Shown here piece after piece: positions 1-64,000 of a stretch of DNA of 64,000 bases. Source of the DNA: Baekduia soli. Lineage in GTDB: Bacteria; Actinomycetota; Thermoleophilia; Solirubrobacterales; Solirubrobacteraceae. How positions within the stretch are numbered: position 1 is the stretch's first letter; every line of letters starts with the position of its first letter. The stretch spans positions 4,216,001-4,280,000 of the forward strand of contig NZ_CP042430.1 of NCBI RefSeq assembly GCF_007970665.1. The letters run 5' to 3'. The position numbers and the translations under genes are program-made. The notes under the pieces were generated by a model. The model did no database searches and had not been told where the DNA came from. It saw only the letters and a program-made list of their open reading frames with translations.

Positions 1-1
1 C

Positions 2-178
2 CGCCGCGAGGTGGCGGCGCGGTGGCGCGGGCGCGCCACGCCGCCGGCACTGGAGCAGGCGCGCTGGATGCTCGAGGAGCTGCGGATGAGCCACTTCGCC
101 CAGGGCCTCGGCGTGCACGGCCAGGTCTCGGCCAAGCGGGTGCGCCGCCTCCTGGACGAGGCCGCCGCCGCGGCCTGA
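2..178 (+). CDS. hrpA: C-terminus of HrpA-type ATP-dependent RNA helicase (partial)
   Basis: Only the last 58 codons are present; the gene enters from upstream and stops with TGA at 176-178. The peptide contains ARWMLEELRMSHFAQGLG followed by VSAKRVRRLLDE, which resembles the extreme C-terminus of the DUF3418 region of HrpA-family DEAH-box helicases. In other bacteria this region ends in a similar 'EELR.S.FAQ.LGT...VS.KR' block. HrpA helicases unwind RNA and act on mRNA and stalled ribosomes. No helicase motif lies inside the window, so the call rests on this tail alone. The next gene, on the opposite strand, ends 2 nt away, making a tight convergent junction with no room for a separate terminator. 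Confidence 0.6.
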   Translation, partial: RREVAARWRGRATPPALEQARWMLEELRMSHFAQGLGVHGQVSAKRVRRLLDEAAAAA

Positions 179-180
179 GC

Positions 181-816
181 TCAGGCCGCGCCCACCACGC
201 CCGGCAGCCACGCGGCGACCGCCGCGCCCACGGCGGGCAGGTCGCCCTTGAGCCCGTGGTCGCCGCGTACGGTCACGACCGTCCGGCCCGGGCCCTCGGG
301 TGGCATCCCGAACCGGTCGCGCTCGCCCTGGACGACGAGCACCGGCACGCCGGCCGCCTCGAGCTCGGCCAGCCGGGAGACCGGCGGCGAGGCCGAGCCC
401 GCGCGGCGCGGCGGCAGCAGCGGGAAGGCCAGGCACAGCACGGCGCGCGCGCCGGCGGCCTGCGCGGTGCGGCACGCCACGCGCGCGCCGGACGACCGCC
501 CGCCCACGACGATCCCCAGGCCGGCCAGCGGCCCGGCGCCCAGGGCGGCCAGCACCGCGAGCCAGGCCTCGTCGAGCCGCGGGGCGGCGGGCGCGCTGCG
601 GCGCCCGGCGACCCGGTAGGGCTGCTCGACGAGCACGACGGCCAGGCCGGCGGCGCGGGCCGCCGCGGTCGCGGCGACGAGGTCGGGCGCGGAGACCGCC
701 CCGCCCGCGCCGTGGCCGAGGACCAGCGCGGCGACCGGGGCGGCCACGGGGTGCAGATGGGCGCGCGCGAGACCCTGCGGCGTGTCGACGTCGAGCACCG
801 GCACACCTGACAGCAT
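181..816 (-). CDS. Alpha/beta hydrolase, KANL3/Tex30-type
   Basis: A 211-residue cytosolic protein with an alpha/beta-hydrolase pattern. It has an early oxyanion loop VLGHGAGG (about residue 35), a nucleophile elbow GGRSSGAR (GxSxG, about residue 97), and a late histidine in VRGDHGLKGD (about residue 193). This is the layout of the small Tex30/KANL3-like hydrolases, whose substrates are mostly unknown. The start is ambiguous: ATG at 816 (MLSGVPVLDV) is used here, and ATG at 825 would add three residues. The start region overlaps that of the divergent S4-domain gene, so the two genes share essentially no intergenic promoter space. No signal peptide is seen. Confidence 0.6.
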   Translation of the reverse strand: MLSGVPVLDVDTPQGLARAHLHPVAAPVAALVLGHGAGGAVSAPDLVAATAAARAAGLAVVLVEQPYRVAGRRSAPAAPRLDEAWLAVLAALGAGPLAGLGIVVGGRSSGARVACRTAQAAGARAVLCLAFPLLPPRRAGSASPPVSRLAELEAAGVPVLVVQGERDRFGMPPEGPGRTVVTVRGDHGLKGDLPAVGAAVAAWLPGVVGAA

Positions 817-1213
817 GAAGGCCATGGACGACGAGTGCGGCGCCCTGCGCGTGGACAAGTGGCTCTGGGTCGCCCGCCTGGTCAAGACGCGCGCGCTCGG
901 CGCCGAGGCGGTCAGGGGCGGCCGCGTGCAGGTCAACGGTCGTGCGATCAAGCCGAGCAAGGACGTCCGGCCCGGCGACCGCCTGCAGATCACGACCGGG
1001 CCCGTGCGCCGCGACGTCGAGGTTCTGGGCATCGCGCCGCGCCGCGGGCCGGCGTCCGAGGCCGCGCTGCTGTACCGCGAGACGGCCGAGAGCGCCGCCG
1101 CGCGCGAGGAGTACGCCGCCCAGCGCCGCCTCGGCCACGAGCTGGCCGCCGAGCGCGGCGGGCGGCCGACCAAGCGCGACCGCCGGCGCTACGAGCAGTC
1201 GCGCCGCGGCTGA
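815..1213 (+). CDS. hslR: S4-domain RNA-binding protein, Hsp15 family
   Basis: A 132-residue basic protein opening with an S4 domain: LRVDKWLWVARLVKTRALG, then GGRVQVNGRAIKPSKDVRPG. This matches the Hsp15/HslR family pattern 'RLDKWLW..R..KTR....A...G.V.VNG....K'. Family members bind the 50S subunit carrying a nascent chain and help recycle aborted ribosomes. The C-terminal 60 residues are rich in Arg and Glu, as usual for this family. ATG at 815 and ATG at 824 are both possible; the upstream sequence has no convincing Shine-Dalgarno. The gene overlaps the 5' end of the divergent hydrolase. Its stop is 3 nt from the stop of the following minus-strand regulator gene. Confidence 0.75.
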   Translation: MKAMDDECGALRVDKWLWVARLVKTRALGAEAVRGGRVQVNGRAIKPSKDVRPGDRLQITTGPVRRDVEVLGIAPRRGPASEAALLYRETAESAAAREEYAAQRRLGHELAAERGGRPTKRDRRRYEQSRRG

Positions 1214-1216
1214 CGC

Positions 1217-2413
1217 TCAGGCGCCCGCCAGGCGCCAGAGGCGCAGGCCGAGCTGGAGGTCGAGGCGGTCGTCGCCCGAGCGCAGGTCGACGCCCGCGAT
1301 CTCCTCGATGCGGTGCAGGCGGTTGTAGAGGCTGCTGCGGTGCACGAAGAGCTGCGCCGCCGCGGCCTGGACGTCGCCGCCGTGCTCGAGGTAGCACTCG
1401 AGCGTCGCGACGAGCGTCGCGGCGTCGGAGCCGGCCAGCAGCCGCCGCAGCGGCTCGGGCAGCATGGCCTCCGGCGGGCGGTCGCCGAGCAGCGTCGTCA
1501 CGGTCCGATAGGCGCCGAGCTCGTCCCACAGCGCCACCGGGTGCCGGGCGTCGTCGACGAGCGCGACGCGCGCGGCGCGCAGCGCCTCGTCGTGGGCGGC
1601 CCGCAGGCCCGCGGGGCGCGGGTGCGCGCCGGCCACGCCGACGGCCACGCGGCACCCCGCGCCCTGGGCGGTCTGGTCGGCCACGGCGGCGGCGAGCGTC
1701 GCGGCGCGCCGGCGCGGCTCCTCGGGATCCTCGTAGGCCAGGATCGCCACGGCCCGCTCCGACGGCGCGCCCGTCATGAGGTGGTGCGGCGCCACCGCGC
1801 GGCGCAGGACCTCCAGGGCCGCCGACAGCCGGACGCCGACGGCGTCGGGCGGCGAAACGCCGGGGACGGGCACGACGACGGCGGCCAGGCAGGTGTAGGA
1901 GGAGGCCGACGCCAGGCCCGCCTCGCGCAGCCGGGCGGCGGCGGCCTCGGCGTCGACGGAGCCCGTGAGCAGCAGGTCGACCAGGGCGTTCTCCTGCAGG
2001 CGCTCCTCGCTCTCCAGGCGCCGGACGCGGAAGAGCTGGTCGCCCAGCTCGCGGCCGTAGCGCAGGCACGCCTGCAGCTCGGCGTCGTCGAGCGGCACGG
2101 GCTCGTCGACGAGCCACAGGAACCCCAGGACGCTGTCGTGGAAGCGCAGCGGGACGCAGATGCGCGCGGCCATCCCGAACGTGGGGTTGCGCGGCACGCG
2201 CACGTAGTCCTCCGCCTCGCCGATGGCCAGCGACTCCAGCCACGACGTGACCTCCCGCGGCGCCTCGCGGCGCAGGATCGACTCGCGGCGCACGTGGTCG
2301 ATCTCCTCGGCGTGGGCGCTGTAGGCGAGTGCGCGGAAGCGCCGGTCGTCCACCCCCACCGGCCGGCCGATCTCGGCCGCCAGCGCGTCGACGAGGGCCT
2401 GCACCTCGTTCAC
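1217..2413 (-). CDS. PucR-family transcriptional regulator
   Basis: A 398-residue protein starting at GTG 2413. The N-terminal half looks like a GAF-type sensory domain. The C-terminus carries the PucR helix-turn-helix block: LECYLEHGGDVQAAAAQLFV followed by HRSSLYNRLHRIEEIAG, then the characteristic DRLDLQLGLRLWRL ending. PucR regulators usually activate catabolic genes in response to a small metabolite. Its GTG overlaps the TGA of the acetolactate-synthase-like gene by 4 nt (GTGA), so both are read from one transcript and are translationally coupled. This suggests the regulator controls, or is induced with, that enzyme. The effector cannot be told from the sequence. Confidence 0.85.
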   Translation of the reverse strand: MNEVQALVDALAAEIGRPVGVDDRRFRALAYSAHAEEIDHVRRESILRREAPREVTSWLESLAIGEAEDYVRVPRNPTFGMAARICVPLRFHDSVLGFLWLVDEPVPLDDAELQACLRYGRELGDQLFRVRRLESEERLQENALVDLLLTGSVDAEAAAARLREAGLASASSYTCLAAVVVPVPGVSPPDAVGVRLSAALEVLRRAVAPHHLMTGAPSERAVAILAYEDPEEPRRRAATLAAAVADQTAQGAGCRVAVGVAGAHPRPAGLRAAHDEALRAARVALVDDARHPVALWDELGAYRTVTTLLGDRPPEAMLPEPLRRLLAGSDAATLVATLECYLEHGGDVQAAAAQLFVHRSSLYNRLHRIEEIAGVDLRSGDDRLDLQLGLRLWRLAGA

Positions 2414-4152
2414 GCCACCCCGGGCCACTCGACCATGTCGGCGGCCGCGCCTCCAGGGACGATCATCGGGTAGCAGTGCTCCTCGGGCTCGACGAGCACG
2501 TCGAGCACCGCCGGGCGGCCCGACGCCAGCGCCTCGGCCAGCGCCGCGCGCAGGCCGTCCTCGTCCTCGACGGTGAAGCCGAGCGCCCCGTAGCCGCGGG
2601 CGATCGTCGCGAAGTCGGGCATGCCCGGCAGCAGGTCGACCTCCGACGCGCGACCCTCGTAGAACATCGACTGCCATTGGGAGACCATCCCCAGCCGGCC
2701 GTTGTTGAGGATGACGACGACGACGGGCAGGCCCGACCCGACGGCCGTGGCCAGCTCCTGAGTGGTCATCTGGAACGAGCCGTCGCCGTCGACACAGACG
2801 ACGGCGGCGTCGGGGCACGCGGCGCGCGCGCCGATCGCGGCGGGCAGGCCGAAGCCCATCGTGCCGTGGCCGCCGGAGGTCACGAACCGCCGCGGCCGGT
2901 CGCACGGCAGGTACTGCATGGCCCACATCTGGTGCTGGCCCACGCCGGTCGTGAAGACGGTGTCGCGCCCCGCGGTGGCCGCGGCGAGCACCTCCAGCGC
3001 GCGCTGCGGCTTGAGCGGGCCCCCGGCGGCGGTGTCGTAGCGAAGCGGGAACTGCCCGCGCCACGCGCGAAGCTGCGCGCGCCAGGGCTCGCGTGCGCCG
3101 TCGTCGCCGGCCACGCGGGCGGCCAGCTCGGCGCACACGGGGCCCAGCTCGCCGTGCACGGCGATGTCGGCGTGGCGGATCTTGCCGTGCTCGCGCCGGT
3201 CGACGTCGATGTGGATGACCGCCGCCTCCTGGGCGAAGGCGTCGAGGCGGCCCGTCACGCGGTCGTCGAAGCGCGCGCCCGCGGCGATGACCAGGTCGGC
3301 GCGGTGCATGGCCCAGTTGGCCCACTTGGCGCCGTGCATGCCCGGCCAGCCGAAGAACAGCTCGTGCGACTCGGGGAACGCGCCCTTGCCCATGAGCGTG
3401 GTGACCACGGGCAGCCCGGCGCGCTCGGCGAGCGCGAGGACCTCGGGCGACGCACCCTGCGCGCCGCCGCCGACGTAGAGGACCGGGCGCCGGGCCCCGT
3501 CGATCGCCGCCGCCGCGCGCGCCAGCCCGTCGGGATCGGCGGTCAGCGTGCGATCCGGCCGGTCCGGGGCCACGGGACCCGGACCGTCCTGGGCGGGCGC
3601 GAAGGGTGCCTCCTGCACGTCGCGCGGGATGTCGACGAGCACCGGCCCGGGACGACCCGAGCGCGCGAGCGCGAACGCCTCGTGCAGCACCGCCGGCAGG
3701 TCGGCGACGTCGCGGACCAGCCACGAGCCCTTGACCAGCGGCGCGGTCACCGAGGTGATGTCGCACTCCTGGAAGGCGTTGGTCCCCAGCAGCGAGGAGC
3801 GCACCTGGCCCGTGATGCAGACCAGCGGCGTGGAGTCCATGCCGGCGTCGGCGATCGGCGTGACCAGGTTCGTCGCGCCGGGGCCGGAGGTCGCGAAGAC
3901 GACGCCGACCCCGCCGCCGGCGCGGGCGTAGCCCTGGGCCATGTGCCCCGCGCCCTGCTCGTGGCGGGCGAGCACGTGGCGGATCGTGGTCCCCCGCGCG
4001 ATCGCGTCGTACAGCGGCAGGATCGCGCCGCCGGGCATCCCGAAGACGGTCGTGACGCCCTCGGCCTCCAGGCAGCGCAGGACGGCGTCGGAGCCGAGCG
4101 TGGTGGCCGTGTGCGGGGCACGGCGCGGATGGGTCGTGGCGGTCGTGGACAT
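2410..4152 (-). CDS. ilvB: Acetolactate synthase large subunit-type TPP enzyme
   Basis: A 580-residue thiamine-diphosphate enzyme with full-length acetohydroxyacid synthase architecture. The catalytic glutamate sits in RHEQGAGHMAQGYAR (about residue 65). A central FAD-type domain follows, and the C-terminal TPP motif starts GDGSFQMTTQEL and closes at ILNNGRLGMV. FGMPGGAILPLYDAI near the N-terminus is typical of the large subunit. The enzyme condenses two pyruvates, or pyruvate with 2-ketobutyrate, in branched-chain amino acid synthesis. No ilvN regulatory subunit or ilvC follows; the next gene is a PucR regulator overlapping by 4 nt. A catabolic acetolactate synthase or another carboligase is therefore also possible. 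The 5' leader (about 4153-4340) may hold an attenuator. Confidence 0.85.
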   Translation of the reverse strand: MSTTATTHPRRAPHTATTLGSDAVLRCLEAEGVTTVFGMPGGAILPLYDAIARGTTIRHVLARHEQGAGHMAQGYARAGGGVGVVFATSGPGATNLVTPIADAGMDSTPLVCITGQVRSSLLGTNAFQECDITSVTAPLVKGSWLVRDVADLPAVLHEAFALARSGRPGPVLVDIPRDVQEAPFAPAQDGPGPVAPDRPDRTLTADPDGLARAAAAIDGARRPVLYVGGGAQGASPEVLALAERAGLPVVTTLMGKGAFPESHELFFGWPGMHGAKWANWAMHRADLVIAAGARFDDRVTGRLDAFAQEAAVIHIDVDRREHGKIRHADIAVHGELGPVCAELAARVAGDDGAREPWRAQLRAWRGQFPLRYDTAAGGPLKPQRALEVLAAATAGRDTVFTTGVGQHQMWAMQYLPCDRPRRFVTSGGHGTMGFGLPAAIGARAACPDAAVVCVDGDGSFQMTTQELATAVGSGLPVVVVILNNGRLGMVSQWQSMFYEGRASEVDLLPGMPDFATIARGYGALGFTVEDEDGLRAALAEALASGRPAVLDVLVEPEEHCYPMIVPGGAAADMVEWPGVA

Positions 4153-4222
4153 CGCAGGTCCGATCTTGGTCGCAGGGGGTCGTCGGGCGCCGCGCGCGGC
4201 GGGCGCGGGGGGAGGGGGTGAG

Positions 4223-4332
4223 GCGTCGGAAGACGCTGCGACGACGATCCCCTAGCGGGGAATCGGGGCGATCCACGTGATGGCAGCGGCGACGCGACCG
4301 CGGGAGGAGGAGATGGGCGCCGTGCGCTGCAC
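4223..4332 (-). promoter_or_regulatory. Possible leader peptide and hairpins upstream of the ilvB-type gene
   Basis: On the minus strand a short frame from GTG 4332 to TAG 4252 encodes 26 residues ending AAAITWIAPIPR, with four Ile and one Val. It is followed by two small stems: CCCC/GGGG at 4249-4260 around the stop codon, and GCGTC/GACGC at 4223-4236. An Ile/Val-containing leader followed by stems before an acetohydroxyacid synthase gene is the layout of ribosome-mediated attenuation. No Shine-Dalgarno for the GTG and no U-tract are visible, so this is only a candidate. Confidence 0.25.
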
Positions 4333-4432
4333 GTCATGGATCGTATCGGGTGTCCGAGGGCCCGCACCCGCCTCCTGTCGCGTGTCGCCGTCCGTTCCGC
4401 GCGACATCTGTCGAGCCCCGTCGCCACCGCGC

Positions 4433-5275
4433 TCAGGTCCCTCCCGCGTCCTCCGGGACCGCCGGGCCGGCGCGTCGCAGCAGCTCGCGCGCGCGGCGCA
4501 GGCTGGCCATGTCGATCATCTCGCCGTCGACGGCGATCGCGCCGTCGCCGCGCGCCAGCGCGGCGTCGTAGGCCTCCACGACGCGCCGGGCCCACGCCAC
4601 CTGCTCGGCGTTGGAGAACGCCGCGTTGACGATCGCCACCTGGGCGGGATGGATGCAGCACTTGCCCTGGAACCCCAGCCCGCGGACGTTCTCGGACTCC
4701 TCGCGCAGCCCGTCGTGGTCGGCGAACTGCACCCAGACGGTGTCCAGCGGCGGATCGATCCCCGCCGCGGCCGACTCCAGCACGAGCTTGGAGCGCGCGA
4801 ACAGGAGCCCCTCGCCGCTCGCCGTCCAGCGGAAGTCGATCTCGGCCGAGAGGTCCAGCGCACCGAGCAGCAGGACCCGGACGGCGGGATGGCTGGCCAC
4901 GTCGAACGCGCGGTGCACGCCCAGCGCGGTCTCGAGGATCGCGATGACCGGCGGCAGGTCGCCGGGCAGCGCGGCCAGCGCCTCGGGCGTGGCCTTGGGC
5001 ACGAGCACCGCTCCGACGCCAAGCCGGCGCGCCCAGGCCAGGTCGTCCTGAGCCCACGGGGTCTCCAGCGCGTTGACGCGCACGATGGCGCCGCGCCGGT
5101 CGCCGGCGGCGCGGAACGCCTCCTCGATCGTCGCCCGGGCGCCCTCCTTGGCCTCGGGGGCCACGGCGTCCTCGAGGTCGGCGACGACGACGTCGGCCTC
5201 CGACGCGAGGGCCTTGCCGAGCTTGCGGGGGTCGTCGCCGGGCGCGAACAGCAGGCTGCGCAGCGGGGCGATCAC
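4433..5275 (-). CDS. CitE-like CoA-ester lyase (HpcH/HpaI aldolase family)
   Basis: A 280-residue protein starting at GTG 5275. RSLLFAPGDDPRKLGKALAS, VVADLEDAVAPEAK and IVRVNALETPWAQDDL are the N-terminal barrel motifs of the citrate lyase beta-subunit family. AILETALGVHRAFDVA, with the acidic metal-binding position, and GFQGKCCIHPAQVAIVNAAF complete the pattern. Stand-alone members cleave or form malyl-, citramalyl- or related CoA esters. No citrate lyase alpha or acyl-carrier subunit is nearby, so a free CoA-ester lyase is more likely than citrate lyase. The GTG start overlaps the stop of the upstream DUF2520 gene (GTGA), so the two genes form an operon. Confidence 0.8.
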   Translation of the reverse strand: MIAPLRSLLFAPGDDPRKLGKALASEADVVVADLEDAVAPEAKEGARATIEEAFRAAGDRRGAIVRVNALETPWAQDDLAWARRLGVGAVLVPKATPEALAALPGDLPPVIAILETALGVHRAFDVASHPAVRVLLLGALDLSAEIDFRWTASGEGLLFARSKLVLESAAAGIDPPLDTVWVQFADHDGLREESENVRGLGFQGKCCIHPAQVAIVNAAFSNAEQVAWARRVVEAYDAALARGDGAIAVDGEMIDMASLRRARELLRRAGPAVPEDAGGT

Positions 5276-6087
5276 CGGGCCACCGCCGCGTCGAGGCCGT
5301 CGGTGACGCGCGCCAGCGCGGTGGGGTCGATCCCCAGCTCGCCGGCCAGCTGCACGGCGGTGCGCCCGAGCGTGATGTAGGTGTCGCGGCCCAGCGCGTC
5401 GCCGGCGTCGCCCAGCGCGGCGACGTGGCGCGCGACGGTGGCGTCGTCGCCGCGGCGCAGCGGGCCGCTGAGCGCCGCGGGCAGTCCCTGGACGCGCAGG
5501 TTCTCCACCGTGCCGTCCATGAGCGGCAGCAGCGCGGCCAGCGCGTCGTCGGCCGGCCAGCCGAGGCCCTCGAGCACCCGCTGGGCGCGGGCGGCGAGCG
5601 CGACGACGCAGCCCGAGGCCAGGACGGCGGCGGCGTGGTAGAGCGTGCGCTGCTCGTCGGGCACGTGGCGCGGCCGCGCGCCGATCGCGACGGCCAGCGC
5701 CTCCAGGCGCGCCAGCAGCGCGGGCGTCGTGGCGTCGATCGCGACCGTCGCGCCGCGGAACGCCTCGGCGCCCCGCACCTCCGGGAACGGCTGCAGCGGG
5801 TGGAACGAGCCGACGACCGTCCCGGCCGGGGCCAGGACGCCGAGGCCGAGCGCGCCGCTGGCGTGCACGACGCCCCCGCCCTCGGGCAGCGGCGTGCCGG
5901 TCAGGCCCGCCGCGACGGCCGGCAGCGCCTGGTCGGGCACGGCGACCACGACGACGTCGGCCGCGGCCGTCAGCGCGGGCGCCGGCGGCTCGGCGCCCGG
6001 GGCCAGGTCGTGGGCGATGCCGGCCTCCTGCAGCGCCGCCGCCAGCGAGCGCCCGACGCGCCCGCGGCCGAGGACGAGCACCCTCAT
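5272..6087 (-). CDS. Rossmann-like and DUF2520 domain oxidoreductase
   Basis: A 271-residue protein. The start MRVLVLGRGRVGRSLAAAL carries the GxGxxG dinucleotide fold. VVVAVPDQALPAVAAGL follows, then a central STHPLQ-like segment GSFHPLQPFPEVRGAEAF (about residue 95). The helical C-terminal half with YHAAAVLASGCVVALA is characteristic of DUF2520. Members resemble 6-phosphogluconate and prephenate dehydrogenase-like NAD(P) enzymes, but their substrate is unknown; many lie near pantothenate genes, which are absent here. It precedes the CitE-like gene with a 4-nt overlap. Its own ATG lies 16 nt downstream of the stop of the alcohol dehydrogenase gene, so it may continue that transcript. Confidence 0.8.
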   Translation of the reverse strand: MRVLVLGRGRVGRSLAAALQEAGIAHDLAPGAEPPAPALTAAADVVVVAVPDQALPAVAAGLTGTPLPEGGGVVHASGALGLGVLAPAGTVVGSFHPLQPFPEVRGAEAFRGATVAIDATTPALLARLEALAVAIGARPRHVPDEQRTLYHAAAVLASGCVVALAARAQRVLEGLGWPADDALAALLPLMDGTVENLRVQGLPAALSGPLRRGDDATVARHVAALGDAGDALGRDTYITLGRTAVQLAGELGIDPTALARVTDGLDAAVAR

Positions 6088-6103
6088 GCGCGGCCGTCCC
6101 GGC

Positions 6104-7216
6104 TCATGCCGTCATGGAGATGAGCGCGCGGCCGAGGTTGGCCTTCGAGCCCGCCCAGTCAGACGCCGTGATGGCGTCGTTGATCTGCTCCAGGGGATAG
6201 ACCTGGGAGACGAGGTCGTCGAACGGCAGCTCGTCGCGGCGCCGGGCCAGCCAGTCCAGCGTGCGCGGCAGCATCCACTGCTCGTAGTTGACGATCCCGA
6301 CCAACGTGCGGTTGGAGCGCACGATCTGCTGGGGCACGACCTCGGTCGCACGGTCGGCCATCGTGTTGCCGATGAGCACATAGCGGCCGCCGGCGCGCAT
6401 GGACTGGATGCCCTCGGGCACGACGGCGGGCACGCCCGCCATCTCGATCACGACGTCGGCCCCGGCGCCGCCCGTCAGCCGCTGGATCTCGGCGATCCGC
6501 TCCTCGGGCGAGGTCAGCTGCGAGATGTCGATGGTCTCGTGGGCACCGAAGCGCCGGGCCAGCTCGAGGCGCTCGGGCACCATGTCGATCCCGATGACCA
6601 GGCCCGCGCCCGAGTCGCGGGCCAGCGCGGCGGCATAGATGCCCAGACCGCCGAGGCCCTGGACGACGACGGTGTCGCCGAAGCGGATCTGGCCGGCGTG
6701 CACACCGGCCAGAGCCTGGGCGATCGCGCAGTTGGCCGGAACGGCGTGCTCGGTCTTGGTCGCCTCGGGCAGCTTGTAGATCCACTGGCCCTCGCGCAGC
6801 ACGTAGTAGTCGCCGAACGCACCGTGGAAGTGCGGCGGGTCATACACGGTCAACGGCGCACGCACCGCGTAGCGGTTGGGACAGGCCACCGAGCCCGCAG
6901 CGCAGGTCGGGCAGCCATCGCAGACCCGGAAGTACGCATAGGCCACCCGATCGCCCTCACGCAGCTCGCGGCCCAGCGTGTCGCGCTTGCGCCGCTCGCC
7001 GAGCTCGACGATCTCGCCGATCATCTCGTGCCCCGACGCGCACGGCAGCGCGGTCAGCATCCCGAGCTCACCACGGTACATGTGCACGTCGGAGCCGCAG
7101 ATCCCCGCAGCCAGCACGCGCACGAGCACCTGGTCGGGCTCGGGCCTGAGCACCGGAAACTCGTCGATCTCAAACGGCGTGTTCGGCCCAGGCGAAAAGG
7201 CGATGCGTCCCTTCAC
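6104..7216 (-). CDS. Zinc-dependent medium-chain alcohol dehydrogenase
   Basis: A 370-residue MDR dehydrogenase. The catalytic zinc ligands lie in AAGICGSDVHMYRGELG and the ASGHEMIGE histidine. The structural-zinc cysteine cluster is VCDGCPTCAAGSVACPNRY, and the NAD(P) fold is VVVQGLGGLGIYAAALAR. The start chosen is GTG 7216 (first residues MKGRIAFSPG): GGGAG sits 8 nt upstream, whereas the ATG at 7285 would add 23 unusual residues and lacks a ribosome-binding site. The aldehyde dehydrogenase gene lies directly upstream on the same strand, suggesting alcohol to aldehyde to acid conversion. Codon choice near the 5' end (for example TCA and AAA) is slightly more relaxed than in its neighbours. 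The substrate is unknown. Confidence 0.85.
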   Translation of the reverse strand: MKGRIAFSPGPNTPFEIDEFPVLRPEPDQVLVRVLAAGICGSDVHMYRGELGMLTALPCASGHEMIGEIVELGERRKRDTLGRELREGDRVAYAYFRVCDGCPTCAAGSVACPNRYAVRAPLTVYDPPHFHGAFGDYYVLREGQWIYKLPEATKTEHAVPANCAIAQALAGVHAGQIRFGDTVVVQGLGGLGIYAAALARDSGAGLVIGIDMVPERLELARRFGAHETIDISQLTSPEERIAEIQRLTGGAGADVVIEMAGVPAVVPEGIQSMRAGGRYVLIGNTMADRATEVVPQQIVRSNRTLVGIVNYEQWMLPRTLDWLARRRDELPFDDLVSQVYPLEQINDAITASDWAGSKANLGRALISMTA

Positions 7217-7354
7217 ACAGATCACTCCCAACTCGTGCAGCCGCGCGGGGACCGCCTCTGCGGCCGCGCGCGCCGCGTGGATCACGTCGTGGTGGCCGCC
7301 GGGGACGGCGCCCGCGCGGGGCGCCGCCCTCCGCTCAGGCCGCGGAGCGCCCGA

Positions 7355-8815
7355 TCACCGCGCGGCGGCGGTGATGCAGACGTTCTTGACCTGCGTGTAC
7401 TCGTGGACGACCTCGAGGCCCTTCTCGCGCCCGATGCCGCTCTTCTTGTAGCCGCCGAAGGGCAGCTCGATGCCCCCGCCGGCGCCGTAGTTGTTGATGA
7501 ACACCTGGCCGGCCTCGATCTTGCGCGCGAAGAACATGGCGCGGCTGACGTCCTTCGTCCACACGCCCGAGGCCAGCCCGAACTCCGTGTCGTTGGCGAT
7601 GTGCAGCGCCTCCTCCCAGCTGCCGAACGGGATGACGCTGAGCACCGGCCCGAAGATCTCCTCGCAGGCCAGGCGGTCCTTGGGCCCGACCTCGTCGAAG
7701 ACCGTCGGCTTGACGAAGTAGCCGCCCGACGGCGCGCCGCCGACGGGCTCCTCGCCGCCGGTCACCAGCTTGGCCCCGGAGTCGCGGCCCGCGCGGATCG
7801 CGCCGCGAATCCGGTCGAGCTGGCGCTCGGAGATGACCGGGCCCATGTCGGCCCCGTCGACCGGGGCGCCCACGTTGATCGCCGAGATCGCGTCGTTGAG
7901 CGCGTCCAAGACGTCGTCGCGGATGCTGTGGTGGGTCAGGATGCGCGTGCCGGCCGAGCACACCTGCCCGGCGGTGACCAGCGCCGAGCCGACGATCGCC
8001 TTCGTCGCCGCCTCGATGTCGGCGTCGTCGAACAGGATCTGCGGGGACTTGCCCCCGAGCTCGAGCGTGACCGGGGTGATCTGCGGCGCCGCGGCCTGCA
8101 TGATCGCCGCACCGGTCTGGATCGAGCCGGTGAACGTCACGTGCGCGACGTCGGGATGGGTCACCAGGCGGTTGCCGGCCTCGATCGCGCCGGGGACGAC
8201 GTTGAGCACGCCCGCGGGCAGCCCCGCATCGTTGATGACCTGGGCCAGGGCCAGCACGGCCGCCGGCGCCTGCTCGTTGGCCTTGAGCACGACGGTGTTG
8301 GCGGCGGCCAGCGCCGGGGCCGTGCTGCGGCCCAGCATCTGCAGCGGGCCGTTGAAGGGGGTGATGATCGCGCAGACGCCGTAGGGCTCGCGCAGGGTGA
8401 AGTCGATGAAGTCGGGGCCGAGCGGGATCGACTCGCCGTGGATCTTGTCGGCCAGGCCGCCGTAGTACTCGAAGTACCGTGCGGCGTTGGCGGCGTCGCC
8501 GTGGGCGAACGCCGGCGGGTGGCCGGTGTTCTGCATGACGAGGTGGGCGAGCTCCTCGGCGTGCTCGCGGATCGCGGCGGCGACGGCGAACAGGATGCGG
8601 GCGCGCTCGGCGGGCATCGAGTCGCGCCAGTGCTCGACGTAGGCCCGGCGGGCGGCCGCCACGGCGCGGTCGACGTCGCCGACGCCGGCCAGCGGTGCGG
8701 TGCCGAGCTCGGCGCCGGTCGAAGGGTCGACGAGCGTGATCTGCCCGTCCTGGCCTGCGGAGACGGCCTCGCCGTCGATCAGCATGGGATAGGTCTGCAG
8801 TGCCGTGGTGCTCAT
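7355..8815 (-). CDS. NAD(P)-dependent aldehyde dehydrogenase
   Basis: A 486-residue enzyme of the aldehyde dehydrogenase superfamily. AIITPFNGPLQMLGRS carries the conserved Asn. The general base Glu is in TLELGGKSPQILFDDAD (about residue 254) and the nucleophile Cys in TAGQVCSAGTRILTH (about residue 288). IFGPVLSVIPF and LPFGGYKKSGIGRE are the C-terminal motifs. It oxidises an aldehyde to the acid and probably works with the alcohol dehydrogenase encoded 139 nt downstream. GAGAGGA lies 7 nt upstream of ATG 8815. Asn-Gly-Pro replaces the more common Asn-Phe-Pro/Asn-Tyr-Pro near the active site; the same variant occurs in the paralogue at 10939-12351, suggesting related substrates. Confidence 0.9.
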   Translation of the reverse strand: MSTTALQTYPMLIDGEAVSAGQDGQITLVDPSTGAELGTAPLAGVGDVDRAVAAARRAYVEHWRDSMPAERARILFAVAAAIREHAEELAHLVMQNTGHPPAFAHGDAANAARYFEYYGGLADKIHGESIPLGPDFIDFTLREPYGVCAIITPFNGPLQMLGRSTAPALAAANTVVLKANEQAPAAVLALAQVINDAGLPAGVLNVVPGAIEAGNRLVTHPDVAHVTFTGSIQTGAAIMQAAAPQITPVTLELGGKSPQILFDDADIEAATKAIVGSALVTAGQVCSAGTRILTHHSIRDDVLDALNDAISAINVGAPVDGADMGPVISERQLDRIRGAIRAGRDSGAKLVTGGEEPVGGAPSGGYFVKPTVFDEVGPKDRLACEEIFGPVLSVIPFGSWEEALHIANDTEFGLASGVWTKDVSRAMFFARKIEAGQVFINNYGAGGGIELPFGGYKKSGIGREKGLEVVHEYTQVKNVCITAAAR

Positions 8816-8876
8816 GTCGTCCTCTCGGTTCGGAGAGCTGGATGGTGATGGTCGGGTCGCGCCGGCGCCAGGTCGG

Positions 8877-9902
8877 TCACAGCGGCATCGTCGCGACGAC
8901 GCGGGTGCCGCCGCGGGGGCGCGGTCCGATCCGGAACGAGCCGCCGCAGGCGCTCATGGCGCACTGCAGCGACCGCATGCCGTGCGACGGCTCCGCGGAC
9001 GGGCTGAGCCCGAGGCCCTCGTCGGTGACCACGACGACGAGCCGGTCGCCGGCGCTGGCGCGCACGACGACGGCGACGCGGTCCGTGGCCCCGTGCTTGA
9101 GGGCGTTGAGCGCCGACTCGCGCACCAGGCGCACCACGGTGGCCACTTCGGCGGCCGCCAGCGTCGCCGTGCGGGCGCGCACGCCGGGCGCGGCGTGCAG
9201 CGCGATGCGACAGCCGAAGTCGGCCTCCAGGTCGCAGGCCATCGCGTCCAGCCCCTGCAGCAGGTCGGCCTGCGCGCGCTCGGCCTGGTCGACCAGCCCG
9301 CGCAGCGAGCCCTGGGCGCGCGCCACGAGCTCGTGGGCGCGCGCGGCGTGGGGGCCGGCGCCGGCGCCGGCCAGGCCCAGCTCCATCTCGGCGGCGAACA
9401 GCAGCTGGATCGCCTCGTCGTGGATCTGCTCGGCCAGCCGCGCGCGCTCTGCGCGGCAGCTCGCCGCGAGCGTCACCTGCTGGGAGGCGTCGGTGCGCAG
9501 CAGCTCGCCGACGACCTCGGCCAGCCGGCCCAGCGCCCGCTCCTGGCCGGCGGTCGGCGGCGCCTGGGCGGGCCCGTAGGTCAGCCGGGCCCCGCCCGGC
9601 AGCGTCGTGCCCGCGGTGCCCGGTGCGCCGTGGCCCTCGCCCCAGCGCACGGTCTCGGCCCCGGCGTGCTCGACGGCGATGGAGCGGCGGCCGAGCAGCG
9701 GCCCGAGCGCGTCGAGCGCGGTGCGCAGCGCGGCGGTGACCCCGGCCGTCGACCGCGCGCGCAGGACCATGTCGCACAGGACGCGCTCGGTCAGCGCCTC
9801 GAGGCTCTCGTCGGGCGCGGCGGGCGCCCGGACGACGCCGTCGGCCCGCCCCCGCTGGTGCGGCGGGCGACCGCTGCGGCGCTGCACGGCCTGGGGCGTC
9901 AT
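8877..9902 (-). CDS. NarL-type sensor histidine kinase
   Basis: A 341-residue cytosolic kinase without transmembrane segments. The HisKA_3 dimerisation box ERARLAEQIHDEAIQLLFAA (about residue 155) contains the phospho-accepting His. The ATPase domain has RESALNALKHGATDRVAV (N-box) and VVTDEGLGLSPSAEPSHGMR (G-boxes). The N-terminal 140 residues form an unassigned, possibly GAF-like, input domain with the C-x-x-x-R segment VLCDMVLRARST. The gene starts 1 nt after the response-regulator stop, so the two are co-transcribed and form a cognate pair. The lack of membrane helices implies an intracellular signal. Confidence 0.85.
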   Translation of the reverse strand: MTPQAVQRRSGRPPHQRGRADGVVRAPAAPDESLEALTERVLCDMVLRARSTAGVTAALRTALDALGPLLGRRSIAVEHAGAETVRWGEGHGAPGTAGTTLPGGARLTYGPAQAPPTAGQERALGRLAEVVGELLRTDASQQVTLAASCRAERARLAEQIHDEAIQLLFAAEMELGLAGAGAGPHAARAHELVARAQGSLRGLVDQAERAQADLLQGLDAMACDLEADFGCRIALHAAPGVRARTATLAAAEVATVVRLVRESALNALKHGATDRVAVVVRASAGDRLVVVVTDEGLGLSPSAEPSHGMRSLQCAMSACGGSFRIGPRPRGGTRVVATMPL

Positions 9903-9903
9903 C

Positions 9904-10551
9904 TCAGAGCTCCTCCGTCGGCGAGACCAGGCCGTTGCGGATGGCCTTGGCCACCAGCTCGGTCTTGTTGCGCACCTTCAGCGTGGTCTTGAGCTTCTGG
10001 ATGTGGAACCGGACCGTGGACTCGGCGAGGAACAGCTCCTGGCCGATCTCGCGGTCGGTGAGGCCCGCGGCGGCCAGCTCGAGCACCTGGGACTGCTGGG
10101 TGGTGACCGGCGAGGCGACGGGCGACAGCGCGTGCTGGCGGGCGACGACGCTGGCCGCCTGCTCGACGGTGTGCGAGGCCGCGCCGCTGCGCAGGTCCTC
10201 CAGGGCGCGGCGCAGCTCGTCCAGGCCGGCCGACTTCGTGACGTAGCGCCAGGCGCCCGCGCGGTGGGCGGCGCGCACCGCCTCCTCGCTGAGGTAGCCG
10301 CTGAGGACGAGGACCCGGAGGCCGGGCAGCGCCGCCAGCAGCTTGCGACACAGGTCGTCCCCGCGCATGTCGCCCATGCGGAAGTCGACGATCGCGACGT
10401 CGGGCGCGAGCTCGCGCACCCGGCGCAGCGCGAGGCCGCCGCTGGACGCCTCGCCGACCACCGTGAACCCACCCCACGCCTCGAGCGTGGCCCGCAACCC
10501 GGCCCGGACGATCTCGTGATCGTCGACCAGAAGCACCTCCATGGGACCCAT
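9904..10551 (-). CDS. NarL/FixJ-family response regulator
   Basis: A 215-residue regulator with a receiver domain and a LuxR-type DNA-binding domain. The receiver contains VLLVDDHEIVRAGLRATLEA, the phospho-acceptor Asp in DVAIVDFRMGDMRG (about residue 57) and the conserved Lys in YVTKSAGLDEL. The C-terminal helix-turn-helix is GLTDREIGQELFLAEST followed by VRFHIQKLKTTLKVRNKTEL. GAGAGGAGAGAG precedes ATG 10551; MEVLLVDD at 10542 is an alternative start. It is transcribed ahead of the histidine kinase (1-nt gap). The 387-nt region upstream of it holds a perfect palindrome at 10808-10820 that may take part in control. Confidence 0.88.
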   Translation of the reverse strand: MGPMEVLLVDDHEIVRAGLRATLEAWGGFTVVGEASSGGLALRRVRELAPDVAIVDFRMGDMRGDDLCRKLLAALPGLRVLVLSGYLSEEAVRAAHRAGAWRYVTKSAGLDELRRALEDLRSGAASHTVEQAASVVARQHALSPVASPVTTQQSQVLELAAAGLTDREIGQELFLAESTVRFHIQKLKTTLKVRNKTELVAKAIRNGLVSPTEEL

Positions 10552-10938
10552 CCGGCTCTCTCCTCTCTCTCGCCGACTGCCCTGGACCCGAGCGGCTGAC
10601 CCCGCCCTAGCCTTCGCCCTCCGGCACCGACCACCGCCGTGCGACCCTCATCGCGTCACCCCCGTGCCGCCGCTGCCGCCTCTCGCGCGGCGATCCCGGG
10701 GCGGCGACCCGCGCAGCCTGGCGCCCGGGCCCGGGCAGGGCCGGGTGGGGACGCTCATGGGCGGGTCGAGAACTGCGCTCTCCGGAGGATCCACGCGTGC
10801 ACCGTTTCCAATGGCATTGGACAGCGTTGTACCGACCGTACCATCGATTCCGGGCGGCGGGTCGCAGAGACGACCGACTGTCGCTTACGACGAGTCCGCG
10901 GGATGCCCGGCACGGGCATGGGACGACGCGCGCCCCGC
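10552..10938. other. Intergenic region upstream of the response regulator
   Basis: This 387-nt gap lies between the end of the aldehyde dehydrogenase gene and the start of the response-regulator gene, both minus. No supported gene is seen. The stretch 10797-10860 is noticeably less GC-rich than the rest and contains a perfect 13-bp palindrome plus two GTACC repeats (GTACCGACCGTACC, 10830-10843). It is therefore the most likely promoter and operator region for the response-regulator/kinase operon. Confidence 0.5.
10808..10820. promoter_or_regulatory. Perfect palindrome, operator candidate
   Basis: CCAATG-G-CATTGG is a perfect 6+1+6 inverted repeat inside an AT-richer patch of an otherwise extremely GC-rich intergenic region, about 260 nt upstream of the response-regulator start. 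Such symmetry is expected by chance only rarely in a short region. The binding protein is unknown; the adjacent NarL-type regulator is the natural candidate. Confidence 0.4.
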
Positions 10939-12351
10939 CTACAGGCGCGGCCGGTGGCGGAGCACGACGACCTTGCGATCGGTGAGCTCCTCGACCATCG
11001 CGCGCACGCCCTCGCGCCCGAAGCCCGAGGTCCCCGTGCCGCCGTAGGGCATGTTGTCGATCCGCCAGGCGTTGGCGCCGTTGACGATCACGCCGCCGGC
11101 GTTGACCTGGTCGGCCAGCGTCAGCGCGATGTCGATGTCCTGGGTGAACAGCCCGACGTGCAGCGCGCCGCCGACCGCGTTGGTCTCGGCGACGGCCTCC
11201 TCGAGGCTGCCGACGGCCGCGACGGCGATGACCGGGCCGAAGATCTCCCGGCGCAGCACGTCCATCTCCCCCGTCGCCGCCGACAGGACCGTCGGCTGCA
11301 CGAGCGCGCCCTCGCGCGTGCCGCCCTGCACGACGCGGGCGCCCTGGGCCACCGCGGCGTCGACCATCGCCTGCACCCGCTCGGCCGCCTGCTCGGTGAC
11401 CATCGGGCCCACGGCCGTCTCGGGATCCATCGGGTCTCCGGCGCGCACCTTGGCGACCCGCTCGGCCAGGCGGTCGACGAGCGCGTCGTGGACGTCGGCG
11501 TGCACGTAGATGCGCTGCACGCTGATGCAGGCCTGGCCCGAGCGCACGAAGCCGCCCGCGACGCAGTGGTCGGCGACCTCGTCGAGGTCGGCGTCGGCCG
11601 CGACGATGACCGAGCCCACGCCGCCGAGCTCGAGGTGGACGTGCTTGCGCGGGACGGCGTCCTTGATGACCCAGCCGAACTCACCGCCGGTGAAGCTCAC
11701 CACGGGCAGCCGCGGGTCCTTGATGAGCGCCATCGTCTCCTCGTTGCCCACCGGCAGCACGGCCAGCGCGTCGGCCGGCCAGCCGGCGCCGACGACGATC
11801 TCGCCGAACTCCACGCCCGCCATCGGCCCCGCCGGGGCGGGCTTGAGGATGATGGGCGCCCCGGCCGCGATGGCCGGCGCGACCTTGTGGGCGGCGATGA
11901 GCAGCGGGCCGTTGAACGCCGTGATCCCCAGGACCGGGCCGTAGGGCACCCGGCGCACGATCGCCATCGTGTCGCGCCCGCGGGGCGAGGCGGCGACGTT
12001 GACCATGTCGTCGAAGCCCTCGCGGGTGGCGGCCGCGGTCAGGGTGAACACGTCGATGGCGCGCTCGACCTCGAGCACCATGTCGCGGTGCGTCAGGAAG
12101 CCGCTCTCGCGCGCGAGGTCCTCGGCCAGGCGCTCGGCGTCGGCCGCCAGCGCGAGCGCGACGCGGTCCAGGATCGCCGCGCGGTCGGCCGGGCTCAGGC
12201 GCCGGGTCGCGCCGGCCGCCGTGACGACGCCCGCGACGGCTCGCTCGATGACCTCCGGGGTGACCCGCTCGCGGCGTCCCGCGACGAGCGCGGGGGCCGG
12301 CTCGGCGACGGCGCTGCCGCCGGCCGCGGCCGACGTGGTGGACTCGCTCAT
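10939..12351 (-). CDS. Aldehyde dehydrogenase family protein
   Basis: A 470-residue aldehyde dehydrogenase-superfamily enzyme. GITAFNGPLLIAAHK carries the conserved Asn. The general base Glu is in HLELGGVGSVIVAADADLDE and the nucleophile Cys in RSGQACISVQRIYVHADVHD. IFGPVIAVAAVG and YGGTGTSGFGREGVR close the fold. The Cys-Ile-Ser context and the Gly-Val-Gly after the Glu resemble the lactaldehyde/glyceraldehyde-3-phosphate-dehydrogenase-like branch rather than classical ALDH. It starts inside the stop of the acyl-CoA ligase gene (ATGA, 12348-12351), so the two are translationally coupled. The pair could form an acid from an aldehyde and then its CoA ester. The exact substrate is unknown. Confidence 0.88.
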   Translation of the reverse strand: MSESTTSAAAGGSAVAEPAPALVAGRRERVTPEVIERAVAGVVTAAGATRRLSPADRAAILDRVALALAADAERLAEDLARESGFLTHRDMVLEVERAIDVFTLTAAATREGFDDMVNVAASPRGRDTMAIVRRVPYGPVLGITAFNGPLLIAAHKVAPAIAAGAPIILKPAPAGPMAGVEFGEIVVGAGWPADALAVLPVGNEETMALIKDPRLPVVSFTGGEFGWVIKDAVPRKHVHLELGGVGSVIVAADADLDEVADHCVAGGFVRSGQACISVQRIYVHADVHDALVDRLAERVAKVRAGDPMDPETAVGPMVTEQAAERVQAMVDAAVAQGARVVQGGTREGALVQPTVLSAATGEMDVLRREIFGPVIAVAAVGSLEEAVAETNAVGGALHVGLFTQDIDIALTLADQVNAGGVIVNGANAWRIDNMPYGGTGTSGFGREGVRAMVEELTDRKVVVLRHRPRL

Positions 12352-13946
12352 GAGATCTCCTCTCGCGCGACATCGCGCTCGAGCAGCTCGCGACGCGCGA
12401 GCTTGCCCGTATCGGTCTTGGGGAGGTCGCCCACGACGTGCACGCGCGCGGGGACCTTGAACATCGCGATGCGCTCCTTGCAGAAGGCCCGGAGCTCCTC
12501 GGCCGTCGGGGCGGTGCCCGCGACGGGGACCACGAAGGCGACGACGACCTCGCCCATCCGCTCGTCCGGCGCCCCGATCACGGCCACGTCGGCCACGTCA
12601 TCGCGCAGCGCGAGGAACTCCTCGACCTCGCGCGGGGCGACGTTGATGCCGCCCGTCTTGATCATCTCGGTCGCGCGCGCGGCGAAGTGCACGCAGCCCT
12701 CGGCGTCCAGGTGCGCCAGGTCGCCCGTGCGGAACCACCCGTCCTCGCCGAAGGCCGCGCCCGCGCCGGAGGTGTCGTTCCTGTAGCCGCGCGTGATGTA
12801 GCCCCTGACGTGCAGCTCGCCGACCTCGCCGGGCGGCAGCTCGGAGCCGTCCTCGCCGAGGACGCGCAGGCTGACGCCCGGCAGCGGTGGGCCCTGGCAC
12901 TCGGCCCGGCGCTCCAGCGGCCAGGTCGACGGCGTCACGCAGCAGTTGCCGTAGGTCTCCGTGCCGCCGTAGATGTTCGAGATGGCGGTGATGCCCAGCA
13001 CCTCGGCGGTGCGGCGCAACTCGGCCGGCGGGCCGAGCGTCAGGCCGCGCTCCAGCGTCTGCGTGCGCTGCGGCGCGAAGTCCGGATGGCCCAGCAGGGC
13101 GCCGGTGATGTTCGGCAGCGTGTAGGCCGCGGTGGCGCCGTGGGCCTCGATGAGGTCCAGGGCCTCGCCGGGCTCGAAGGACTCCTGGAGCACGAGCGCG
13201 CCGCCGTGCGTCAGCGTGGCGGGCAGCGCGTTGGTCGCCCCGTAGGCCCAGAACAGCGGGATGGACACCCAGACGCGGTCGGCGTCGGTGAGGCCCATCC
13301 GCTCGCCGATGGCGAAGCCGTTCTCGACGACCCCGTACTGCTGGAGCGGCACCGCCTTCGGGCGTGCGCTGGAGCCCGAGGTGTACAGCACGAACGCGTC
13401 GTCGGCGGCCGAGCCGACCGGCGGAGCCGGCGGGGCGCCGTCGGCCTGCAGCGACGAGAACCCGATCGCGCCCTCGGGCACCCGGTCGCCGATCACCACC
13501 ACCTCGCGCAGCCGAGGGAAGCGCTCGGTCGGCAGGGCCTGCGTCCCGAGCTCGGGGACGAGCTCGCTCAGCGTCTCGAGGTAGTCGCGGGCCTTGTAGC
13601 CGTCGAGCAGGACCAGGATCTCGACCTCGGAGTGGCCGAGCATGTAGTCCAGGTCCCACGCCTTGGCGAACGTGTTGAACGTCGCCACGGTGGCGCCGAG
13701 GCGCATCGCGGCCAGCGCGGTGGCGACCCACTCCCAGCGGTTCGTGCACAGCAGGCCCAGCGTGCCGCCCGGCCCCAGGCCCAGGCCCGCCAGCCCGGCG
13801 GCCAGGCCGTCGACGACGGCGTCCAGCTCGGCGTAGGTCAGCGTCCGATCGCCGGCGATCACCACGGGCCGGTCCGGCGCGGCTGCGGTCTGCTCCCGCA
13901 GGAGGTCGGACAGGTGGCGGCTGTACGGCCGGCGCCCGGTCGTCAT
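12348..13946 (-). CDS. Acyl-CoA synthetase (class I adenylate-forming)
   Basis: A 532-residue AMP-binding enzyme. The P-loop-like motif is FVLYTSGSSARPKAVPLQQY (about residue 190), NIYGGTETYGNC is the A5 motif, and GWFRTGDLAHLDAEG carries the ribose-binding Asp. The C-terminal catalytic Lys lies in LPKTDTGKLARREL. It activates a carboxylic acid with ATP and CoA; a benzoate/aryl-CoA-ligase-like subgroup is possible but unproven. The start is ATG 13946 (MTTGRRPYSRHLSDLLREQ), because earlier in-frame codons add a non-conserved, composition-odd extension. It precedes the aldehyde dehydrogenase with a 4-nt overlap and is divergent from the cyclase operon. The 196-nt promoter region between them carries an inverted repeat at 14009-14024. 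Confidence 0.88.
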   Translation of the reverse strand: MTTGRRPYSRHLSDLLREQTAAAPDRPVVIAGDRTLTYAELDAVVDGLAAGLAGLGLGPGGTLGLLCTNRWEWVATALAAMRLGATVATFNTFAKAWDLDYMLGHSEVEILVLLDGYKARDYLETLSELVPELGTQALPTERFPRLREVVVIGDRVPEGAIGFSSLQADGAPPAPPVGSAADDAFVLYTSGSSARPKAVPLQQYGVVENGFAIGERMGLTDADRVWVSIPLFWAYGATNALPATLTHGGALVLQESFEPGEALDLIEAHGATAAYTLPNITGALLGHPDFAPQRTQTLERGLTLGPPAELRRTAEVLGITAISNIYGGTETYGNCCVTPSTWPLERRAECQGPPLPGVSLRVLGEDGSELPPGEVGELHVRGYITRGYRNDTSGAGAAFGEDGWFRTGDLAHLDAEGCVHFAARATEMIKTGGINVAPREVEEFLALRDDVADVAVIGAPDERMGEVVVAFVVPVAGTAPTAEELRAFCKERIAMFKVPARVHVVGDLPKTDTGKLARRELLERDVAREEIS

Positions 13947-14008
13947 CGCGCCAATGTACGGCCCGGCTGTCGGCCTTTCAACGTCGTCGGAACGACCGCG
14001 CAGGTGGA

Positions 14009-14024
14009 CTAGCGTCACCGCTAG
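14009..14024. promoter_or_regulatory. Inverted repeat in divergent promoter region
   Basis: CTAGCG-TCAC-CGCTAG is a perfect 6+4+6 inverted repeat. It lies 63 nt upstream of the acyl-CoA ligase start (minus) and 119 nt upstream of the cyclase start (plus). Its place between two divergent catabolic transcription units suggests an operator for a shared regulator, possibly the XRE-cupin protein encoded in the plus operon. Which protein binds it cannot be told. Confidence 0.4.
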
Positions 14025-14142
14025 GTCATCCTGGAATCCGCCGGCCGGGCGTGCCGGCGGGCGTCGGCTGGTGGATCCGCCATGTCCGGCGCCTGTACCT
14101 TGACCTCGCTCTCGAGCCCAACGATCGGAGAGTTGTCGCACG

Positions 14143-14850
14143 ATGCAGGACCTGTCGGCCATCGACCTGACCACGACGACCTTCGTCGACCTGACCCAGC
14201 CCCTGTTCTCCGGCATGCCGGGCTCCAAGGTCCACGGCCGGGCCGAGGTCTGGACGGAGCACCCCTTCCCGGCGGGCTACCCCGACGGCTGCCACATCGC
14301 CGTCACGCACATCAAGCTCGCGGTGCACCTCGGCACGCACGTCGACGCCCCGCGCCACTTCATCCCCGACGGCAAGACCGTCGACGAGTTCGACCTCGAG
14401 CGCTTCGTGCGCCCGGCCGTGACGATCCACCTCCCACGCCAGGGCTCGGTGCCGGTGACCGCCGACGAGCTCGCGCCGCACATGGACGAGGTGCAGCCCG
14501 GCGACTTCGTGTTCCTCTACTTCGGCTACGCCGAGCGCTTCCTGGACGAGGACTTCCACGAGCACCCCTACCTCACCCTGGACGCGGCGCAGTACCTGCT
14601 GCAGCGCGGCGTCAGCGGGCTGGGCGTCGACACCGTCACGCCGGACATGCCGGCCCAGCACCGCCCGCCCGACTTCGACTTCCCCGTGCACAAGACGCTG
14701 TTGGGCGTCGACGTGCTCATCTTCGAGAACCTGGGCCCGGGCCTGGCGCAGATCGCCGGGACGCGGCGCCTCGTGGTCGCCGCGCCGCTGCCGCTGGCCG
14801 GCGACGGCGCGCTCGTGACGCCGTTCGCGGTGGTGCCCGCCCCGGCATGA
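14143..14850 (+). CDS. Cyclase-family hydrolase (kynurenine formamidase-like), first copy
   Basis: A 235-residue protein of the PF04199 cyclase/kynurenine-formamidase family. The metal-binding signature is KLAVHLGTHVDAPRHFIPDG (HxGTHxDxPxHF, about residue 62). VDLTQPLFSGMPG marks the N-terminus and LGVDTVTPDMPAQHRP a later conserved block. These enzymes are Mn/Zn-dependent hydrolases of amides, lactones or cyclic intermediates. The upstream sequence has GGAG about 12 nt before ATG. It opens a plus-strand operon and is followed, with a 4-nt overlap, by a second family member, which suggests sequential or heteromeric action in one degradation route. Confidence 0.82.
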   Translation: MQDLSAIDLTTTTFVDLTQPLFSGMPGSKVHGRAEVWTEHPFPAGYPDGCHIAVTHIKLAVHLGTHVDAPRHFIPDGKTVDEFDLERFVRPAVTIHLPRQGSVPVTADELAPHMDEVQPGDFVFLYFGYAERFLDEDFHEHPYLTLDAAQYLLQRGVSGLGVDTVTPDMPAQHRPPDFDFPVHKTLLGVDVLIFENLGPGLAQIAGTRRLVVAAPLPLAGDGALVTPFAVVPAPA

Positions 14851-15722
14851 CCGGCAACTGGAACCGGTGGGGGCCCGAGGACGAGCGCGGTGCGCCGAAC
14901 CTGGTGACCGGCGCCATGGTCGCCGCCGCGGCCGGGCTCGTGCAGACGGGCCGCGTCCTGTCCCTCGGCCAGCTCCTGGACCCCGGAATGCCCGTCAGCG
15001 AGGGCCGGACCGAGTTGTCGCACTACATGGAGCGCGACGGTGGCGACTACGCGATCGGCGGCCGCGTCATGGGGCGCTCGCGGTTCAGCGACGACGTCGT
15101 GGTCATGGGCATGCACACGGGCACGCACATCGACGCGCTCGTGCACGTCTGGTACGACGAGGAGCTCTACAACGGTCACCCGCAGTCCTCCGTGCGCAGC
15201 CGCGGCGCGAGCCGCTGCGGGATCGACAAGCTGGGCCCGATCGTCGCGCGCGGCGTGCTGCTCGACGTCGCCGCGCACCGCGGCGTCGACGCGCTGGCGG
15301 TCGAGGGCGGCGCGATCGGCCCGGGCGAGCTGCAGGCCTGCGCGGAGAGCCAGGGCGTGGCCCTCGGCGCCGGCGACGTCGTCCTGGTCCGCACGGGCTG
15401 GCTCGGTGCCTGCGGCGACGACGGCGAGCGCTTCTTCGGCGGCGAGCCCGGCATCGACGTCGACGCCGCACGCTGGCTGGCCGAGCGCGACGTCGCGGTG
15501 GTGGGCTGCGACAACTACGCCGTGGAGACGATCGTGCCCGGCGTCACCGCGGGCTTCCCCGTCCACGAGGTGCTGCTGCGCGACTGCGGCGTGCCGCTCA
15601 TCGAGAGCGTCGTGCTCGACGAGCTGGCCGCCTCCGGCCGCCACGAGTTCCTGTTCGTCGTGAGCCCCCTGCCGCTGCGCGGGGGCACCGCGAGCCCCGT
15701 CGCCCCCCTGGCGATCCTCTGA
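14847..15722 (+). CDS. Cyclase-family hydrolase, second copy
   Basis: A 291-residue PF04199 protein, longer and only distantly similar to its neighbour. The metal motif appears as VMGMHTGTHIDALVHVWYD (about residue 88), with the HxGTHxDxxxH ligands kept. WNRWGPEDERGAPNLVTGAM at the N-terminus is typical of the long-form cyclase family. Near the C-terminus VGCDNYAVETIVPG matches the usual 'D....E' segment. The ATG overlaps the preceding stop (ATGA). The CoA-transferase gene begins 1 nt after its own stop, so the three genes are tightly coupled. The substrate is unknown; ring opening or hydrolysis before CoA activation is a reasonable inference. Confidence 0.82.
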   Translation: MTGNWNRWGPEDERGAPNLVTGAMVAAAAGLVQTGRVLSLGQLLDPGMPVSEGRTELSHYMERDGGDYAIGGRVMGRSRFSDDVVVMGMHTGTHIDALVHVWYDEELYNGHPQSSVRSRGASRCGIDKLGPIVARGVLLDVAAHRGVDALAVEGGAIGPGELQACAESQGVALGAGDVVLVRTGWLGACGDDGERFFGGEPGIDVDAARWLAERDVAVVGCDNYAVETIVPGVTAGFPVHEVLLRDCGVPLIESVVLDELAASGRHEFLFVVSPLPLRGGTASPVAPLAIL

Positions 15723-15723
15723 C

Positions 15724-16886
15724 GTGTCCGCCGCGGCCGACACCCGCCCCGACGGCGCCCTGGCCGGCGTCACGGTCATCGACCTCACCCAGCAGCTGCC
15801 CGGTCCGTACGCGACGCTCCTGCTCGTCGGGCTCGGGGCGCGGGTCATCAAGATCGAGCCGCCGAGCCTGGACGTCGGGCGCTGGCTGGACCCGCCGATG
15901 TTCGAGGCGGTCAACGCGGGCAAGGAGTCGGTGGTCCTCGACCTCAAGCGCCCCGAGGCCCAGGAGGCCCTGCAACGCCTGGCGGCCACGGCCGACGTGC
16001 TCGTCGAGGGCTTCCGGCCCGGGGTGGCCGCGCGGCTGGGCGCGGGCGCCGAGGCGCTGGCGGCCGTCAACCCCGGCCTCGTGTACTGCTCGATCTCGGG
16101 CTTCGGCGCCGGCGGCCCCTACCGCGACGTCCCCGGCCACGACCTCAACTACCTCGGGATCGCCGGTGGCCTGCAGGCCGGCGCATCCGGGCCCGAGGAG
16201 ATCGCGATGCCGATCGTCGACCTGGCGGCGGGCACGATGGCCGCGCTGTCGGTCGTCGCCGCGCTGCTGCGCCGCCGCGCCGGCGGCCCGGGCGCCGAGC
16301 TCGACGTGTCGATGCTCGACAGCGCGGTCTTCTGGTCGCACGCCAAGGTGCCGCCCGGGGCCGGTCCGGCGGGCGATCGCCTCCCGGGCGGGGAGCCGAC
16401 CTACGGCGTCTTCACCGCCGCCGACGGGCGGCAGGTCAGCCTCGGCGTGCTCGAGGACAAGTTCTGGCGCAGCCTCTGCCGGGCCCTGAGCTGGAGCGAC
16501 TGGCAGGACGAGCCGTCGCTGGCCACCCACGCCCAGCGGCGCGGCCGCGCGCCGGAGATCCACGCCCGCCTGGTCGACGCGATCGCCGCCCGCCCGCGCG
16601 ACCACCTCATGGCCGACTTCCTGGCCCAGGACGTCCCGGCCGCGCCGGTGCACACCCACGCCGAGGCGCCCGACGACCCGCAGGTGCGGCTGCGCGGGCT
16701 GTTCGCCGAGGCCGTGGGCGACGCGCTGCCGCGAGCGCTGCCGCCGCTGCCTCCGGCGCTGCGGGCGTTCTCGCCCCAGGACCGCGCCCCCGCCCCGGGC
16801 GCCGACACCGAGCGAGTGCTCGGCGCCCTGGGCTACGGCCCGGAGGAGCTCGGACGCCTGCGCGAGTCGGGGCGGTACCGGCATGA
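15724..16886 (+). CDS. CaiB/BaiF-family CoA-transferase (apparent 1-nt deletion near 3' end)
   Basis: A class III CoA-transferase of about 387 residues with GTG start. Motifs include VIDLTQQLPGPYATLLL, GARVIKIEPPSLDVGRW, VEGFRPGVAARLG, the catalytic Asp in GHDLNYLGIAGGL and ADGRQVSLGVLEDKFW. It transfers CoA between an acyl-CoA donor and an organic acid. As read, no stop occurs where the family ends; the frame runs on to 17172 as an Arg/Pro-rich tail over the next gene. Adding one G to the GGGG run at 16869-16872 gives the family-like ending LRESGAVPA. The TGA at 16884-16886 would then overlap the next ATG by 4 nt, as elsewhere in the operon. The given end assumes that correction. Confidence 0.8.
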
Positions 16887-17560
16887 CGCCCCCCGGCCCC
16901 CGGGCGTCACGCGCCGCCGCCGCTGCCGCTGCCGCGGCCGACCCCCCGGCGCCGCGATCCAGCGCGGCCATCACGCAGGGACTGGGCACCCGCGTGCGGA
17001 CCCTGCGCCACCAGCGCGGCCTGACGTTGCGGTCGGTCGCCGCGCAGGCCCAGATCAGCCCGAGCCTGCTCAGCCAGATCGAGCGCGGCGAGGCCAGCCC
17101 GTCGCTCGTGTCGCTCGTGGCCATCGCCGACGCCCTGGTCGTCAGCCCCGGCGACCTGCTCAAGGACGATGACGACCGCCCGTCGACCTCCCCGGTCGTG
17201 CGCCGCGACGAGCGCCACATCATCGAGGACCCGCTGTGCCGGCGCGAATACCTCATGCACCTCGACGACCCCTACCTCGAGGTGGCCGAGCTCTTCGTGG
17301 CCCCGGGCGGCCAGTCGCGCCCGGCGCTGGCCAAGCACCTGGGCCGGGACTACGGCGTGGTCATCGAGGGCGAGGTCGTCGTCGAGTTCTCCCACGGCAC
17401 CGAGACGCTGGGACCGGGCGACTACATCGCGTTCGACTCCGGCGACCCGCACCGCATCGTCAACGCCTCGGACCGGCCGGCGCGGGTCCTGTGGATCGTC
17501 GTGCTCGCCGGCGGGGAGCGCCGCGTCGGGCCGCGCGGCCGGCGCGGCGGCGGCGATTGA
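16883..17560 (+). CDS. XRE-family regulator with cupin sensor domain
   Basis: A 225-residue regulator. After an Ala-rich 30-residue lead comes an HTH_3 domain: TLRSVAAQAQISPSLLSQIE then RGEASPSLVSLVAIADAL. The C-terminal half is a cupin: GRDYGVVIEGEVVVEFSHG, LGPGDYIAFDSGDPHRIVNA. This HTH-plus-cupin layout is typical of repressors or activators of catabolic operons that sense a small ligand in the cupin. It lies inside the cyclase/CoA-transferase/SDR operon and presumably controls it. The start ATG 16883 matches the 4-nt overlap with the corrected CoA-transferase stop; a later start near GLGTRVRTLRHQRG is possible. A palindrome 17 nt downstream of the stop is a candidate binding site. Confidence 0.87.
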   Translation: MTPPGPRASRAAAAAAAAADPPAPRSSAAITQGLGTRVRTLRHQRGLTLRSVAAQAQISPSLLSQIERGEASPSLVSLVAIADALVVSPGDLLKDDDDRPSTSPVVRRDERHIIEDPLCRREYLMHLDDPYLEVAELFVAPGGQSRPALAKHLGRDYGVVIEGEVVVEFSHGTETLGPGDYIAFDSGDPHRIVNASDRPARVLWIVVLAGGERRVGPRGRRGGGD

Positions 17561-17576
17561 CCGTGCCGGACCGCGC

Positions 17577-17588
17577 GAAATACATTTC
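17577..17588. promoter_or_regulatory. Palindrome GAAAT-AC-ATTTC, operator candidate for the SDR gene
   Basis: A perfect 5+2+5 inverted repeat lies in a markedly AT-rich island (about 17577-17622) within the 103-nt gap between the XRE-cupin gene and the SDR gene. The island looks like an internal promoter. The repeat is 76 nt upstream of the SDR start, a usual place for an operator. Binding by the neighbouring XRE-cupin regulator is inferred. Confidence 0.45.
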
Positions 17589-17663
17589 TGCTGCAACTAT
17601 TCCAATCTCATCAAACAGACGGGTCAACGTGCCGCAGCTGCGGCCCCCAGCGAGGAGAGCGAC

Positions 17664-18428
17664 ATGACGGACGCGACGACGGTCGGCGGGCAGGCGCAGC
17701 GCCTGGCCGGCAAGACGGCGATCATCACCGGTGGCGCCTCGGGCATCGGCCTCTGCGCCGTGAAGCGCTTCCTGGCCGAAGGCGCCAACGTGGTGTCGGT
17801 CGACCTCAACGACGACGCGGTGCAGGCCTCCGTCAAGGGTGCGGGCGACAAGGCGTTCGGCAAGGCCGTCGACATCACCGACCCCGACGGCGTCGAGGCG
17901 CTCGTGGCCGAGACGATCGACCGCTTCGGCAAGCTCGACATCTACTACAACAACGCCGGCATCCCCCAGATCGCCTGCAACGTCGAGGACCTCGAGCTCG
18001 ACGAGTTCCGCCGCCAGTGCGAGGTCAACCTCACCGGCTGCTTCATCGCCGCCAAGACGGTCATCCCCCGCTTCAAGGCCCAGGGCTCGGGCGTGCTGCT
18101 CTTCACCGCCTCGGTCTCCGGCCTGCGCCCGCGGCCGCAGCTGGCCGGCTACACCGCCGCCAAGGCCGGCGCGATCGGCCTGGCCAAGCAGATCGCCATC
18201 GAGGTCGCCGAGCACAACATCCGCGTCAACGCGGTCTGCCCGGTCTCGACCGACACGCCGATGCTCAAGCAGTTCGGCGTCGGCGACCACACGACGGCCA
18301 AGGCGACGCCCATGGGCCGCCTGAGCCAGCCCGAGGAGTCCGCGGCCGCCGCGGCGTGGCTGGCCTCCGACGACGCCTCGTTCATCACCGGCCACGCGTT
18401 CGCCGTCGACGGCGGCCGCTCGATCTAG
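17664..18428 (+). CDS. Short-chain dehydrogenase/reductase
   Basis: A 254-residue classical SDR. The NAD(P) motif is AIITGGASGIGLCAVKRFL and the acidic residue after beta2 is in VSVDLNDDAV, favouring NAD. LDIYYNNAGIPQIAC, the catalytic Ser in LLFTASVSGLRPRP and the YxxxK in GYTAAKAGAIGLAKQ follow. A strong ribosome-binding site (GAGGAGAG) precedes ATG 17664. It likely oxidises a hydroxy intermediate in the route encoded by this operon. It is followed by the AroQ-like gene after 10 nt and preceded by an AT-rich promoter-like island, so it may have its own promoter as well as read-through from upstream. Confidence 0.9.
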   Translation: MTDATTVGGQAQRLAGKTAIITGGASGIGLCAVKRFLAEGANVVSVDLNDDAVQASVKGAGDKAFGKAVDITDPDGVEALVAETIDRFGKLDIYYNNAGIPQIACNVEDLELDEFRRQCEVNLTGCFIAAKTVIPRFKAQGSGVLLFTASVSGLRPRPQLAGYTAAKAGAIGLAKQIAIEVAEHNIRVNAVCPVSTDTPMLKQFGVGDHTTAKATPMGRLSQPEESAAAAAWLASDDASFITGHAFAVDGGRSI

Positions 18429-18438
18429 GGGCCCGGCC

Positions 18439-18954
18439 GTGAGCCTGCGCCCCGACGGCGCGCGTGTGTGGCGGTTCGCGCTGATCGACGGACCCAACAT
18501 GCCGAGCCTCGGGGCGCGGGACAAGGTCCTCTACGGGCCGATCCGCTCGATCGGCGATCTCCACGACCTGGTGCGCAGCTTCGCCGCCGAGCTCGGCGTG
18601 GAGATCGAGTGCATGGCCTCCAACCACGAGGGCGAGATCCTGGACTTCATCCACGCGCGCGGCGCGGGCGTGGATGGCTTCCTCATCAACCCCGCGGGGC
18701 TGACGACCTACGGCGAGGCCACGCGCCACGCGCTGTCGGACACGGCCAAGCCGTTCGTGGAGGTCCACTTCTCCAACCTGGCCCGCCACCTCGAGGCGGT
18801 GTCGGGCACGCGGCCGCTGGAGTCGCGGTTCAGCAAGAGCGCCCGCGGGATGGTCATGGGGATGCGCCAGTACAGCTACCTCGGGGCGCTGCTGGCGCTC
18901 ACGCTGTCGCTCGACGACGAGACGTTCCTCGGCGGCGACGGCCCCACGCAGTGA
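18439..18954 (+). CDS. Divergent type II 3-dehydroquinate dehydratase-like protein
   Basis: A 171-residue protein with the AroQ fold signature: LIDGPNMPSLG (canonical NGPNLNLLG), Tyr32 in KVLYGPIRS (the catalytic Tyr), SNHEGEILDFIH, LINPAGLTTYGEATRHAL and VEVHFSNLARHLE, which supplies the His110 equivalent. Two features depart from bona fide dehydroquinases: the first Asn of NGPN is Asp, and the His of the NPGAYTHTS motif is Thr90. Spacing after the last motif is also longer. It lies in a catabolic operon, not with shikimate genes, so dehydration of a hydroaromatic or other cyclic hydroxy-acid is as likely as a shikimate role. GTG start; its stop overlaps the next gene (GTGA). Confidence 0.7.
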   Translation: MSLRPDGARVWRFALIDGPNMPSLGARDKVLYGPIRSIGDLHDLVRSFAAELGVEIECMASNHEGEILDFIHARGAGVDGFLINPAGLTTYGEATRHALSDTAKPFVEVHFSNLARHLEAVSGTRPLESRFSKSARGMVMGMRQYSYLGALLALTLSLDDETFLGGDGPTQ

Positions 18955-19982
18955 GCGCGGAGGCGATGCGCGCCGTCGTCCTCGAGCGCTTCGGGGAGCC
19001 GTCGGCGCTCGTGGCCGCCGAGGCCCCGAGGCCGCAGCGCGCGGCCGGCGAGCTGCTCGTGTCGGTGCGCGCCTGCGGCGTGTGCGGCCACGACCTGCTC
19101 GCGCGGCGCGGAGCGTTGGGCACGGCGCTGCCCCAGGTGCTGGGGCACGAGGTCGCGGGCGAGGTCCTGGAGGGCGACGAGGACGGGCGCTTCGCGCCGG
19201 GCGATCGGGTGGTGCTCAACCAGCGGATGTCCTGCGGGAAGTGCGCGGTCTGCCGCTCGGGGGCCACGAACCGCTGCGTGCGCGGCGCCGGGTTCTACGG
19301 CGACGACCTGCCGGGCGGCTACGCCGAGGTCATCCGGGCCGCGCCGTCCAACACGGTGGCGCTGCCCGACGCGCTGTCGTTCGTCCAGGCGGCGGCGCTG
19401 CCGTGCGGGATCTGCACGGGGCTGCACGCGCTGGGGCGGCTCGGCGTGCAGGCCGGCGACACCGTCCTGGTGACCGGCGCCGGCGGCGGCGTGGGGCTGC
19501 ACGCGGTCGCACTCGCGCACCGCACGGGCGCACGGGCGATCGGCGTCGTGCGGCGGGCCGGGAAGGCCGCGGTCGTGCGGGACGCGGGCGCCGAGACCGT
19601 CATCGTCAACGACGACGGGGACTTCTCCCGCGCGGTCCGCGACGCGGCCGGCGGCGGGGTCGACGCGGTCGTCGAGTGCGTCGGCGCGCCCACGCTGGCG
19701 GGCTCGCTGCGGGCGCTGCGCGCCGGCGGGCGCGTGGCGCTCGTCGGCAACGTGGACCCCGAGGCCGTGGCGCTGCACCTCGGGCTCGTGATCCTCAAGG
19801 AGCTCGAGCTCCTGGGCTCCTCGCACGCGACGGTCGCCGAGCTCTCGGACGCCGTGGGCCTGGTGGCGGCGGGCGAGATCGCGCCGCACGTGTCGCACAC
19901 CTTCCCGCTGGCCGACGCGGCGCAGGCCCACGCGCTCATCGAGCGCGGTGAGGCGACGGGCCGGGTGGTGCTGGAGGTGTGA
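18951..19982 (+). CDS. Zinc-binding MDR alcohol dehydrogenase
   Basis: A 343-residue medium-chain dehydrogenase. RACGVCGHDLLARRGALG and VLGHEVAGEV give the catalytic zinc site. MSCGKCAVCRSGATNRCVRG is the structural zinc loop. VLVTGAGGGVGLHAVALAHR is the dinucleotide fold. The GTG at 18951 overlaps the preceding stop by 4 nt and is preferred. ATG 18966 is the alternative, but its GGAGG lies only 2 nt away, too close for use. This is the last gene of the plus operon; a hairpin follows 20 nt after its stop. It probably oxidises a side-chain or ring alcohol of the pathway substrate. Confidence 0.87.
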   Translation: MSAEAMRAVVLERFGEPSALVAAEAPRPQRAAGELLVSVRACGVCGHDLLARRGALGTALPQVLGHEVAGEVLEGDEDGRFAPGDRVVLNQRMSCGKCAVCRSGATNRCVRGAGFYGDDLPGGYAEVIRAAPSNTVALPDALSFVQAAALPCGICTGLHALGRLGVQAGDTVLVTGAGGGVGLHAVALAHRTGARAIGVVRRAGKAAVVRDAGAETVIVNDDGDFSRAVRDAAGGGVDAVVECVGAPTLAGSLRALRAGGRVALVGNVDPEAVALHLGLVILKELELLGSSHATVAELSDAVGLVAAGEIAPHVSHTFPLADAAQAHALIERGEATGRVVLEV

Positions 19983-20001
19983 GGGCGGCGTGGCGGTGGC
20001 G

Positions 20002-20020
20002 CGCCGCCCGAGCGGCGTTT
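20002..20020 (+). terminator. Hairpin terminator candidate after the plus-strand operon
   Basis: CGCCGC-CCGA-GCGGCG forms a perfect 6-bp stem with a tetraloop, followed directly by TTT. It lies 20 nt after the stop of the dehydrogenase gene, in the 84-nt gap between convergent transcription units. It is the best intrinsic-terminator candidate for the 14143-19982 operon. Confidence 0.5.
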
Positions 20021-20066
20021 CGGGGCCGGCGGGGATCGGCGAGCGCCGCGAGCGCCCCCGGCGCCC

Positions 20067-21619
20067 CTACCCCAGCGCCCGCACCGTCCCCTCGCGCACC
20101 GCGCGCTCGGCCCGTTCGCGCAGCACGGTCTTGGCGACCTTGTTGGTCGCGGTCCGCGGCAGGTCGTCGACGAAGTCGGCGAACATCGGGACCATGTGGC
20201 GCGGCAGGATCTCGCGGGTGAAGGCCAGCAGCGCGTCGGGGGCCAGCTCGGCGCCCTCGCGCACGATGACGTAGACGAAGACCTCGTCCTCCATGAGCTG
20301 CGAGGGCACGGGCACCGCCGCGACCTCCACGATGTCCGGGTGGCCGGCCACGAGGTCCTCGAGCACCATCGCCGAGATGTTCTCGCCGCGCCGGCGGATG
20401 ACGTCCTTGGCCCGGCCGCGGAAGTACAGCCAGCCGTCCTCGGAGAGCTCGCCGAGGTCGCCGGAGTGGAAGCGCAGGTTGCGGAAGGCCTCCAGGCTCT
20501 CCTGTGGCCTGCCCAGGTACCCCGTGAACGCCGTGAACGGCTCGTGGGTGCGCAGCGCGATCTCCCCGACCGTCCCGCGCGGCAGGAGCTCGTCGCGCTC
20601 GCCGACGATCGCCACCTCGGTGCACGGGAGCACGAGACCGGTGCCGCCCGGGCGGTCGTAGCCCTCGCCCGGCCGGGTCAGCGACGACGGCAGCCACTCC
20701 GTCTGGGCGTAGGTGGTGGTGAACTCCAGCGCGAAGCGCTCGGCCAGCTCCGCGGCGTCGGGCGGCAGCGGGGCGAGGAACATCATCCGCGCCCCGTGGG
20801 CCCGCTCGGCCGGATGGGGGTCGCGGCCCTGCAGGATCTTGACCATGCTGCCCATGCCGTTGATCTGCGTGGCGCCGAGGGCGGCGACGTCGTCCCAGAA
20901 CGCCCGAGCCGAGAAGTGCGGGCCGACGGCCAGCGCCGCGCCGCTGACCAGCGCGCCCGACAGCGAGTAGGCGGTGGCGTTGATGTGGAAGAACGGCAGG
21001 CACGTGTACAGCCGGTCCTGCACGCCGAGCCCCATGAACTCCGCCCACACGCCGCCGGCGGTGATCGCGTGCGCGTGCGTGACGGGGACGCCCTTGGGCA
21101 TCCCCGTCGTGCCCGACGTGTAGAGCACCACGAACGGATCGCAGAACTCGACGTCGTCGCGCGCCTCCCGCGGCCCGGCGGAGGCGATGCGGCCGATCCA
21201 GTCCCCGTCGTCGGCGAGCACGACGGCCTCGGGCCCGCCGCCTGCGCGGCGGCCTGCGCGAAGACGCCGGCGTGCGTCGCGTCGACGAGCCCCAGCGCGC
21301 ACGCGGAGTCCTGCAGGTAGTACGTGAGGACCTGGCCCTTGGCGTCGGTGTTCAGCGCCACGCCGACGGCGCCCAGCCGCGCGAGCGCCAGCAGGACGAG
21401 CACGTAGCGGGGCCCGCGGTCCAGCAGGATCGCCACCCGCGTGCCACGGCCCACCCCCCGTGCCGCCAGCGCCCCCGCCAGGTGCGCGATCTCGTGCTCG
21501 GCCTCGGCGTGGCTCCACGTCCGCTCGCGGGTGACCAGGAACGGCCGGCCCGGGCCCAGCGCCTGGCTGCGGGCCAGCATCGCCGGCACCGTCCGCTCCC
21601 CCAGGGGGACGGCGATCAT
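20067..21619 (-). pseudogene. Acyl-CoA synthetase, frameshifted (1-nt deletion)
   Basis: A class I adenylate-forming enzyme of about 517 residues once one base is restored. The first 130 residues, from ATG 21619 (MIAVPLGERTVPAMLARSQ), read in one frame to AQAAG. The rest, from PEAVVLADDGDWIGR to the C-terminus, reads in another. The second part holds VVLYTSGTTGMPKGVPVTHA, TYAQTEWLPSS, RFHSGDLGELSEDGWLYFRG and the Lys region RTATNKVAKTVL. The span is 3n+2 nt, and an extra G or C in the GGGCCC at 21231-21236 repairs it. ATGA overlap with the E1beta stop shows an E1alpha-E1beta-ligase operon. The gene is otherwise well preserved, so an assembly error is more likely than real inactivation. Confidence 0.82.
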
Positions 21620-22599
21620 GGGCGCGCGGGGTGGCGCACGAGGGCACGGGCGGCGTCGACCACCTCCCGGGCCCGGGGCAGGATCTCGGCCTCGAGCTGG
21701 CGCACCTGCGGGGACGGCACGCGATGGGCGCCGAGCCGCAGCACCGGCGCGGCGAGCCGGTCGAAGCAGCGCTCGGAGATCTCGGCGGCGACCTCGGCGC
21801 CCACGCCGAACGAGCGCACCGCATCGTGGACCACGATCGCGCGGCCCGTGCGCCGCACGGACTCCATGACGGTCCCGGCGTCCCACGGCTGGATCGTGCG
21901 CAGGTCGAGCACCTCGGCCGACACGCCCTCCTCGGCCAGCGCCGCGGCCGCCTCGGCGACGGCGTCCACCGCTGTGCCGTAGGTGACCAGCGTGACGTCG
22001 TCGCCCTCGGTCACCGTCCGCGCCAGCCCGATGGGGACCGGCTCGCCCGTGGGGTCGGGCCCGCGCGCCGCGTAGCGCCCGACGCTCTCGAAGAAGATCA
22101 CCGGGTCGGGGTCGCGGATCGCCGCGCGCAGCAGGCCGTCGGCGTCGGCGGGCGTCGACGGCCACACGACCTTCAACCCGGGAATGTGCGCCCAGAGCGC
22201 CTCGAACGAGTTGGAGTGCTGGCCGCCGAGGCCGCCGTCGATCCCGACCCCGGTCTTGACCACGAGCGGCACCCGCGTCGCGCCGCCGGTGAAGTAGCGC
22301 AGCTTGGCGGCCTGGTTGACGAGCTGGTCGGCGGCGATGAGCAGGAAGTCGGAGAACACGATCTCGATGACGGGCCGCAGCCCCATCGTGGCCGCGCCGA
22401 CCGCCGCGCCGACGCTGGCCAGCTCGGAGATCGGCGTGTCGCGCACGCGGTCGGGGCCGAAGGTCTCCAGCAGCCCGCGTGTGGAGCCGAACGTGCCGCC
22501 GGACTCCGCCACGTTCTGGCCGAAGATCACGACGGTGGGGTCGCGCTCCATCTCGCCGTGCAGCGCCTTGTTGATCGCCTGCCAGTACTTGGCGCTCAT
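21616..22599 (-). CDS. 2-oxoacid dehydrogenase E1 component, beta subunit
   Basis: A 327-residue transketolase-like beta subunit. ALHGEMERDPTVVIFGQNV, RVRDTPISELASVGAAVGA, PVIEIVFSDFLLIAADQLVN and GIDGGLGGQHSNSFEALWAH are the pyrimidine-binding and heterodimer motifs of the pyruvate/acetoin/branched-chain family. The C-terminal transketolase domain holds VTLVTYGTAVDAV and EVLDLRTIQPWD. It overlaps the alpha-subunit gene upstream (ATGA) and the CoA ligase downstream (ATGA). No E2 or E3 gene is linked to this pair. It must borrow an E2, perhaps that at 28265-29485, or carry out a carboligase-type reaction without one. Confidence 0.87.
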   Translation of the reverse strand: MSAKYWQAINKALHGEMERDPTVVIFGQNVAESGGTFGSTRGLLETFGPDRVRDTPISELASVGAAVGAATMGLRPVIEIVFSDFLLIAADQLVNQAAKLRYFTGGATRVPLVVKTGVGIDGGLGGQHSNSFEALWAHIPGLKVVWPSTPADADGLLRAAIRDPDPVIFFESVGRYAARGPDPTGEPVPIGLARTVTEGDDVTLVTYGTAVDAVAEAAAALAEEGVSAEVLDLRTIQPWDAGTVMESVRRTGRAIVVHDAVRSFGVGAEVAAEISERCFDRLAAPVLRLGAHRVPSPQVRQLEAEILPRAREVVDAARALVRHPARP

Positions 22600-23596
22600 G
22601 CCGCGGCGCTCCGCTCGTCGTCGCCGTCGGCCAGCAGGAGCTCGCGGTCGGGCGGCGGGAGCGCGACGACCGCGTCCACGATGGCCTGCGCCCGCTCGCG
22701 CGCGGCCTGCACGAGCGCGGCGATCTCGGCGTCGTCCAGGCCCGCGGCCGCCATGGCGGCCTCCGTCGGGTCATGCGCCGCGCGCGCCGCGATGTCCTCC
22801 TTGTCGCGGTAGTGCTGCGTGTCGCCGGACCAGTGGCCGCGCGTGCGGTTGACGTGGGCGACGATCGCGCTCGGACCCTCCCCCGCGCGGGCGCGGGCCA
22901 TCGCCTCCAGCGCCGCGGCGTGCACGGCCTCCACGTCGCCGCCGTCGACCTCGGCCGCGGGCATCGTGTAGGCCGCCGCGCGCTGGACCAGGCCGGTCGC
23001 CGCGGTGATGTCGGCCGAGGTCATGGCCTCGGTGAAGCCGTTGTCCTCGCAGACGAAGACGACCGGCAGGCGCCACACGACGGCCAGGTTCAGCGCCTCG
23101 TGGAAGGCCCCCGTGTTCGTCGCGCCGTCGCCGAAGCAGCTCACCGCGACGTTGCCCGTGCGGCGCACGTGCAGCGCGTAGGCCGCGCCGACGGCCAGCG
23201 GCAACCCCGCCCCGACGATGCCGTTCGTGCCGCCGACCCCGGCCGCGACGTCGACGAGGTGCATGTGGCCGCCGCGCCCGTGCGCCGGGCCGTCGACGCG
23301 CCCGAGCACCTCGGACACGGCGCGATGGGCGTCCATCCCCAGCAGAGCGCGTGACAGAGGCCGCGATGGGTCGCGAACACGACGTCGCCCTCGCGGCGGG
23401 CCATCCCGAGCCCGACCGCCAGCGGCTCGAGGCCGCTGTAGGCGTGCAGCACGGTGCCGTTGAGCACCTCGTCGGTCCGCGCCGCGGCGAGCCCGAGCAT
23501 CGCGCGGTCCAGCTCGCGCAGGTCGAGCATCTGCCGCGCGGCCTCCCGCAGGTCGAGCGTGGGCCGGTCCCCGGCGGTCTCGGTGGTGGGCGCCAT
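22596..23596 (-). pseudogene. 2-oxoacid dehydrogenase E1 alpha subunit, frameshifted (1-nt deletion)
   Basis: About 333 residues after repair. The N-terminal part, from ATG 23596 (MAPTTETAGDRPTLDLREA), reaches VVFATHRGLCHAL. The next frame continues as LLGMDAHRAVSEVLGR, GRGGHMHLVDVAAGVGGTNG and the TPP motif CFGDGATNTGAFHEALNLAV, closing at VFVCEDNGFTEA. The span 22596-23596 is 1001 nt (3n+2); one missing base at about 23340-23347 accounts for it. It is the first gene of the E1alpha-E1beta-CoA-ligase operon, divergent from a TetR gene with a perfect palindrome between them. All catalytic motifs are intact, which argues for an assembly error. Confidence 0.82.
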
Positions 23597-23678
23597 GGCG
23601 CCTAGCATGCCCGAGACGCCGGGGCCGCGGGACGCGTCGCGCACCGACTCTCCTTTGTGCCAGCCGGCTGCGGCCGGG

Positions 23679-23690
23679 CCGACCGGTCGG
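23679..23690. promoter_or_regulatory. Perfect palindrome, TetR operator candidate
   Basis: CCGACC-GGTCGG is a perfect 12-bp palindrome in the 169-nt divergent region between the E1alpha gene (minus) and the TetR gene (plus). CCGACCGGTCGG-type sequences are common recognition elements of TetR regulators of acyl-CoA and fatty-acid-like metabolism. Autoregulation and control of the E1/ligase operon by the adjacent TetR protein is the natural inference. Confidence 0.6.
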
Positions 23691-23765
23691 AAGGCCTCCG
23701 TGCCCCCGGGATCGTCGTGCCAGGCCCGCTGACCTACCGCACGGACGGTTATCATCCCGCCGGCC

Positions 23766-24350
23766 ATGGCCAGCGACACCGAGCAGCCGCTGCGACCCGA
23801 CATCGCCGCGGCCGCCACCCGGGTCTTCAGCGAGCTGGGCTACCACGGCGCGTCGATGCAGGACGTGGCCGACGCGGTCGGCATCCGCAAGGCGAGCCTG
23901 TACCACCATGTGCGCAAGAAGGAGGACCTCCTCTTCGCGATCCACGACGGGCTCATCGACGAGCTCATCGCCGACACGCTGGCCATCGTGTCCTCCTCCC
24001 AGTCGCCGTCGGACAAGCTGCGCGACATCCTGCGGTCCACCATGCGCTTCGTGGCCCGCAACCGCGAGGGCGTCACGGTCTTCCTGCACGAGCGCGCGGC
24101 GGTCAGCGGCGAGCGCTGGGACGCCATCGTGGCCAAGCGCAACTTCTACGAGAGCATGGTGCGCGGGATCATCGCCGACGGCGTCAGCTCGGGCCGCTTC
24201 ATCGACGTCTCCCCCGAGATCGCCGCGCGCGGGCTGCTCGCGATGGCCAACTGGGGCTACACGTGGTTCCGCTCCGACGGCCCGCTGAGCGCCGACGAGG
24301 TCGCCGACATCTTCGCGACGATCGCGCTGCGCGGCCTCGAGCCGCGCTGA
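23766..24350 (+). CDS. TetR/AcrR-family transcriptional regulator
   Basis: A 194-residue regulator with an N-terminal TetR DNA-binding domain: AAAATRVFSELGYHGASMQD, VADAVGIRKASLYHHVRKKE then DLLFAIHDGL. The C-terminal ligand domain contains KLRDILRSTMRFVARNREG and GLLAMANWGYTWFR, similar to regulators of acyl-CoA degradation (KstR2/FadR-like shape). It is divergent from the E1alpha-E1beta-CoA-ligase operon, and a perfect palindrome lies 76 nt upstream of its start. Its ligand is likely an acyl-CoA or acid of that pathway. Confidence 0.9.
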   Translation: MASDTEQPLRPDIAAAATRVFSELGYHGASMQDVADAVGIRKASLYHHVRKKEDLLFAIHDGLIDELIADTLAIVSSSQSPSDKLRDILRSTMRFVARNREGVTVFLHERAAVSGERWDAIVAKRNFYESMVRGIIADGVSSGRFIDVSPEIAARGLLAMANWGYTWFRSDGPLSADEVADIFATIALRGLEPR

Positions 24351-24363
24351 GCGCCGCCGGCGC

Positions 24364-25364
24364 TCAGGCCTGCGCGGCGCGGTAGGCGCGCAGGCTGTCG
24401 ACGTACTCGGCCAGCCCGTCGCGGATGTCGCCGAAGCGCGGCGCCCAGCCGAGCTGCTCGCGCGCGTTGTCGATCGACAGCCGTCCCCGGAAGCCGCCGG
24501 ACTCGAAGCGGTCGGCGGGGCCGACGACGTCGGCGATCGTGATGTCGGCGCCCGGGACCAGCTCGCGCACGAGCTCGGCGACGCGGGAGGCCGACACCAG
24601 GTCGCGCCCCGTGGCGCCGAAGAACGTGCGGTCGGCGTCGGCGGGGCCGTCGAGCAGGGCCATCGTGATGCCCGCGAGGTCCTTGACATGGGTGTAGTCG
24701 CGGGCGACGGGCCCGCCGGACGCGAAGGCCACGGGCTGGCCGGCCACCGCGGCCTCGACCATGGGCCGGACGTAGATGGGGAAGTTCATGCCCAGGCCGT
24801 AGACCGCCGACGGGCGCACGATCCGCACGTCGAGCCCGAAGCACTGCACGTAGGCGTGGCAGAAGGCCTCGGCGCCGATCTTCGACGCGCCATAGAACCC
24901 GTGTTGGGTCCCTCGCCGGCGAGCAGCAGCGGGTGGGCGACGTCGATCGGCTCGTACTGCCTGGTCGGCAGCACGCCGATCGAGGAGAAGACGACCGTGC
25001 GCGCGACGTCGAACATCCGCGCGCCCTCCAGGACGTTGACCGTCCCGCCGAGGTTGACCTGCAGAGCGAGGTTGGGGCGCCGGGCCAGCACCTCCGGGCT
25101 GACGACCGCCGCGATGTGGACGATGGCCGAGGGCCGCGTGGTGCGCACGGCGTCCAGCACGGCGCTCCAGTCGTCGACGGAGGCGGTGATCATGTCCTCG
25201 GTCAGCGCGTCGGCGTCGGCCCCGAGGACGAAGCGGCGCTCGGCGGCCGGGACCGCGACGTCCAGGAGCCGGACCGGCCGGCCGGCGTCCAGGAGCATCC
25301 GCGCGAGGTGGACCCCGGTGAACCCGGATCCGCCGGTGATGAGGACGGGGCCGGCGGGGCTCAC
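24364..25364 (-). pseudogene. NAD-dependent epimerase/dehydratase, frameshifted (1-nt deletion)
   Basis: An extended SDR of about 333 residues once repaired. From GTG 25364 the first frame gives VLITGGSGFTGVHLARMLLD (Rossmann motif), IVHIAAVVSPEVL, NLGGTVNVLEGAR and VVFSSIGVLP, ending at LAGEGPNTG. The second frame continues FYGASKIGAEAFCHAYVQ, which holds the catalytic Tyr-x-x-x-Lys, then VRIVRPSAVYGLG and DYTHVKDLAGITMALL. The span is 1001 nt (3n+2); one extra base in the CCC at 24898-24900 restores the frame. GTGA overlaps the upstream CoA-transferase stop. It is the last gene of a long minus-strand series; the substrate is unknown. Confidence 0.82.
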
Positions 25365-26548
25365 GCGCCGGCGCCGTCGCGCCGCACCTCGTCCAGCGCG
25401 CCGTGTACGAGCGCGGCATCGAGCCCGAGCTCCTCGAGCACCGCGCGGGTGTGCTCGCCCAGCGACGGGGCCGGGCGCATCGGCGCGGCCGGCGAGCTCA
25501 GCGGCAGCCGCACGCCGACGCGGTCGTCCTCGAGCTCGACGACCATCTCGCGCTCGATCGCCAGCGGGTGGGCCAGGGTGCGGTCCAGGCGGTTGACGGC
25601 CGAGTTGGGCACCCCGCCGGCGCGCAGGATCGCCTCCGCCTCCGCGTCGGACATCGTCGAGGTCCGGGCCTCGAGCAGCTCGTGCAGCTTCGTGCGGTGC
25701 TCCAGCCGCGCGGCGACGGTGGCGAAGCGCGGGTCGTCCACGAGGCCGGGCACGTCCAGCGCGCGGCAGACGCGCCCGAACAGGTCGTTGTTGCCGGCGG
25801 CGATCATGACCCAGCCCTCCGTGGTGCGGAACGCCTCGTACGGCGAGGTCGCCGCGAACGCGCTGCCGGTCTTCTGCGGCGGGCGGCCGGTGACCTTCAG
25901 GTTGAGGATCTGGTGGCTCATGAGCATGAGGCCGGAGTCGACGAGCGTCGTGTCCAGCCTTGCGCCCTCCCCGCTGTGCTCGCGGCGCGCCAGCGCGGCC
26001 ATGATCCCCATCGCCCCCCACATGCCCGTGGTCACGTCGATGATCGACGCCGCCGAGCGCACGGGCTGGCCGCCGGGCTCGCCCGTGGCGTCCATGATCC
26101 CCGAGAACGCCTGGATGACCGGGTCATAACCCGGCAGCTCGCGCCCGAGGTCGCCGCGGCCGAACGCCGAGATGGAGCAGTAGACCAGGCGCGGGTTGCG
26201 CGCCGACATCGCCTCGTAGGACAGCCCGAGCTTGTCCACCTTGCCCGGGCGGAAGTTCTCGACGAAGACGTCGGCGGCGGCCACGAGCTCGGCGGCCGCG
26301 GCGCGCCCGGACGGCTGGGCGACGTCGAGCACGATGCTGCGCTTGTTGCGGTTGAACGCATGGAAGACCGTGCCGTCGCCGTGCCACAGCGGCGGGAAGT
26401 GGCGCCCGTCGTCGCCGGTTCCCGGGCGCTCGATCTTGATGACGTCGGCGCCGAGGTCGGCGAGGATCATCGTGGCCAGCGGGCCGGCGATCGTGGTCGT
26501 CATGTCGACCACGCGCAGGCCCTCGTAGGTCCGCTCGGTGTCCGTCAC
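25361..26548 (-). CDS. CaiB/BaiF-family CoA-transferase
   Basis: A 395-residue class III CoA-transferase. [20 protein letters not shown] and [19 protein letters not shown] form the N-terminal CoA-binding part. [17 protein letters not shown], the catalytic Asp in [19 protein letters not shown] and [20 protein letters not shown] follow. It moves CoA onto an organic acid without ATP. Start GTG 26548 overlaps the DUF6510 frame as read (GTGA), though that overlap disappears if DUF6510 ends earlier. It overlaps the epimerase start by 4 nt. It differs clearly from the CoA-transferase at 15724, which belongs to a separate operon. Confidence 0.88.
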
Positions 26549-26871
26549 CGCCCGAAGCGTAGTCGCGGGGTGCTAGCGCTTGTGCCCGTCGGGCGGCGCC
26601 TGCGCGCCCCCGGGCGCACGAGCGTCCAGGTGCCCGAGAACCGCACGACGAGCCGGTCTCCGGCCTCCACGACCTGCAGCGCGACGTCCCCGCACGCCGG
26701 GCAGCGCAGCACGGCGCCCGCCCCCAGGTGGACGCGGTGCGCCGCCACGGGGGCGTGCGTCCCGCAGGACCCGCAGCCCCGCGGGACGCGGGTCATGTCG
26801 CCGCCGAAGACGTCCTCGAGCAGGCCGGCGATCGCGTTGCCGTCCAGCCACCCGGGCTCGTGCTCGCTCAT
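26545..26871 (-). CDS. DUF6510 family protein
   Basis: A 108-residue protein as read. [20 protein letters not shown], then a four-cysteine zinc-ribbon-like pattern CGSCG ... [11 protein letters not shown], is the DUF6510 signature. GGGAGGATGAG precedes ATG 26871. The gene follows the flavin reductase and sulfite-oxidase-like genes, the arrangement in which I recall this family occurring in actinobacteria. The last 24 residues are Arg/Thr-rich and unlike the family. One more G in the GGGGG run near 26610-26620 would give a shorter ending (PDGHKR, stop at 26573), so this may be another single-base deletion. Function unknown; a small redox-partner or metal-binding role is inferred. Confidence 0.72.
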
Positions 26872-26872
26872 C

Positions 26873-27610
26873 TCATCCTCCCGTGGGTCCGAAGCGCTCG
26901 GCGTGGATCGTGCCGGCCGCGTGGCCGCGGGCCACGAGCAGGTCGGCGACCCGCTCGACGAACGCGGTCGGGCCGCAGACGTAGGTACGGGGCATCGCGG
27001 CCGGGGCCGGCGCGGCCGCGTCGAGCATCGCCGCATCGACGCGGCCCCGCCGCCCGCCCCACCCGTCGGGCGCCGACCGCGTGAGCGTCGTCGTCACCGT
27101 CAGCGCCGGGTCGGCGGCCAGCTCGGCCAGCTCGGCGGCGTAGAGCACGTCGGGCGCGGTGCGCGCCGAGAGCAGCAGCCGCGCCTCGGCGCCGCTGCCG
27201 GCGGCGGCGCGGTGGCGCAGCATGGCCATGAGCGGGACCAGGCCCGAGCCGCCGGCGACGAGCAGCAGGGGGCCGCCGTCGGCCGCGGTCCAGGTGAAGT
27301 GCCCGCCGATCGGGCCGCGGAGCTCGAGGCCGTCCCCGACGGCGACCTCGCCCGCGAGGTAGGGCGAGACCTCGCCGTCGTCGATGCGCGCGACCGTCAG
27401 GGCGACGTGCGGGGCCTCGGGGCCCGAGGCGATGGAGTAGGAGCGCTGGGCCTGGTAGCCGTCGGGCGCGGTGAGCCGGACGTCGACGTGCTGGCCCGCG
27501 ACGTGGCCCGGCCAGCCCGGGACGTCCAGGACGAGCGTGCGGGCATGCGGGGTCTCCTCCACGACCTCCACCACCGTCGCCACGCGCCAGGCGATGCGCG
27601 CGGGCGCCAC
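26873..27610 (-). CDS. Ferredoxin-NADP reductase-like flavoprotein
   Basis: A 245-residue FAD/NAD(P) oxidoreductase. The FAD motif is AQRSYSIASGPEAP (R-x-Y-S). The phosphate-binding stretch is LLLVAGGSGLVPLMAMLRHR, and the NAD(P) ending is TYVCGPTAFVERVADLLVAR followed by HAERFGPTGG. No iron-sulfur motif is present, so it passes electrons from NAD(P)H to a separate partner. GTG start at 27610 lies 1 nt after the stop of the sulfite-oxidase-like gene. Electron supply to that molybdoenzyme is the likely role. Confidence 0.87.
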   Translation of the reverse strand: MAPARIAWRVATVVEVVEETPHARTLVLDVPGWPGHVAGQHVDVRLTAPDGYQAQRSYSIASGPEAPHVALTVARIDDGEVSPYLAGEVAVGDGLELRGPIGGHFTWTAADGGPLLLVAGGSGLVPLMAMLRHRAAAGSGAEARLLLSARTAPDVLYAAELAELAADPALTVTTTLTRSAPDGWGGRRGRVDAAMLDAAAPAPAAMPRTYVCGPTAFVERVADLLVARGHAAGTIHAERFGPTGG

Positions 27611-27611
27611 C

Positions 27612-28217
27612 TCAGTCGCCCCAGTAGCGCTGCTCGTGCCAGGGGTCGCCGTGGTTGTGGTAGCCCGCCGCCTCCCAGAAGCCGGGCTCGTCCTCGGGCG
27701 TCAGCGTCAGCCCTCGCACCCACTTCGCGCTCTTCCAGAAGTACAGGTGCGGCACGAGCAGCCGCGCCGGCCCGCCGTGCTCGGCCTCCAGGGGCTCTCC
27801 CTCGAACGCCTGCACGACCCAGGCCCGGCCGTCGGTGATGTCCTCCAGCGCCAGGTTGGTGGTGTAGTCGCCGTCGGAGTACGCCGTGACGAAGTCGGCC
27901 TCGGTGGCGACGGACTCCAGCAGCGTGTCGACCGACACGCCGGTCCAGCTCGTCCCGAGCTTGCTCCACTTCGTGACGCAGTGGATGTCCACCGTGAACG
28001 TCTCGGCCGGCAGTGCGGCGAGCTCGTCCCACGTCCACGTGACGGCCTCGTCGACCGCGCCCTGGATCGTGAAGGTCCACTCCTCGGTGGGGACGCGCGG
28101 CGTCGGGCCGGCCGAGAGCACCGGGAAGTCCTCGACGACGTACTGGCCGGGCGGCACGCGCGACGGGTCGACGTCGCGCCGCGGTCGTCCGTGGAAGCCC
28201 CGCGAGATGAACGCCAT
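27612..28217 (-). CDS. Sulfite oxidase-like molybdopterin oxidoreductase
   Basis: A 201-residue molybdopterin-binding protein of the sulfite-oxidase-like (YedY/Rv-type) family. Molybdenum-ligand Cys appears in VDIHCVTKWSKLGTSWTGVS. EWTFTIQGAVDEAVTWTWDE precedes it, and AEHGGPARLLVPHLYFWKSA plus WVRGLTLTPEDEPGFWE follow. No Tat signal is visible, so the enzyme is cytosolic and without the dimerisation domain of true sulfite oxidases. It begins a compact set with the flavin reductase and DUF6510. A reductase role (N-oxide, S-oxide or nitro compound) fits better than sulfite oxidation, but the substrate is unknown. Confidence 0.85.
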   Translation of the reverse strand: MAFISRGFHGRPRRDVDPSRVPPGQYVVEDFPVLSAGPTPRVPTEEWTFTIQGAVDEAVTWTWDELAALPAETFTVDIHCVTKWSKLGTSWTGVSVDTLLESVATEADFVTAYSDGDYTTNLALEDITDGRAWVVQAFEGEPLEAEHGGPARLLVPHLYFWKSAKWVRGLTLTPEDEPGFWEAAGYHNHGDPWHEQRYWGD

Positions 28218-28264
28218 GGCGGGATCGTCGCACGCGCGGTGCGCCCCGCGCCAGGCCTCCGCGC

Positions 28265-29485
28265 TCAGCCGTCGTCGTCGCCCTGCAGGCGGGCCGCGAC
28301 CGCGCTGAGGAACCGCGCGGCGTAGGCGCCGTCCACGGCGCGGTGGTCCCAGCCCAGGACGAAGTTGACCATGGAGCGGATCGCGATCGCCTCGGCCCCG
28401 CCGGCGTCGCGGACCACGACGGGACGGCGCACGACGGCCTCCACGTCGAGGATCGCGACCTGGGGCACGTCGATGATCGGCGTCGCGGCGATCGCGCCGA
28501 ACGCGCCCGGGTTGGTGATGGTGAACGTCGCGCCGCGCACCTCGTCGGGCGCCAGCTCGCGCGCCCGCGCGCGCCGCGCGAGGTCCTTGATCCGCGCGCC
28601 CAGGCCCTCGGGCGACAGGTCCTGGGCGTCGTGGATGACCGGCACGATGAGGCCGTCGTCGCCGAGGGCGACGGCGATCCCCAGGTGCACGCGCGCGTAG
28701 CGCGTGATCGTGTCGCCCTGCAGCGTCGCGTTGAGGTCGGGGAACGCGCGCAGCGTCGCGCTCGTCGCGCGGGCGATGAGCGGCAGGGCGGTCAGGCCCA
28801 GCGCCCGCCGGCGGCTCTCGACGCGCGTGAGGTCGCACTCGACGATCGTGTGGCAGGTCGCGGCGGTCTCCAGCGAGCGGCGCATGGCCGCGCCGATCGT
28901 CCGCCGCAGGCGCGACAGGGGCTCGGGGACGCCGCCGAGGTCGTCGGGCGCCGCGGGCGCCGCGGGTGGCGGGTCGGGGCGGTAGGGCGACTCGGAGTGC
29001 AGGGGGCGCTCGGCCTCGGGTGCGACCTCCAGGTGGGCCATCACGTCGCGCTTGGTGATCCGCCCGCCGCGCCCCGTGCCCCGCACGACCGACGGGTCGA
29101 TGGCGTGCTCGGCGACGATCCGCGCCACGACCGGGGAGAGCCGCGGGGCGGCGTGGCCGTTGCCGTTGGCGGCGGGCCTGACGGGCGCGCTCGCGGGCGC
29201 CGGCGAGGGCGCCTGCTCCCCGCCGCCCGGGACCGCCAGGCGCGCGATGACGGTGCCGACCTCGACGGTCTCGCCCTCGGCGACGAGGAGCTCGGCGACC
29301 CGGCCCGCCGCCGGCGACGGGCACTCCGTGTCGACCTTGTCGGTCGAGACGTCGCAGATCGGGTCATCGGCGGCGACGGCGTCGCCGACCCTCACGCGCC
29401 AGCCGACGAGCGTGCCCTCGGTGATCGACGTGCCCATCGCGGGCAGCAGCACGTCGACGAGCGTCTCAGTAGGCGAGGAGCTCAC
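28265..29485 (-). CDS. 2-oxoacid dehydrogenase E2 (dihydrolipoamide acyltransferase)
   Basis: A 406-residue E2. The N-terminal lipoyl domain has the lipoyl-Lys in CDVSTDKVDTECPSPAAG. A Pro/Ala linker follows, then the E3/E1-binding domain SPVVARIVAEHAIDPSVVRG to GRGGRITKRDVMAHL, and the catalytic domain ending VNFVLGWDHRAVDGAYAARF with the active-site His. ATFTITNPGAFGAIAATPII is the usual CoA-site motif. It overlaps the E1beta gene by 20 nt. With E1alpha and E1beta it forms a branched-chain or acetoin-type complex. No E3 gene is nearby, so the common cellular dihydrolipoamide dehydrogenase must serve. Confidence 0.9.
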   Translation of the reverse strand: MSSSPTETLVDVLLPAMGTSITEGTLVGWRVRVGDAVAADDPICDVSTDKVDTECPSPAAGRVAELLVAEGETVEVGTVIARLAVPGGGEQAPSPAPASAPVRPAANGNGHAAPRLSPVVARIVAEHAIDPSVVRGTGRGGRITKRDVMAHLEVAPEAERPLHSESPYRPDPPPAAPAAPDDLGGVPEPLSRLRRTIGAAMRRSLETAATCHTIVECDLTRVESRRRALGLTALPLIARATSATLRAFPDLNATLQGDTITRYARVHLGIAVALGDDGLIVPVIHDAQDLSPEGLGARIKDLARRARARELAPDEVRGATFTITNPGAFGAIAATPIIDVPQVAILDVEAVVRRPVVVRDAGGAEAIAIRSMVNFVLGWDHRAVDGAYAARFLSAVAARLQGDDDG

Positions 29486-30428
29486 GGATCGCCTCCCCGA
29501 TCGCGTCCACCGACGGCAGGACGGCCTGCTCGAGCGGCGGGCTGAACGGGATGGGCACGTCGGGGGTGGCCAGGCGCCGCACGGGCGCGTCGAGGTCCTC
29601 GAAGCCGCGGTCGGCGATGAGCGAGGCCACCTGGGCGCCGGCCGCGCACGTGCGGTTGGCCTCGTCGAGGACCAGCACCTTGGACGTCCGGCGCACCGAG
29701 GCCAGGATCGCCTCCTCGTCCAGCGGCACGAGCGAGCGCAGGTCGAGCACCTCGACGGACGCGTCGATGCCGCCGGCGGCCTCCAGCGCCGCGTGGACCA
29801 TCGCGCCGTAGGCGATCACCGTCGCGTCGGTCCCCTCCCGGGCCAGCCGCGCGCGCGGCTGCGTGGCGTAGGCGCCGTCGGGCACCTCGTCGCGCACGCG
29901 ACGGTAGAGGTGCTTGTGCTCGAGGAACACCACCGGGTTGGGGTCGCGGATCGCGGCGGCCAGCATCCCCTTGGCGTCCTGCGGCGTGCTCGGCGCCAGG
30001 ACCTTCAGCCCCGGGGCGTGCATGAACCAGGCCTCGGGGTTCTGCGAGTGGAACGGGCCGCCGGAGAACCCGCCGCCCGACGGCAGCCGCACGGTCAGCG
30101 GCACGGCGAGGCCCAGGCGGTAGTGCATCTTGGCCGCGACGTTGACGAGCTGGTCGAAGCCGCAGGCGATGAAGTCGGCGAACTGCATCTCGCACACGGG
30201 GCGCAGCCCGGCGATCGCGGCGCCCACGGCGGTGCCGATGATCCCGGCCTCGGCGATCGGGGTGTCGCGCACGCGCTCGGCGCCGAACTCCTCCAGCAGG
30301 CCGTCGGTGACCTTGAACGCGCCGCCGAACGCCCCGACGTCCTCGCCCATGACGAAGACGCGCTCGTCGCGGCGCATCTCCTCCCGCAGGCCGTCGGAGA
30401 TCGCCTGCAGGTAGGTGCGCTGGGCCAT
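29466..30428 (-). CDS. 2-oxoacid dehydrogenase E1 component, beta subunit
   Basis: A 320-residue E1beta. MAQRTYLQAISDGLREEMRR, VFVMGEDVGAFGGAFKVTDG, RVRDTPIAEAGIIGTAVGAA, CEMQFADFIACGFDQLVN and VEVLDLRSLVPLDEEAI are strong family matches, closest to branched-chain/pyruvate dehydrogenases. ATG 30428 overlaps the last base of the E1alpha stop (TGATG). It supplies half of the TPP-binding heterotetramer. Compared with the beta subunit at 21616 it shows the PSGGGFSGGPFHSQNPE motif rather than GGQHSNS, so the two complexes probably have different substrates. Confidence 0.92.
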   Translation of the reverse strand: MAQRTYLQAISDGLREEMRRDERVFVMGEDVGAFGGAFKVTDGLLEEFGAERVRDTPIAEAGIIGTAVGAAIAGLRPVCEMQFADFIACGFDQLVNVAAKMHYRLGLAVPLTVRLPSGGGFSGGPFHSQNPEAWFMHAPGLKVLAPSTPQDAKGMLAAAIRDPNPVVFLEHKHLYRRVRDEVPDGAYATQPRARLAREGTDATVIAYGAMVHAALEAAGGIDASVEVLDLRSLVPLDEEAILASVRRTSKVLVLDEANRTCAAGAQVASLIADRGFEDLDAPVRRLATPDVPIPFSPPLEQAVLPSVDAIGEAIRELLAY

Positions 30429-31474
30429 CAGGCGGCGCCCGCGTAGCCGCTGTAGCGCGACGGCCCGGTCCCCAGCGGCTCGGGTTCGGCGGTGCAGAAC
30501 ACCCCGTCGGTGGCCGTCGCCGGGTCGGCCATCGGCGTGGCCAGGGCGGCCTGCACCGCCGCCTCGACCTCGGCGTCGACCTCGGCCGACAGCGCCACGA
30601 CGTCGGCACCGCGGCCTCGCATGCGCGCGCCGAACAGGTCGATCGGGTCGCGCAGCGACCACGTGCGCACGAGCTCGGGGTCGACGTAGCGCGCGTCGTC
30701 GTGGGCGCCGTGGCCGTGCATCCGCATCGTGACGGCCTCGACGAGCGTGGGGCCCTCGCCGGCCAGCGCGCGTCGCCGGGCGTGCCACACCGCGCCGAAC
30801 ACGGCCTCGGGGTCGTTGCCGTCCACCGTGCACGCCTGGATGCCGTAGCCCGCCGCGCGGTGGACGGGGTCGACGGCGAACTGGCGCGCGGTGGGCGTCG
30901 AGTAGGCCATCTGGTTGTTCTCCAGGACGAAGACCACCGGAAGCTTGTCCAGCGCCGCCCAGTTCATCGCCTCGTGCCAGTCCCCGCGCGACGTGGCGCC
31001 GTCGCCGAAGAAGGTCAGCGCGCAGCGCTGCTCACCGCGCATCCGGAAGGCCATGGCCAGGCCGACGGCCACGACCATCATGTCGGGCAGCATGGAGACC
31101 ATCCCGACGACCCCGCGACGGCGGTCGCCGAAGTGCACGTTGCCCTCGCGGCCCTGGCTCAGCGGGTTCCGGCGCCCCATGTAGTGGCGGAAGATGTCGG
31201 CCAGGTCGGTCCCGCGAACGAGATGGGCGCCGAGGTCGCGGATGAGCGGCGAGCACACGGCGTCGGCGCCGGCCAGCGCCCAGGTGGCCGCCACGCTGAT
31301 GGCCTCCTGGCCGCGCCCGTCGTACATCGAACCGGGGATCCGGCCCTGTTTGTAGAGCTTGAGCGCGCGCTCCTCGACGGCCCGCATGGCCAGCATGTGG
31401 CGCAGCAGGCCGAGCCGGTCGGCGTCCTGGAGGAGGTCCGGTTCGCGCGCGTCGGCAAGCTCGAGGACGGCCAT
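30428..31474 (-). CDS. 2-oxoacid dehydrogenase E1 component, alpha subunit
   Basis: A 348-residue E1alpha. MLAMRAVEERALKLYKQGRI, GRGQEAISVAATWALAGADA and the TPP motif TFFGDGATSRGDWHEAMNWA closing at VVFVLENNQMAYSTPT are intact. TMRMHGHGAHDDARYVDPEL carries the phosphorylation-loop-like segment. It is the first of the three dehydrogenase-complex genes, with an intergenic gap of 33 nt to the upstream NHL gene. The complex decarboxylates a 2-oxoacid to an acyl-CoA; branched-chain 2-oxoacids are the most likely substrates by similarity. Confidence 0.92.
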   Translation of the reverse strand: MAVLELADAREPDLLQDADRLGLLRHMLAMRAVEERALKLYKQGRIPGSMYDGRGQEAISVAATWALAGADAVCSPLIRDLGAHLVRGTDLADIFRHYMGRRNPLSQGREGNVHFGDRRRGVVGMVSMLPDMMVVAVGLAMAFRMRGEQRCALTFFGDGATSRGDWHEAMNWAALDKLPVVFVLENNQMAYSTPTARQFAVDPVHRAAGYGIQACTVDGNDPEAVFGAVWHARRRALAGEGPTLVEAVTMRMHGHGAHDDARYVDPELVRTWSLRDPIDLFGARMRGRGADVVALSAEVDAEVEAAVQAALATPMADPATATDGVFCTAEPEPLGTGPSRYSGYAGAA

Positions 31475-31507
31475 GGGCCAAGCCTAGGTCCGGTCCCGGT
31501 GCCCGGG

Positions 31508-32541
31508 TCAGGACCGCTGTCGCCCCTTGCCGACCCCCACTCGACAGATGTCGAGTCGGCTCGGGCCGTCAGGCGGGACGCGGGTGAGCTTGCGGAGCGT
31601 CGTCAGGTCGGCCGGCGGCGGGCCCTCGCCGTACAGGCCCCAGGCGGTGAAGGCGACCTCGGCCAGGTAGATGTCGCCGCGGTCGTCGACGGCGATGCCG
31701 TGCGGCGCGATGAACTGGTCGGGGGCCGTGCCGAACCGCCCCGTACCCAGCCGCGCCTGCGGCGCGCCGTCGCGGTCCAGGATGCTGATCCGCGCGCCGA
31801 TGTCGGGCTGCCAGGGCAGGTTGTGGCGGAACAGCGGGCCGAGCTCGCCGACGTAGAGTTGCGGGTCCTCACCCGGCGAGAGGGCCATCGCGCACGGCCG
31901 GTGCAGGTTGTTGAACTGCGTCTCGTAGGTGCCCCGGCCGTCGAAGACCTGGATGCGGTGGTTCTCGCGGTCGGCGACGTAGACGCGGCCGTCGGCGTCG
32001 CAGCAGATGTTGTGGGGCAGCTGGAACTGGCCGGGGTCGGTGCCCGAGCGCCCCAGGAGAAGCGCAGCTCGCCGTCGGGCGAGAAGCAGTGGACCTGGGC
32101 GTTGCCGTAGCCGTCGGAGACGTAGATGTCGCCCTCGGGCGACAGCGCGGTGTGGGTGCAGCGGCAGAACGGCCGGCCGCTCATGAACGTCGCCGGCTCG
32201 CCCGGGATGCCGATGGTCATGAGGACCTCGCCGTCGGGCGTGCACTTGCGAACGGTGTGGTCGCCGTCGTCGGTGCACCACAGGATGCCGTCGGGCCCGA
32301 TGTGCAGCCCGTGGGCGCGGGTGAAGATGTCCTGGCCCCAGGACTCCAGGAAGCGCCCGTCGCGGTCGAAGATCGCGATCGGCCGATCGCCGCGGCTGAA
32401 CGCGTAGACGCGCTCGTCGGGCCCGACGCCGACGGCGGCGACGTCGCCGAGCACCGAGCCGTCGGGCAGCCGGGCCCACGCCGTGTCGATCTCGTAGCGG
32501 TGGGTCCCGTCGGAGAGGACGGCCTGCGTCGGTGCGGTCAT
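31508..32541 (-). pseudogene. NHL/SMP-30-like repeat protein, frameshifted (1-nt deletion)
   Basis: A beta-propeller of about 344 residues after repair. The first frame from ATG 32541 (MTAPTQAVLSDGTHRYEID) has DRDGRFLESWGQDIFTRAHG and SPEGDIYVSDGYGNAQVHCF, and reaches GELRFSWG. The next frame resumes RSGTDPGQFQLPHNICCDAD, VYVADRENHRIQVFDGRG and APHGIAVDDRGDIYLAEV. These are NHL repeats as in peptidyl-alpha-hydroxyglycine amidating lyase-like and SMP-30-like proteins. The span is 1034 nt (3n+2); one extra base in the CCCC at 32051-32054 repairs it. No signal peptide, so probably cytosolic; function unknown, perhaps a lactonase. It overlaps the dehydrogenase gene upstream by 4 nt. Confidence 0.8.
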
Positions 32542-33446
32542 GCGGGCTCCGGGTCGGGGTCGGTGGCGGCGTCGCGGTCGGCGTGCAGCTCGGCGATGAG
32601 CCCGGCGTCGCGGCGCGCGGCGCGCGCGGCCAGCGCGTCGGCGTCGCGGACGGGCAGCGTGGCCAGGCCGGGCGCCTCCGTCGCGTCGGAGAGCTCGGAG
32701 AGCAGGTTGGCGGCGACGGCGGCGAACGTGGCCGGCCCGCCGTGCTCGACGGTCTCGAAGGGTCCGGTCAGGCGCCAGCGGCGCGCGAGGCCGTCGCGGA
32801 CGATCTCGTCGACGACCTCCGGCGTGGCGACGCCCTGCTCGACGACCCACAGGGCCTCACGCAGCAGCGCGAGCTGCAGCCGGTTCCACACGAACCCCGG
32901 CACGTCGCGCTGGACCTGGACCGGGCGCTTGCCGAGGTCGCGCAGCAGCGCCAGGATCCGGTCGACGACCGCGTCGTCGGTGGCGTCGGTGCGGATGACC
33001 TCGACGAGCGGCATGAGCAGCGGGGGGTTCCAGTAGTGCGTGCCGATCGTGCGCTCCGGGGCGCCGATGCCCTCGCCGATGCGCCCGATCGGGATCGAGG
33101 AGGTGTTGGAGGCGATGATCGCCGCGGGCCAGCGCCGCGCGGCGTCGCCGAGCAGCGCCACCTTCAGCGCGAGGTCCTCGGGCACGGACTCCACGACGAC
33201 GCCGGCGTCGTCGTCGACCGCCCCCAGGGCGGTCTCCACGGCGATCCGCCCGCGCGCCTGCTCGATCGCCCCGGCCGGGTGCAGGCCGGTCGTGGTCGCG
33301 AGGTCCAGCGCGGCATCGGCGGCGGCCCGCCCGCGCGCGGCGTCGCGGGCGACGAACGTGACCCGGTGGCCGCCGAGGGCGTACTCGCAGCCGATCTGCG
33401 AGCCCATGCGCCCCGTGCCCAGGACGGCGACGTGCAGGCCGCTCAT
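32538..33446 (-). CDS. 3-hydroxyacyl-CoA dehydrogenase family protein
   Basis: A 302-residue NAD-dependent dehydrogenase. HVAVLGTGRMGSQIGCEYAL is the Rossmann motif. VVVESVPEDLALKVALLGDA, IIASNTSSIPIGRIGEGI, TIGTHYWNPPLLMPLVEVIR and DVPGFVWNRLQLALLREALW are the conserved catalytic (Ser, His, Asn) and dimerisation blocks. It resembles 3-hydroxybutyryl-CoA dehydrogenase and the lambda-crystallin/L-gulonate and carnitine dehydrogenase relatives. No enoyl-CoA hydratase domain is present. It sits between the ferredoxin oxidoreductase gene and the NHL gene, overlapping both by 4 nt, which implies one pathway. Confidence 0.87.
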   Translation of the reverse strand: MSGLHVAVLGTGRMGSQIGCEYALGGHRVTFVARDAARGRAAADAALDLATTTGLHPAGAIEQARGRIAVETALGAVDDDAGVVVESVPEDLALKVALLGDAARRWPAAIIASNTSSIPIGRIGEGIGAPERTIGTHYWNPPLLMPLVEVIRTDATDDAVVDRILALLRDLGKRPVQVQRDVPGFVWNRLQLALLREALWVVEQGVATPEVVDEIVRDGLARRWRLTGPFETVEHGGPATFAAVAANLLSELSDATEAPGLATLPVRDADALAARAARRDAGLIAELHADRDAATDPDPEPA

Positions 33447-36400
33447 CGCGCGTTCCGCAGGGCCGCCAGCTCACGGGCCGCGGCGTCGCGGTAGCGGGTC
33501 ACGCTGGCGACCTTGATGTCCTCGTAGCCGCGGACGAGGTCGGGCAGCGCGGCGATGCGCGCCACCTGGGCGTGGGTGGCCGGCGTCAGGCTCCCGAGCG
33601 CCTCGTCGACCAGCGCGCGGTACTCGCCGATGAGCTCGCGCTCCAGGCGGCGCACGGGGTGGTAGCCGAACGGGTCCAGCGCCGTTCCACGCAGCCGTCG
33701 CCCGGCGCGCAGCGCACGGAACAGCGGCGGCGCGCTCGCGCCGAGGCGGATCTTGCGCCGGACCCCATCGCCCGCAGCAGCGGCGGGTGCAGGAGCACCT
33801 GGGTCCGGGCCCTGGGCCCGAACGCCGAGCGCAGCCGGACCTGCTCGAACGTGTCGAGGTGCAGGCGCGCGACCTCGTACTCGTCCTTGTAGGCCATGAG
33901 CTTGTAGAGCCCCTGGGCGTAGGCCTCGGCGACCGCGGTCTCGCCGGGCGCGCCCTGGGCGGCCTCGCGCCGCGCGACGTCCATCACCGCGTCGAGGTAG
34001 GTCCGGGCGTAGGCGCGGTCCTGGTAGCCGGCCAGGTCGGAGACGCGGCGCTCCAGGAGCGTGGCCAGCGCGCCGCGGGCGCCGGCCTGCGCGACGGCGT
34101 CCACCGCCGCGCGGTCGGGCGCGGGCGCCACGGGCTCGCCGGTGCCCAGCGCGGCCGCCACGGCCCCGGGGTCGGCCACGGCGGCGCGGCCCCAGCGGAA
34201 CGCGGCGAGGTTGACGTCGACGGCGGCGCCGTTCTTGCGGATGGCCTCCTCGAGCGCCTCGGCGCCGACGGGCAGGCAGCCGTGCTGATAGGCGGCGCCG
34301 AGCATGACCACGTTGGTGGGCATGTGGTCGGCGAAGAGGCGCTCGGAGATCGCCTGGGCGTCGAGGCTCGCCAGCTCCCCCGGGCGGGTCGCGGCGACGA
34401 TCGCGCCCAGCGTGGCGGCCGGCGGCGGGAACGTCGCCTCCGTGTTCGTGACCATGTCGGCCGGCGGCGTCTCGTGCGTGTTGACCACGGCGACGGTGCG
34501 ACCCGGGTCGGTCGTGCGAAGGGTGTCGGGCCCGGCGCTGCCGAGCAGGTCCAGCGCCAGGAGCACGTCGACCGTGCCCGCCGAGGCGCGCAGCGCGCCC
34601 TCGGGCTCGGCCGCCGCGATGCGCACGTCGGAGACCACGGGGCCGCCCTTCTGCGCCAGCCCGATCTGGTCCAGGCCCGCGCTCCAGCGCCCGTCGAGCA
34701 GCGCGGCCATCTGCAGGACCTGGGAGACCGTCACGACCCCGGTCCCGCCGACGCCGGGCATGCGCACCAGGACGTCGTCGCGGTCGTGCAACCGGCTCAC
34801 GGGCTCGGGCAGGGCCACGGGCGGCGCCGGGACGGGCCCGCGGTCGGCGTGCGGGTCGGGCGTGACGAGCACGAACGAGGGGCAGTCGCCCTCCAGGCAC
34901 GCGAGGTCCTGGGTGCACGAGGACTGGTGGATCTGCGTCTTGCGTCCCAGCTCGGTCTCCACGGGGAGCACCGACAGGCAGCTGGACTTCTCGCCGCAGT
35001 CGCCGCAGCCCTCGCACACGCGCTCGTTGATCCACGCGCGCTGCGTGGGCGTCGGCAGCTTGCCGCGCTTGCGCAGCCGGCGCTCCTCGGTCGCGCAGCG
35101 GTCGGTGTGGATGAGCACGGTGACGCCGGGCACCGCGGCCAGCTCGGCCTCGGCCTCCGTGCGGCGGTCGCGGTGGCGGACCTCGGCGATGGACGACAGC
35201 TCGGCCCCGGAGAAGCTGCCGGGGTCCTCCGTGGTGACGATGACGCGCGCGACGCCCTCGGCCTTGAGCCAGTGCGTGAGCGTCACGACGTCCATGCGGC
35301 CCGCGGGGCGCTGGCCGCCGGTCATCGCGACCGCGTCGTTGTAGAGCAGCTTGTAGGTCAGGTGCACGCCCGCGGCGACGGCGGCGCGGACGGCCAGCGA
35401 GCCCGAGTGGTGGAACGTCCCGTCGCCGAGGTTCTGCACGTAGTGGCCGTCGTCGGTGAACGGCGCCATGCCGTTCCACTGCGCGCCCTCGCCGCCCATC
35501 TGCGGCGCGCCGAGCAGCGTCCCGCGCGCGCCGGCGGCGTCCATCGCGATCAGCGCATGGCAGCCGATGCCCGCGCCCACGAGCTGGTCCGGCGCCGCGC
35601 GCGTGGAGAGGTTGTGCGGGCAGCCCGAGCAGAAGAACGGCTTGCGCACGAGCGGCAGCGCGGCCGCGGGCGTGAGGGCTCCGGCCTCCAGGCGCCGCAG
35701 CCGCTCGCGGGCGTGCTCGTCCAGGCGCCCGGCCCCGAGGCGCAGGCCGAGCACCCGGCTGATCTCGTCGGCGTCGACGGCCCCGCGCATCGTCACCAGC
35801 GGGCGGCCCTCGTCGTCCTGCTTGCCCAGGACGAGCGGCGCGTCGGGCCGGCGGTACAGCGCGTTGCGCAGCTGGGCCTCGATGAACGGCGTCTTGTCCT
35901 CCAGGACCACGACCTCCTCGACGCCGGCCGCGAACGCGCGGACGTCGTCGGGGTGCAGCGGCCAGGGCAGCCGCAGCTCCACGACCCGCACGCCGAGGGC
36001 GTCGAGCGCCGCCGCGTCGAGCCCGAGGTCGGCCAGCGAGCGCTGCAGCGCGCCGAACGTCGCGCCCGCGGCGACGAGGGCGATCCGCGCGCGGCCCGGC
36101 TCGGAGACGATCCGGTTCAGGCGCCGGTCGCGCCCGTAGTCGCGCGCGAGCTCGAGCCGGTGGCCCATGAGGTCGTGCTCGGCGTCGACCGAGCTCTGCC
36201 CGAGCAGCGTCGGCGGCTTGCCGCGGCTCTGGGCGGGCGGGTGCGGGATCTCCTCGGTCAGCGCGCCGAGCTCGACGGCCGCCGAGGCGTCGGCGACGTC
36301 GGCGACGATCTGCATGCCGGCCCACAGCCCGGCGTGGCGCGACATCGCGATGGCGTGCAGCCCGAGCAGCGGGATGTCCTGCACGCGCGTGGGCGCGAAG

Positions 36401-36909
36401 ACGGGGAGCACGAGGCTCTGGGCCATCGGCAGGCACGAGCTCGGCACGGTCGAGGACTTGCACATCGGGTCGTCGCCGATGAGCGCGAGCGCCCCGCCGA
36501 GGTGGGCGGTGCCGGTGAGCTGGCCGTGGCGGATCGCGTCGGCGGCGCGGTCCAGCCCTGGGCTCTTGCCGAACCAGACGCCGACGACGCCGTCGTGGCG
36601 GCGCCCGGGCAGCTCGCCGACGAGCTGGGTCCCGACGACGGCGGTGGCCGCCAGCTCCTCGTTGACGGCCTGGCCGAACACGATGCCCTCGGGGTCGAGG
36701 TGGCGGCGGTTGCGCTCGACCTCGCGGTCCAGGCCGCCGAGCGGCGAGCCCGGGTAGCCCGTGATGTACAGGCCGGTGTCCAGCCCGCGGGCGCGGTCCA
36801 GCCGCCGCTGCTCGAGCAGCATGCGTACGAGGGCCTGCGTGCCGGTGACGAGCGCCGGGCCGGACGCGGCCGCGTAGCGATCGTCGAGGGCGATGTCGAG
36901 GAGCGCCAT
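33443..36909 (-). pseudogene. Fused indolepyruvate-type 2-oxoacid:ferredoxin oxidoreductase, frameshifted (1-nt deletion)
   Basis: About 1155 residues after repair. From ATG 36909 (MALLDIALDDRYAAASGPAL), the alpha part has LYITGYPGSPLGGLD and CSGCPHNLSTRAAPDQLVGA with the TPP domain (AMDAAGARGTLLGAPQMGGE). A cysteine-rich NERVCEGCGDCGEKSSC and the gamma domain MPGVGGTGVVTVSQVLQMAA follow. The C-terminal DUF6537 region LDPFGYHPVRRLERELIGEY is in another frame. The span is 3467 nt (3n+2); one extra base in the CCCC at 33763-33766 joins them. It oxidatively decarboxylates aryl- or branched 2-oxoacids to acyl-CoA, reducing ferredoxin. First gene of the minus-strand series; ATGA overlap with the next. 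Confidence 0.85.
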
Positions 36910-36970
36910 CCGCGGATCTTGCCCGCCCGCCGCGGCGGCGGCGAGGGGCCCGGGCGCCACGAGCGCGATT

Positions 36971-37005
36971 GCGCAGGATCCCGTCCCCAGCCAGGGATCC
37001 TGCGC
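36971..37005 (-). terminator. Long perfect hairpin between kelch oxidase and oxidoreductase genes
   Basis: GCGCAGGATCCC and GGGATCCTGCGC form a perfect 12-bp stem around an 11-nt loop in the 118-nt gap after the kelch-oxidase stop (37028) and before the oxidoreductase start (36909). It is very stable but has no U-tract on either side, as often in actinobacteria. It most likely ends the kelch transcript and insulates the downstream operon. Confidence 0.7.
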
Positions 37006-37027
37006 TGGTTTCCTGCGCTGCGACGGC

Positions 37028-40000
37028 TCAGAGGGCCAGCTCGCCGTCGTGTCCGAGCGGACACACGAGGCTGGGACGCGGCGCGAGGAGGCTGGCGAGA
37101 TGGGCCCGGCGCACGCGCGCCTGACGCGCGGTGGTGCCCCGGGCGGACGTGATGACGAGCTGCGGGCGGTGCGCCGCGTCCTCGCGGGCGGCATAGGCTG
37201 CGGCCTGAGCGGCGGTCCCCGACAGGACGAAGCTGACGTCGCCGTCGCCGGCGACCCCGCGCGTGACGTCGAGGTCGATCCACGTGCCGGCGGCCGTCGG
37301 GCCGGCGCTGGCCAGCGACGGGAGCGTGAGGCCGGGCGCCGTGCTCCAGGAGAGCCCGCGCTCCGTCCAGCGCGAGGTGACCGGGAAGACGCTGCCGCCG
37401 TCGCTGGAGGCGCGGGCGACGTAGAGGCGCAGGCGCGCGGAGGCGGGGACGCCGCGCACGCCGGCGACGTGGAAGCGCAGGTAGGACCGCAGCGTCTCCG
37501 GCGCGCCCGTGACGCCCTGGCGGACGCCGAGCGTCCGGGCCGCGCCGGCGGTCGCGCGCGGCCGCAGCGAGGAGATCGAGCCGTCGGCCACGGGGGCGAA
37601 GCGGCGCGTCGCCCCTGCGGCGCCCGCGGCGGCGACGACGATGCGCCCGTCCAGCGTGGCGACGTCGGCGCCCGCGTCGTTGCGCGCGGTCAGGCGGACC
37701 TCGTAGGTGCCGGGCCGCGTGTAGGTGAAGCGGGGGTTGCGCTGCGTCGAGTCCACGGTGCCATCGCCCTGGAAGTCCCAGGCCCACGAGGTCGCGCCGA
37801 CGGAGCGGTCCGTGAAGGCGACGGTCAACGGCCCGGTGCCGCTGCGCGGCGCGGCATCGAGGTCGGCGGCCGGCGCCGCGGCCACGGTCGCGGGCGTGAT
37901 GACCAGCTCGGGCGCCCCGGCGCCCGCCGTCGCGTAGGCGGCGGTGTCGGCCGAGGTCGAGGCCAGGCCGAAGCTGACGCGGCCATCGCCGGTGACCGCA
38001 CGGGTCACATCGAGTTCGACCCAGCGCCGGCGCGTCGTCGCGCCCGCCGACGCCAGCGAGGCGCCGGTGATCGACGGCGCGCTCGTCCAGGAGAGCCCGG
38101 CGGGCGCCCAGCCCGTGCCCACGGCGAAGACGCTGCCGCCGTCGGTGGAGCCGTCGGTGGCCCGCAGCCGCAGGACGGCGCGCGCCGGCGCCGCGCCCAG
38201 CCCGCTGACGTCGAAGCTCACGAAGGCGCGGCGGCTGATCCCGGCCGGGCCGCGGCCCTGCCCGAGGCGCAGGACGGCGGTCGACGCCGCGCCGCGGGAG
38301 GCGACGGAGGCGTGGGCGACGGCCGTGAACGTCTGCCGCGAGCGCACGCCGCTCGTCGCGGTGGCGGGGCCGGCCACGGGGCCGGCGGGCCCGGGCAGCT
38401 CGGGGCCGGGTGCGGGCGCCGGAGCCGGCGCGGGCGCCGGGCCCGCGGCCGGGGGCGGCGTCGTCGTGCCGCTGCCGCCCGTGCCCGGGTCGCCGGTGCC
38501 GGTGCCCGGGTCGCCGGTGCCCGTGCCCGTGCCCGTGCCGCCGGCGACCACGTCGACGACGAGCGTGTTGGAGGCCGAGCCCTGCGGCGTCCTGGCGTTC
38601 TTGACGGTCAGCCCCACGGTGTAGTGGCCCGGCGCGGTGAAGCGGTGCGAGGGGTGCGCGGCGCCCGAGGTGCCACCGTCGCCGAACGTCCACGCGAAGC
38701 TCGTGGGCGGCCCGGTCCAGCTCGAGGCGAAGTCCACCGTGTCGCCGGCGGCGATCACCGTGGGCGTCAGCGCGGTGATCGTCGCGGTGGCCGCGACGGT
38801 GGCCGCCGGGGCGATCGGGGCCGGGCTGCCCGGCGCCTGGACGGCGGCGCCAGTGCCGAGCAGCACCCAGGAGGCGACAGACGGCACGCCGCCGGCGTCG
38901 ACGACCACGAGCATGTACCAGCCCGGGACCGCGCGGTAGGGGCTCGACGGGGTCGTGGCCGTGACCGTCGCGCCGGACTGCGTGAAGTCCAGCGGGACGT
39001 AGCGCTGGTCCATGTCGATGGCGTGCGTGACGCCTGACGGGCGCAGGAGCGCGACCTTGACGACCGTCGTGGTGGCGTCGCCGAGCGTGATCGGCAGCGC
39101 CGCGCCGTAGCCGCTCCGGGCGGGCGCGGAGGCGATGGCCGGCCGCGGGCCCTTGAAGAGGTAGGGCGGCCCGTAGACCTCGGCGGTGGTCTGCAGGCTC
39201 GTCGAGGTCGGCGCGTCCTCGGTGGCGCCGGCCGCGGTGACCTGGCCGCCGGCGGAGACCACGCGGCCGTCGGGCAGCGTCAGCGCCGTGGAGTGGTACA
39301 TGCGCGGATCGGTGAGCGGGGCGGCGTCGGTCCAGCGCTCGGTCGCCGGGTCCCAGATCTCGGAGGTCCGCACCGCATAGGCGGGGTTGTTGCCGACGGT
39401 CGTGCCCCCGACGGCGAGCACCGTGCCGTCCAACAGCAGCGGCGTGTTCATCCGCCGGCGCGCGTGGTTCATCGGCGCCGTGAGCCGCCACTGGGCCTTC
39501 GTGGGGTCGGCGACGTTGGTGTCGATGACCGCGGTGTGGTCCTGGGCGGGGTCGCCGCCGCCGGTGCGCAGGATCTTGCCCGGCGCGTACATGACCCCGG
39601 ACTCCGAGTAGGAGTCGGTGCTGAACGGGGCCGAGCGGCCCGCCGCCCACGTGCCCGACGCGCCCGCCGCGCCGGGCGTGAAGAACTGCGTCTGGTAGCG
39701 CGTGCCGGCCTCGAAGACGCTGCCGCCGGGCAGCTGGTACATGAAGGGGTACAGGTACTGCTGGGTGACGGGCTGCGCCGCGTCGGTCCACGTGTCGGTC
39801 GACGGGTCGTAGATCTCGGGCGTGGTCACCCGCACGTAGCCGCCGGTGCCGTCGGGCTGGTCGCCGGAGGACACCATGACGCGGCCGTCGGCCAGCACCG
39901 TCAGCGTCGGGTACCAGCGCGCGAAGTGCATGTCGCGCCCGCGCGTCCAGGTCTCGGTGACCGGGTCGAAGATCGCGGTGACCGGGATCCCGATGTGCGT

Positions 40001-40348
40001 GTCGACGTTCTGGCCGCCGACGACCAGGACGCGGCCGTCGGCCAGCGTGACCTGCGCGGCGCAGTGCAGGTCGCCGGCCGGGAACGGCACGGGCCGCATG
40101 TTCGCCCCCGTCGGGTCGGCGACCGGGTCCCACAGGTGCGGGTCGGCGTTGGCCTGCGAGGCCCAGACGAGCACCTCGCCCGTCTGGAGCAGGATCATGT
40201 GCTTGGCCTGCAGCGGCCACTGCAGCACGCTGCCCCAGCGCCCGACCTGGGCGGGTGTCGCGGGGTCGGCCGCCGCAAGGGCGGGCACGGCGACCGCGAG
40301 CGCCAGGCCGGCGATCAGGGCACCGATCCATCGACTCGTGACGGTCAT
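37028..40348 (-). CDS. Secreted copper-radical (galactose/glyoxal) oxidase-like protein with PKD and DNRLRE domains
   Basis: 1106 residues. The signal peptide is SRWIGALIAGLALAVAVPAL with cleavage near AAADP. Kelch propeller and DUF1929 domains (about 30-500) keep all copper-radical-oxidase residues: Cys in AGDLHCAAQVTLADGRV, Tyr in ARWYPTLTVLADG, Tyr-His in PRMYHSTALTLPDG, and His in VTHAIDMDQRYVPL. Then come PKD 1 (FAWTFGDGGTSG), a Gly-Thr/Pro-Ala linker, DNRLRE 1 (FVSFDVSGLGAAPARAVLRL), PKD 2 (WAWDFQGDGTVDSTQ) and DNRLRE 2 (SYLRFHVAGVRGVPASARL). It should oxidise alcohols or aldehydes outside the cell, producing H2O2. A 4-codon upstream frame (ATG 40359) overlaps the start codon. Confidence 0.88.
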   Translation of the reverse strand: MTVTSRWIGALIAGLALAVAVPALAAADPATPAQVGRWGSVLQWPLQAKHMILLQTGEVLVWASQANADPHLWDPVADPTGANMRPVPFPAGDLHCAAQVTLADGRVLVVGGQNVDTHIGIPVTAIFDPVTETWTRGRDMHFARWYPTLTVLADGRVMVSSGDQPDGTGGYVRVTTPEIYDPSTDTWTDAAQPVTQQYLYPFMYQLPGGSVFEAGTRYQTQFFTPGAAGASGTWAAGRSAPFSTDSYSESGVMYAPGKILRTGGGDPAQDHTAVIDTNVADPTKAQWRLTAPMNHARRRMNTPLLLDGTVLAVGGTTVGNNPAYAVRTSEIWDPATERWTDAAPLTDPRMYHSTALTLPDGRVVSAGGQVTAAGATEDAPTSTSLQTTAEVYGPPYLFKGPRPAIASAPARSGYGAALPITLGDATTTVVKVALLRPSGVTHAIDMDQRYVPLDFTQSGATVTATTPSSPYRAVPGWYMLVVVDAGGVPSVASWVLLGTGAAVQAPGSPAPIAPAATVAATATITALTPTVIAAGDTVDFASSWTGPPTSFAWTFGDGGTSGAAHPSHRFTAPGHYTVGLTVKNARTPQGSASNTLVVDVVAGGTGTGTGTGDPGTGTGDPGTGGSGTTTPPPAAGPAPAPAPAPAPGPELPGPAGPVAGPATATSGVRSRQTFTAVAHASVASRGAASTAVLRLGQGRGPAGISRRAFVSFDVSGLGAAPARAVLRLRATDGSTDGGSVFAVGTGWAPAGLSWTSAPSITGASLASAGATTRRRWVELDVTRAVTGDGRVSFGLASTSADTAAYATAGAGAPELVITPATVAAAPAADLDAAPRSGTGPLTVAFTDRSVGATSWAWDFQGDGTVDSTQRNPRFTYTRPGTYEVRLTARNDAGADVATLDGRIVVAAAGAAGATRRFAPVADGSISSLRPRATAGAARTLGVRQGVTGAPETLRSYLRFHVAGVRGVPASARLRLYVARASSDGGSVFPVTSRWTERGLSWSTAPGLTLPSLASAGPTAAGTWIDLDVTRGVAGDGDVSFVLSGTAAQAAAYAAREDAAHRPQLVITSARGTTARQARVRRAHLASLLAPRPSLVCPLGHDGELAL
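38481..38540 (-). repeat. Direct repeats coding the Gly-Thr linker
   Basis: A 21-bp unit occurs at 38481-38501 and again at 38502-38522, with one difference at the last base. It is followed by GTGCCC hexamer repeats. Read on the coding (minus) strand these give the GTGTGTGDPGT-type flexible linker between PKD 1 and the Pro-Ala stretch of the oxidase. Such a tract is prone to slippage and length variation. Confidence 0.75.
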
Positions 40349-40452
40349 CGGTCATCCATGACGGTGAGCCGTGCACCGTATGGGACGCCGGGCCCCGGGG
40401 ACCTGTCCGATCGGGGGGAGCGCGCTGCGCCCGGACGACGCGCGCGGGCGCC

Positions 40453-41574
40453 TCAGGCGGCCATCGCGGGGTCGATCACGGCCTTGACGTCGCGCATCTC
40501 CTTCGAGGAGCGCATCGCGGCCGACAGGTGCTCGAGCGGGTAACGGCGGCCGAGCATCCGGTCCCAGTCGAAGCGGTCGCGGAACGCGCTGAGGAAGCGC
40601 ATGGCCTTCCAGTAGGCGTCGGTGTCGCCGCCCATCGAGCCCAGGACCTGCACCGCGCGCGTCGTGACCCGCGGGACGTTGATCGGCTGGGGCTCGCCGG
40701 TGATGGTGCCCACGACGACGTAGCGGCCCTTGGGGGCCATCATCTGGACGCCCTCGCCGGCGGCGCCGCGCGCGCCCGCGACCTCGAGCACGACGCTGGG
40801 CCCGCGCGAGCCCGTGATCCGCAGCACCTCGTCCAGCCGCGCCGGGGCGTCGGGGTACTCCTGGACGGAGATCGTGTGCGTGGCGCCCCACTCGCGGGCG
40901 AGCTCGAGGCGGTCGTCGGGCGCCCCGACGACGATGAGGTGGCGCGGCGAGTGCGTGCTGAGCATCGCGGTGGCGAACAGGCCGAGCGGGCCCGAGCCCT
41001 GCACGACGACGGAGTCCAGGTAGTCGACCGGCATCGCCTTCTCGATCGCCTTGATCACCGTGCGCAGCGCGCAGCTGCCCGCCGAGGCCCAGTCGCTCTG
41101 GACGTCGTCGGGCACGCGGATGCGCCCCGAGCGCGCCCACACGTACCCGTAGTCGGCGAAGCCGCCTGTGAAGTGGGGCGGCTTGGAGCAGTCCTCCAGG
41201 AAGCCCAGGCGCCGGTTCGTGCACAGCGTCGTCTCCCCCATGATCGTGCAGGAGTAGCAGCGCAGGCACGGCTCGTGGGTCCAGATGACGCGGTCGCCCT
41301 CGCGCAGCGGCTCGCCCACGGAGTCGAAGGCGGCGCCGTCGCCGAGCTTGGCGACGCGGCCGACCATCTCGTGGCCGAGGATGAGCGGGAGGTGGACGGG
41401 GATCACGCCCTCCAGCGCGCCCTCCCAGACGTGGACGTCGCTGCCGCACACCGTCGCGGTGTCGATCTCGACGACGATCGCGCCGGGCTCGGGCTCGGGG
41501 ACCTCGAACTCCTGAAGCGTGAAGTCGGCGTTGTACTCGGTCAGGACGGCGGCGCGGCCGGTCTGCTGGGCCAT
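40453..41574 (-). CDS. Zinc-dependent MDR alcohol dehydrogenase
   Basis: A 373-residue dehydrogenase. TATVCGSDVHVWEGALEG and LILGHEMVGRVAKLGDG form the catalytic zinc site. TLCTNRRLGFLED ends the structural zinc region, here EPCLRCYSCTIMGETTLC. VVVQGSGPLGLFATAML is the NAD(P) fold. Start ATG 41574 has GAGG 7 nt upstream; the TTG at 41580 is less likely. It lies 58 nt downstream of the esterase gene on the same strand. With the neighbouring monooxygenase and esterase it fits oxidation of a secondary or cyclic alcohol to a ketone, the entry step of a Baeyer-Villiger route. Confidence 0.88.
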   Translation of the reverse strand: MAQQTGRAAVLTEYNADFTLQEFEVPEPEPGAIVVEIDTATVCGSDVHVWEGALEGVIPVHLPLILGHEMVGRVAKLGDGAAFDSVGEPLREGDRVIWTHEPCLRCYSCTIMGETTLCTNRRLGFLEDCSKPPHFTGGFADYGYVWARSGRIRVPDDVQSDWASAGSCALRTVIKAIEKAMPVDYLDSVVVQGSGPLGLFATAMLSTHSPRHLIVVGAPDDRLELAREWGATHTISVQEYPDAPARLDEVLRITGSRGPSVVLEVAGARGAAGEGVQMMAPKGRYVVVGTITGEPQPINVPRVTTRAVQVLGSMGGDTDAYWKAMRFLSAFRDRFDWDRMLGRRYPLEHLSAAMRSSKEMRDVKAVIDPAMAA

Positions 41575-41632
41575 GGTCAACCTCGATGGATCGTGATCGT
41601 GGGGACGGCGGGGACGGGACGGGCCCCGAGGG

Positions 41633-42595
41633 TCATGCGAGCCCGAGCCGCGGGCGCACCCAGGCGGCCAGGCGCGCGATCGCGTCGTCGGCCTCGGGCG
41701 CGGCGCCCGCGAGGAGCTGGAAGACGTGCTGCATGTCGGCGTAGACGTCGAGGCGGACCTCGACGCCGGCCTCCTGGGCGCGGCGCGCCAGGGTGCGGGC
41801 GTCGGCGACGAAGTTCTCGCAGCCGCCGACCTGGATGTACATGGGCGGGAAGCCGTGCAGGTCGGCGTAGATCGGCGCCGCCAGCGGGTCCCGCGGGTCG
41901 CCGGCGGGACCGAGGAAGACCTCCGCGGAGGAGATCACGACGTCGCGCGTGCCGATGAGGTCGCGGTCGTTGGTCTCGTGGATCGGGTCCAGCGCCTCGA
42001 GCTCGATCCACGGCGACAGCGGCAGGATCGCCGCCGGCATAGGCAGGCCGAGCTCGCGGGCGCGCAGCAGGGGCGAGAGGCACAGGGCGCCCCCGGCGGA
42101 GTCGCCGGTCAGCGCGATCCGGCCGGCCGCGATCGCCTGGTCCTCCAGCAGCCAGCGGTAGACGGCGACGAGGTCCTCGACCTGCGCGGGGTGCACGTGC
42201 TCGGGCGCCAGGCGGTAGTCGACCAGCAGCGCGCGGCAGCCGACCGCCCGGGCCAGGTGGGCGTAGAGCTTGCGGTGGCTGTAGATCGAGCCGCACGCGT
42301 AGCCGCCGCCGTGGCTGCACACCAGCACGCGGTCCAGGGCGGCGCCCTCGGGCACGGCCCACAGGGCGGGCACCCCGCCGGCGTCGACGTGGACGTAGTC
42401 GACGCGCTCGGGGTCGCGCCCGAAGTCGCCCCAGCGCGAGAACCCGTCGCGCAGCTGCTCGATCGTGGTGGCCGGGTCGGCCCCCAGCGCGCTGATGCCG
42501 CGGTAGAAGTCGTCGAACTCGCGCACCGCGGGCGACGCGGCGTCCACGGCCGGGACGACGGACTCCGGCGAGGCCGGCTGGACCGGCGGGGACAT
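41633..42595 (-). CDS. Alpha/beta hydrolase, hormone-sensitive-lipase family esterase
   Basis: A 320-residue esterase. The HGGG oxyanion motif is in LVCSHGGGYACGSIYSHRK and the nucleophile in IALTGDSAGGALCLSPLLRA. LLVDYRLAPEHVHPAQVEDL is the class-IV signature. The acid/base residues lie in VGGCENFVADARTLARRA and YADMQHVFQLLAG. AGGAGG lies upstream of ATG 42595. It hydrolyses short-chain esters or lactones. Divergent from the TetR gene, with an inverted repeat between them. It is well placed to open the ester or lactone made by the Baeyer-Villiger enzyme encoded at 45793. Confidence 0.88.
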   Translation of the reverse strand: MSPPVQPASPESVVPAVDAASPAVREFDDFYRGISALGADPATTIEQLRDGFSRWGDFGRDPERVDYVHVDAGGVPALWAVPEGAALDRVLVCSHGGGYACGSIYSHRKLYAHLARAVGCRALLVDYRLAPEHVHPAQVEDLVAVYRWLLEDQAIAAGRIALTGDSAGGALCLSPLLRARELGLPMPAAILPLSPWIELEALDPIHETNDRDLIGTRDVVISSAEVFLGPAGDPRDPLAAPIYADLHGFPPMYIQVGGCENFVADARTLARRAQEAGVEVRLDVYADMQHVFQLLAGAAPEADDAIARLAAWVRPRLGLA

Positions 42596-42622
42596 GGGGA
42601 CGGCTCCTCCTGGAATCGAACA

Positions 42623-42638
42623 GACCGGACAGTCGGTC
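42623..42638. promoter_or_regulatory. Inverted repeat, TetR operator candidate
   Basis: GACCG-GACAGT-CGGTC is a 5+6+5 inverted repeat in the 66-nt divergent region between the esterase gene (minus) and the TetR gene (plus). ACCGxxxxxxCGGT arms are typical of TetR operators. Its position would let bound repressor block both promoters. Confidence 0.5.
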
Positions 42639-42661
42639 GAGCGGTATCGTACAGGCGGTTG

Positions 42662-43324
42662 ATGGCCGCGGCCCGCAAGACACCGTCCCGGACCGCCGTC
42701 GCGCCGGCCGCGCAGAACGGCGCCGGTGCGCGCCCGCGCTTCGACGAGCGGCGCCTGGCCGTCGTCGACGCCGCCGCCCACGTCTTCGCCGTACGCGGCT
42801 ACGAGCGCACGACGATCGACGACATCGTGCAGGCCACGGGCCTGACACGCGGCGGCCTGTACCACTACATCTCGGGAAAGAAGGACCTCCTCGTCGCCAG
42901 CCACGAGCGCTACCTGCGCCCGCTGCTGGAGACCTGTGAGGAGATCGGCGCCCGCGGCGACGCGCCCGGCGAGGAGCTCCGGGCGCTCGTCCGGGAGATG
43001 ATGCGCCTGCACGCGGCGTTTCCCGACCACGTCGCCGTCTTCCTCAACGAGTGGCGCTCGATCCACGAGGAGCCCGAGTGGGCGCAGCTGCGCCGCGATC
43101 GCCGTGCGTTCGAGCGCATCGTGCACCGCGTCCTGGAGCGCGGCAGCGCCGAGGGCGACTTCGTCGTCGACGACGTCCGGCTCACGCTCCTCGCGCTCAT
43201 GGGCATGGTCAACTACTCGTACCAGTGGCTCGATCCCAAGGGCCGCGTCGATGTCGACGACATCGCCGACCGCTTCTGCGACATCTTCCTCCTCGGCATC
43301 CAGTCCGGGCGCGACGGCCGATGA
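42662..43324 (+). CDS. TetR/AcrR-family transcriptional regulator
   Basis: A 220-residue regulator. After a basic 30-residue lead the HTH domain reads RLAVVDAAAHVFAVRGYERT, TIDDIVQATGLTRGGLYHYI then SGKKDLLVASHERYL. The ligand domain resembles TetR_C33-type (KstR2-like) regulators: LRALVREMMRLHAAFPDHVA, FLNEWRSIHEEPEW. ATG 42662 is preferred; a TTG lies just upstream. It is divergent from the esterase/alcohol dehydrogenase pair and is followed after 36 nt by the CoA ligase, SDR and monooxygenase genes. Control of the whole 40.4-47.7 kb module is inferred. Confidence 0.9.
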   Translation: MAAARKTPSRTAVAPAAQNGAGARPRFDERRLAVVDAAAHVFAVRGYERTTIDDIVQATGLTRGGLYHYISGKKDLLVASHERYLRPLLETCEEIGARGDAPGEELRALVREMMRLHAAFPDHVAVFLNEWRSIHEEPEWAQLRRDRRAFERIVHRVLERGSAEGDFVVDDVRLTLLALMGMVNYSYQWLDPKGRVDVDDIADRFCDIFLLGIQSGRDGR

Positions 43325-43360
43325 GCCCTTGCCCCCGCAACCACGCGAAAGGTGGGACCC

Positions 43361-44938
43361 ATGATCGACGTCGTCGGTGACCGCACCCTCAACGACCTGC
43401 TCGACGAGCGCGTCGCACTCGGGCCGGACCATCAGCTGCTCGTCTTCGAGGACGCCGAGGGCGCCGTGAGCGAGCTGACCTACGGCGGCTTCCAGGACCT
43501 GGTCCTGCGCGCCGCCCGCGGCCTGCAGGAGCTCGGCGTCGGCCACGGCGACCGCGTCGCGGTCCAGCTGCGCAACTCGCCCGAGATCCTGGTGATCTGG
43601 TTCGCGCTGGCGCGGCTGGGGGCGATCTTCGCGCCGTCCAACGTCGCCAACACCACGCCCGAGCTCGAGCACATCCTGCGCAAGGCGCGCGTCTCGCTGC
43701 TCATCGTCGAGCCCGACTACCGGGCGATCGCCGAGGGCGCGATCGCGGCCGCCGGCGGCGACGTCACGCTCGTGATCGCGCGCGGCCCCGGCGGCGACGC
43801 CGTCACGTTCTCCGACCTGCTGGAGCGCGAGCCGCTCACCGACGCGCCCGACGTCGGCGCCATGGACGTCTGCGAGCTCATCTTCACCTCGGGCACCACG
43901 TCCAAGCCCAAGGCCGTGATGCTGACCCACGCCCACTGCGTGCGCTCGGGCGAGGACGCCGTGCGCTGCATCGGGCTGCACGACGGCGACCGCTGCATGA
44001 CGTCGCTGCCGCTTTTTCACTGCAACGCCCAGGCGATGACGGCGCTGGCGGCGATGACGGTCTACGGCACGATCATCCTGCTCGAGGTCTTCTCCGCGAC
44101 GAAGTACTGGTCGCAGCTGCGTCGCCACGGCGCCACGGAGACCGCGTTGGTGGCCATGCAGCTGCGCACGCTCAACGCCCAGCCCGTCGACCCCGACGAG
44201 CGCGACCACCGGCTGCACCGCGTCTTCTACTCGCTCAACGTGCCCGACGAGGAGCGCCTGTCCTTCGAGGACCGCTTCGGCGTGACGCTCATCAACGGCT
44301 ACGGCCAGAGCGAGGCCATGGTCATGATCACGTCGGCCCCACTGGTCGGCGACCGCCGCTGGCCCTCGATCGGCCTGCCCATCGCCGGGCGCAACGTCCA
44401 CATCCTCGACGAGGAGGGCAACCCCGTCCCCCGGGGCGAGGTCGGCGAGATCTGCGTCGAGGGCACGCCGGGGCGCGACGTGTTCCTGGGCTACTTCGAC
44501 GACCCCGACGCCACCGCCCAGACGTTCCGCGACGGCCTGCTGCACACCGGCGACAACGCGATGGTCGACGACAAGGGCTTCTTCTACTTCTTCGACCGCA
44601 AGAAGGACATGATCAAGCGGGCGGGCGAGAACGTCTCGGCCATGGAGGTCGAGTCGGCCCTCATCGCCCACCCCGAGGTCGCCACCGCGGCGGTCATCGG
44701 CGTGCCCGACCCGATCCGCGACGAGGAGGTCGTCGCCGTCGTCGTGGCCGAGCACGCCGGCGCGGTGACCGCCGAGGAGCTGCGCGAGCACTGCGCGCAG
44801 CGCCTGGCCCGCTTCAAGGTCCCCACCACGATCCAGTTCGTCGACGAGCTTCCGCTGACCTCGGTCGGCAAGGTCCGCAAGGACGCCCTCCGCAAGGAGT
44901 GGACCGATGCCGCGCAGGCGCGCGCCACCACGTCCTGA
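43361..44938 (+). CDS. Acyl-CoA synthetase, carnitine-CoA-ligase-like
   Basis: A 525-residue adenylate-forming enzyme. ELIFTSGTTSKPKAVMLTHA is the P-loop motif, LINGYGQSEAMVMITSAPL is A5, and GLLHTGDNAMVDDKGFFYFF with DRKKDMIKRAGENVSAMEVE are A7-A8. The catalytic Lys lies in LPLTSVGKVRKDALRKEW. It resembles CaiC-type crotonobetaine/carnitine-CoA ligases but no carnitine genes are near. ATG 43361 follows a GGTGGGA motif. It starts the plus-strand operon with SDR and flavin monooxygenase genes and would activate the acid released by that pathway. Confidence 0.9.
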   Translation: MIDVVGDRTLNDLLDERVALGPDHQLLVFEDAEGAVSELTYGGFQDLVLRAARGLQELGVGHGDRVAVQLRNSPEILVIWFALARLGAIFAPSNVANTTPELEHILRKARVSLLIVEPDYRAIAEGAIAAAGGDVTLVIARGPGGDAVTFSDLLEREPLTDAPDVGAMDVCELIFTSGTTSKPKAVMLTHAHCVRSGEDAVRCIGLHDGDRCMTSLPLFHCNAQAMTALAAMTVYGTIILLEVFSATKYWSQLRRHGATETALVAMQLRTLNAQPVDPDERDHRLHRVFYSLNVPDEERLSFEDRFGVTLINGYGQSEAMVMITSAPLVGDRRWPSIGLPIAGRNVHILDEEGNPVPRGEVGEICVEGTPGRDVFLGYFDDPDATAQTFRDGLLHTGDNAMVDDKGFFYFFDRKKDMIKRAGENVSAMEVESALIAHPEVATAAVIGVPDPIRDEEVVAVVVAEHAGAVTAEELREHCAQRLARFKVPTTIQFVDELPLTSVGKVRKDALRKEWTDAAQARATTS

Positions 44939-44964
44939 CCCGCAACCACCACGAGAGAGCCCAC

Positions 44965-45783
44965 ATGCCCGAGACCCCTGACCACATCATCGACCTGAGC
45001 GGCGACGTCGCGCTCGTGACCGGCGCCGGCTCCGGCATCGCGCGGGCCACCGCGCTCATGCTCGGCGCTGCGGGCGCGGCAGTGCTGGCCGCCGACATCG
45101 CCGGCGACGCCGCCGAGGCCACGGCCGAGGCGATCACGGCGGCCGGCGGCACGGCGTCCGCGGTGAGCTGCGACGTCACCGACGACGCCGGCGTCGAGGC
45201 GATGGTCGCCGCGGCGCGCACCCTGGGCAGCCTGGGCATCGTCGTCAACGCCGCGGGCATCGCCATCCGCAAGGGCCTGCTGGACACGACGCGCGAGGAC
45301 TGGGACAAGGTCATCGCCACCAACCTGACGGGCTACTTCAACGTGCTGCGCGCGACGGTCCCCGACCTGGAGGCCTCCGGCAACGGGCGCATCGTGCAGA
45401 TCGCCTCGGTCTCGGCCCACCTGGGCTACGGCTACCCGTCCTACACGGCGTCCAAGGGCGGCGTGCTGGCCATGAGCCGCCAGCTCGCGGCCGAGCTCGC
45501 GCCGAAGGGCATCCGCATCAACTCGGTCAGCCCCGGCGTCATCGAGACGGGGATCAACCGCGGCACGCTGGGCACGGAGGCGATCCGCGGCGCCACGATC
45601 GGGATCACGCCCCTGGGCCGCCTCGGCCAGCCCGAGGACATCGCGCGGACGGTCCTGTACCTCGTCAGCCCGCTGGGCGCGTTCGTGACGGGGACCGACC
45701 TCGTCACCGACGGGGGGATGATCAGCACGATCCACTGGGGCGCGGCCGGCGACCTCCTGCAGACCTTCGACCAGCGCCGCTGA
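44965..45783 (+). CDS. Short-chain dehydrogenase/reductase
   Basis: A 272-residue SDR. VALVTGAGSGIARATALML is the dinucleotide motif; its last Gly is Ala-preceded (TGxxxGIA instead of GIG), a minor variant. LGIVVNAAGIAIRKGLLD, the Ser in RIVQIASVSAHLGYG, the YxxxK in YPSYTASKGGVLAMSRQL and the SPGVIETG motif follow. GAGAGAG lies 5 nt before ATG 44965. Located between CoA ligase and monooxygenase genes, it likely oxidises an alcohol to the ketone used by the monooxygenase, or a hydroxy-acid after ester cleavage. Confidence 0.9.
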   Translation: MPETPDHIIDLSGDVALVTGAGSGIARATALMLGAAGAAVLAADIAGDAAEATAEAITAAGGTASAVSCDVTDDAGVEAMVAAARTLGSLGIVVNAAGIAIRKGLLDTTREDWDKVIATNLTGYFNVLRATVPDLEASGNGRIVQIASVSAHLGYGYPSYTASKGGVLAMSRQLAAELAPKGIRINSVSPGVIETGINRGTLGTEAIRGATIGITPLGRLGQPEDIARTVLYLVSPLGAFVTGTDLVTDGGMISTIHWGAAGDLLQTFDQRR

Positions 45784-45792
45784 GAGGCCGCC

Positions 45793-47745
45793 ATGACGAT
45801 CACCCCGAAGCACCTGAGCGACGAGGAGCTGGCGCAGGCGCTGGCCATCGCCAACGTCCCCACCCTGCTGCCGCTGCTCGTCCAGCTCACGGGCGAGGAG
45901 CGCTGGATCGAGGAGCCCTACCTGCCCCGGCGCAACAAGGGTCTGGACGACAACAACGACGGCGGCCTGCCCGAGGAGCTGCAGGCCGAGATCCGCGCGG
46001 CCGGCCTGGAGGCCATCCGGGCGTGGCGCGACGGGGCGCCGGTCGCGCTGCCCGACCCCGGTCCCGAGCTCATGGTGCGCATGCTCAGCGTGGCGATGGG
46101 CGAGGAGGTCGGCGAGGAGTACGGGCCGATGCTGGCGGCCGAGCTCGCCGCCGTCGACGCGCCGGCCACGACCGCGCCGGTGGCCGGCGTGCCCGAGGGC
46201 TTCCACGCGCTCATCGTCGGCGCGGGCGTCTCGGGCATCGCCGCGGCCATCCGCCTGCGCGACGCGGGCATCCCGTTCACGATCGTCGAGCAGCACGAGG
46301 CGGTCGGGGGCACGTGGCTGGAGAACCGCTACCCGGGCTGTGGGGTCGACACCCCCAGCGCGCTGTACTCGTTCTCCTTCGCGCCGCACGACTGGAGCAA
46401 GTACTTCGCCCTGCGCGACGAGCTGTACGCCTACCTGGAGCAGATCGTCGCCGACACCGGCCTGGACGAGGAGATCCGCTTCCAGACCGAGGTCACCGGC
46501 GCGCGCTACGACGAGGACGCCCAGCGCTGGGACGTCGAGCTGCGCGGCCCCGGCGGCACCGCCGAGACGCTGACGGCCGACCTCGTGATCAGCGCGGTCG
46601 GCGCGTTCCGGCGCCCGAAGATGCCCACGATCCCGGGTCTGGAGGACTTCGCCGGCGAGCTCGTGCACACCGCGCGCTGGCCCGACGACCTCGACCTGAC
46701 CGGCAGGCGGGTGGCGGTCATCGGCAACGGCGCCAGCGCGATGCAGCTCGTGCCCGCGATCGCCGGGGTGGCCGCGGCGGTCACGATCTTCCAGCGCTCG
46801 CCGCAGTGGGCGGCGCCGTTCGAGCTCTTCCACGCCGAAGTGCCCGAGCCGCTGCGCGAGCTCTCCCAGAGCGTGCCGCTGTACCGCGCCTGGTACCGGC
46901 TGCGGGCGGGCTGGACGTTCAACGACCGCATCCACCAGACGCTTCAGAAGGATCCCGACTGGCCGCACCCCGAGCGCTCGGTCAACGAGATCAACGACGG
47001 CCACCGCAGGTTCTTCACGCGGTACATCGAGTCCAAGCTGGCCGGCCGCCCCGACCTCGTCGAGAAGGTCACCCCGACCTACCCGCCCTACGGCAAGCGG
47101 ATCCTGCTCGACAACGGCTGGTACGACAGCCTGCTGCGCGACGACGTGGAGCTGGTCACCGACCCGATCGCCTCGGTCGCGACCGACCGGGTGATCACCG
47201 CCACCGGCGCCGAGCACGAGGTCGACGTGATCGTCGCGGCCACCGGGTTCGACGTGGTGCGCTTCCTGGCGCCGATGGACATCCGCGGCCGTGGCGGCGT
47301 GAGCCTGCGCGAGGTGTGGGACGACGACGACGCGCGGGCCTACCTGGGGTCCTTCGTCCCGGGCTTCCCCAACTTCTACATGATCTACGGGCCGAACATC
47401 GCGGGCGGCCACGGCGGCAGCCTGATCGGCTCCGCCGAACACCAGCTCGACTACCTGATCGACCTGCTCGGCCGGCTGTTCGCCCAGGGCCAGGTGGTGG
47501 CCGAGGTGCGCCCCGAGCCCTACGAGCGCCACAACCGGCGCGTCGACGAGGCCCACGAGCGCATGGTCTGGACGCACCCGGGCATGGACACCTACTACCG
47601 CAACGGCCACGGCCGGGTCGTGGTCACCACGCCGTTCCGCGTCATCGACTTCTGGGGCATGACGCGCTCGGCCGACCTGGACGACTTCGTCACCGAGCCG
47701 CCGCGCGAGGGCGCCACGGCGGGCGCGGGGCGGCGCGCGGCCTGA
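45793..47745 (+). CDS. Flavin-containing Baeyer-Villiger monooxygenase
   Basis: A 650-residue class B flavoprotein monooxygenase. FHALIVGAGVSGIAAAIRLR is the FAD motif (about residue 137) and GGTWLENRYPGCGVDTPSAL the following block. The Baeyer-Villiger fingerprint FxGxxxHxxxW appears as FAGELVHTARWPDD. GRRVAVIGNGASAMQLVPAI is the NADPH fold, and FYMIYGPNIAGGHGGSLIGS follows. An extra N-terminal region of about 130 residues is present, as in the long BVMO subgroup (for example steroid or hydroxyacetophenone types). GAGAGG precedes ATG. It inserts oxygen next to a ketone, making an ester or lactone, using NADPH and O2. Confidence 0.92.
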   Translation: MTITPKHLSDEELAQALAIANVPTLLPLLVQLTGEERWIEEPYLPRRNKGLDDNNDGGLPEELQAEIRAAGLEAIRAWRDGAPVALPDPGPELMVRMLSVAMGEEVGEEYGPMLAAELAAVDAPATTAPVAGVPEGFHALIVGAGVSGIAAAIRLRDAGIPFTIVEQHEAVGGTWLENRYPGCGVDTPSALYSFSFAPHDWSKYFALRDELYAYLEQIVADTGLDEEIRFQTEVTGARYDEDAQRWDVELRGPGGTAETLTADLVISAVGAFRRPKMPTIPGLEDFAGELVHTARWPDDLDLTGRRVAVIGNGASAMQLVPAIAGVAAAVTIFQRSPQWAAPFELFHAEVPEPLRELSQSVPLYRAWYRLRAGWTFNDRIHQTLQKDPDWPHPERSVNEINDGHRRFFTRYIESKLAGRPDLVEKVTPTYPPYGKRILLDNGWYDSLLRDDVELVTDPIASVATDRVITATGAEHEVDVIVAATGFDVVRFLAPMDIRGRGGVSLREVWDDDDARAYLGSFVPGFPNFYMIYGPNIAGGHGGSLIGSAEHQLDYLIDLLGRLFAQGQVVAEVRPEPYERHNRRVDEAHERMVWTHPGMDTYYRNGHGRVVVTTPFRVIDFWGMTRSADLDDFVTEPPREGATAGAGRRAA

Positions 47746-47795
47746 GCCGCGCCGCTCACGCCCCCGCTACCGCCGGCGGCCGGCGCGCTGCGGAC

Positions 47796-47807
47796 GGGCG
47801 GCCGCCC
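47796..47807. terminator. GC palindrome in a convergent gap
   Basis: GGGCGGCCGCCC is a perfect 12-bp palindrome in the 66-nt gap between the convergent monooxygenase (plus) and CDGSH (minus) genes. A hairpin with almost no loop is a poor terminator; it is listed only because it is the sole strong symmetry in the gap. Confidence 0.25.
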
Positions 47808-47811
47808 ACGC

Positions 47812-48014
47812 CTACGCGCCGCTGGTCGCGCGGAAGCGCGTGGCCTTGTGGGTGCCGTCGCAGAACGGCTTGCGGGCCGAGCGCCCGCAGCGGCACAGGG
47901 CGACCGTGCGCTGGTGGACGGAGATCTCGCGCCCGTCCTGGTCGGTCAGCGTGAAGGGCCGCGGACGAGCAGCGGCCCGTCGCGGTAGGGCGTGATGCGC
48001 ACCTCGCCGCTCAC
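47812..48014 (-). pseudogene. CDGSH iron-sulfur protein, frameshifted (1-nt deletion)
   Basis: About 67 residues after repair. GTG 48014 starts VSGEVRITPYRDGPLLVRGP, then the frame changes to FTLTDQDGREISVHQ and the [2Fe-2S] motif LCRCGRSARKPFCDGTHKAT (C-x-C...C-D-G-x-H). The span is 203 nt (3n+2); one extra base in GGG at 47956-47958 gives the usual RGPFTL junction. CDGSH proteins are small redox or cluster-transfer proteins. The start overlaps the stop of the haem-oxygenase-like gene (GTGA). It is the last of four minus-strand genes with a redox theme. Confidence 0.82.
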
Positions 48015-49036
48015 GACGCGGCCGCCGCCGTCGCGGGGGCGTGCAGGAGCGAGCTGCGGCCCTCGTCCCAGGCGCCGAGCAGGTGGCGCGCCCAGCGGTC
48101 CTCGATCTCCACGAGCGCGCGGGCCCCGAACAGCACGTCGGCGGTCAGCGCCGGCTCCTGGCGGACGAGGCCGCCGGCGAGGTCGACCGCGGCGATGTTC
48201 TCGTGCACCGCGTCGGCGGTGACGTGCTCGTCGAAGAACGCGGTGGCGCGCGGGTCGTCGACGCCGAGGCGGCGCAGGGCGGTGGCGTAGCGGCGGTTGG
48301 GCACCGACGAGGTCATCTCGAACAGCGCGAGGTGCCCGACGATCGCCCCGCGCCGGCGCCGGTGCAGGCCGAACAGGGACATGAGGTTGACCGTCGCCAG
48401 GGTGATCCCGGGCAGGCGGTCCAGGTGGGCGCCGTAGGTCGCGTCGAGCTCCAGCGCGCGCAGCACGTCGGCGAACAGCTCGGCGTGCATCCGCGCCGGG
48501 TCGCCACCGCCGTACTCGTCGGTCTGGACCTCGACGAGCGCCGCCTTCGGCGCGCCGGCCAGGCGCGGCACCGCCCACGAGTGCGGGTCGGCCTCCTTGA
48601 GCTGGTAGGCCGACCGGTGGACGAGGAACTCCCGCAGCTGGTCGAGGTCGCCGTCGACCTCCAGGTGGCGGGCCAGCGAGGGCCCGTCGTCGGCGGCGAT
48701 GATCGCCCGCAGGGCGAGGTCCATCGTCTCGGGGCCGGCGGAGGGCGGGACCCAGCCCGACAGGGCGTCGTGCAGCCCGGCCTCGAAGACCGCCTCGAGG
48801 CGCGCGCGCAGCGCGAGCAGCCCCGGGTCCCATTCCCAGCGCTCGTCGACGCCGTCCAGGCCGCGGTAGTGCAGCTCGTAGAGGCAGTAGAGCGTGAGGT
48901 GCAGGTCGTCGTCGGCCAGCGGGTCGGCGGTCGCGTCGACGTCGACGTCGACGTCGACCAGCGTGCCCGGTGCATGCAGCAGCACGGCGAGCACGGCTTC
49001 CGACAGTGGGCCACGCGGTGCGGGGGCGACGGGCAT
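48011..49036 (-). CDS. Iron-containing redox enzyme (haem-oxygenase-like diiron fold)
   Basis: A 341-residue, mainly helical protein. LYCLYELHYRGLDGVDERWE, REFLVHRSAYQLKEADPHSW, VQTDEYGGGDPARMHAELF and FFDEHVTADAVHENIAAVDL supply the His/Glu ligands seen in the haem-oxygenase-like diiron family. Members act as oxygen-dependent oxidases or desaturases. It is upstream of the CDGSH gene (GTGA overlap) and 9 nt downstream of the glutamate-cysteine-ligase-family gene. This conserved grouping suggests a redox-cofactor or stress role, but the substrate is not known. Confidence 0.78.
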   Translation of the reverse strand: MPVAPAPRGPLSEAVLAVLLHAPGTLVDVDVDVDATADPLADDDLHLTLYCLYELHYRGLDGVDERWEWDPGLLALRARLEAVFEAGLHDALSGWVPPSAGPETMDLALRAIIAADDGPSLARHLEVDGDLDQLREFLVHRSAYQLKEADPHSWAVPRLAGAPKAALVEVQTDEYGGGDPARMHAELFADVLRALELDATYGAHLDRLPGITLATVNLMSLFGLHRRRRGAIVGHLALFEMTSSVPNRRYATALRRLGVDDPRATAFFDEHVTADAVHENIAAVDLAGGLVRQEPALTADVLFGARALVEIEDRWARHLLGAWDEGRSSLLHAPATAAAAS

Positions 49037-49045
49037 GGTTCCCGG

Positions 49046-50164
49046 CTACCCGAGGAAGCGGTCGGCCAGCCACGCGGCGACCGCTCGCGCGCCACCCTCG
49101 GCGGCGACCTCGCGGATCAGGGCGTCGCGCGGATGCAGCACGAGGTCGCGGGCGGACTGCAGCTCGGCGGCGCACCCGAGCCGCGCGGCGGCCGGGGCGA
49201 GGTCGTCGAGGAGGTCGCCGAGCACGTCGGCGGTGTCGCGCACCTCGCCGGTGCGCACGTCGGACCAGCGGCCGCGGACGCCGTGGCGGCACGCCGACCA
49301 CCGGTTCTCGGCGATCCGCCAGCTCTCGGCGGGCTCGGGCAGCGTGCCGGCGGCGGCCCGGTCGGCGAGCGTCGCCACGAGCGCGTGGACGACCGCGGCC
49401 AGCGCGGAGGCGTCGGCCGTGGTGGCCTGGGCGTCGGGGACGCGGACCTCGACGGTGCCGTAGCGCGGATGCAGGCGCAGCTCCCACCACCAGCCGTCGG
49501 TCGCCGAGAAGGTGCCGGTCGCCGCGCCCCAGCGCCACGCGGCCTCCAGCGCGTCCCAGGTCGGCATCACCGGGGGCACGCCCTGACGCGGCAGCAGGTC
49601 GCAGATCTTGGGGCGCATGGACGCCAGGCCGCTGTCGGCCCCCTCGTGGAACGGCGCGCCCGCGCCGAGCGCCGCCAGCGCGGGCAGGTGCTCGCGCAGC
49701 GCGTTGTAGACGCCGAGGGCGACGTCGGCGCCCGCGACGGCCACGTGGACGTGCAGCCCGAAGGCGAGCTGGCGACGCGCCGCCCACGCGTACTCCGAGG
49801 CGATGGCCTCGTAGCGCGGGCCGCGGGTCAGCGCGCCCTCGCCGGCGGCGAACGGGTGCACGCCGCCGGACGCGAGGACCCCGATCCCGCCGGCGGCGTC
49901 CGCCAGCGCCCCGCGCGCCTCGCGCAGGGCCGCCGCGGCCGCGGGCACCGTCTGCACCGGCGGGGTCACCGCCTCGAGCTGGGCCGCGGGCATCTCGGCC
50001 TGGAAGCGCCGGTCGCCCTGCAGCCGGCGCAGGACCGCGTCGGCCCGCGGCAGCAGGTCCCACGTCCCGGGACGCAGGAGCATGTACTCCTCCTCCATCC
50101 CGACCGTGAGCGGCTCGGCATGGTCGAACGCGGCGCGGGGCCGCGCCGCCACCCCCGTGCTCAC
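49046..50164 (-). CDS. Carboxylate-amine ligase, YbdK/glutamate-cysteine ligase 2 family
   Basis: A 372-residue member of the GCS2 family. LTVGMEEEYMLLRPGTWDLL (metal/ATP-binding Glu cluster), EMPAAQLEAVTPPVQTV, LAFGLHVHVAVAGADVALGV and WWWELRLHPRYGTVEVRVPD are signature blocks. Family members make gamma-glutamyl bonds with weak glutamate-cysteine ligase activity. GTG 50164 overlaps the stop of the Mn-catalase gene (GTGA). Its company with catalase-, iron- and CDGSH-type genes fits a thiol or oxidative-stress role. Confidence 0.85.
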   Translation of the reverse strand: MSTGVAARPRAAFDHAEPLTVGMEEEYMLLRPGTWDLLPRADAVLRRLQGDRRFQAEMPAAQLEAVTPPVQTVPAAAAALREARGALADAAGGIGVLASGGVHPFAAGEGALTRGPRYEAIASEYAWAARRQLAFGLHVHVAVAGADVALGVYNALREHLPALAALGAGAPFHEGADSGLASMRPKICDLLPRQGVPPVMPTWDALEAAWRWGAATGTFSATDGWWWELRLHPRYGTVEVRVPDAQATTADASALAAVVHALVATLADRAAAGTLPEPAESWRIAENRWSACRHGVRGRWSDVRTGEVRDTADVLGDLLDDLAPAAARLGCAAELQSARDLVLHPRDALIREVAAEGGARAVAAWLADRFLG

Positions 50165-50838
50165 GCCTCGGGCTCCTCCGGATCCACGCCGCCGGCGAGC
50201 GGCACCGAGCCGTCGAGGACCTCCTGCAGGTGGCGCTGCCGGACGGCTGGCGCCCCGTCGGCCAGAGCGGCGACCCGGGGCAGGCCGGCGCGCTGGTTGA
50301 GCTTGGCCCCCACGAGCCAGTGGCCGGCCTCGCCCGCCTCGGCCATCGTGAGGAACTCGAAGCCGTCCACCGCCTCGTCACGGGTCTCGCGCGCGGCGGC
50401 GAGGACGCCGGCCTGGGGCGGCAGGTCGTTGGGCAGCGGGCCGTCCCGGACGACCAGGTCCTCGCCGGTCTCGGGATGCGGGCCGTCGAAGACCGCGGAC
50501 ACCTCGTGGTGGTCGGTGTGCGCACCGGTCTCCAGGAAGAGGTCGTGCGTGAGGTCATCGACCAGGTCGCCGGAGCTGGACACGTACCCCCCGGTCGCGT
50601 CGGGCGCCTGGGCGTCGACCTGGGCCGGGTCGGTCAGCATCGTGTTGATCGCCCCCGCGACGAGCTCGATGTGGCCGAGCTCCTCCGCGGCGATGTTCGC
50701 CACGAGGTCGAAGAACGGCCGTGCGGCCGGGCGTCCCCGGAAGGTGAACGACTGGAACGTGTAGTTCATGAACGCCGACAGCTCGCCAGCGGAGGGCGGC
50801 GGCAGGGCGACGCCGAGTCGGTCGATACGGGTGATCAT
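50161..50838 (-). CDS. Manganese catalase family protein lacking the second half of the metal site
   Basis: A 225-residue protein; normal Mn catalases have about 280-300. The first metal half-site is intact: Glu19 in AGELSAFMNYTFQSF, and Glu53 and His56 in ANIAAEELGHIELV. GGYVSSSGDLVDDLTHDLF then aligns well, but after LETGA the sequence jumps to the C-terminal DGPHPETGEDLVVRDG block. The segment of about 60-70 residues carrying the second Glu and His ligands is missing in frame. Canonical catalase activity is therefore doubtful; a different or lost function is inferred. First gene of the four-gene redox operon, divergent from the methyltransferase gene. Confidence 0.75.
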   Translation of the reverse strand: MITRIDRLGVALPPPSAGELSAFMNYTFQSFTFRGRPAARPFFDLVANIAAEELGHIELVAGAINTMLTDPAQVDAQAPDATGGYVSSSGDLVDDLTHDLFLETGAHTDHHEVSAVFDGPHPETGEDLVVRDGPLPNDLPPQAGVLAAARETRDEAVDGFEFLTMAEAGEAGHWLVGAKLNQRAGLPRVAALADGAPAVRQRHLQEVLDGSVPLAGGVDPEEPEA

Positions 50839-50980
50839 GAAGGGCTGACTCCTGGGTCGGACGTCGTCTGATCAAGACGTGCCTGTTGCGCGAAGCGGGG
50901 AAACACGGAGGCCATGCCCGGCGGGCGGGCGGCGCGGGCGGCGACCCCGGCTGAGCGGGTGGTCTGGAAGACTGCCGACG

Positions 50981-51676
50981 ATGACGACGCGACCGCCGGG
51001 CGACGACCTCACGGTCCTCCACGACCTCGTCCCGGTCGCGGGGCGCCGCATGGTCGACGTGGGGTGCGGGCCCGGCGACCTCGTGCGGCGCCTGGCCGCC
51101 GAGGGCGCCGACGCCGTCGGGCTGGAGATCTCCCAGGAGCAGCTCGCGACCGCGCTGGCCCGTGACCCGGAGGCCACGGGCAGCTACGTCGTCGGCCTCG
51201 CCGAGGACCTGCCCTTCGCCGACGCCTCCGTGGACGCAGTGCTGTTCATGAAGTCCTTGCACCACGTGCCCGCGGACGCGATGGACGGGGCGCTGGCCGA
51301 GGCGCGCCGCGTCCTGACCGCCGACGGCGCCGTCCTGGTCGTCGAGCCGCTGACCGACGGCACCATGTTCGAGCTCGTGCGCCGCATCGACGACGAGACC
51401 GAGGTGCGCCGCCTGGCCCAGGAGGCGCTGGGGCGGGCCGGCGCGGCCGGGCTCGTCTCGGCGGCGGTCCGCGAGTACGAGACCCGCCCGTCCTTCGCGG
51501 ACTTCACGGCGCTGTGCGACCTCATCACGGGCGTCGACCCGGCACGCGCCGGCGACATCGCCGCGGCGCGCGACGAGCTCGAGCAGGCCTTCGAGCGCCT
51601 GGCCGACCGCGACGCCGCCACGGGCGCCTACACGCTGGTGGCGCCGATGCGCGCCGAGCTGCTGCGCCCCGCCTGA
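50981..51676 (+). CDS. Class I SAM-dependent methyltransferase
   Basis: A 231-residue methyltransferase. The SAM-binding motif I is RRMVDVGCGPGDLVRRLAAE, motif II is GLEISQEQLATA, and the post-motif region is AEDLPFADASVDAVLFMKSL followed by HHVPADAM and VLTADGAVLVVEPL. No further domain is present. Start ATG 50981. It is a single plus-strand gene between minus-strand units; the 142-nt upstream region is a divergent promoter shared with the Mn-catalase operon. The methyl acceptor is unknown. Confidence 0.85.
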   Translation: MTTRPPGDDLTVLHDLVPVAGRRMVDVGCGPGDLVRRLAAEGADAVGLEISQEQLATALARDPEATGSYVVGLAEDLPFADASVDAVLFMKSLHHVPADAMDGALAEARRVLTADGAVLVVEPLTDGTMFELVRRIDDETEVRRLAQEALGRAGAAGLVSAAVREYETRPSFADFTALCDLITGVDPARAGDIAAARDELEQAFERLADRDAATGAYTLVAPMRAELLRPA

Positions 51677-51717
51677 GCGGCCTCAGGACTTCCCCCCGGG
51701 AGGGATCGCCGTCGCGT

Positions 51718-52629
51718 TCAGCGCGCCCGTGGTGCGTTGGCCCAGCGCCGCCAGCAGGCGCCGGCCACGGCTTCCGGCTCGTCCTCGACGAGGAAGTGCG
51801 ACGCGCCGGGCACCGCGTGCCCGGTGGCCTGCGGCGCCAGCGCCCGCCAGGCCGCCACCGGGTCCCCGTAGAAGCGCGGCAGCGCGCCCTCGGCGCCCCA
51901 GAGCACGTGCACGGGGCAGGCGATCGTCCGCCGGCCGAGGTCGGCGTCGTCGTGGGCGCGGTCCACCGTCGCGCCCGCGCGGTAGTCCTCGCATATCGCG
52001 GTCACGGTGGCCGGGTCGGTCACCTGTGCGCGGTAGGCGGCGACGACCTCGGCCGGATAGCGCGGGTCGCCGGCCTTGATGCCCATGCGCTCGGCCGCGA
52101 TCCAGAAGCCGCCGGGATCGCCGAGGATCATCCGCTCGGGCAGGGGTGCGGGCTGGGCCAGGAACGGCCAGTGCCAGTAGCCCAGGGCGAAGCGGTCATC
52201 GGCGCGCGCCCAGATCTCCCCTGTCGGGACGATGTCCAGGACCACGAGCGACCGCACCTCCTCGGGGTGGTCCAGCGCCATCCGGTAGGCCACGCGGCCG
52301 CCGCGATCGTGGCCGGCGACCGCGAACGCGTCGTGCCCCAGGCCGGCCATCGCCGCGACCAGGTCGGCGGCCAGCGCGCGCTTGGCGTGCGGGGCGTGGT
52401 CGGCGGCGACCTCCGGGCGGAACGAGTCCCCGTAGCCGGGCAGGTCGGCGGCGACGATGGTGAACCGCTCGGCGAGGCGCGGGGCCACCGCGTGCCACAT
52501 GAGGTGCGTCTGCGGGAAGCCGTGCAGGAGCAGCAGCGGTGGCCCGGAGCCGCCGATCCGCGCGTGGACGTCGCCGCGCGGCGTCGGGACGTCGTGGGCG
52601 GCGAAGCCGTGAAACGGCGCCGCGGTCAC
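51718..52629 (-). CDS. Alpha/beta hydrolase, haloacetate-dehalogenase-like
   Basis: A 303-residue hydrolase. LLLLHGFPQTHLMWHAVAP gives the HG oxyanion region, and the nucleophile is Asp in AVAGHDRGGRVAYRMALDHP (GHDRGG). ADLPGYGDSFRPE and YWHWPFLAQPAPLPERMILG closely follow the fluoroacetate dehalogenase/epoxide hydrolase pattern. The catalytic His lies in PGASHFLVEDEPEAVA. GTG 52629 overlaps the stop of the dioxygenase gene (GTGA). It probably hydrolyses a haloacid or epoxide; the exact substrate cannot be set by sequence. Confidence 0.87.
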   Translation of the reverse strand: MTAAPFHGFAAHDVPTPRGDVHARIGGSGPPLLLLHGFPQTHLMWHAVAPRLAERFTIVAADLPGYGDSFRPEVAADHAPHAKRALAADLVAAMAGLGHDAFAVAGHDRGGRVAYRMALDHPEEVRSLVVLDIVPTGEIWARADDRFALGYWHWPFLAQPAPLPERMILGDPGGFWIAAERMGIKAGDPRYPAEVVAAYRAQVTDPATVTAICEDYRAGATVDRAHDDADLGRRTIACPVHVLWGAEGALPRFYGDPVAAWRALAPQATGHAVPGASHFLVEDEPEAVAGACWRRWANAPRAR

Positions 52630-53651
52630 CGGGGCCCCGCCAGGAGATCGGCGTGGTGGCGGGCGGCGACGTCGGGGTGCGCGCGCAGGCGCACCTTCAG
52701 GGAGTTGTCACCGTAGTTGGCCAGGATCGGGTTGCCGGCGTCGGTGCTCTGCCCGCCGGGCGCCTGCGCCGCGAGCTCGGGCGGCAGCGTCACCGGCTCC
52801 ACACGGGCGTCGAAGCGCGGGTTGAAGAAGTAGGCCACCGAGAGGCGCTCGACCCCGGCGGGTGGGCTGACGACGCGGTGCACCGTCGCGCGGAACAGGC
52901 CCTGGCTGACGAGCTGCAGCAGCTCGCCGATGTTGACCACGAACGCGCCGGGCCGCGCCGGGACGTCGACCCAGGCGCCGTCGACGAGCGCCTGCAGCCC
53001 GCCGACCTCGTCCTGGTCCAGGAACGTCAGCAGGCCGCCGTCGGTGTGGCTGCCCACGCCCTGGTCGGTCTGCAGCGCCCCGGTGGCGGCCGGGTAGCGG
53101 ATGATCTTGGCCAGGATCTCGGGCGGGTCGACGAGCGCGTCGAAGTGCCCGGCCGGCTGGCCGAGGGCCAGCGCCACGGCGCGGATGAGCACGTGGCCGA
53201 CCGCCTCGAGCGCGGCGATGTAGTCCATGACGGCGGGGCGGAACCCCGGGAGTCCCGCGGGCCACAGGTTCGGGCCGCGCAGCCGCATCCACGCGGGATC
53301 GCCGGCCCCCAGCACGGGCGCGGGAAGCTCGCGGCCGATGTCGACCTGGTCGCGCAGGTCACGCAGCCCGTTCGTGCGCTCGTTGCCCAGCCGCGTGTAG
53401 CCGCGGAACTGCGGCGAGTGCACGTTCTCGATCGCCAGCCGCTCGTCCTCGGGCAGCGCGAAGAACGCGGCCGCGGCGGCGCGGACGCCGGAGGTCACCC
53501 CGTCGGGCACGCCGTGGCCCTCGAGGTAGATCGCCCCGTTGCGGTGGAACGCCTGCTGGAGCGCCACGACGAACGCGCGGCCCTGCGGGCCGCCCGGGTC
53601 GGCGGCGAAGCCCGAGAGGTCGAGGACCGGGAGGGGCGCGTCGGGGACCAT
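52626..53651 (-). CDS. Isopenicillin N synthase-family 2-oxoglutarate/Fe(II) dioxygenase
   Basis: A 341-residue member of the IPNS/2OG-Fe(II) oxygenase family. The DIOX_N part has AFHRNGAIYLEGHGVPDGV. The iron triad is HxD in GVGSHTDGGLLTFLDQDEVG plus the distal His in FRATVHRVVSPPAG. The co-substrate Arg is in ERLSVAYFFNPRFD. ATG 53651. It is coupled to the dehalogenase-like gene by a GTGA overlap. Substrate unknown. It is divergent from the epoxide hydrolase gene, with only 15 nt between starts, so promoters must overlap the coding regions. Confidence 0.87.
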   Translation of the reverse strand: MVPDAPLPVLDLSGFAADPGGPQGRAFVVALQQAFHRNGAIYLEGHGVPDGVTSGVRAAAAAFFALPEDERLAIENVHSPQFRGYTRLGNERTNGLRDLRDQVDIGRELPAPVLGAGDPAWMRLRGPNLWPAGLPGFRPAVMDYIAALEAVGHVLIRAVALALGQPAGHFDALVDPPEILAKIIRYPAATGALQTDQGVGSHTDGGLLTFLDQDEVGGLQALVDGAWVDVPARPGAFVVNIGELLQLVSQGLFRATVHRVVSPPAGVERLSVAYFFNPRFDARVEPVTLPPELAAQAPGGQSTDAGNPILANYGDNSLKVRLRAHPDVAARHHADLLAGPR

Positions 53652-53666
53652 GGGGGATCATTCCCG

Positions 53667-54839
53667 ATGGCGCCGGTAGGCTGCCACGCCGTGGAGATCG
53701 ACGCCGTCCCCTTCGAGGTCAACGTCCCGCAGGCGGTCCTCGACGACCTCGCCCGGCGCCTGGAGGCGACCCGCTGGCCCGTCGAGCCCGCGAGCGGGCC
53801 GTGGCGCTACGGCGCCGACTCGAGCTACGTGCGCCGCGTCGTCGACCACTGGCGCGACGGCTACGACTGGCGGGCGTCGGAGCGCGCGATCAACCGCTTC
53901 GACAACTACACGACCACGATCGAGGGCCTGGAGGTGCACTTCATCCTCGAGCACGGCTCCGGCCCCGCCCCGCGGCCGCTCATCGTCACCCACGGCTGGC
54001 CCGGCTCGATCGTCGAGTTCCTGGAGGTCGTCGAGCCGCTGGCCCACCCCGAGCGCTTCGGCGGCGACGTGGCGGACGCGTTCACCGTCGTCGTGCCGAG
54101 CATCCCGGGCTACGGCTTCTCCCAGGCGCCGGACGCGCCGATCACGCCGCGCGACGTCGGGCGGATGTTCGACACGCTGATGACCGAGCGGCTCGGCTTC
54201 GCCACCTACCTGGCCCAGGGCGGCGACTGGGGCAGCATCATCACCTCGTGGATGGGCTACGACCAGCCCGAGCACGTCGAGGCCATGCACCTCAACCTGG
54301 TGGCCTTCGAGGCGCTGCCGCCCGACGGGCGGCTCAGCGAGGAGGAGCAGGCCTGGGTGGAGCGCAGCGCGGTGCGCCGCGACCCCGAGGCCGGATACCG
54401 CATCCAGCAGGGCACCCGGCCCCACACGCTGGCCTACGGGCTCACCGACTCCCCCGCCGGCCTCGCGGCGTGGATCCTGGAGAAGTTCCACGGCTGGACG
54501 GTGCCCGGCGAGGATCGCGACCCCCCGTTCGACCTCGACCACCTGCTGGCCAACGTCATGCTCTACTGGCTCGCCGGCCCGGGTCCCGCGAGCTGGCTCT
54601 ACATCGCCACGATCGAGCAGGGCGCCCGGCGCCTGCCCGACGGCGAGCGCGTGCGGGTGCCGACCTCGTTCCTGCTGTGCCCCCGCGACATCAGCGTGCC
54701 GCCGCCCGACAGCGTGATCGAGCGGGCCTACGTCATGGTCCGCCGCACCGACGCGCCCGACGGCGGCCACTTCGTCGCCTTCGAGCAGGGCGACCTGTTC
54801 GTGCGCGACGTGCGCGAGGCCTTCCGCGACCGCGGCTGA
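53667..54839 (+). CDS. Epoxide hydrolase (EHN-domain type)
   Basis: A 390-residue protein of the juvenile-hormone/microsomal epoxide hydrolase family. The N-terminal EHN domain is VPFEVNVPQAVLDDLARRLE then ATRWPVEPASGPWRYG. LIVTHGWPGSIVEFLEVV is the oxyanion motif. The nucleophile Asp is in LAQGGDWGSIITSWMGYDQP and the base His in DAPDGGHFVAFEQGDLF. GTG 53691 (giving MEIDAVPFEV) is an alternative start that fits family length better. It converts epoxides to diols in the cytosol. It stands alone on the plus strand between two minus-strand units. Confidence 0.9.
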   Translation: MAPVGCHAVEIDAVPFEVNVPQAVLDDLARRLEATRWPVEPASGPWRYGADSSYVRRVVDHWRDGYDWRASERAINRFDNYTTTIEGLEVHFILEHGSGPAPRPLIVTHGWPGSIVEFLEVVEPLAHPERFGGDVADAFTVVVPSIPGYGFSQAPDAPITPRDVGRMFDTLMTERLGFATYLAQGGDWGSIITSWMGYDQPEHVEAMHLNLVAFEALPPDGRLSEEEQAWVERSAVRRDPEAGYRIQQGTRPHTLAYGLTDSPAGLAAWILEKFHGWTVPGEDRDPPFDLDHLLANVMLYWLAGPGPASWLYIATIEQGARRLPDGERVRVPTSFLLCPRDISVPPPDSVIERAYVMVRRTDAPDGGHFVAFEQGDLFVRDVREAFRDRG

Positions 54840-54844
54840 GACCC

Positions 54845-55615
54845 CTACGGGCCGGCGGCCACGAGCTCCAGCCGGTTGCCCCACGGGTCCTCGGTGTGGC
54901 AGCGGCGCACGCCGGGCAGCGCGTCGTCCCAGCGCACCACGGCCCCTGCGGCCGCCAGGCGTGCGGCAAGCGCCTCGAGGTCGCCGGCGCGCAGCGCCGG
55001 GTGGGCCTTGGCCGCGGGCGTGAAGGGGTCCTCGACCCCGACGTGCAGCGCACGGCCGCCGACCGCGAACCACACGCCGCCGCGGTCGCGCAGCGGCTCG
55101 GGCTTGGCGATCTCGGCCAGCCCCAGCAGCCCGCCGTAGAACCGCCGCGCCTCCGCCTCGCAGCCGGGCGGCGCCGCGACCTGCACGTGGTCCAGGTCGG
55201 TGACCCCGGCACCCCCGGCGCCGACGACCGCGACCGCCATGAGCTCGATCAGGGCGGCCTCGTCGACCAGGCCGGTCACGCCGAACAGGCCGGTGGCCGG
55301 GTAGTGGCGGCCGAAGTGGCGCTGCCACGCGCGCCCGAGCTCGCGCCGCGCGGACCGGTAGGCGGCCAGGTCGGTGACGAAGATCTGCATCGCGACGATG
55401 TCGGCGGCCCGGCCCCCGGCCGCCGCGAGCGCGAGCACGACGTTGCCGGCGGCCACGTCGAGCTGCTCGGCCAGCGTCGTGCCGCGCACGTGTCCGTCGG
55501 GTCCCGTCGCGATCTGGCCCGCCAGGTGCACGAGCCGGCCCTCCCCCGCCACGACGGCGTGCGTGTAGCCGACCGGGGCCGCCAGCCCGGGCGCGTCGAC
55601 GTGCCGGTGCTCCAT
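54845..55615 (-). CDS. RidA-like/VOC (glyoxalase) fusion protein
   Basis: A 256-residue two-domain protein. Residues 1-125 are a Rid/YjgF domain: HAVVAGEGRLVHLAGQIATG, NVVLALAAAGGRAADIVAMQ, FVTDLAAYRSARRELGRAW. Residues 133-256 are a VOC domain: DLDHVQVAAPPGCEAEARRF, YGGLLGLAEIAKPEPLRDRG, HTEDPWGNRLELVAAGP. Both parts are well preserved and in one frame, without a stop or start at the junction. In other genomes I know these as separate proteins. Rid domains deaminate reactive imines; VOC enzymes act on small carbonyl compounds. Start ATG 55615 (MEHRHVDAPG). Confidence 0.82.
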   Translation of the reverse strand: MEHRHVDAPGLAAPVGYTHAVVAGEGRLVHLAGQIATGPDGHVRGTTLAEQLDVAAGNVVLALAAAGGRAADIVAMQIFVTDLAAYRSARRELGRAWQRHFGRHYPATGLFGVTGLVDEAALIELMAVAVVGAGGAGVTDLDHVQVAAPPGCEAEARRFYGGLLGLAEIAKPEPLRDRGGVWFAVGGRALHVGVEDPFTPAAKAHPALRAGDLEALAARLAAAGAVVRWDDALPGVRRCHTEDPWGNRLELVAAGP

Positions 55616-55853
55616 CGGGCGCAGTCTAGGTCCGCGAGGCCGGCCAACCCTCGCGGCACGCCCGCGATCGGCGTCCTGCTCGGCGGCGCGCCCGAACACC
55701 GCGCGGCGGTCGACGTCCACCTCACGCCGCTGCCGCTCGAGCTCGGTGCGGCCGGCTCAGCCCCGCGGTGGGCCCACGTCACCCGCCGGACCCAGTTCCT
55801 ATGATGACGGTGAACGTACCCAGCGGAGCGCACCGAGCGCCCGCACGCTTCGC
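55616..55853. other. Intergenic region, no gene seen
   Basis: These 238 nt between the divergent Rid-VOC and DUF4395 genes hold no frame with family support. The last 60 nt before the DUF4395 start contain TATGATGACGG, the least GC-rich stretch, which may be the promoter. Confidence 0.35.
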
Positions 55854-56351
55854 ATGCTCACCTTCCCCAACCCCGTCAACGAGGTCTCCGCCCGCGTCGT
55901 CGCGGGCTGCGTGGCCGTGCTCAGCCTGGCCACGATCCTCTCGGGCCAGACGTGGTTCGCCGCCGTCATCGCGGCCGGCTTCATCGCCCGTGTCCTGACC
56001 GGCCCGACGCTGAGCCCGCTCGGCCAGCTCGCCACGCGCGTCATCACGCCGCGCCTCGGCCTGCCGGAGAAGCTCGTCGCCGGCCCGCCCAAGCGCTTCG
56101 CCCAGGGCATGGGCGCCGTCATCTCCTCGACCGCCGCGGTGCTCACGCTGGGCTTCGGCCTGGACATGGAGGCCGACGTGGTGCTCAGCCTGATCGTCGT
56201 CGCGGCCACGCTCGAGTCCGCCTTCGCCGTCTGCATCGGGTGCATGGTGTTCAGCCGGCTCATGCGCGCCGGGATCATCCCGCCCGAGGTGTGCGAGAGC
56301 TGCAACGACATCTGGACGCGCGTCCCGCAGCCGGCTGCCGGACCGCGATAG
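55854..56351 (+). CDS. DUF4395 family integral membrane protein
   Basis: A 165-residue protein beginning LTFPNPVNEVSARVVAGCVA, the DUF4395 N-terminal signature. About four hydrophobic segments follow: VLSLATILSGQTWFAAVIAA, MGAVISSTAAVLTLGFGL and VVLSLIVVAATLESAFAVCI. Two conserved cysteine motifs, CIGCMVF and CESCNDIW, suggest thiol redox function in the membrane. ATG 55854 is chosen because the family begins there. A longer frame upstream lacks conservation. Function unknown; in other actinobacteria the family sits near thiosulfate-sulfurtransferase or thioredoxin genes. Confidence 0.8.
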   Translation: MLTFPNPVNEVSARVVAGCVAVLSLATILSGQTWFAAVIAAGFIARVLTGPTLSPLGQLATRVITPRLGLPEKLVAGPPKRFAQGMGAVISSTAAVLTLGFGLDMEADVVLSLIVVAATLESAFAVCIGCMVFSRLMRAGIIPPEVCESCNDIWTRVPQPAAGPR

Positions 56352-56508
56352 CCGAGAGGTCCGCTGACGACGGCGGAGCGGCCGGGCGCGCCTGTCCCGC
56401 CGCGCCCGGCTGTCCGCCCCGGCCTGGGTCGGGGCTCAGCTCGTCGCCGAGGAGGCCGACCGTGACCCGGACCTCTCGCGGCGCGGCGCCCGCGGAGGTC
56501 GCGCTCAT
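56275..56508 (-). CDS. Small hypothetical protein with strong ribosome-binding site
   Basis: A 77-residue frame, listed because AAAGGAA lies 7 nt upstream of ATG 56508, one of the clearer Shine-Dalgarno sequences in the window. The N-terminus MSATSAGAAPREVRVTVGLL is followed by a Gly/Pro/Ala-rich stretch. Its 3' end runs antisense into the DUF4395 gene. I recognise no family; it could be a real small gene with the end shifted by a base error, or chance. It falls in the 357-nt gap 56352-56708, which otherwise holds no supported gene. Confidence 0.28.
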   Translation of the reverse strand: MSATSAGAAPREVRVTVGLLGDELSPDPGRGGQPGAAGQARPAAPPSSADLSAIAVRQPAAGRASRCRCSSRTPRAG

Positions 56509-56708
56509 GAGGGGTTCCTTTCGGAAGGGCGTTCCGAGCAGGCGCTGCGCCGGCGCCCTGTGTCGCCGAGCACCCGCCCCAGCGCCTCGCGGTGACGTGG
56601 CGGCCCCGCACGTCCGGCGCCGACGGCGGCACCGGACCGGCTCAACATCGTCCACGGTAGGGCCGCCGACCCCGCCGATCCACCGCGAGCGCCCGGTACG
56701 GTGCCCGC

Positions 56709-57200
56709 ATGCTCCCCGCCACGCTCACCGGACCGGCCGCGACGATCTCCGAGCGGTTGATGGCCGCCGGGCAGACCGTCGCCGTCGCCGAGTCCTCGGC
56801 GGGCGGCCTCATCTCGGCCGCGCTGCTCGCGGTGCCCGGCGCCTCGGCGTACTACCGCGGCGGCGTGGTGATCTACACACTGGAGGGGGCACGGGCGCTG
56901 CTGGCCGGCGCGACCGACCTCGACCCAGGCTCCCGCGGGGCCTGCGAGCCGTTCGCCCGCTACCTGTCGGCCTCGGCCGCCGCGAGGCTGGATGCCGACT
57001 GGGGCGTGGGCGAGACCGGCGCGACCGGCCCCAGAGGCAACCGCTACGGCGACCCGGCCGGGCACGCCTGGGTCGCCGTGAGCGGCCCCGCAGGGCACCT
57101 GGACGCCCGGCACGCGCTGACCGGCTCGGACGATCGCGCGGCCAACATGGAGCACTTCGCCGCGCAGGCCCTGACGCTGCTGGCCGACGCGCTGGCGTGA
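56709..57200 (+). CDS. CinA-family nicotinamide-nucleotide amidohydrolase
   Basis: A 163-residue stand-alone CinA C-terminal domain. VAVAESSAGGLISAALLAVP (canonical ESCTGG with the catalytic Ser), YYRGGVVIYTLEGARALL and DWGVGETGATGPRGNRYG are the family blocks. The enzyme deamidates NMN to NaMN in pyridine nucleotide recycling. The Cys of ESCTGG is Ser here, and GIAGP is GATGP, so the protein is a divergent member. It is convergent with the next membrane-protein gene, with 3 nt between stops. Confidence 0.82.
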   Translation: MLPATLTGPAATISERLMAAGQTVAVAESSAGGLISAALLAVPGASAYYRGGVVIYTLEGARALLAGATDLDPGSRGACEPFARYLSASAAARLDADWGVGETGATGPRGNRYGDPAGHAWVAVSGPAGHLDARHALTGSDDRAANMEHFAAQALTLLADALA

Positions 57201-57203
57201 CGG

Positions 57204-57608
57204 CTAGCGCAGGGCCAGGGCCACGACGACCTGGGCCGTCCACGCCGCGGTCCGCACCCAGTTCGCCCGCACGAGCCGCGTGATCTGGCGATCGGTGGCG
57301 CCGCCGGCCATGGCGCCGTGCATCGGCGCGTAGACCAGCCCGGTGATCGCGAACAGCCCCACGGCCAGCGCGGCGTTGGCCGCGCCCAGGGCGGCGTCCT
57401 CGCGCACGAGCACGGCGACGGCGAGCGCGACGTCGGCGACCATGAGCGGCAACACGAGCCGCGCGATGCGGCGCTGGTGCTCGGCCTGGTAGCGCAGGCG
57501 GTCGGCGGCGCCCACCAGCGCGAACAGCGGGTAGTGGACCACCTGGATCGTCCAGATGAGCCCGGCCAGCGCCGCCGCGACGACCAGGTTCGCCGTCAGG
57601 AGGTCCAC
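57204..57608 (-). CDS. Small integral membrane protein, HYPLF-type
   Basis: A 134-residue protein with four hydrophobic helices. TANLVVAAALAGLIWTIQVV leads to the conserved HYPLFALVG motif; LPLMVADVALAVAVLV, AALAVGLFAITGLVYAPMHG and WTAQVVVALALR complete it. The pattern 'IQ..HYPLF..VG....Y...H..RI..LV.P' recurs in uncharacterised (DUF1772-like) membrane proteins. Function unknown. No linked operon partner: neighbours are convergent CinA and the ZIP gene 58 nt upstream on the same strand. Confidence 0.65.
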   Translation of the reverse strand: MDLLTANLVVAAALAGLIWTIQVVHYPLFALVGAADRLRYQAEHQRRIARLVLPLMVADVALAVAVLVREDAALGAANAALAVGLFAITGLVYAPMHGAMAGGATDRQITRLVRANWVRTAAWTAQVVVALALR

Positions 57609-57666
57609 GCCCGGTGTACGACCGGGCGGCCGCCGGGGCTCACCCCGGGGGGCCGGGCCCCGCCCC

Positions 57667-58524
57667 TCAGCCGCCGCCGTAGACGACGACCATGTCGGTG
57701 ATCAACCCGATCATGAACCCGGCGGTGAGCATCCAGAGGCCGACCTCGCGATGCCCGAAGCGGCGCATCGCGTGCCAGATCTCGACGACGACGTAGAGGA
57801 TCGCGCCGCCGGCGACCGCGTAGAAGACGAGGGCCAGGGCGTCGGAGGAGACCTGGTAGCCGATCATGGACCCGAGGAACGTCGGCCCGCCGCCGATCAG
57901 CCCGGCCGCGCCGAGCCATCGCCAGGACGGCCGCACGTCGCCCAGCGGCCCGACGATGCCGAAGCCCTCGGTCGTGTTGTGCAGGGCGAAGCCGATGATG
58001 AGGACCGTCGCCAGGCCGATCTCCCCGGCGTTGGCCGCGACGCCGATGGCCAGCCCCTCGGCGAAGTTGTGCAGGCCGATCGCCGCGGCGATCGTCATGC
58101 CGGTCCGCAGGCGCGCCGAGCGCACCCCGCGCCGGTGGTCCTCCAGCAGGCGGTGGTCCTCGACGGTCAGGGTGTCGCCGGCGGCACCGGCCATGGGCGG
58201 CACCACGTCCTTGGGGCGCATGCGCCGCTCGAACATCGCCAGGCCCACCGTGCCGGTCGCGAAGCCCGCAGCCAGCAGAAGGGCGAGGCCGATCGGCTCC
58301 AGGACGCCGTTCTTGTCGTCCTTGAAGCCGACGACCCGGTCCTCGACGATCGCGAAGGCGTGCTCGAAGACGTCGACGAAGAGGAACGCGAGCACCCCCA
58401 CGGCGAACATGGCCAGGGCGACGCGGCCGCGCGTCCCGAGCAGCCGCCAGCGCCCGAGCGGCAGGCCGAGGAAGATCGTCGAGCCCGCGATCGCGCCCAG
58501 CAGGGTGGTCTCGGCGAACGTCAC
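57667..58524 (-). CDS. ZIP-family divalent metal transporter
   Basis: A 285-residue membrane protein. The ZIP metal-site motif is AAAIGLHNFAEGLAIGVA (HNxxEG) in the middle helix and the second is IIGFALHNTTEGFGIVGP (HNxxEG). About eight hydrophobic segments are visible, beginning TTLLGAIAGSTIFLGLPLGR. A short hydrophilic loop (DHRLLEDHRRGVR) links the halves. It imports Zn, Mn or Fe. GTG 58524 is used as start; upstream frame is composition-odd. A DtxR-type inverted repeat lies 35 nt upstream, supporting metal-dependent repression. Confidence 0.85.
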   Translation of the reverse strand: MTFAETTLLGAIAGSTIFLGLPLGRWRLLGTRGRVALAMFAVGVLAFLFVDVFEHAFAIVEDRVVGFKDDKNGVLEPIGLALLLAAGFATGTVGLAMFERRMRPKDVVPPMAGAAGDTLTVEDHRLLEDHRRGVRSARLRTGMTIAAAIGLHNFAEGLAIGVAANAGEIGLATVLIIGFALHNTTEGFGIVGPLGDVRPSWRWLGAAGLIGGGPTFLGSMIGYQVSSDALALVFYAVAGGAILYVVVEIWHAMRRFGHREVGLWMLTAGFMIGLITDMVVVYGGG

Positions 58525-58558
58525 CCGAAGGCTCGGCGGAGGGGGCAGGGCTCGGTCA

Positions 58559-58572
58559 TTAGGCAAGCCTAA
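58559..58572. promoter_or_regulatory. DtxR/IdeR/MntR-type metal box
   Basis: TTAGGC-AA-GCCTAA is a perfect 6+2+6 inverted repeat, close in sequence to the TTAGGxxAGxCTAA boxes bound by DtxR-family Fe/Mn repressors in actinobacteria. It lies in the 88-nt region between the ZIP gene (minus, start 58524) and the MFS gene (plus, start 58613). It could thus govern both. Confidence 0.65.
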
Positions 58573-58612
58573 CACCGTGGGGTGCGCTGCGCGGGTGCGA
58601 GACTCGCCGGCC

Positions 58613-59821
58613 GTGAGCGCGCCGCCTGCAGCATCCCAGACCCCGTCCGGCCCGGTGCCCGCGCGGTCCAACGTGACGACGATGGGGTGGGCGGCCTTCT
58701 GGAGCGGGATGGCCCAGGAGATGATCTACCCCCTGCTGCCCATCTTCCTGATCGTGGCGCTGTCGTCATCCAAGACGGCGCTGGGCACCGTCGAGGGCCT
58801 GCTCGGGGTCGGCGTGACGATCGCGCGCCTCGTCTCCGGGCGCGCGATGGACCGCGGCCGTTCGCCGCTGCTGCTGACGCGGATCTCCTACGGGCTGTCG
58901 CTGGCGGCCCGGCCGCTCATCGCGCTGGCGCCGACGGTGGGCGTCGTGGCCCTGCTGCGCGTCGCCGACGGGCTGGGCAAGGGCGGCAAGGACGCGCCGA
59001 AGGCCGTGCTCGTGGCCGCCGACGCCGACGGCGCGCGGATGGGCCGGGCGTTCGGGATACAGACGCTCCTCGACACGCTGGGCTCCGTGGCCGGGCCGCT
59101 GGTCGCCGGGCTCATCCTGCTCGTCGCCGGCCACGGCGAGTCGGGCCTGCGGATCTGCTTCGCGCTGGCGGCGATCCCGGCGATCGGCGCCGTGCGCCAG
59201 CTCGCGCGGGCCCACGACACGCTCGTGCCCGCGCGCCACGAGCACGGGCCGCGCGCGTCGCTCGGGCGGCCGTTCCGCGTGCTGCTCGTCGCGGTCCTGC
59301 TCTTCGGCCTGGCCAACTCGAGCGACACCCTCCTGCTCCTGCGCGCCCGGTCGGCCGGCCTGTCGGCCGCCGACCTCGCGTTCCTGTTCGCCGCGTTCAA
59401 CCTGGTCTACGCGCTCATGGCCGTGCCGATCGGCGCGCTCTCGGACCGCGTCGGGCGCCGGCCGCTGCTGTTCGTCGCCTGGACGGTCTACGTCGGGGTC
59501 TACATCGGCTTCGCGTTCGCGTCGCAGGCCTGGACGCTCGTGGCGCTCTTCCTGGCCTACGGGATCTTCTACGCCGCCAACGACGGGGTGGTCAAGGCCT
59601 GGATCACGTCGCTCGTGCCCCCCGACCGCCGCGGCCAGGCCTTCGCGCTCAACGCCGCGGCCTCCGGGCTGCTCCTGCTGCCGGCCAGCGTCATCGCCGG
59701 CGGCCTGTGGGACCGGTCCGGACCCCGGGCCGCGTTCCTGTTCGGGGCGGCGACCGCCGCGCTGGCCCTCGCGGTCGTCGCGCTGGCCCCCGCGCTGCGC
59801 GGGCGCCGCGCGGGTCTATAG
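58613..59821 (+). CDS. MFS transporter
   Basis: A 402-residue major facilitator with about 12 hydrophobic helices. The cytoplasmic signature between helices 2 and 3 appears as RLVSGRAMDRGRSPLLLTRI, and the second-half copy as PIGALSDRVGRRPLLFVAW. KGGKDAPKAVLVAADADGAR resembles drug and metal-efflux MFS proteins with the 'GKG.R.....' loop. GTG 58613. It is divergent from the ZIP gene and shares the metal-box region, so metal or siderophore-related export is a possible role. It is followed after 7 nt by DUF2630. Confidence 0.85.
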   Translation: MSAPPAASQTPSGPVPARSNVTTMGWAAFWSGMAQEMIYPLLPIFLIVALSSSKTALGTVEGLLGVGVTIARLVSGRAMDRGRSPLLLTRISYGLSLAARPLIALAPTVGVVALLRVADGLGKGGKDAPKAVLVAADADGARMGRAFGIQTLLDTLGSVAGPLVAGLILLVAGHGESGLRICFALAAIPAIGAVRQLARAHDTLVPARHEHGPRASLGRPFRVLLVAVLLFGLANSSDTLLLLRARSAGLSAADLAFLFAAFNLVYALMAVPIGALSDRVGRRPLLFVAWTVYVGVYIGFAFASQAWTLVALFLAYGIFYAANDGVVKAWITSLVPPDRRGQAFALNAAASGLLLLPASVIAGGLWDRSGPRAAFLFGAATAALALAVVALAPALRGRRAGL

Positions 59822-59828
59822 TCGCGCG

Positions 59829-60071
59829 ATGAGTACCTTCCCCGGCGGCGAGGGTCCCCTGCAGAGCGGCGGTCCCCGCCACGAGCACACGCAGATCGAG
59901 CTGTACGGCCACGTCGAGGGCCTGTGCCGCGAGGAGACCGAGCTGCTCGAGCTCGCCGAGCACGAGCGCACCGCCCACCAGCACGAGCGCCTGCAGGCGA
60001 TCACCGCCGAGCTCGACCGGATCTGGGAGCACCTGCGGGAGCGGGCGCAGCGCCTGCGGCGCGCCGTCTAG
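59829..60071 (+). CDS. DUF2630 family protein
   Basis: An 80-residue acidic, helical protein. LLELAEHERTAHQHERLQAI then TAELDRIWEHLRERAQRLRR is the DUF2630 signature. No catalytic motif or membrane segment; a coiled coil is likely. It starts 7 nt after the MFS stop, so it is probably co-transcribed. Function unknown in all members I know. Confidence 0.85.
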   Translation: MSTFPGGEGPLQSGGPRHEHTQIELYGHVEGLCREETELLELAEHERTAHQHERLQAITAELDRIWEHLRERAQRLRRAV

Positions 60072-60144
60072 TCGGGTTCTCCCGACATCCGGACGACGGG
60101 CGACCGGACGCCGGGACGGCCCGGCGGGCGTCATCATCCAGGGC

Positions 60145-60528
60145 ATGCCGACCACGACCCCGCGCACCGCATCCCTGTCGCGCCGGCGGCTGCTGTTCAC
60201 CCTGCGCTACGTGGTCCCCACCGTCGTCTGCAGCAGCGGGATCGCGATCGTCCTGATCGCCGGGGTCGGCGGCTACGGGCCCGACGCCCTGTCGGGGCTG
60301 TTCGGGGCCGGGGGCGCGATCTACCTCATGAACAAGTTCATGCGCATGGGGATCGAGGGCGACGGCGACCGCGACGTCGAGGAGGCCGGCCGGCTGTTCC
60401 TGGACCGCTACGGCATGTGGCCCGACGAGATCCCCGCCGGCTGGCGGCCGCCCGACGGGCAGCCCGACGTCGACACCGCGTTCGCGGCCATCCTCGAGGA
60501 GCGGCGCCACAGCGACGTCGCGGCCTGA
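60145..60528 (+). CDS. Hypothetical small membrane protein
   Basis: A 127-residue protein. After a basic N-terminus (SLSRRRLLFTLRYVVPT) come two hydrophobic segments, VVCSSGIAIVLIAGVGGYG and ALSGLFGAGGAIYLMNKFM. A hydrophilic, acidic C-terminal domain with FLDRYGMWPDEIPAGWRPPD follows. That Trp/Pro-rich stretch recurs in small actinobacterial membrane proteins but I know no function. Gap of 73 nt after DUF2630. Confidence 0.6.
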   Translation: MPTTTPRTASLSRRRLLFTLRYVVPTVVCSSGIAIVLIAGVGGYGPDALSGLFGAGGAIYLMNKFMRMGIEGDGDRDVEEAGRLFLDRYGMWPDEIPAGWRPPDGQPDVDTAFAAILEERRHSDVAA

Positions 60529-60579
60529 GCGCCCCCGCCGGCCCGCCCGCCGGGGGCCGCGGCGGGTAGCTTGCGTGCG

Positions 60580-61236
60580 ATGGCGCCGCTGCGGGTGGTC
60601 ATCGCCGAGGATCAGGTCCTGCTGCGCGCGGGGCTCTCCCGCCTGCTGCAGGACGCCGGGATGGAGGTCGTCGGCGAGGCCGGCGACGCGCCCGACCTGC
60701 TGCGCAAGGTCGCCGCCCACCACCCCGACGTCGCGATCACCGACGTCCAGATGCCGCCCGACCACGCCGACGACGGCCTGCGCGCGGCGATCGCGATCCG
60801 CCGCGAGCACCCCGGCGTCGGTGTGCTGGTGCTCTCGCAGTTCTCCGACGAGCGCTACGCGCTGGACCTCATCGGCGACGACGCGGCCGGCGTGGGCTAT
60901 CTGCTCAAGGACCGCGTCGCCGACCTCGACGCGTTCGCCGACGCCGTGCGCCGCGTCGCCGCCGGCGGCTCGGCGCTGGACCCCGAGGTCGTCGGGCTGA
61001 TGGTGGGCCGCCGGCGCAGGGACGACCCCCTGCAGACGCTCACCCCGCGCGAGCGCGAGGTCCTGGCCCTCATGGCCGAGGGCCGGTCGAACTCCGGCAT
61101 CGCCGACGCGCTGCACCTCAGCCTCGCCGCGGTGGAGAAGAACGTCACGCGCATCTTCACCCGGCTGGACCTGGGCCACGAGCCCGGCGATCACCGCCGG
61201 GTGCTGGCCGTGCTCACCCTGCTGCGGGCGGGCTGA
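60580..61236 (+). CDS. NarL/FixJ-family response regulator
   Basis: A 218-residue regulator. The receiver contains RVVIAEDQVLLRAGLSRLLQ, the phospho-acceptor Asp in PDVAITDVQMPPDHADDGLR and the Lys in YLLKDRVADLDAFADAV. The LuxR-type HTH is LTPREREVLALMAEGRSNSG then IADALHLSLAAVEKNVTRIF. A linker-free C-terminus ends VLAVLTLLRAG. ATG 60580 is used; a TTG 9 nt upstream is weaker. The cognate kinase gene is convergent and its 3' end overlaps by 23 nt. Confidence 0.88.
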   Translation: MAPLRVVIAEDQVLLRAGLSRLLQDAGMEVVGEAGDAPDLLRKVAAHHPDVAITDVQMPPDHADDGLRAAIAIRREHPGVGVLVLSQFSDERYALDLIGDDAAGVGYLLKDRVADLDAFADAVRRVAAGGSALDPEVVGLMVGRRRRDDPLQTLTPREREVLALMAEGRSNSGIADALHLSLAAVEKNVTRIFTRLDLGHEPGDHRRVLAVLTLLRAG

Positions 61237-62329
61237 CCGGCGCCCCCAGCGGCAGCCGCGCGACCAGGCGCGTCCCCGCGCCCGGCGGGCTGACCACCTC
61301 CAGCGTGCCGTCCAGCGCGGCCACGCGGTCGGCCAGCCCGGCGAGGCCGGAGCCGCCGTCGCGCGCGGGCGCCGCCCCGCCGCGGCCGTCGTCGGCCACC
61401 GCGACGACGAGGTCGTCGGCCTCGACGGCCACGCGCACCGACGCCTCACGCGCCTCCGCGTGCTTGGTCGCGTTGGCCAGCGCCTCGGCGGCGACGAAGT
61501 AGGCCGTGGCCTCCAGCACGGCCGGCAGCCGCCGCGGCGTGACGTCGAGGGCGACGGGCAGCGGCGCACGGGCCGTCAGCGACTCCAGCGCGCCGCGCAG
61601 CCCGAGGTCGGTGAGGACCGACGGGTGCAGCCCGGCCGCCAGCTCGCGCAGGTCGGCGATCGCCGCACGGGCCTCCTCCAGGGCGCCGCCGAGCAGCGCC
61701 GCGGCCTCGGCGTCGCCCGCCACGCGACGGGCGGCGAGCCCCAGGGCGAGGACGACGTTGACCAGGCGCTGCTGCGCGCCGTCGTGCAGGTCGCGGCCCA
61801 TGCGCCGGCGCTCGTCGAGCGTCGCCTGCACGATCCGCGCGCGCGACGCGTGCAGCGCCTGGGCGCGGGCGCGCTCGCGCTCCTCGCGGGCCAGGGCGTC
61901 GAGGGCGGCGCGACGCTCGGTGGTGTCGCGGAAGACGACGACCGCGCCGCGGCCCTGCTCGGTGTCCACCGGGGCCGAGGAGTAGGCGACCGGGACCATG
62001 GTGCCGTCGCGGCGGACGAACCAGTCCTCCTCGACGCGGACGACCGCGCCCGTGGCCCGCGGCCGCAGCAGCGGGCAGTCGGCCTCGGCGAACGGCGTGC
62101 CGTCGGGGTGGCGATGGTGGATCGTCGCGTGGCTCGGCCGGCCCAGGAGCTCGGACTCGTGCTCGTAGCCCAGCACGCGCAGGCCGGCCGGATTGACGTA
62201 CTGGACGCGCCCGTCGCCGTCGACCGCGTAGATCGCGTCGGCGACGGACTCCACGAACGCCGCGAGGACCGCCGCGGCGCCGGAGCCCAGCCGCTCGCCG
62301 ACGTCGGGCCGGGGCGTATCGTCGTCCAT
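61214..62329 (-). CDS. PAS-domain sensor histidine kinase (NarL type)
   Basis: A 371-residue cytosolic kinase. The PAS domain runs from FVESVADAIYAVDGDGRVQY to VAYSSAPVDTEQGRGAVVVF. The HisKA_3 box is ATLDERRRMGRDLHDGAQQR then LVNVVLALGLAARR. The ATPase domain has EALANATKHAEAREASVRVA and VADDGRGGAAPARDGGSGLA. No transmembrane helices. It is encoded convergently with the response regulator, sharing 23 bp at their 3' ends. That is unusual for a cognate pair, which is normally co-directional. ATG 62329. Confidence 0.87.
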   Translation of the reverse strand: MDDDTPRPDVGERLGSGAAAVLAAFVESVADAIYAVDGDGRVQYVNPAGLRVLGYEHESELLGRPSHATIHHRHPDGTPFAEADCPLLRPRATGAVVRVEEDWFVRRDGTMVPVAYSSAPVDTEQGRGAVVVFRDTTERRAALDALAREERERARAQALHASRARIVQATLDERRRMGRDLHDGAQQRLVNVVLALGLAARRVAGDAEAAALLGGALEEARAAIADLRELAAGLHPSVLTDLGLRGALESLTARAPLPVALDVTPRRLPAVLEATAYFVAAEALANATKHAEAREASVRVAVEADDLVVAVADDGRGGAAPARDGGSGLAGLADRVAALDGTLEVVSPPGAGTRLVARLPLGAPVSPPAAG

Positions 62330-62409
62330 GCGACGACGGTAGTCGCCCTGAAGCGCACGGTCGTGGTGCCCTCGGCCTCCGCGACGTCGATCTCGATGAG
62401 CGCGCGCAG

Positions 62410-62719
62410 CGCGCGGTCTGCGGGTAGCCCTCCGGGGAGTCCTCCCACGTCTCCCGGCGCCCGGGCGCGGTGATGTCGAAGTGGTCGGTGAGCGTGGACC
62501 GGGGTGTCCCAGCCCATCGGCGTCTTCCAGCGCGCGACGCCGGGCTCGAAGACGAAGCGGCAGACGATGAGCTGGCGCCGGCCCCGCGAACAGGTCGAAC
62601 AGGCCGACCCGCCGGCCGGCGCGTCGCGGGCGCGGGTGAGCTCCTCCTCCTCGACCAGCAGCTCCTCGCGCGCGACATCCCACTCCTGCGGCGAGACGAC
62701 CGGGAGGCATGTTCATCAT
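62410..62719 (-). pseudogene. DUF899 (thioredoxin-like) remnant
   Basis: Scattered pieces of one DUF899 protein in changing frames. From ATG 62719/62716: MNMPP, then VVSPQEWDVAREELLVEEEE with LTRARDA, VGLFDLFAG, GRRQLIVCRFVFEPGVARWK, MGWDTP, and HFDITAPGRRETWEDSPEGY with PQTA. Family members have about 240 residues; only about 100 are left, with the CPGCS centre deleted and several frame changes. This is real decay, not a single-base error. The start overlaps the stop of the preceding regulator fragment (ATGA), showing a former operon. Confidence 0.7.
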
Positions 62720-62900
62720 GATGCCTGCTCCTCCAGGTCGTCGTCGACGACGTCGAACAGGCGGCCCCAGGGAACGCTGCTGATCCTCCCGTCGGCCGCG
62801 ACGCCCAGCACGTTGGGCTGCACCGAGAGGCGGTGCGTGCGACCCTGCACCACGCGCGTCACGACGCCGGTCTGCTCCAACACCTTTGCGAAGGCGCCCG
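62716..62900 (-). pseudogene. ArsR-like regulator remnant
   Basis: The frame AFAKVLEQTGVVTRVVQGRT then HRLSVQPNVLGVAADGRISS ends EEQAS at 62716. It resembles the wing and C-terminus of ArsR-type regulators ('HL.VLE.AGLVTR..QGRTH.L...P'), but the N-terminal helices of the HTH are missing. The stop overlaps the DUF899 start by 4 nt. ArsR, SRPBCC and DUF899 genes often cluster; a weak SRPBCC-like trace (LIEIDVAEAEGTTTVRFRA) at about 62335-62400 may be a third remnant. Confidence 0.4.
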
Positions 62901-62964
62901 GTGCGGATCGCCAACCATCGCGTCGACACCTCGGAGGCCGGAGGGCCGTCGCGCAAGCCCCCCG

Positions 62965-63312
62965 TCAGCGGACGGCGCGGATGATCTCGACGAGCTCCTC
63001 GGTCCCGTAGCCGAGGTGCCGCGCGAGGCGCACGAGCTCGCCGGCGCGGACGACGACCGCGCCGCGCTCGGGGGTGCCCGCGACGATGACGCCCCGCCCG
63101 CGGCGGAAGTCCACGAGCCCCTCGTCGCGCAGCGCGCGCAGCGCGGCGAGCACCGTGTTGCGGTTGACGCCCAGCACCGCCGCCAGGTCCTTGGCCGGCG
63201 GCAGGCGCTCCCCGACGGCCGCCTCGCCGTCGGCGATCGCCCGACGCAGCTCGGCCGCGACCTGGTCGGCGAGGCCCAGGGGCGCGGCGGGGTCGCGATT
63301 GACAGGCCGCAT
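62965..63312 (-). CDS. GntR-family regulator, YtrA-like short form
   Basis: A 115-residue protein. The wHTH is LADQVAAELRRAIADGEAAV, GERLPPAKDLAAVLGVNRNT then VLAALRALRDEGLVDFRRGR. The short C-terminus (VRLARHLGYGTEELVEIIRA) lacks a UTRA or FCD ligand domain, as in the YtrA subfamily, which often controls transporters. ATG 63312. A perfect inverted repeat lies immediately upstream, overlapping the divergent promoter of the membrane protein gene at 63334. Autoregulation is likely. Confidence 0.85.
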   Translation of the reverse strand: MRPVNRDPAAPLGLADQVAAELRRAIADGEAAVGERLPPAKDLAAVLGVNRNTVLAALRALRDEGLVDFRRGRGVIVAGTPERGAVVVRAGELVRLARHLGYGTEELVEIIRAVR

Positions 63313-63315
63313 GGT

Positions 63316-63330
63316 GCTAGTGATACTAGC
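63316..63330. promoter_or_regulatory. Perfect inverted repeat, GntR operator candidate
   Basis: GCTAGT-GAT-ACTAGC is a perfect 6+3+6 inverted repeat occupying almost the whole 21-nt gap between the divergent GntR (start 63312) and membrane-protein (start 63334) genes. AGTxxxACT half-sites are typical of YtrA-type GntR operators. With starts this close, transcripts must be nearly leaderless, and repressor binding would cover both. Confidence 0.65.
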
Positions 63331-63333
63331 TTC

Positions 63334-63933
63334 ATGTCCGTACGGCCGATGTCGCCGGCCCCGCCGAGGAACGTGCTGCGCGCGCTCTTCGACGAGGCCT
63401 GGGGTCGCGCCCGCCGGCGCCGGCGCCGCATCGCGGCCCTCGTCGTGCTCGCCGCGGTCGGCGGCGCCCTGGTCACCGCGGTGCGGGGCGGCGACGGCCC
63501 GGGCGGGCCCGCCGTGGGCGAGCGCCCGGCCGCCGGCGCCGCCAGGACCGTCGCGCTCGTGCTGCCGCGCGCGCCCGGCATGGGCGTCGCGTGCCCCGTG
63601 GCCAACAGCATCGCCTGTGACCGCGTCGGGATCGCGGCGTGGCTGTCGCAGGACGCCGTCCGGGTCGTGGCCACCGTGGGCGGGCGCTCCGTCGTGCTCC
63701 AGGACCGCCACATCCGCTGTCCCACGGCGCGGCCGTGCCCGCGGTTCTACACGGGCGCATTGCAGCCGGCGGGCCTCCTGGACGGCGCGCTCGAGGTGAC
63801 CCCGGACCACGGCGCCGACCGCTGGTACGGACGCCACCCGGTCAGCGCACCGCTGCGCATCACCCCGACCTACGCCGACGGCACCAGGGCCGTGACCACG
63901 CGCACGGTGCCGCTGGCCCCCGGCTGGGGCTAG
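63334..63933 (+). CDS. Hypothetical single-pass membrane protein
   Basis: A 199-residue protein. A basic cytoplasmic N-terminus (about 1-33, WGRARRRRRR) leads to one transmembrane helix IAALVVLAAVGGALVTAV. An extracytoplasmic domain of about 140 residues follows, with four cysteines (VACPVANSIACDRVGIAAWL and HIRCPTARPCPRFYTGALQP) likely forming two disulfides. I recognise no family. Controlled, by position, by the divergent GntR regulator. ATG 63334; MSPAPPRNV at 63349 is an alternative. The remaining 67 nt to the window end show no start of another gene. Confidence 0.65.
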   Translation: MSVRPMSPAPPRNVLRALFDEAWGRARRRRRRIAALVVLAAVGGALVTAVRGGDGPGGPAVGERPAAGAARTVALVLPRAPGMGVACPVANSIACDRVGIAAWLSQDAVRVVATVGGRSVVLQDRHIRCPTARPCPRFYTGALQPAGLLDGALEVTPDHGADRWYGRHPVSAPLRITPTYADGTRAVTTRTVPLAPGWG

Positions 63934-64000
63934 GGCCCGGGCGGCCCCGACGAGGACACCGACGGCGGCTTCGCCCACGGCGGGTGGCCCATGCTCTCAC

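What the first reader, a model, noticed from the sequence alone, without database searches (positions are those of the whole stretch)
40453..47745. Self-contained Baeyer-Villiger degradation module with its own TetR switch
Within 7.3 kb lie an alcohol dehydrogenase, an HSL esterase, a TetR regulator, a CoA ligase, an SDR and a BVMO with the FxGxxxHxxxW fingerprint. The order alcohol to ketone (ADH/SDR), ketone to ester/lactone (BVMO), ester to acid plus alcohol (esterase) and acid to CoA ester (ligase) gives a complete route. The divergent layout around an inverted repeat (42623-42638) suggests one repressor governs both arms. The 130-residue N-terminal extension of the BVMO points to bulky or aromatic ketones.
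Basis: partly seen in the sequence, partly recalled or inferred. Interest (0 to 1): 0.6.

Follow-up and report, generated by a model that had tools for sequence, protein, structure and literature searches.

The report
TetR-flanked ketone-degradation (Baeyer-Villiger) gene cluster
A soil-type actinobacterium carries six neighbouring genes that look able to turn an alcohol or ketone into a CoA-activated acid, under a repressor whose DNA site resembles that of known CoA-ester sensors; it is a plausible but fairly ordinary breakdown cluster of a known kind.

Summary
The six genes exist and look catalytically intact: Zn-ADH, HSL esterase (left arm); TetR, CoA ligase, SDR, type I BVMO (right arm). 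The arms diverge from a 66-bp gap holding GACCG-N6-CGGTC. That repeat alone is no better than chance (P about 0.49). However, it matches (11/14) the published operator ACCGACCGGTCGGT of PaaR, a TetR repressor released by a CoA ester. Matches at least that good occur upstream of 9 of 15 other TetR_C_24 genes, against 0.5 expected. TetR_C_24 genes here also cluster with CoA ligases (8/14 within 4 kb; 1.3 expected). So one CoA-ester-sensing repressor controlling both arms is the best, still inferred, reading. The BVMO's N-terminal extension is an all-helical domain shared by the relatives compared; by itself it says nothing about substrate. The BVMO is an in-genome duplicate (73%, 100% support) of one lying in a HyuA-HyuB-BVMO-SDR-ligase operon. 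No relative has the six-gene set: ligase recurs in 40 of 91 loci, this esterase family in one. It is therefore a local assembly rather than a conserved module. BVMO+hydrolase clusters (acpAB, bpf) are known; mymA and PaaR are analogues. New member of a known kind.

The parts
40453..41574 (-). Zinc-dependent medium-chain alcohol dehydrogenase; left arm, second gene
   Evidence: Pfam PF08240/PF00107; a 61%-identical (partial HSP) homologue lies divergent to an N-extended BVMO in Pseudonocardia sp. KRD291, L103; own paralogue 57% at G000:C1:769456
41633..42595 (-). HSL-family (family IV) serine esterase; left arm, first gene
   Evidence: PF07859; EstD11 esterase 2.5e-69; HGGGY/GDSAGG/MQH present; RBS AGGAGGAG at 42604-42611
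42596..42661 (.). 66-bp divergent intergenic region shared by both arms
   Evidence: gene starts refined
42620..42638 (.). Probable TetR operator: two overlapping 14-mers, ACAGACCGGACAGT (42620-42633) and ACCGGACAGTCGGT (42624-42637), each 11/14 to the PaaR operator consensus; includes GACCG-N6-CGGTC (42623-42638)
42662..43324 (+). TetR-family repressor with TetR_C_24 ligand domain
   Evidence: PF00440 + PF17932; one of 14 TetR_C_24 genes in the genome
43361..44938 (+). AMP-forming acyl-CoA ligase (CaiC/feruloyl-CoA synthetase-like, substrate unknown)
   Evidence: PF00501/PF13193; NF005947 484.6 bits, below cut-off 651; 8weu/8wev 2e-69
44965..45783 (+). Short-chain dehydrogenase/reductase (the longer ORF from GTG 44899 overlaps the ligase; ATG 44965 preferred)
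   Evidence: PF13561
45793..47745 (+). Type I Baeyer-Villiger monooxygenase with N-terminal extension
45793..46188 (+). BVMO N-terminal extension (residues 1-132), predicted all-helical, conserved across the subfamily
46648..46680 (+). BVMO fingerprint FAGELVHTARW (FxGxxxHxxxW), residues 286-296
   Evidence: sequence; G288, H292, W296 invariant in 52 aligned proteins

Best explanation
The 7.3 kb is a divergently transcribed ketone-catabolism cluster under one local repressor. ADH and/or SDR oxidise a secondary alcohol to a ketone; the FAD/NADPH BVMO inserts oxygen to give an ester or lactone; the HSL esterase hydrolyses it; the ligase makes the CoA ester of the acid released, which leaves for beta-oxidation encoded elsewhere. 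The TetR_C_24 protein sits on a PaaR-type operator in the 66-bp gap, represses both the esterase-ADH and the TetR-ligase-SDR-BVMO transcripts, and is released by the acyl-CoA that the pathway's own ligase makes (product induction). Shown here: gene families, intact catalytic motifs, layout, operator match, recurrence of the operator at other TetR_C_24 genes, TetR_C_24/ligase clustering, origin of the BVMO by duplication. Inferred: substrate, reaction order, co-regulation, identity of the inducer.
For: Families and catalytic motifs. BVMO model pLDDT 90.7, pTM 0.91; Foldseek top hits CHMO/STMO/PAMO/OTEMO over the roughly 530-residue core. Tight right-arm spacing suggests one operon. CoA ligases recur beside this BVMO subfamily: 40 of 91 loci within about 10 kb, many adjacent and co-directional; R. 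opacus plasmid has ligase-BVMO-SDR with a nearby alpha/beta hydrolase; ADH homologue divergent to an N-extended BVMO in Pseudonocardia (L103). Operator: 11/14 to the mutationally tested PaaR operator (PMC2770484), found in 1.1-1.6% of comparable 66-bp sequences; 9 of 15 other TetR_C_24 upstream regions reach 11/14 against 0.53 expected. TetR_C_24 genes lie within 4 kb of ligases in 8 of 14 cases, 1.3 expected, P=0.0006. PaaR proteins respond to phenylacetyl-CoA, not free phenylacetate (PMC9493321).
Against: No relative has the six-gene set, so conserved linkage does not support a joint pathway; the closest ligases (55-60%) sit in an unrelated E1/E2-PrpD-AtuA type cluster; the esterase family is a neighbour of this BVMO subfamily in only 1 of 91 loci. 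No canonical promoter found. The window operator has a degenerate centre. Whether characterised PaaR proteins carry the TetR_C_24 domain was not tested. Substrate unknown.
Confidence: 0.6

Rival explanations
1. Two functionally separate units that happen to abut: an esterase-ADH pair and a TetR-ligase-SDR-BVMO operon. The TetR controls only the right arm, or both, but the enzymes act on different substrates.
For: Esterase and ADH are absent from nearly all relatives' BVMO loci (EST 1, Zn-ADH 2 of 91); no strong orthologues of EST, ADH or SDR in 120 related genomes, so the parts have different histories.
Against: The operator lies between both start codons within 66 bp, so binding would probably affect both promoters; BVMO+hydrolase pairs are a recurrent biochemical unit in characterised clusters (acpAB, bpfCD); ADH-BVMO adjacency recurs in L103.
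Confidence: 0.25
2. An anabolic or lipid-modifying cluster analogous to the mycobacterial mymA operon (BVMO, LipR esterase, ligase FadD13) rather than a growth-substrate catabolic route.
For: Overlapping enzyme content: mymA locus Rv3083-Rv3089 contains monooxygenase MymA, esterase LipR and acyl-CoA synthetase FadD13 (PMC10272862).
Against: TetR_C_24 with a PaaR-type operator next to a CoA ligase points to an acyl-CoA-induced catabolic unit; mymA is activated by VirS; closest BVMO relatives sit among ECH, hydantoinase, CaiB and ligase genes.
Confidence: 0.1
3. Biosynthetic/tailoring role (natural product) for the BVMO.
For: Best NCBIfam hit of the BVMO is PtlE-type pentalenolactone D synthase (152.7 bits).
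Against: The hit is far below that model's cut-off (1100 bits); no biosynthetic core genes were seen among the neighbours examined; CoA ligase, SDR and TetR context.
Confidence: 0.05

Closest known systems
acpAB of Rhodococcus rhodochrous GD02 (BVMO + esterase for acetophenone; PMC9618137)
   Same: BVMO then esterase logic, actinobacterial, transcriptionally induced by its ketone
   Different: AcpA's closest characterised homologue is phenylacetone monooxygenase; acpAB is a two-gene cluster; no TetR, ligase or ADH described there; here BVMO and esterase are on opposite arms
4-hydroxyacetophenone (hap) pathway of Pseudomonas fluorescens ACB / HAPMO
   Same: Type I BVMO with an N-terminal extension (reported for HAPMO in PMC10028610)
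   Different: HAPMO sequence could not be obtained, so kinship is not measured; hap operon content is known to me only from general knowledge
mymA operon of Mycobacterium tuberculosis (Rv3083-Rv3089)
   Same: Monooxygenase/BVMO, LipR esterase, acyl-CoA synthetase FadD13 (PMC10272862); SDR and ADH too, from my own knowledge
   Different: Activated by VirS, not a divergent TetR layout; role assigned to mycolic acid/envelope
bpf cluster of Sphingobium yanoikuyae DN12 (PMC12724174)
   Same: BVMO (BpfC) plus alpha/beta hydrolase (BpfD) cleave a ketone via an ester, shown biochemically
   Different: BpfC is 402 aa without the extension; upstream step is BpfAB, not an ADH
PaaR (TetR) of Burkholderia cenocepacia / Thermus thermophilus
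   Same: Operator consensus ACCGACCGGTCGGT (B. cenocepacia); repressor; CoA-ester effector; regulates a CoA-ligase-containing pathway
   Different: Regulates phenylacetate genes; protein-level kinship to the window TetR not tested

Membership tests
Type I Baeyer-Villiger monooxygenase | Two Rossmann motifs and FxGxxxHxxxW fingerprint | tested here: met
   GAGVSG, GNGASA, FAGELVHTARW; invariant G288/H292/W296 in 52 aligned proteins
Type I Baeyer-Villiger monooxygenase | Active-site Arg and Asp, fold of CHMO/PAMO | tested here: met
   D186 and R436 invariant and aligned with TmCHMO/STMO; Foldseek E about 1e-40
HAPMO-like BVMO (N-terminal extension) | Conserved N-terminal extension of about 130 residues | tested here: met
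   Extension in relatives across Actinomycetota, Pseudomonadota, Myxococcota and Gemmatimonadota; helical, pLDDT mostly above 90
HAPMO-like BVMO (N-terminal extension) | Clusters with HAPMO in a tree and oxidises aryl ketones | not tested
   HAPMO sequence not available in the held collections; activity needs an assay
mymA-type operon | One co-directional operon with a VirS (AraC-type) activator | tested here: not met
   Divergent arms with TetR
PaaR-type TetR regulation | ACCGACCGGTCGGT-like operator in the controlled promoter | tested here: met
   11/14 in the 66-bp gap; 1.1-1.6% by chance; also at 9 of 15 other TetR_C_24 genes
PaaR-type TetR regulation | Release from DNA by an acyl-CoA | not testable with these tools
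   Needs EMSA/ITC
BVMO-esterase catabolic pair (acpAB/bpfCD type) | Esterase encoded next to the BVMO in one transcription unit | tested here: not met
   Esterase lies on the opposite arm, 3.2 kb from the BVMO
BVMO-esterase catabolic pair (acpAB/bpfCD type) | Hydrolase from a catalytically intact ester-hydrolase family in the cluster | tested here: met
   HSL family IV, triad motifs intact

The most novel reading that the evidence does not exclude
In Thermoleophilia an N-extended BVMO works as a rule with an ATP-dependent hydantoinase-type pair (HyuA/HyuB, nearest named family caprolactamase) that opens or activates the BVMO product or ketone; the window cluster is a duplicate in which that pair was replaced by a serine esterase. 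This would mean an undescribed ATP-driven lactone-opening (or ketone carboxylation) branch of Baeyer-Villiger catabolism, with a PaaR-operator network of TetR_C_24 switches tying such units together.
Probability: 0.12. Interest if true: 0.6.

Novelty: new member of a known kind. Interest (0 to 1): 0.3.

Why it matters
It gives a compact, testable ketone-degradation cluster from a poorly studied actinobacterial lineage. Its regulation can be predicted: a PaaR-like operator and a CoA-ester inducer made by the cluster's own ligase. The wider pattern, 14 TetR_C_24 regulators clustering with CoA ligases and sharing an operator, would let one assign regulons and inducers across a genome full of uncharacterised catabolic clusters.

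Tried and rejected
Inverted repeat judged by itself: rejected as evidence (P=0.49) until tested against an outside consensus. Conservation of the six-gene module: looked for in 120 related genomes and 91 BVMO-subfamily loci, not found. Direct comparison with the HAPMO sequence: not possible, sequence not held; no PDB chain aligned over the extension. N-terminal domain as a SnoaL-like domain as in JsFMO (PMC10028610): the prediction is all-helical, so the comparison was dropped. Natural-product role from the PtlE hit: far below cut-off. Promoter/terminator scan: nothing found, uninformative for a 75% GC actinobacterium.

Full report
WHAT IS THERE. The window lies in a 5.21 Mb single-contig genome (G000:C1:4216001-4280000), 75% GC; its nearest named relatives by BVMO are Solirubrobacterales/Conexibacter. 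Six genes in two divergent arms were confirmed by Pfam and NCBIfam. Left arm, minus strand: esterase 41633-42595, then ADH 40453-41574. Right arm, plus strand: TetR 42662-43324, ligase 43361-44938, SDR 44965-45783, BVMO 45793-47745. Start sites were refined from the sequence; the esterase ATG has AGGAGGAG 8 nt upstream. Catalytic motifs of all five enzymes are intact, as read from the translations.

THE BVMO. It matches cyclohexanone, steroid and phenylacetone monooxygenases over residues about 127-588. The AlphaFold model is confident (pLDDT 90.7, pTM 0.91) and places the core on CHMO/STMO/PAMO/OTEMO. The first 130 residues form a helical domain that none of these structures covers. The same extension is conserved in the relatives compared from several phyla (A16, N21, P23, T33, G34, W38, P45, R47, G58, L59 nearly invariant), so it is a subfamily trait. 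A published comparison says that HAPMO has an N-terminal extension important for structural integrity (PMC10028610). It does not by itself predict bulky or aromatic substrates.

ORIGIN. The genome has three N-extended BVMOs. A tree of 86 proteins puts the window copy as sister of the copy at 1.33 Mb (73% identity, SH-aLRT 100), with the Solirubrobacterales MAG copy (L048) and Conexibacter (L049) outside. The sister copy sits in HyuA-HyuB-BVMO-SDR-ligase-ECH-ligase-Fe-ADH-TetR_C_24 (L039), and HyuA/B also neighbour the third copy (L041), L042, L043 and L049. The window copy thus probably left that context by duplication and gained new neighbours.

CONSERVATION OF THE MODULE. Strict searches in 120 relatives found good homologues of the ligase in six (42-61%, in other contexts), of the esterase in one (41%), and of ADH and SDR in none; the ADH has one own-genome paralogue at 57%. 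Ligase orthologues lie in an SDR-ligase-TetR-E1alpha-E1beta-lipoyl-E2-PrpD-AtuA-biotin carboxylase cluster. Among 91 loci of the BVMO subfamily a CoA ligase is found in 40, an SDR in 27, a Zn-ADH in 2 and this esterase family in 1 (loci differ in length, and ligase and SDR families are large, so these are associations and not orthology). The BVMO-ligase partnership is recurrent; the six-gene set is unique to this genome in what was searched.

THE SWITCH. GACCG-N6-CGGTC at 42623-42638 is real but not significant alone. A literature search with ACCGACCGGTCGGT, the motif suggested by other TetR upstream regions, returned the PaaR operator of Burkholderia cenocepacia, shown by mutation to be needed for repression (PMC2770484). 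PaaR is released by phenylacetyl-CoA and not by phenylacetate (PMC9493321). The 66-bp gap holds two overlapping 11/14 matches; such a match is found in 1.1% of 66-bp pieces of other intergenic DNA and 1.6% of shuffles. Of 15 other TetR_C_24 upstream regions (own and related genomes) nine reach at least 11/14, against 0.53 expected in length-matched DNA (none of 3000 resamplings reached nine). Caveat: a few of these regions had been inspected by eye before the consensus was chosen, and related genomes are not fully independent; the literature consensus itself is external. TetR_C_24 genes (14) lie within 4 kb of AMP-forming ligases (63 matches) in 8 cases, 1.3 expected under circular shifts, P=0.0006. 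This supports, but does not prove, acyl-CoA-responsive control of both arms.

MECHANISM AND LIMITS. The best reading is alcohol to ketone (ADH/SDR), ketone to ester or lactone (BVMO), hydrolysis (esterase), acid to acyl-CoA (ligase), with acyl-CoA release of TetR. Each step follows from family function; the substrate and the linkage of steps are inferred. No acyl-CoA dehydrogenase, hydratase or transporter belongs to the module, so 'self-contained' is overstated.

KNOWN OR NEW. Characterised parallels are acpAB (PMC9618137), bpfCD (PMC12724174), the BVMO-esterase route on long alkanes in Thalassolituus (PMC6304351), a BVMO next to a TetR gene in progesterone degradation (PMC12239570) and, in gene content, the mymA operon (PMC10272862). 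The window cluster is a new member of this known kind. More unusual, but untested, are the HyuA/HyuB-BVMO association and the shared operator across TetR_C_24 genes.

Noticed in passing
L039:7284-19972 (G000:C1:1325283-1337971); also L041, L042, L043, L049: HyuA/HyuB (hydantoinase/oxoprolinase family, nearest named family caprolactamase) lie directly beside N-extended BVMOs in Thermoleophilia, sometimes with a ligase, SDR and TetR_C_24; rare elsewhere in the subfamily.
   Followed up: partly
whole genome G000: 36 Hydantoinase_A matches (about 33 genes) and 63 AMP-ligase matches in 5.2 Mb: a strongly expanded hydantoinase and CoA-ligase repertoire.
   Followed up: no
window 23766-24350 with site at 23678-23691: A second TetR_C_24 regulator with a near-perfect PaaR-type palindrome GCCGACCGGTCGGA upstream, next to E1 alpha/beta dehydrogenase, CaiB, epimerase and ligase genes.
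   Followed up: partly
L128-L131 (own genome 2.39 Mb and relatives): Conserved cluster SDR-ligase-TetR_C_24-E1alpha-E1beta-lipoyl-E2-MmgE/PrpD-AtuA-biotin carboxylase; upstream of E1 alpha a variant palindrome CCTACCGTGCGGTAGG is identical in L128 and L131.
   Followed up: partly
window 37028-40348 (-): 1106-aa secreted-looking protein: GlxA/galactose-oxidase-like kelch propeller plus PKD and CBM96/DNRLRE domains, directly downstream of the ADH.
   Followed up: no
window 48011-50838 (-): Three-gene set: heme-oxygenase-like iron redox enzyme (PF14518), GCS2 glutamate-cysteine ligase, Mn-catalase-like protein.
   Followed up: no
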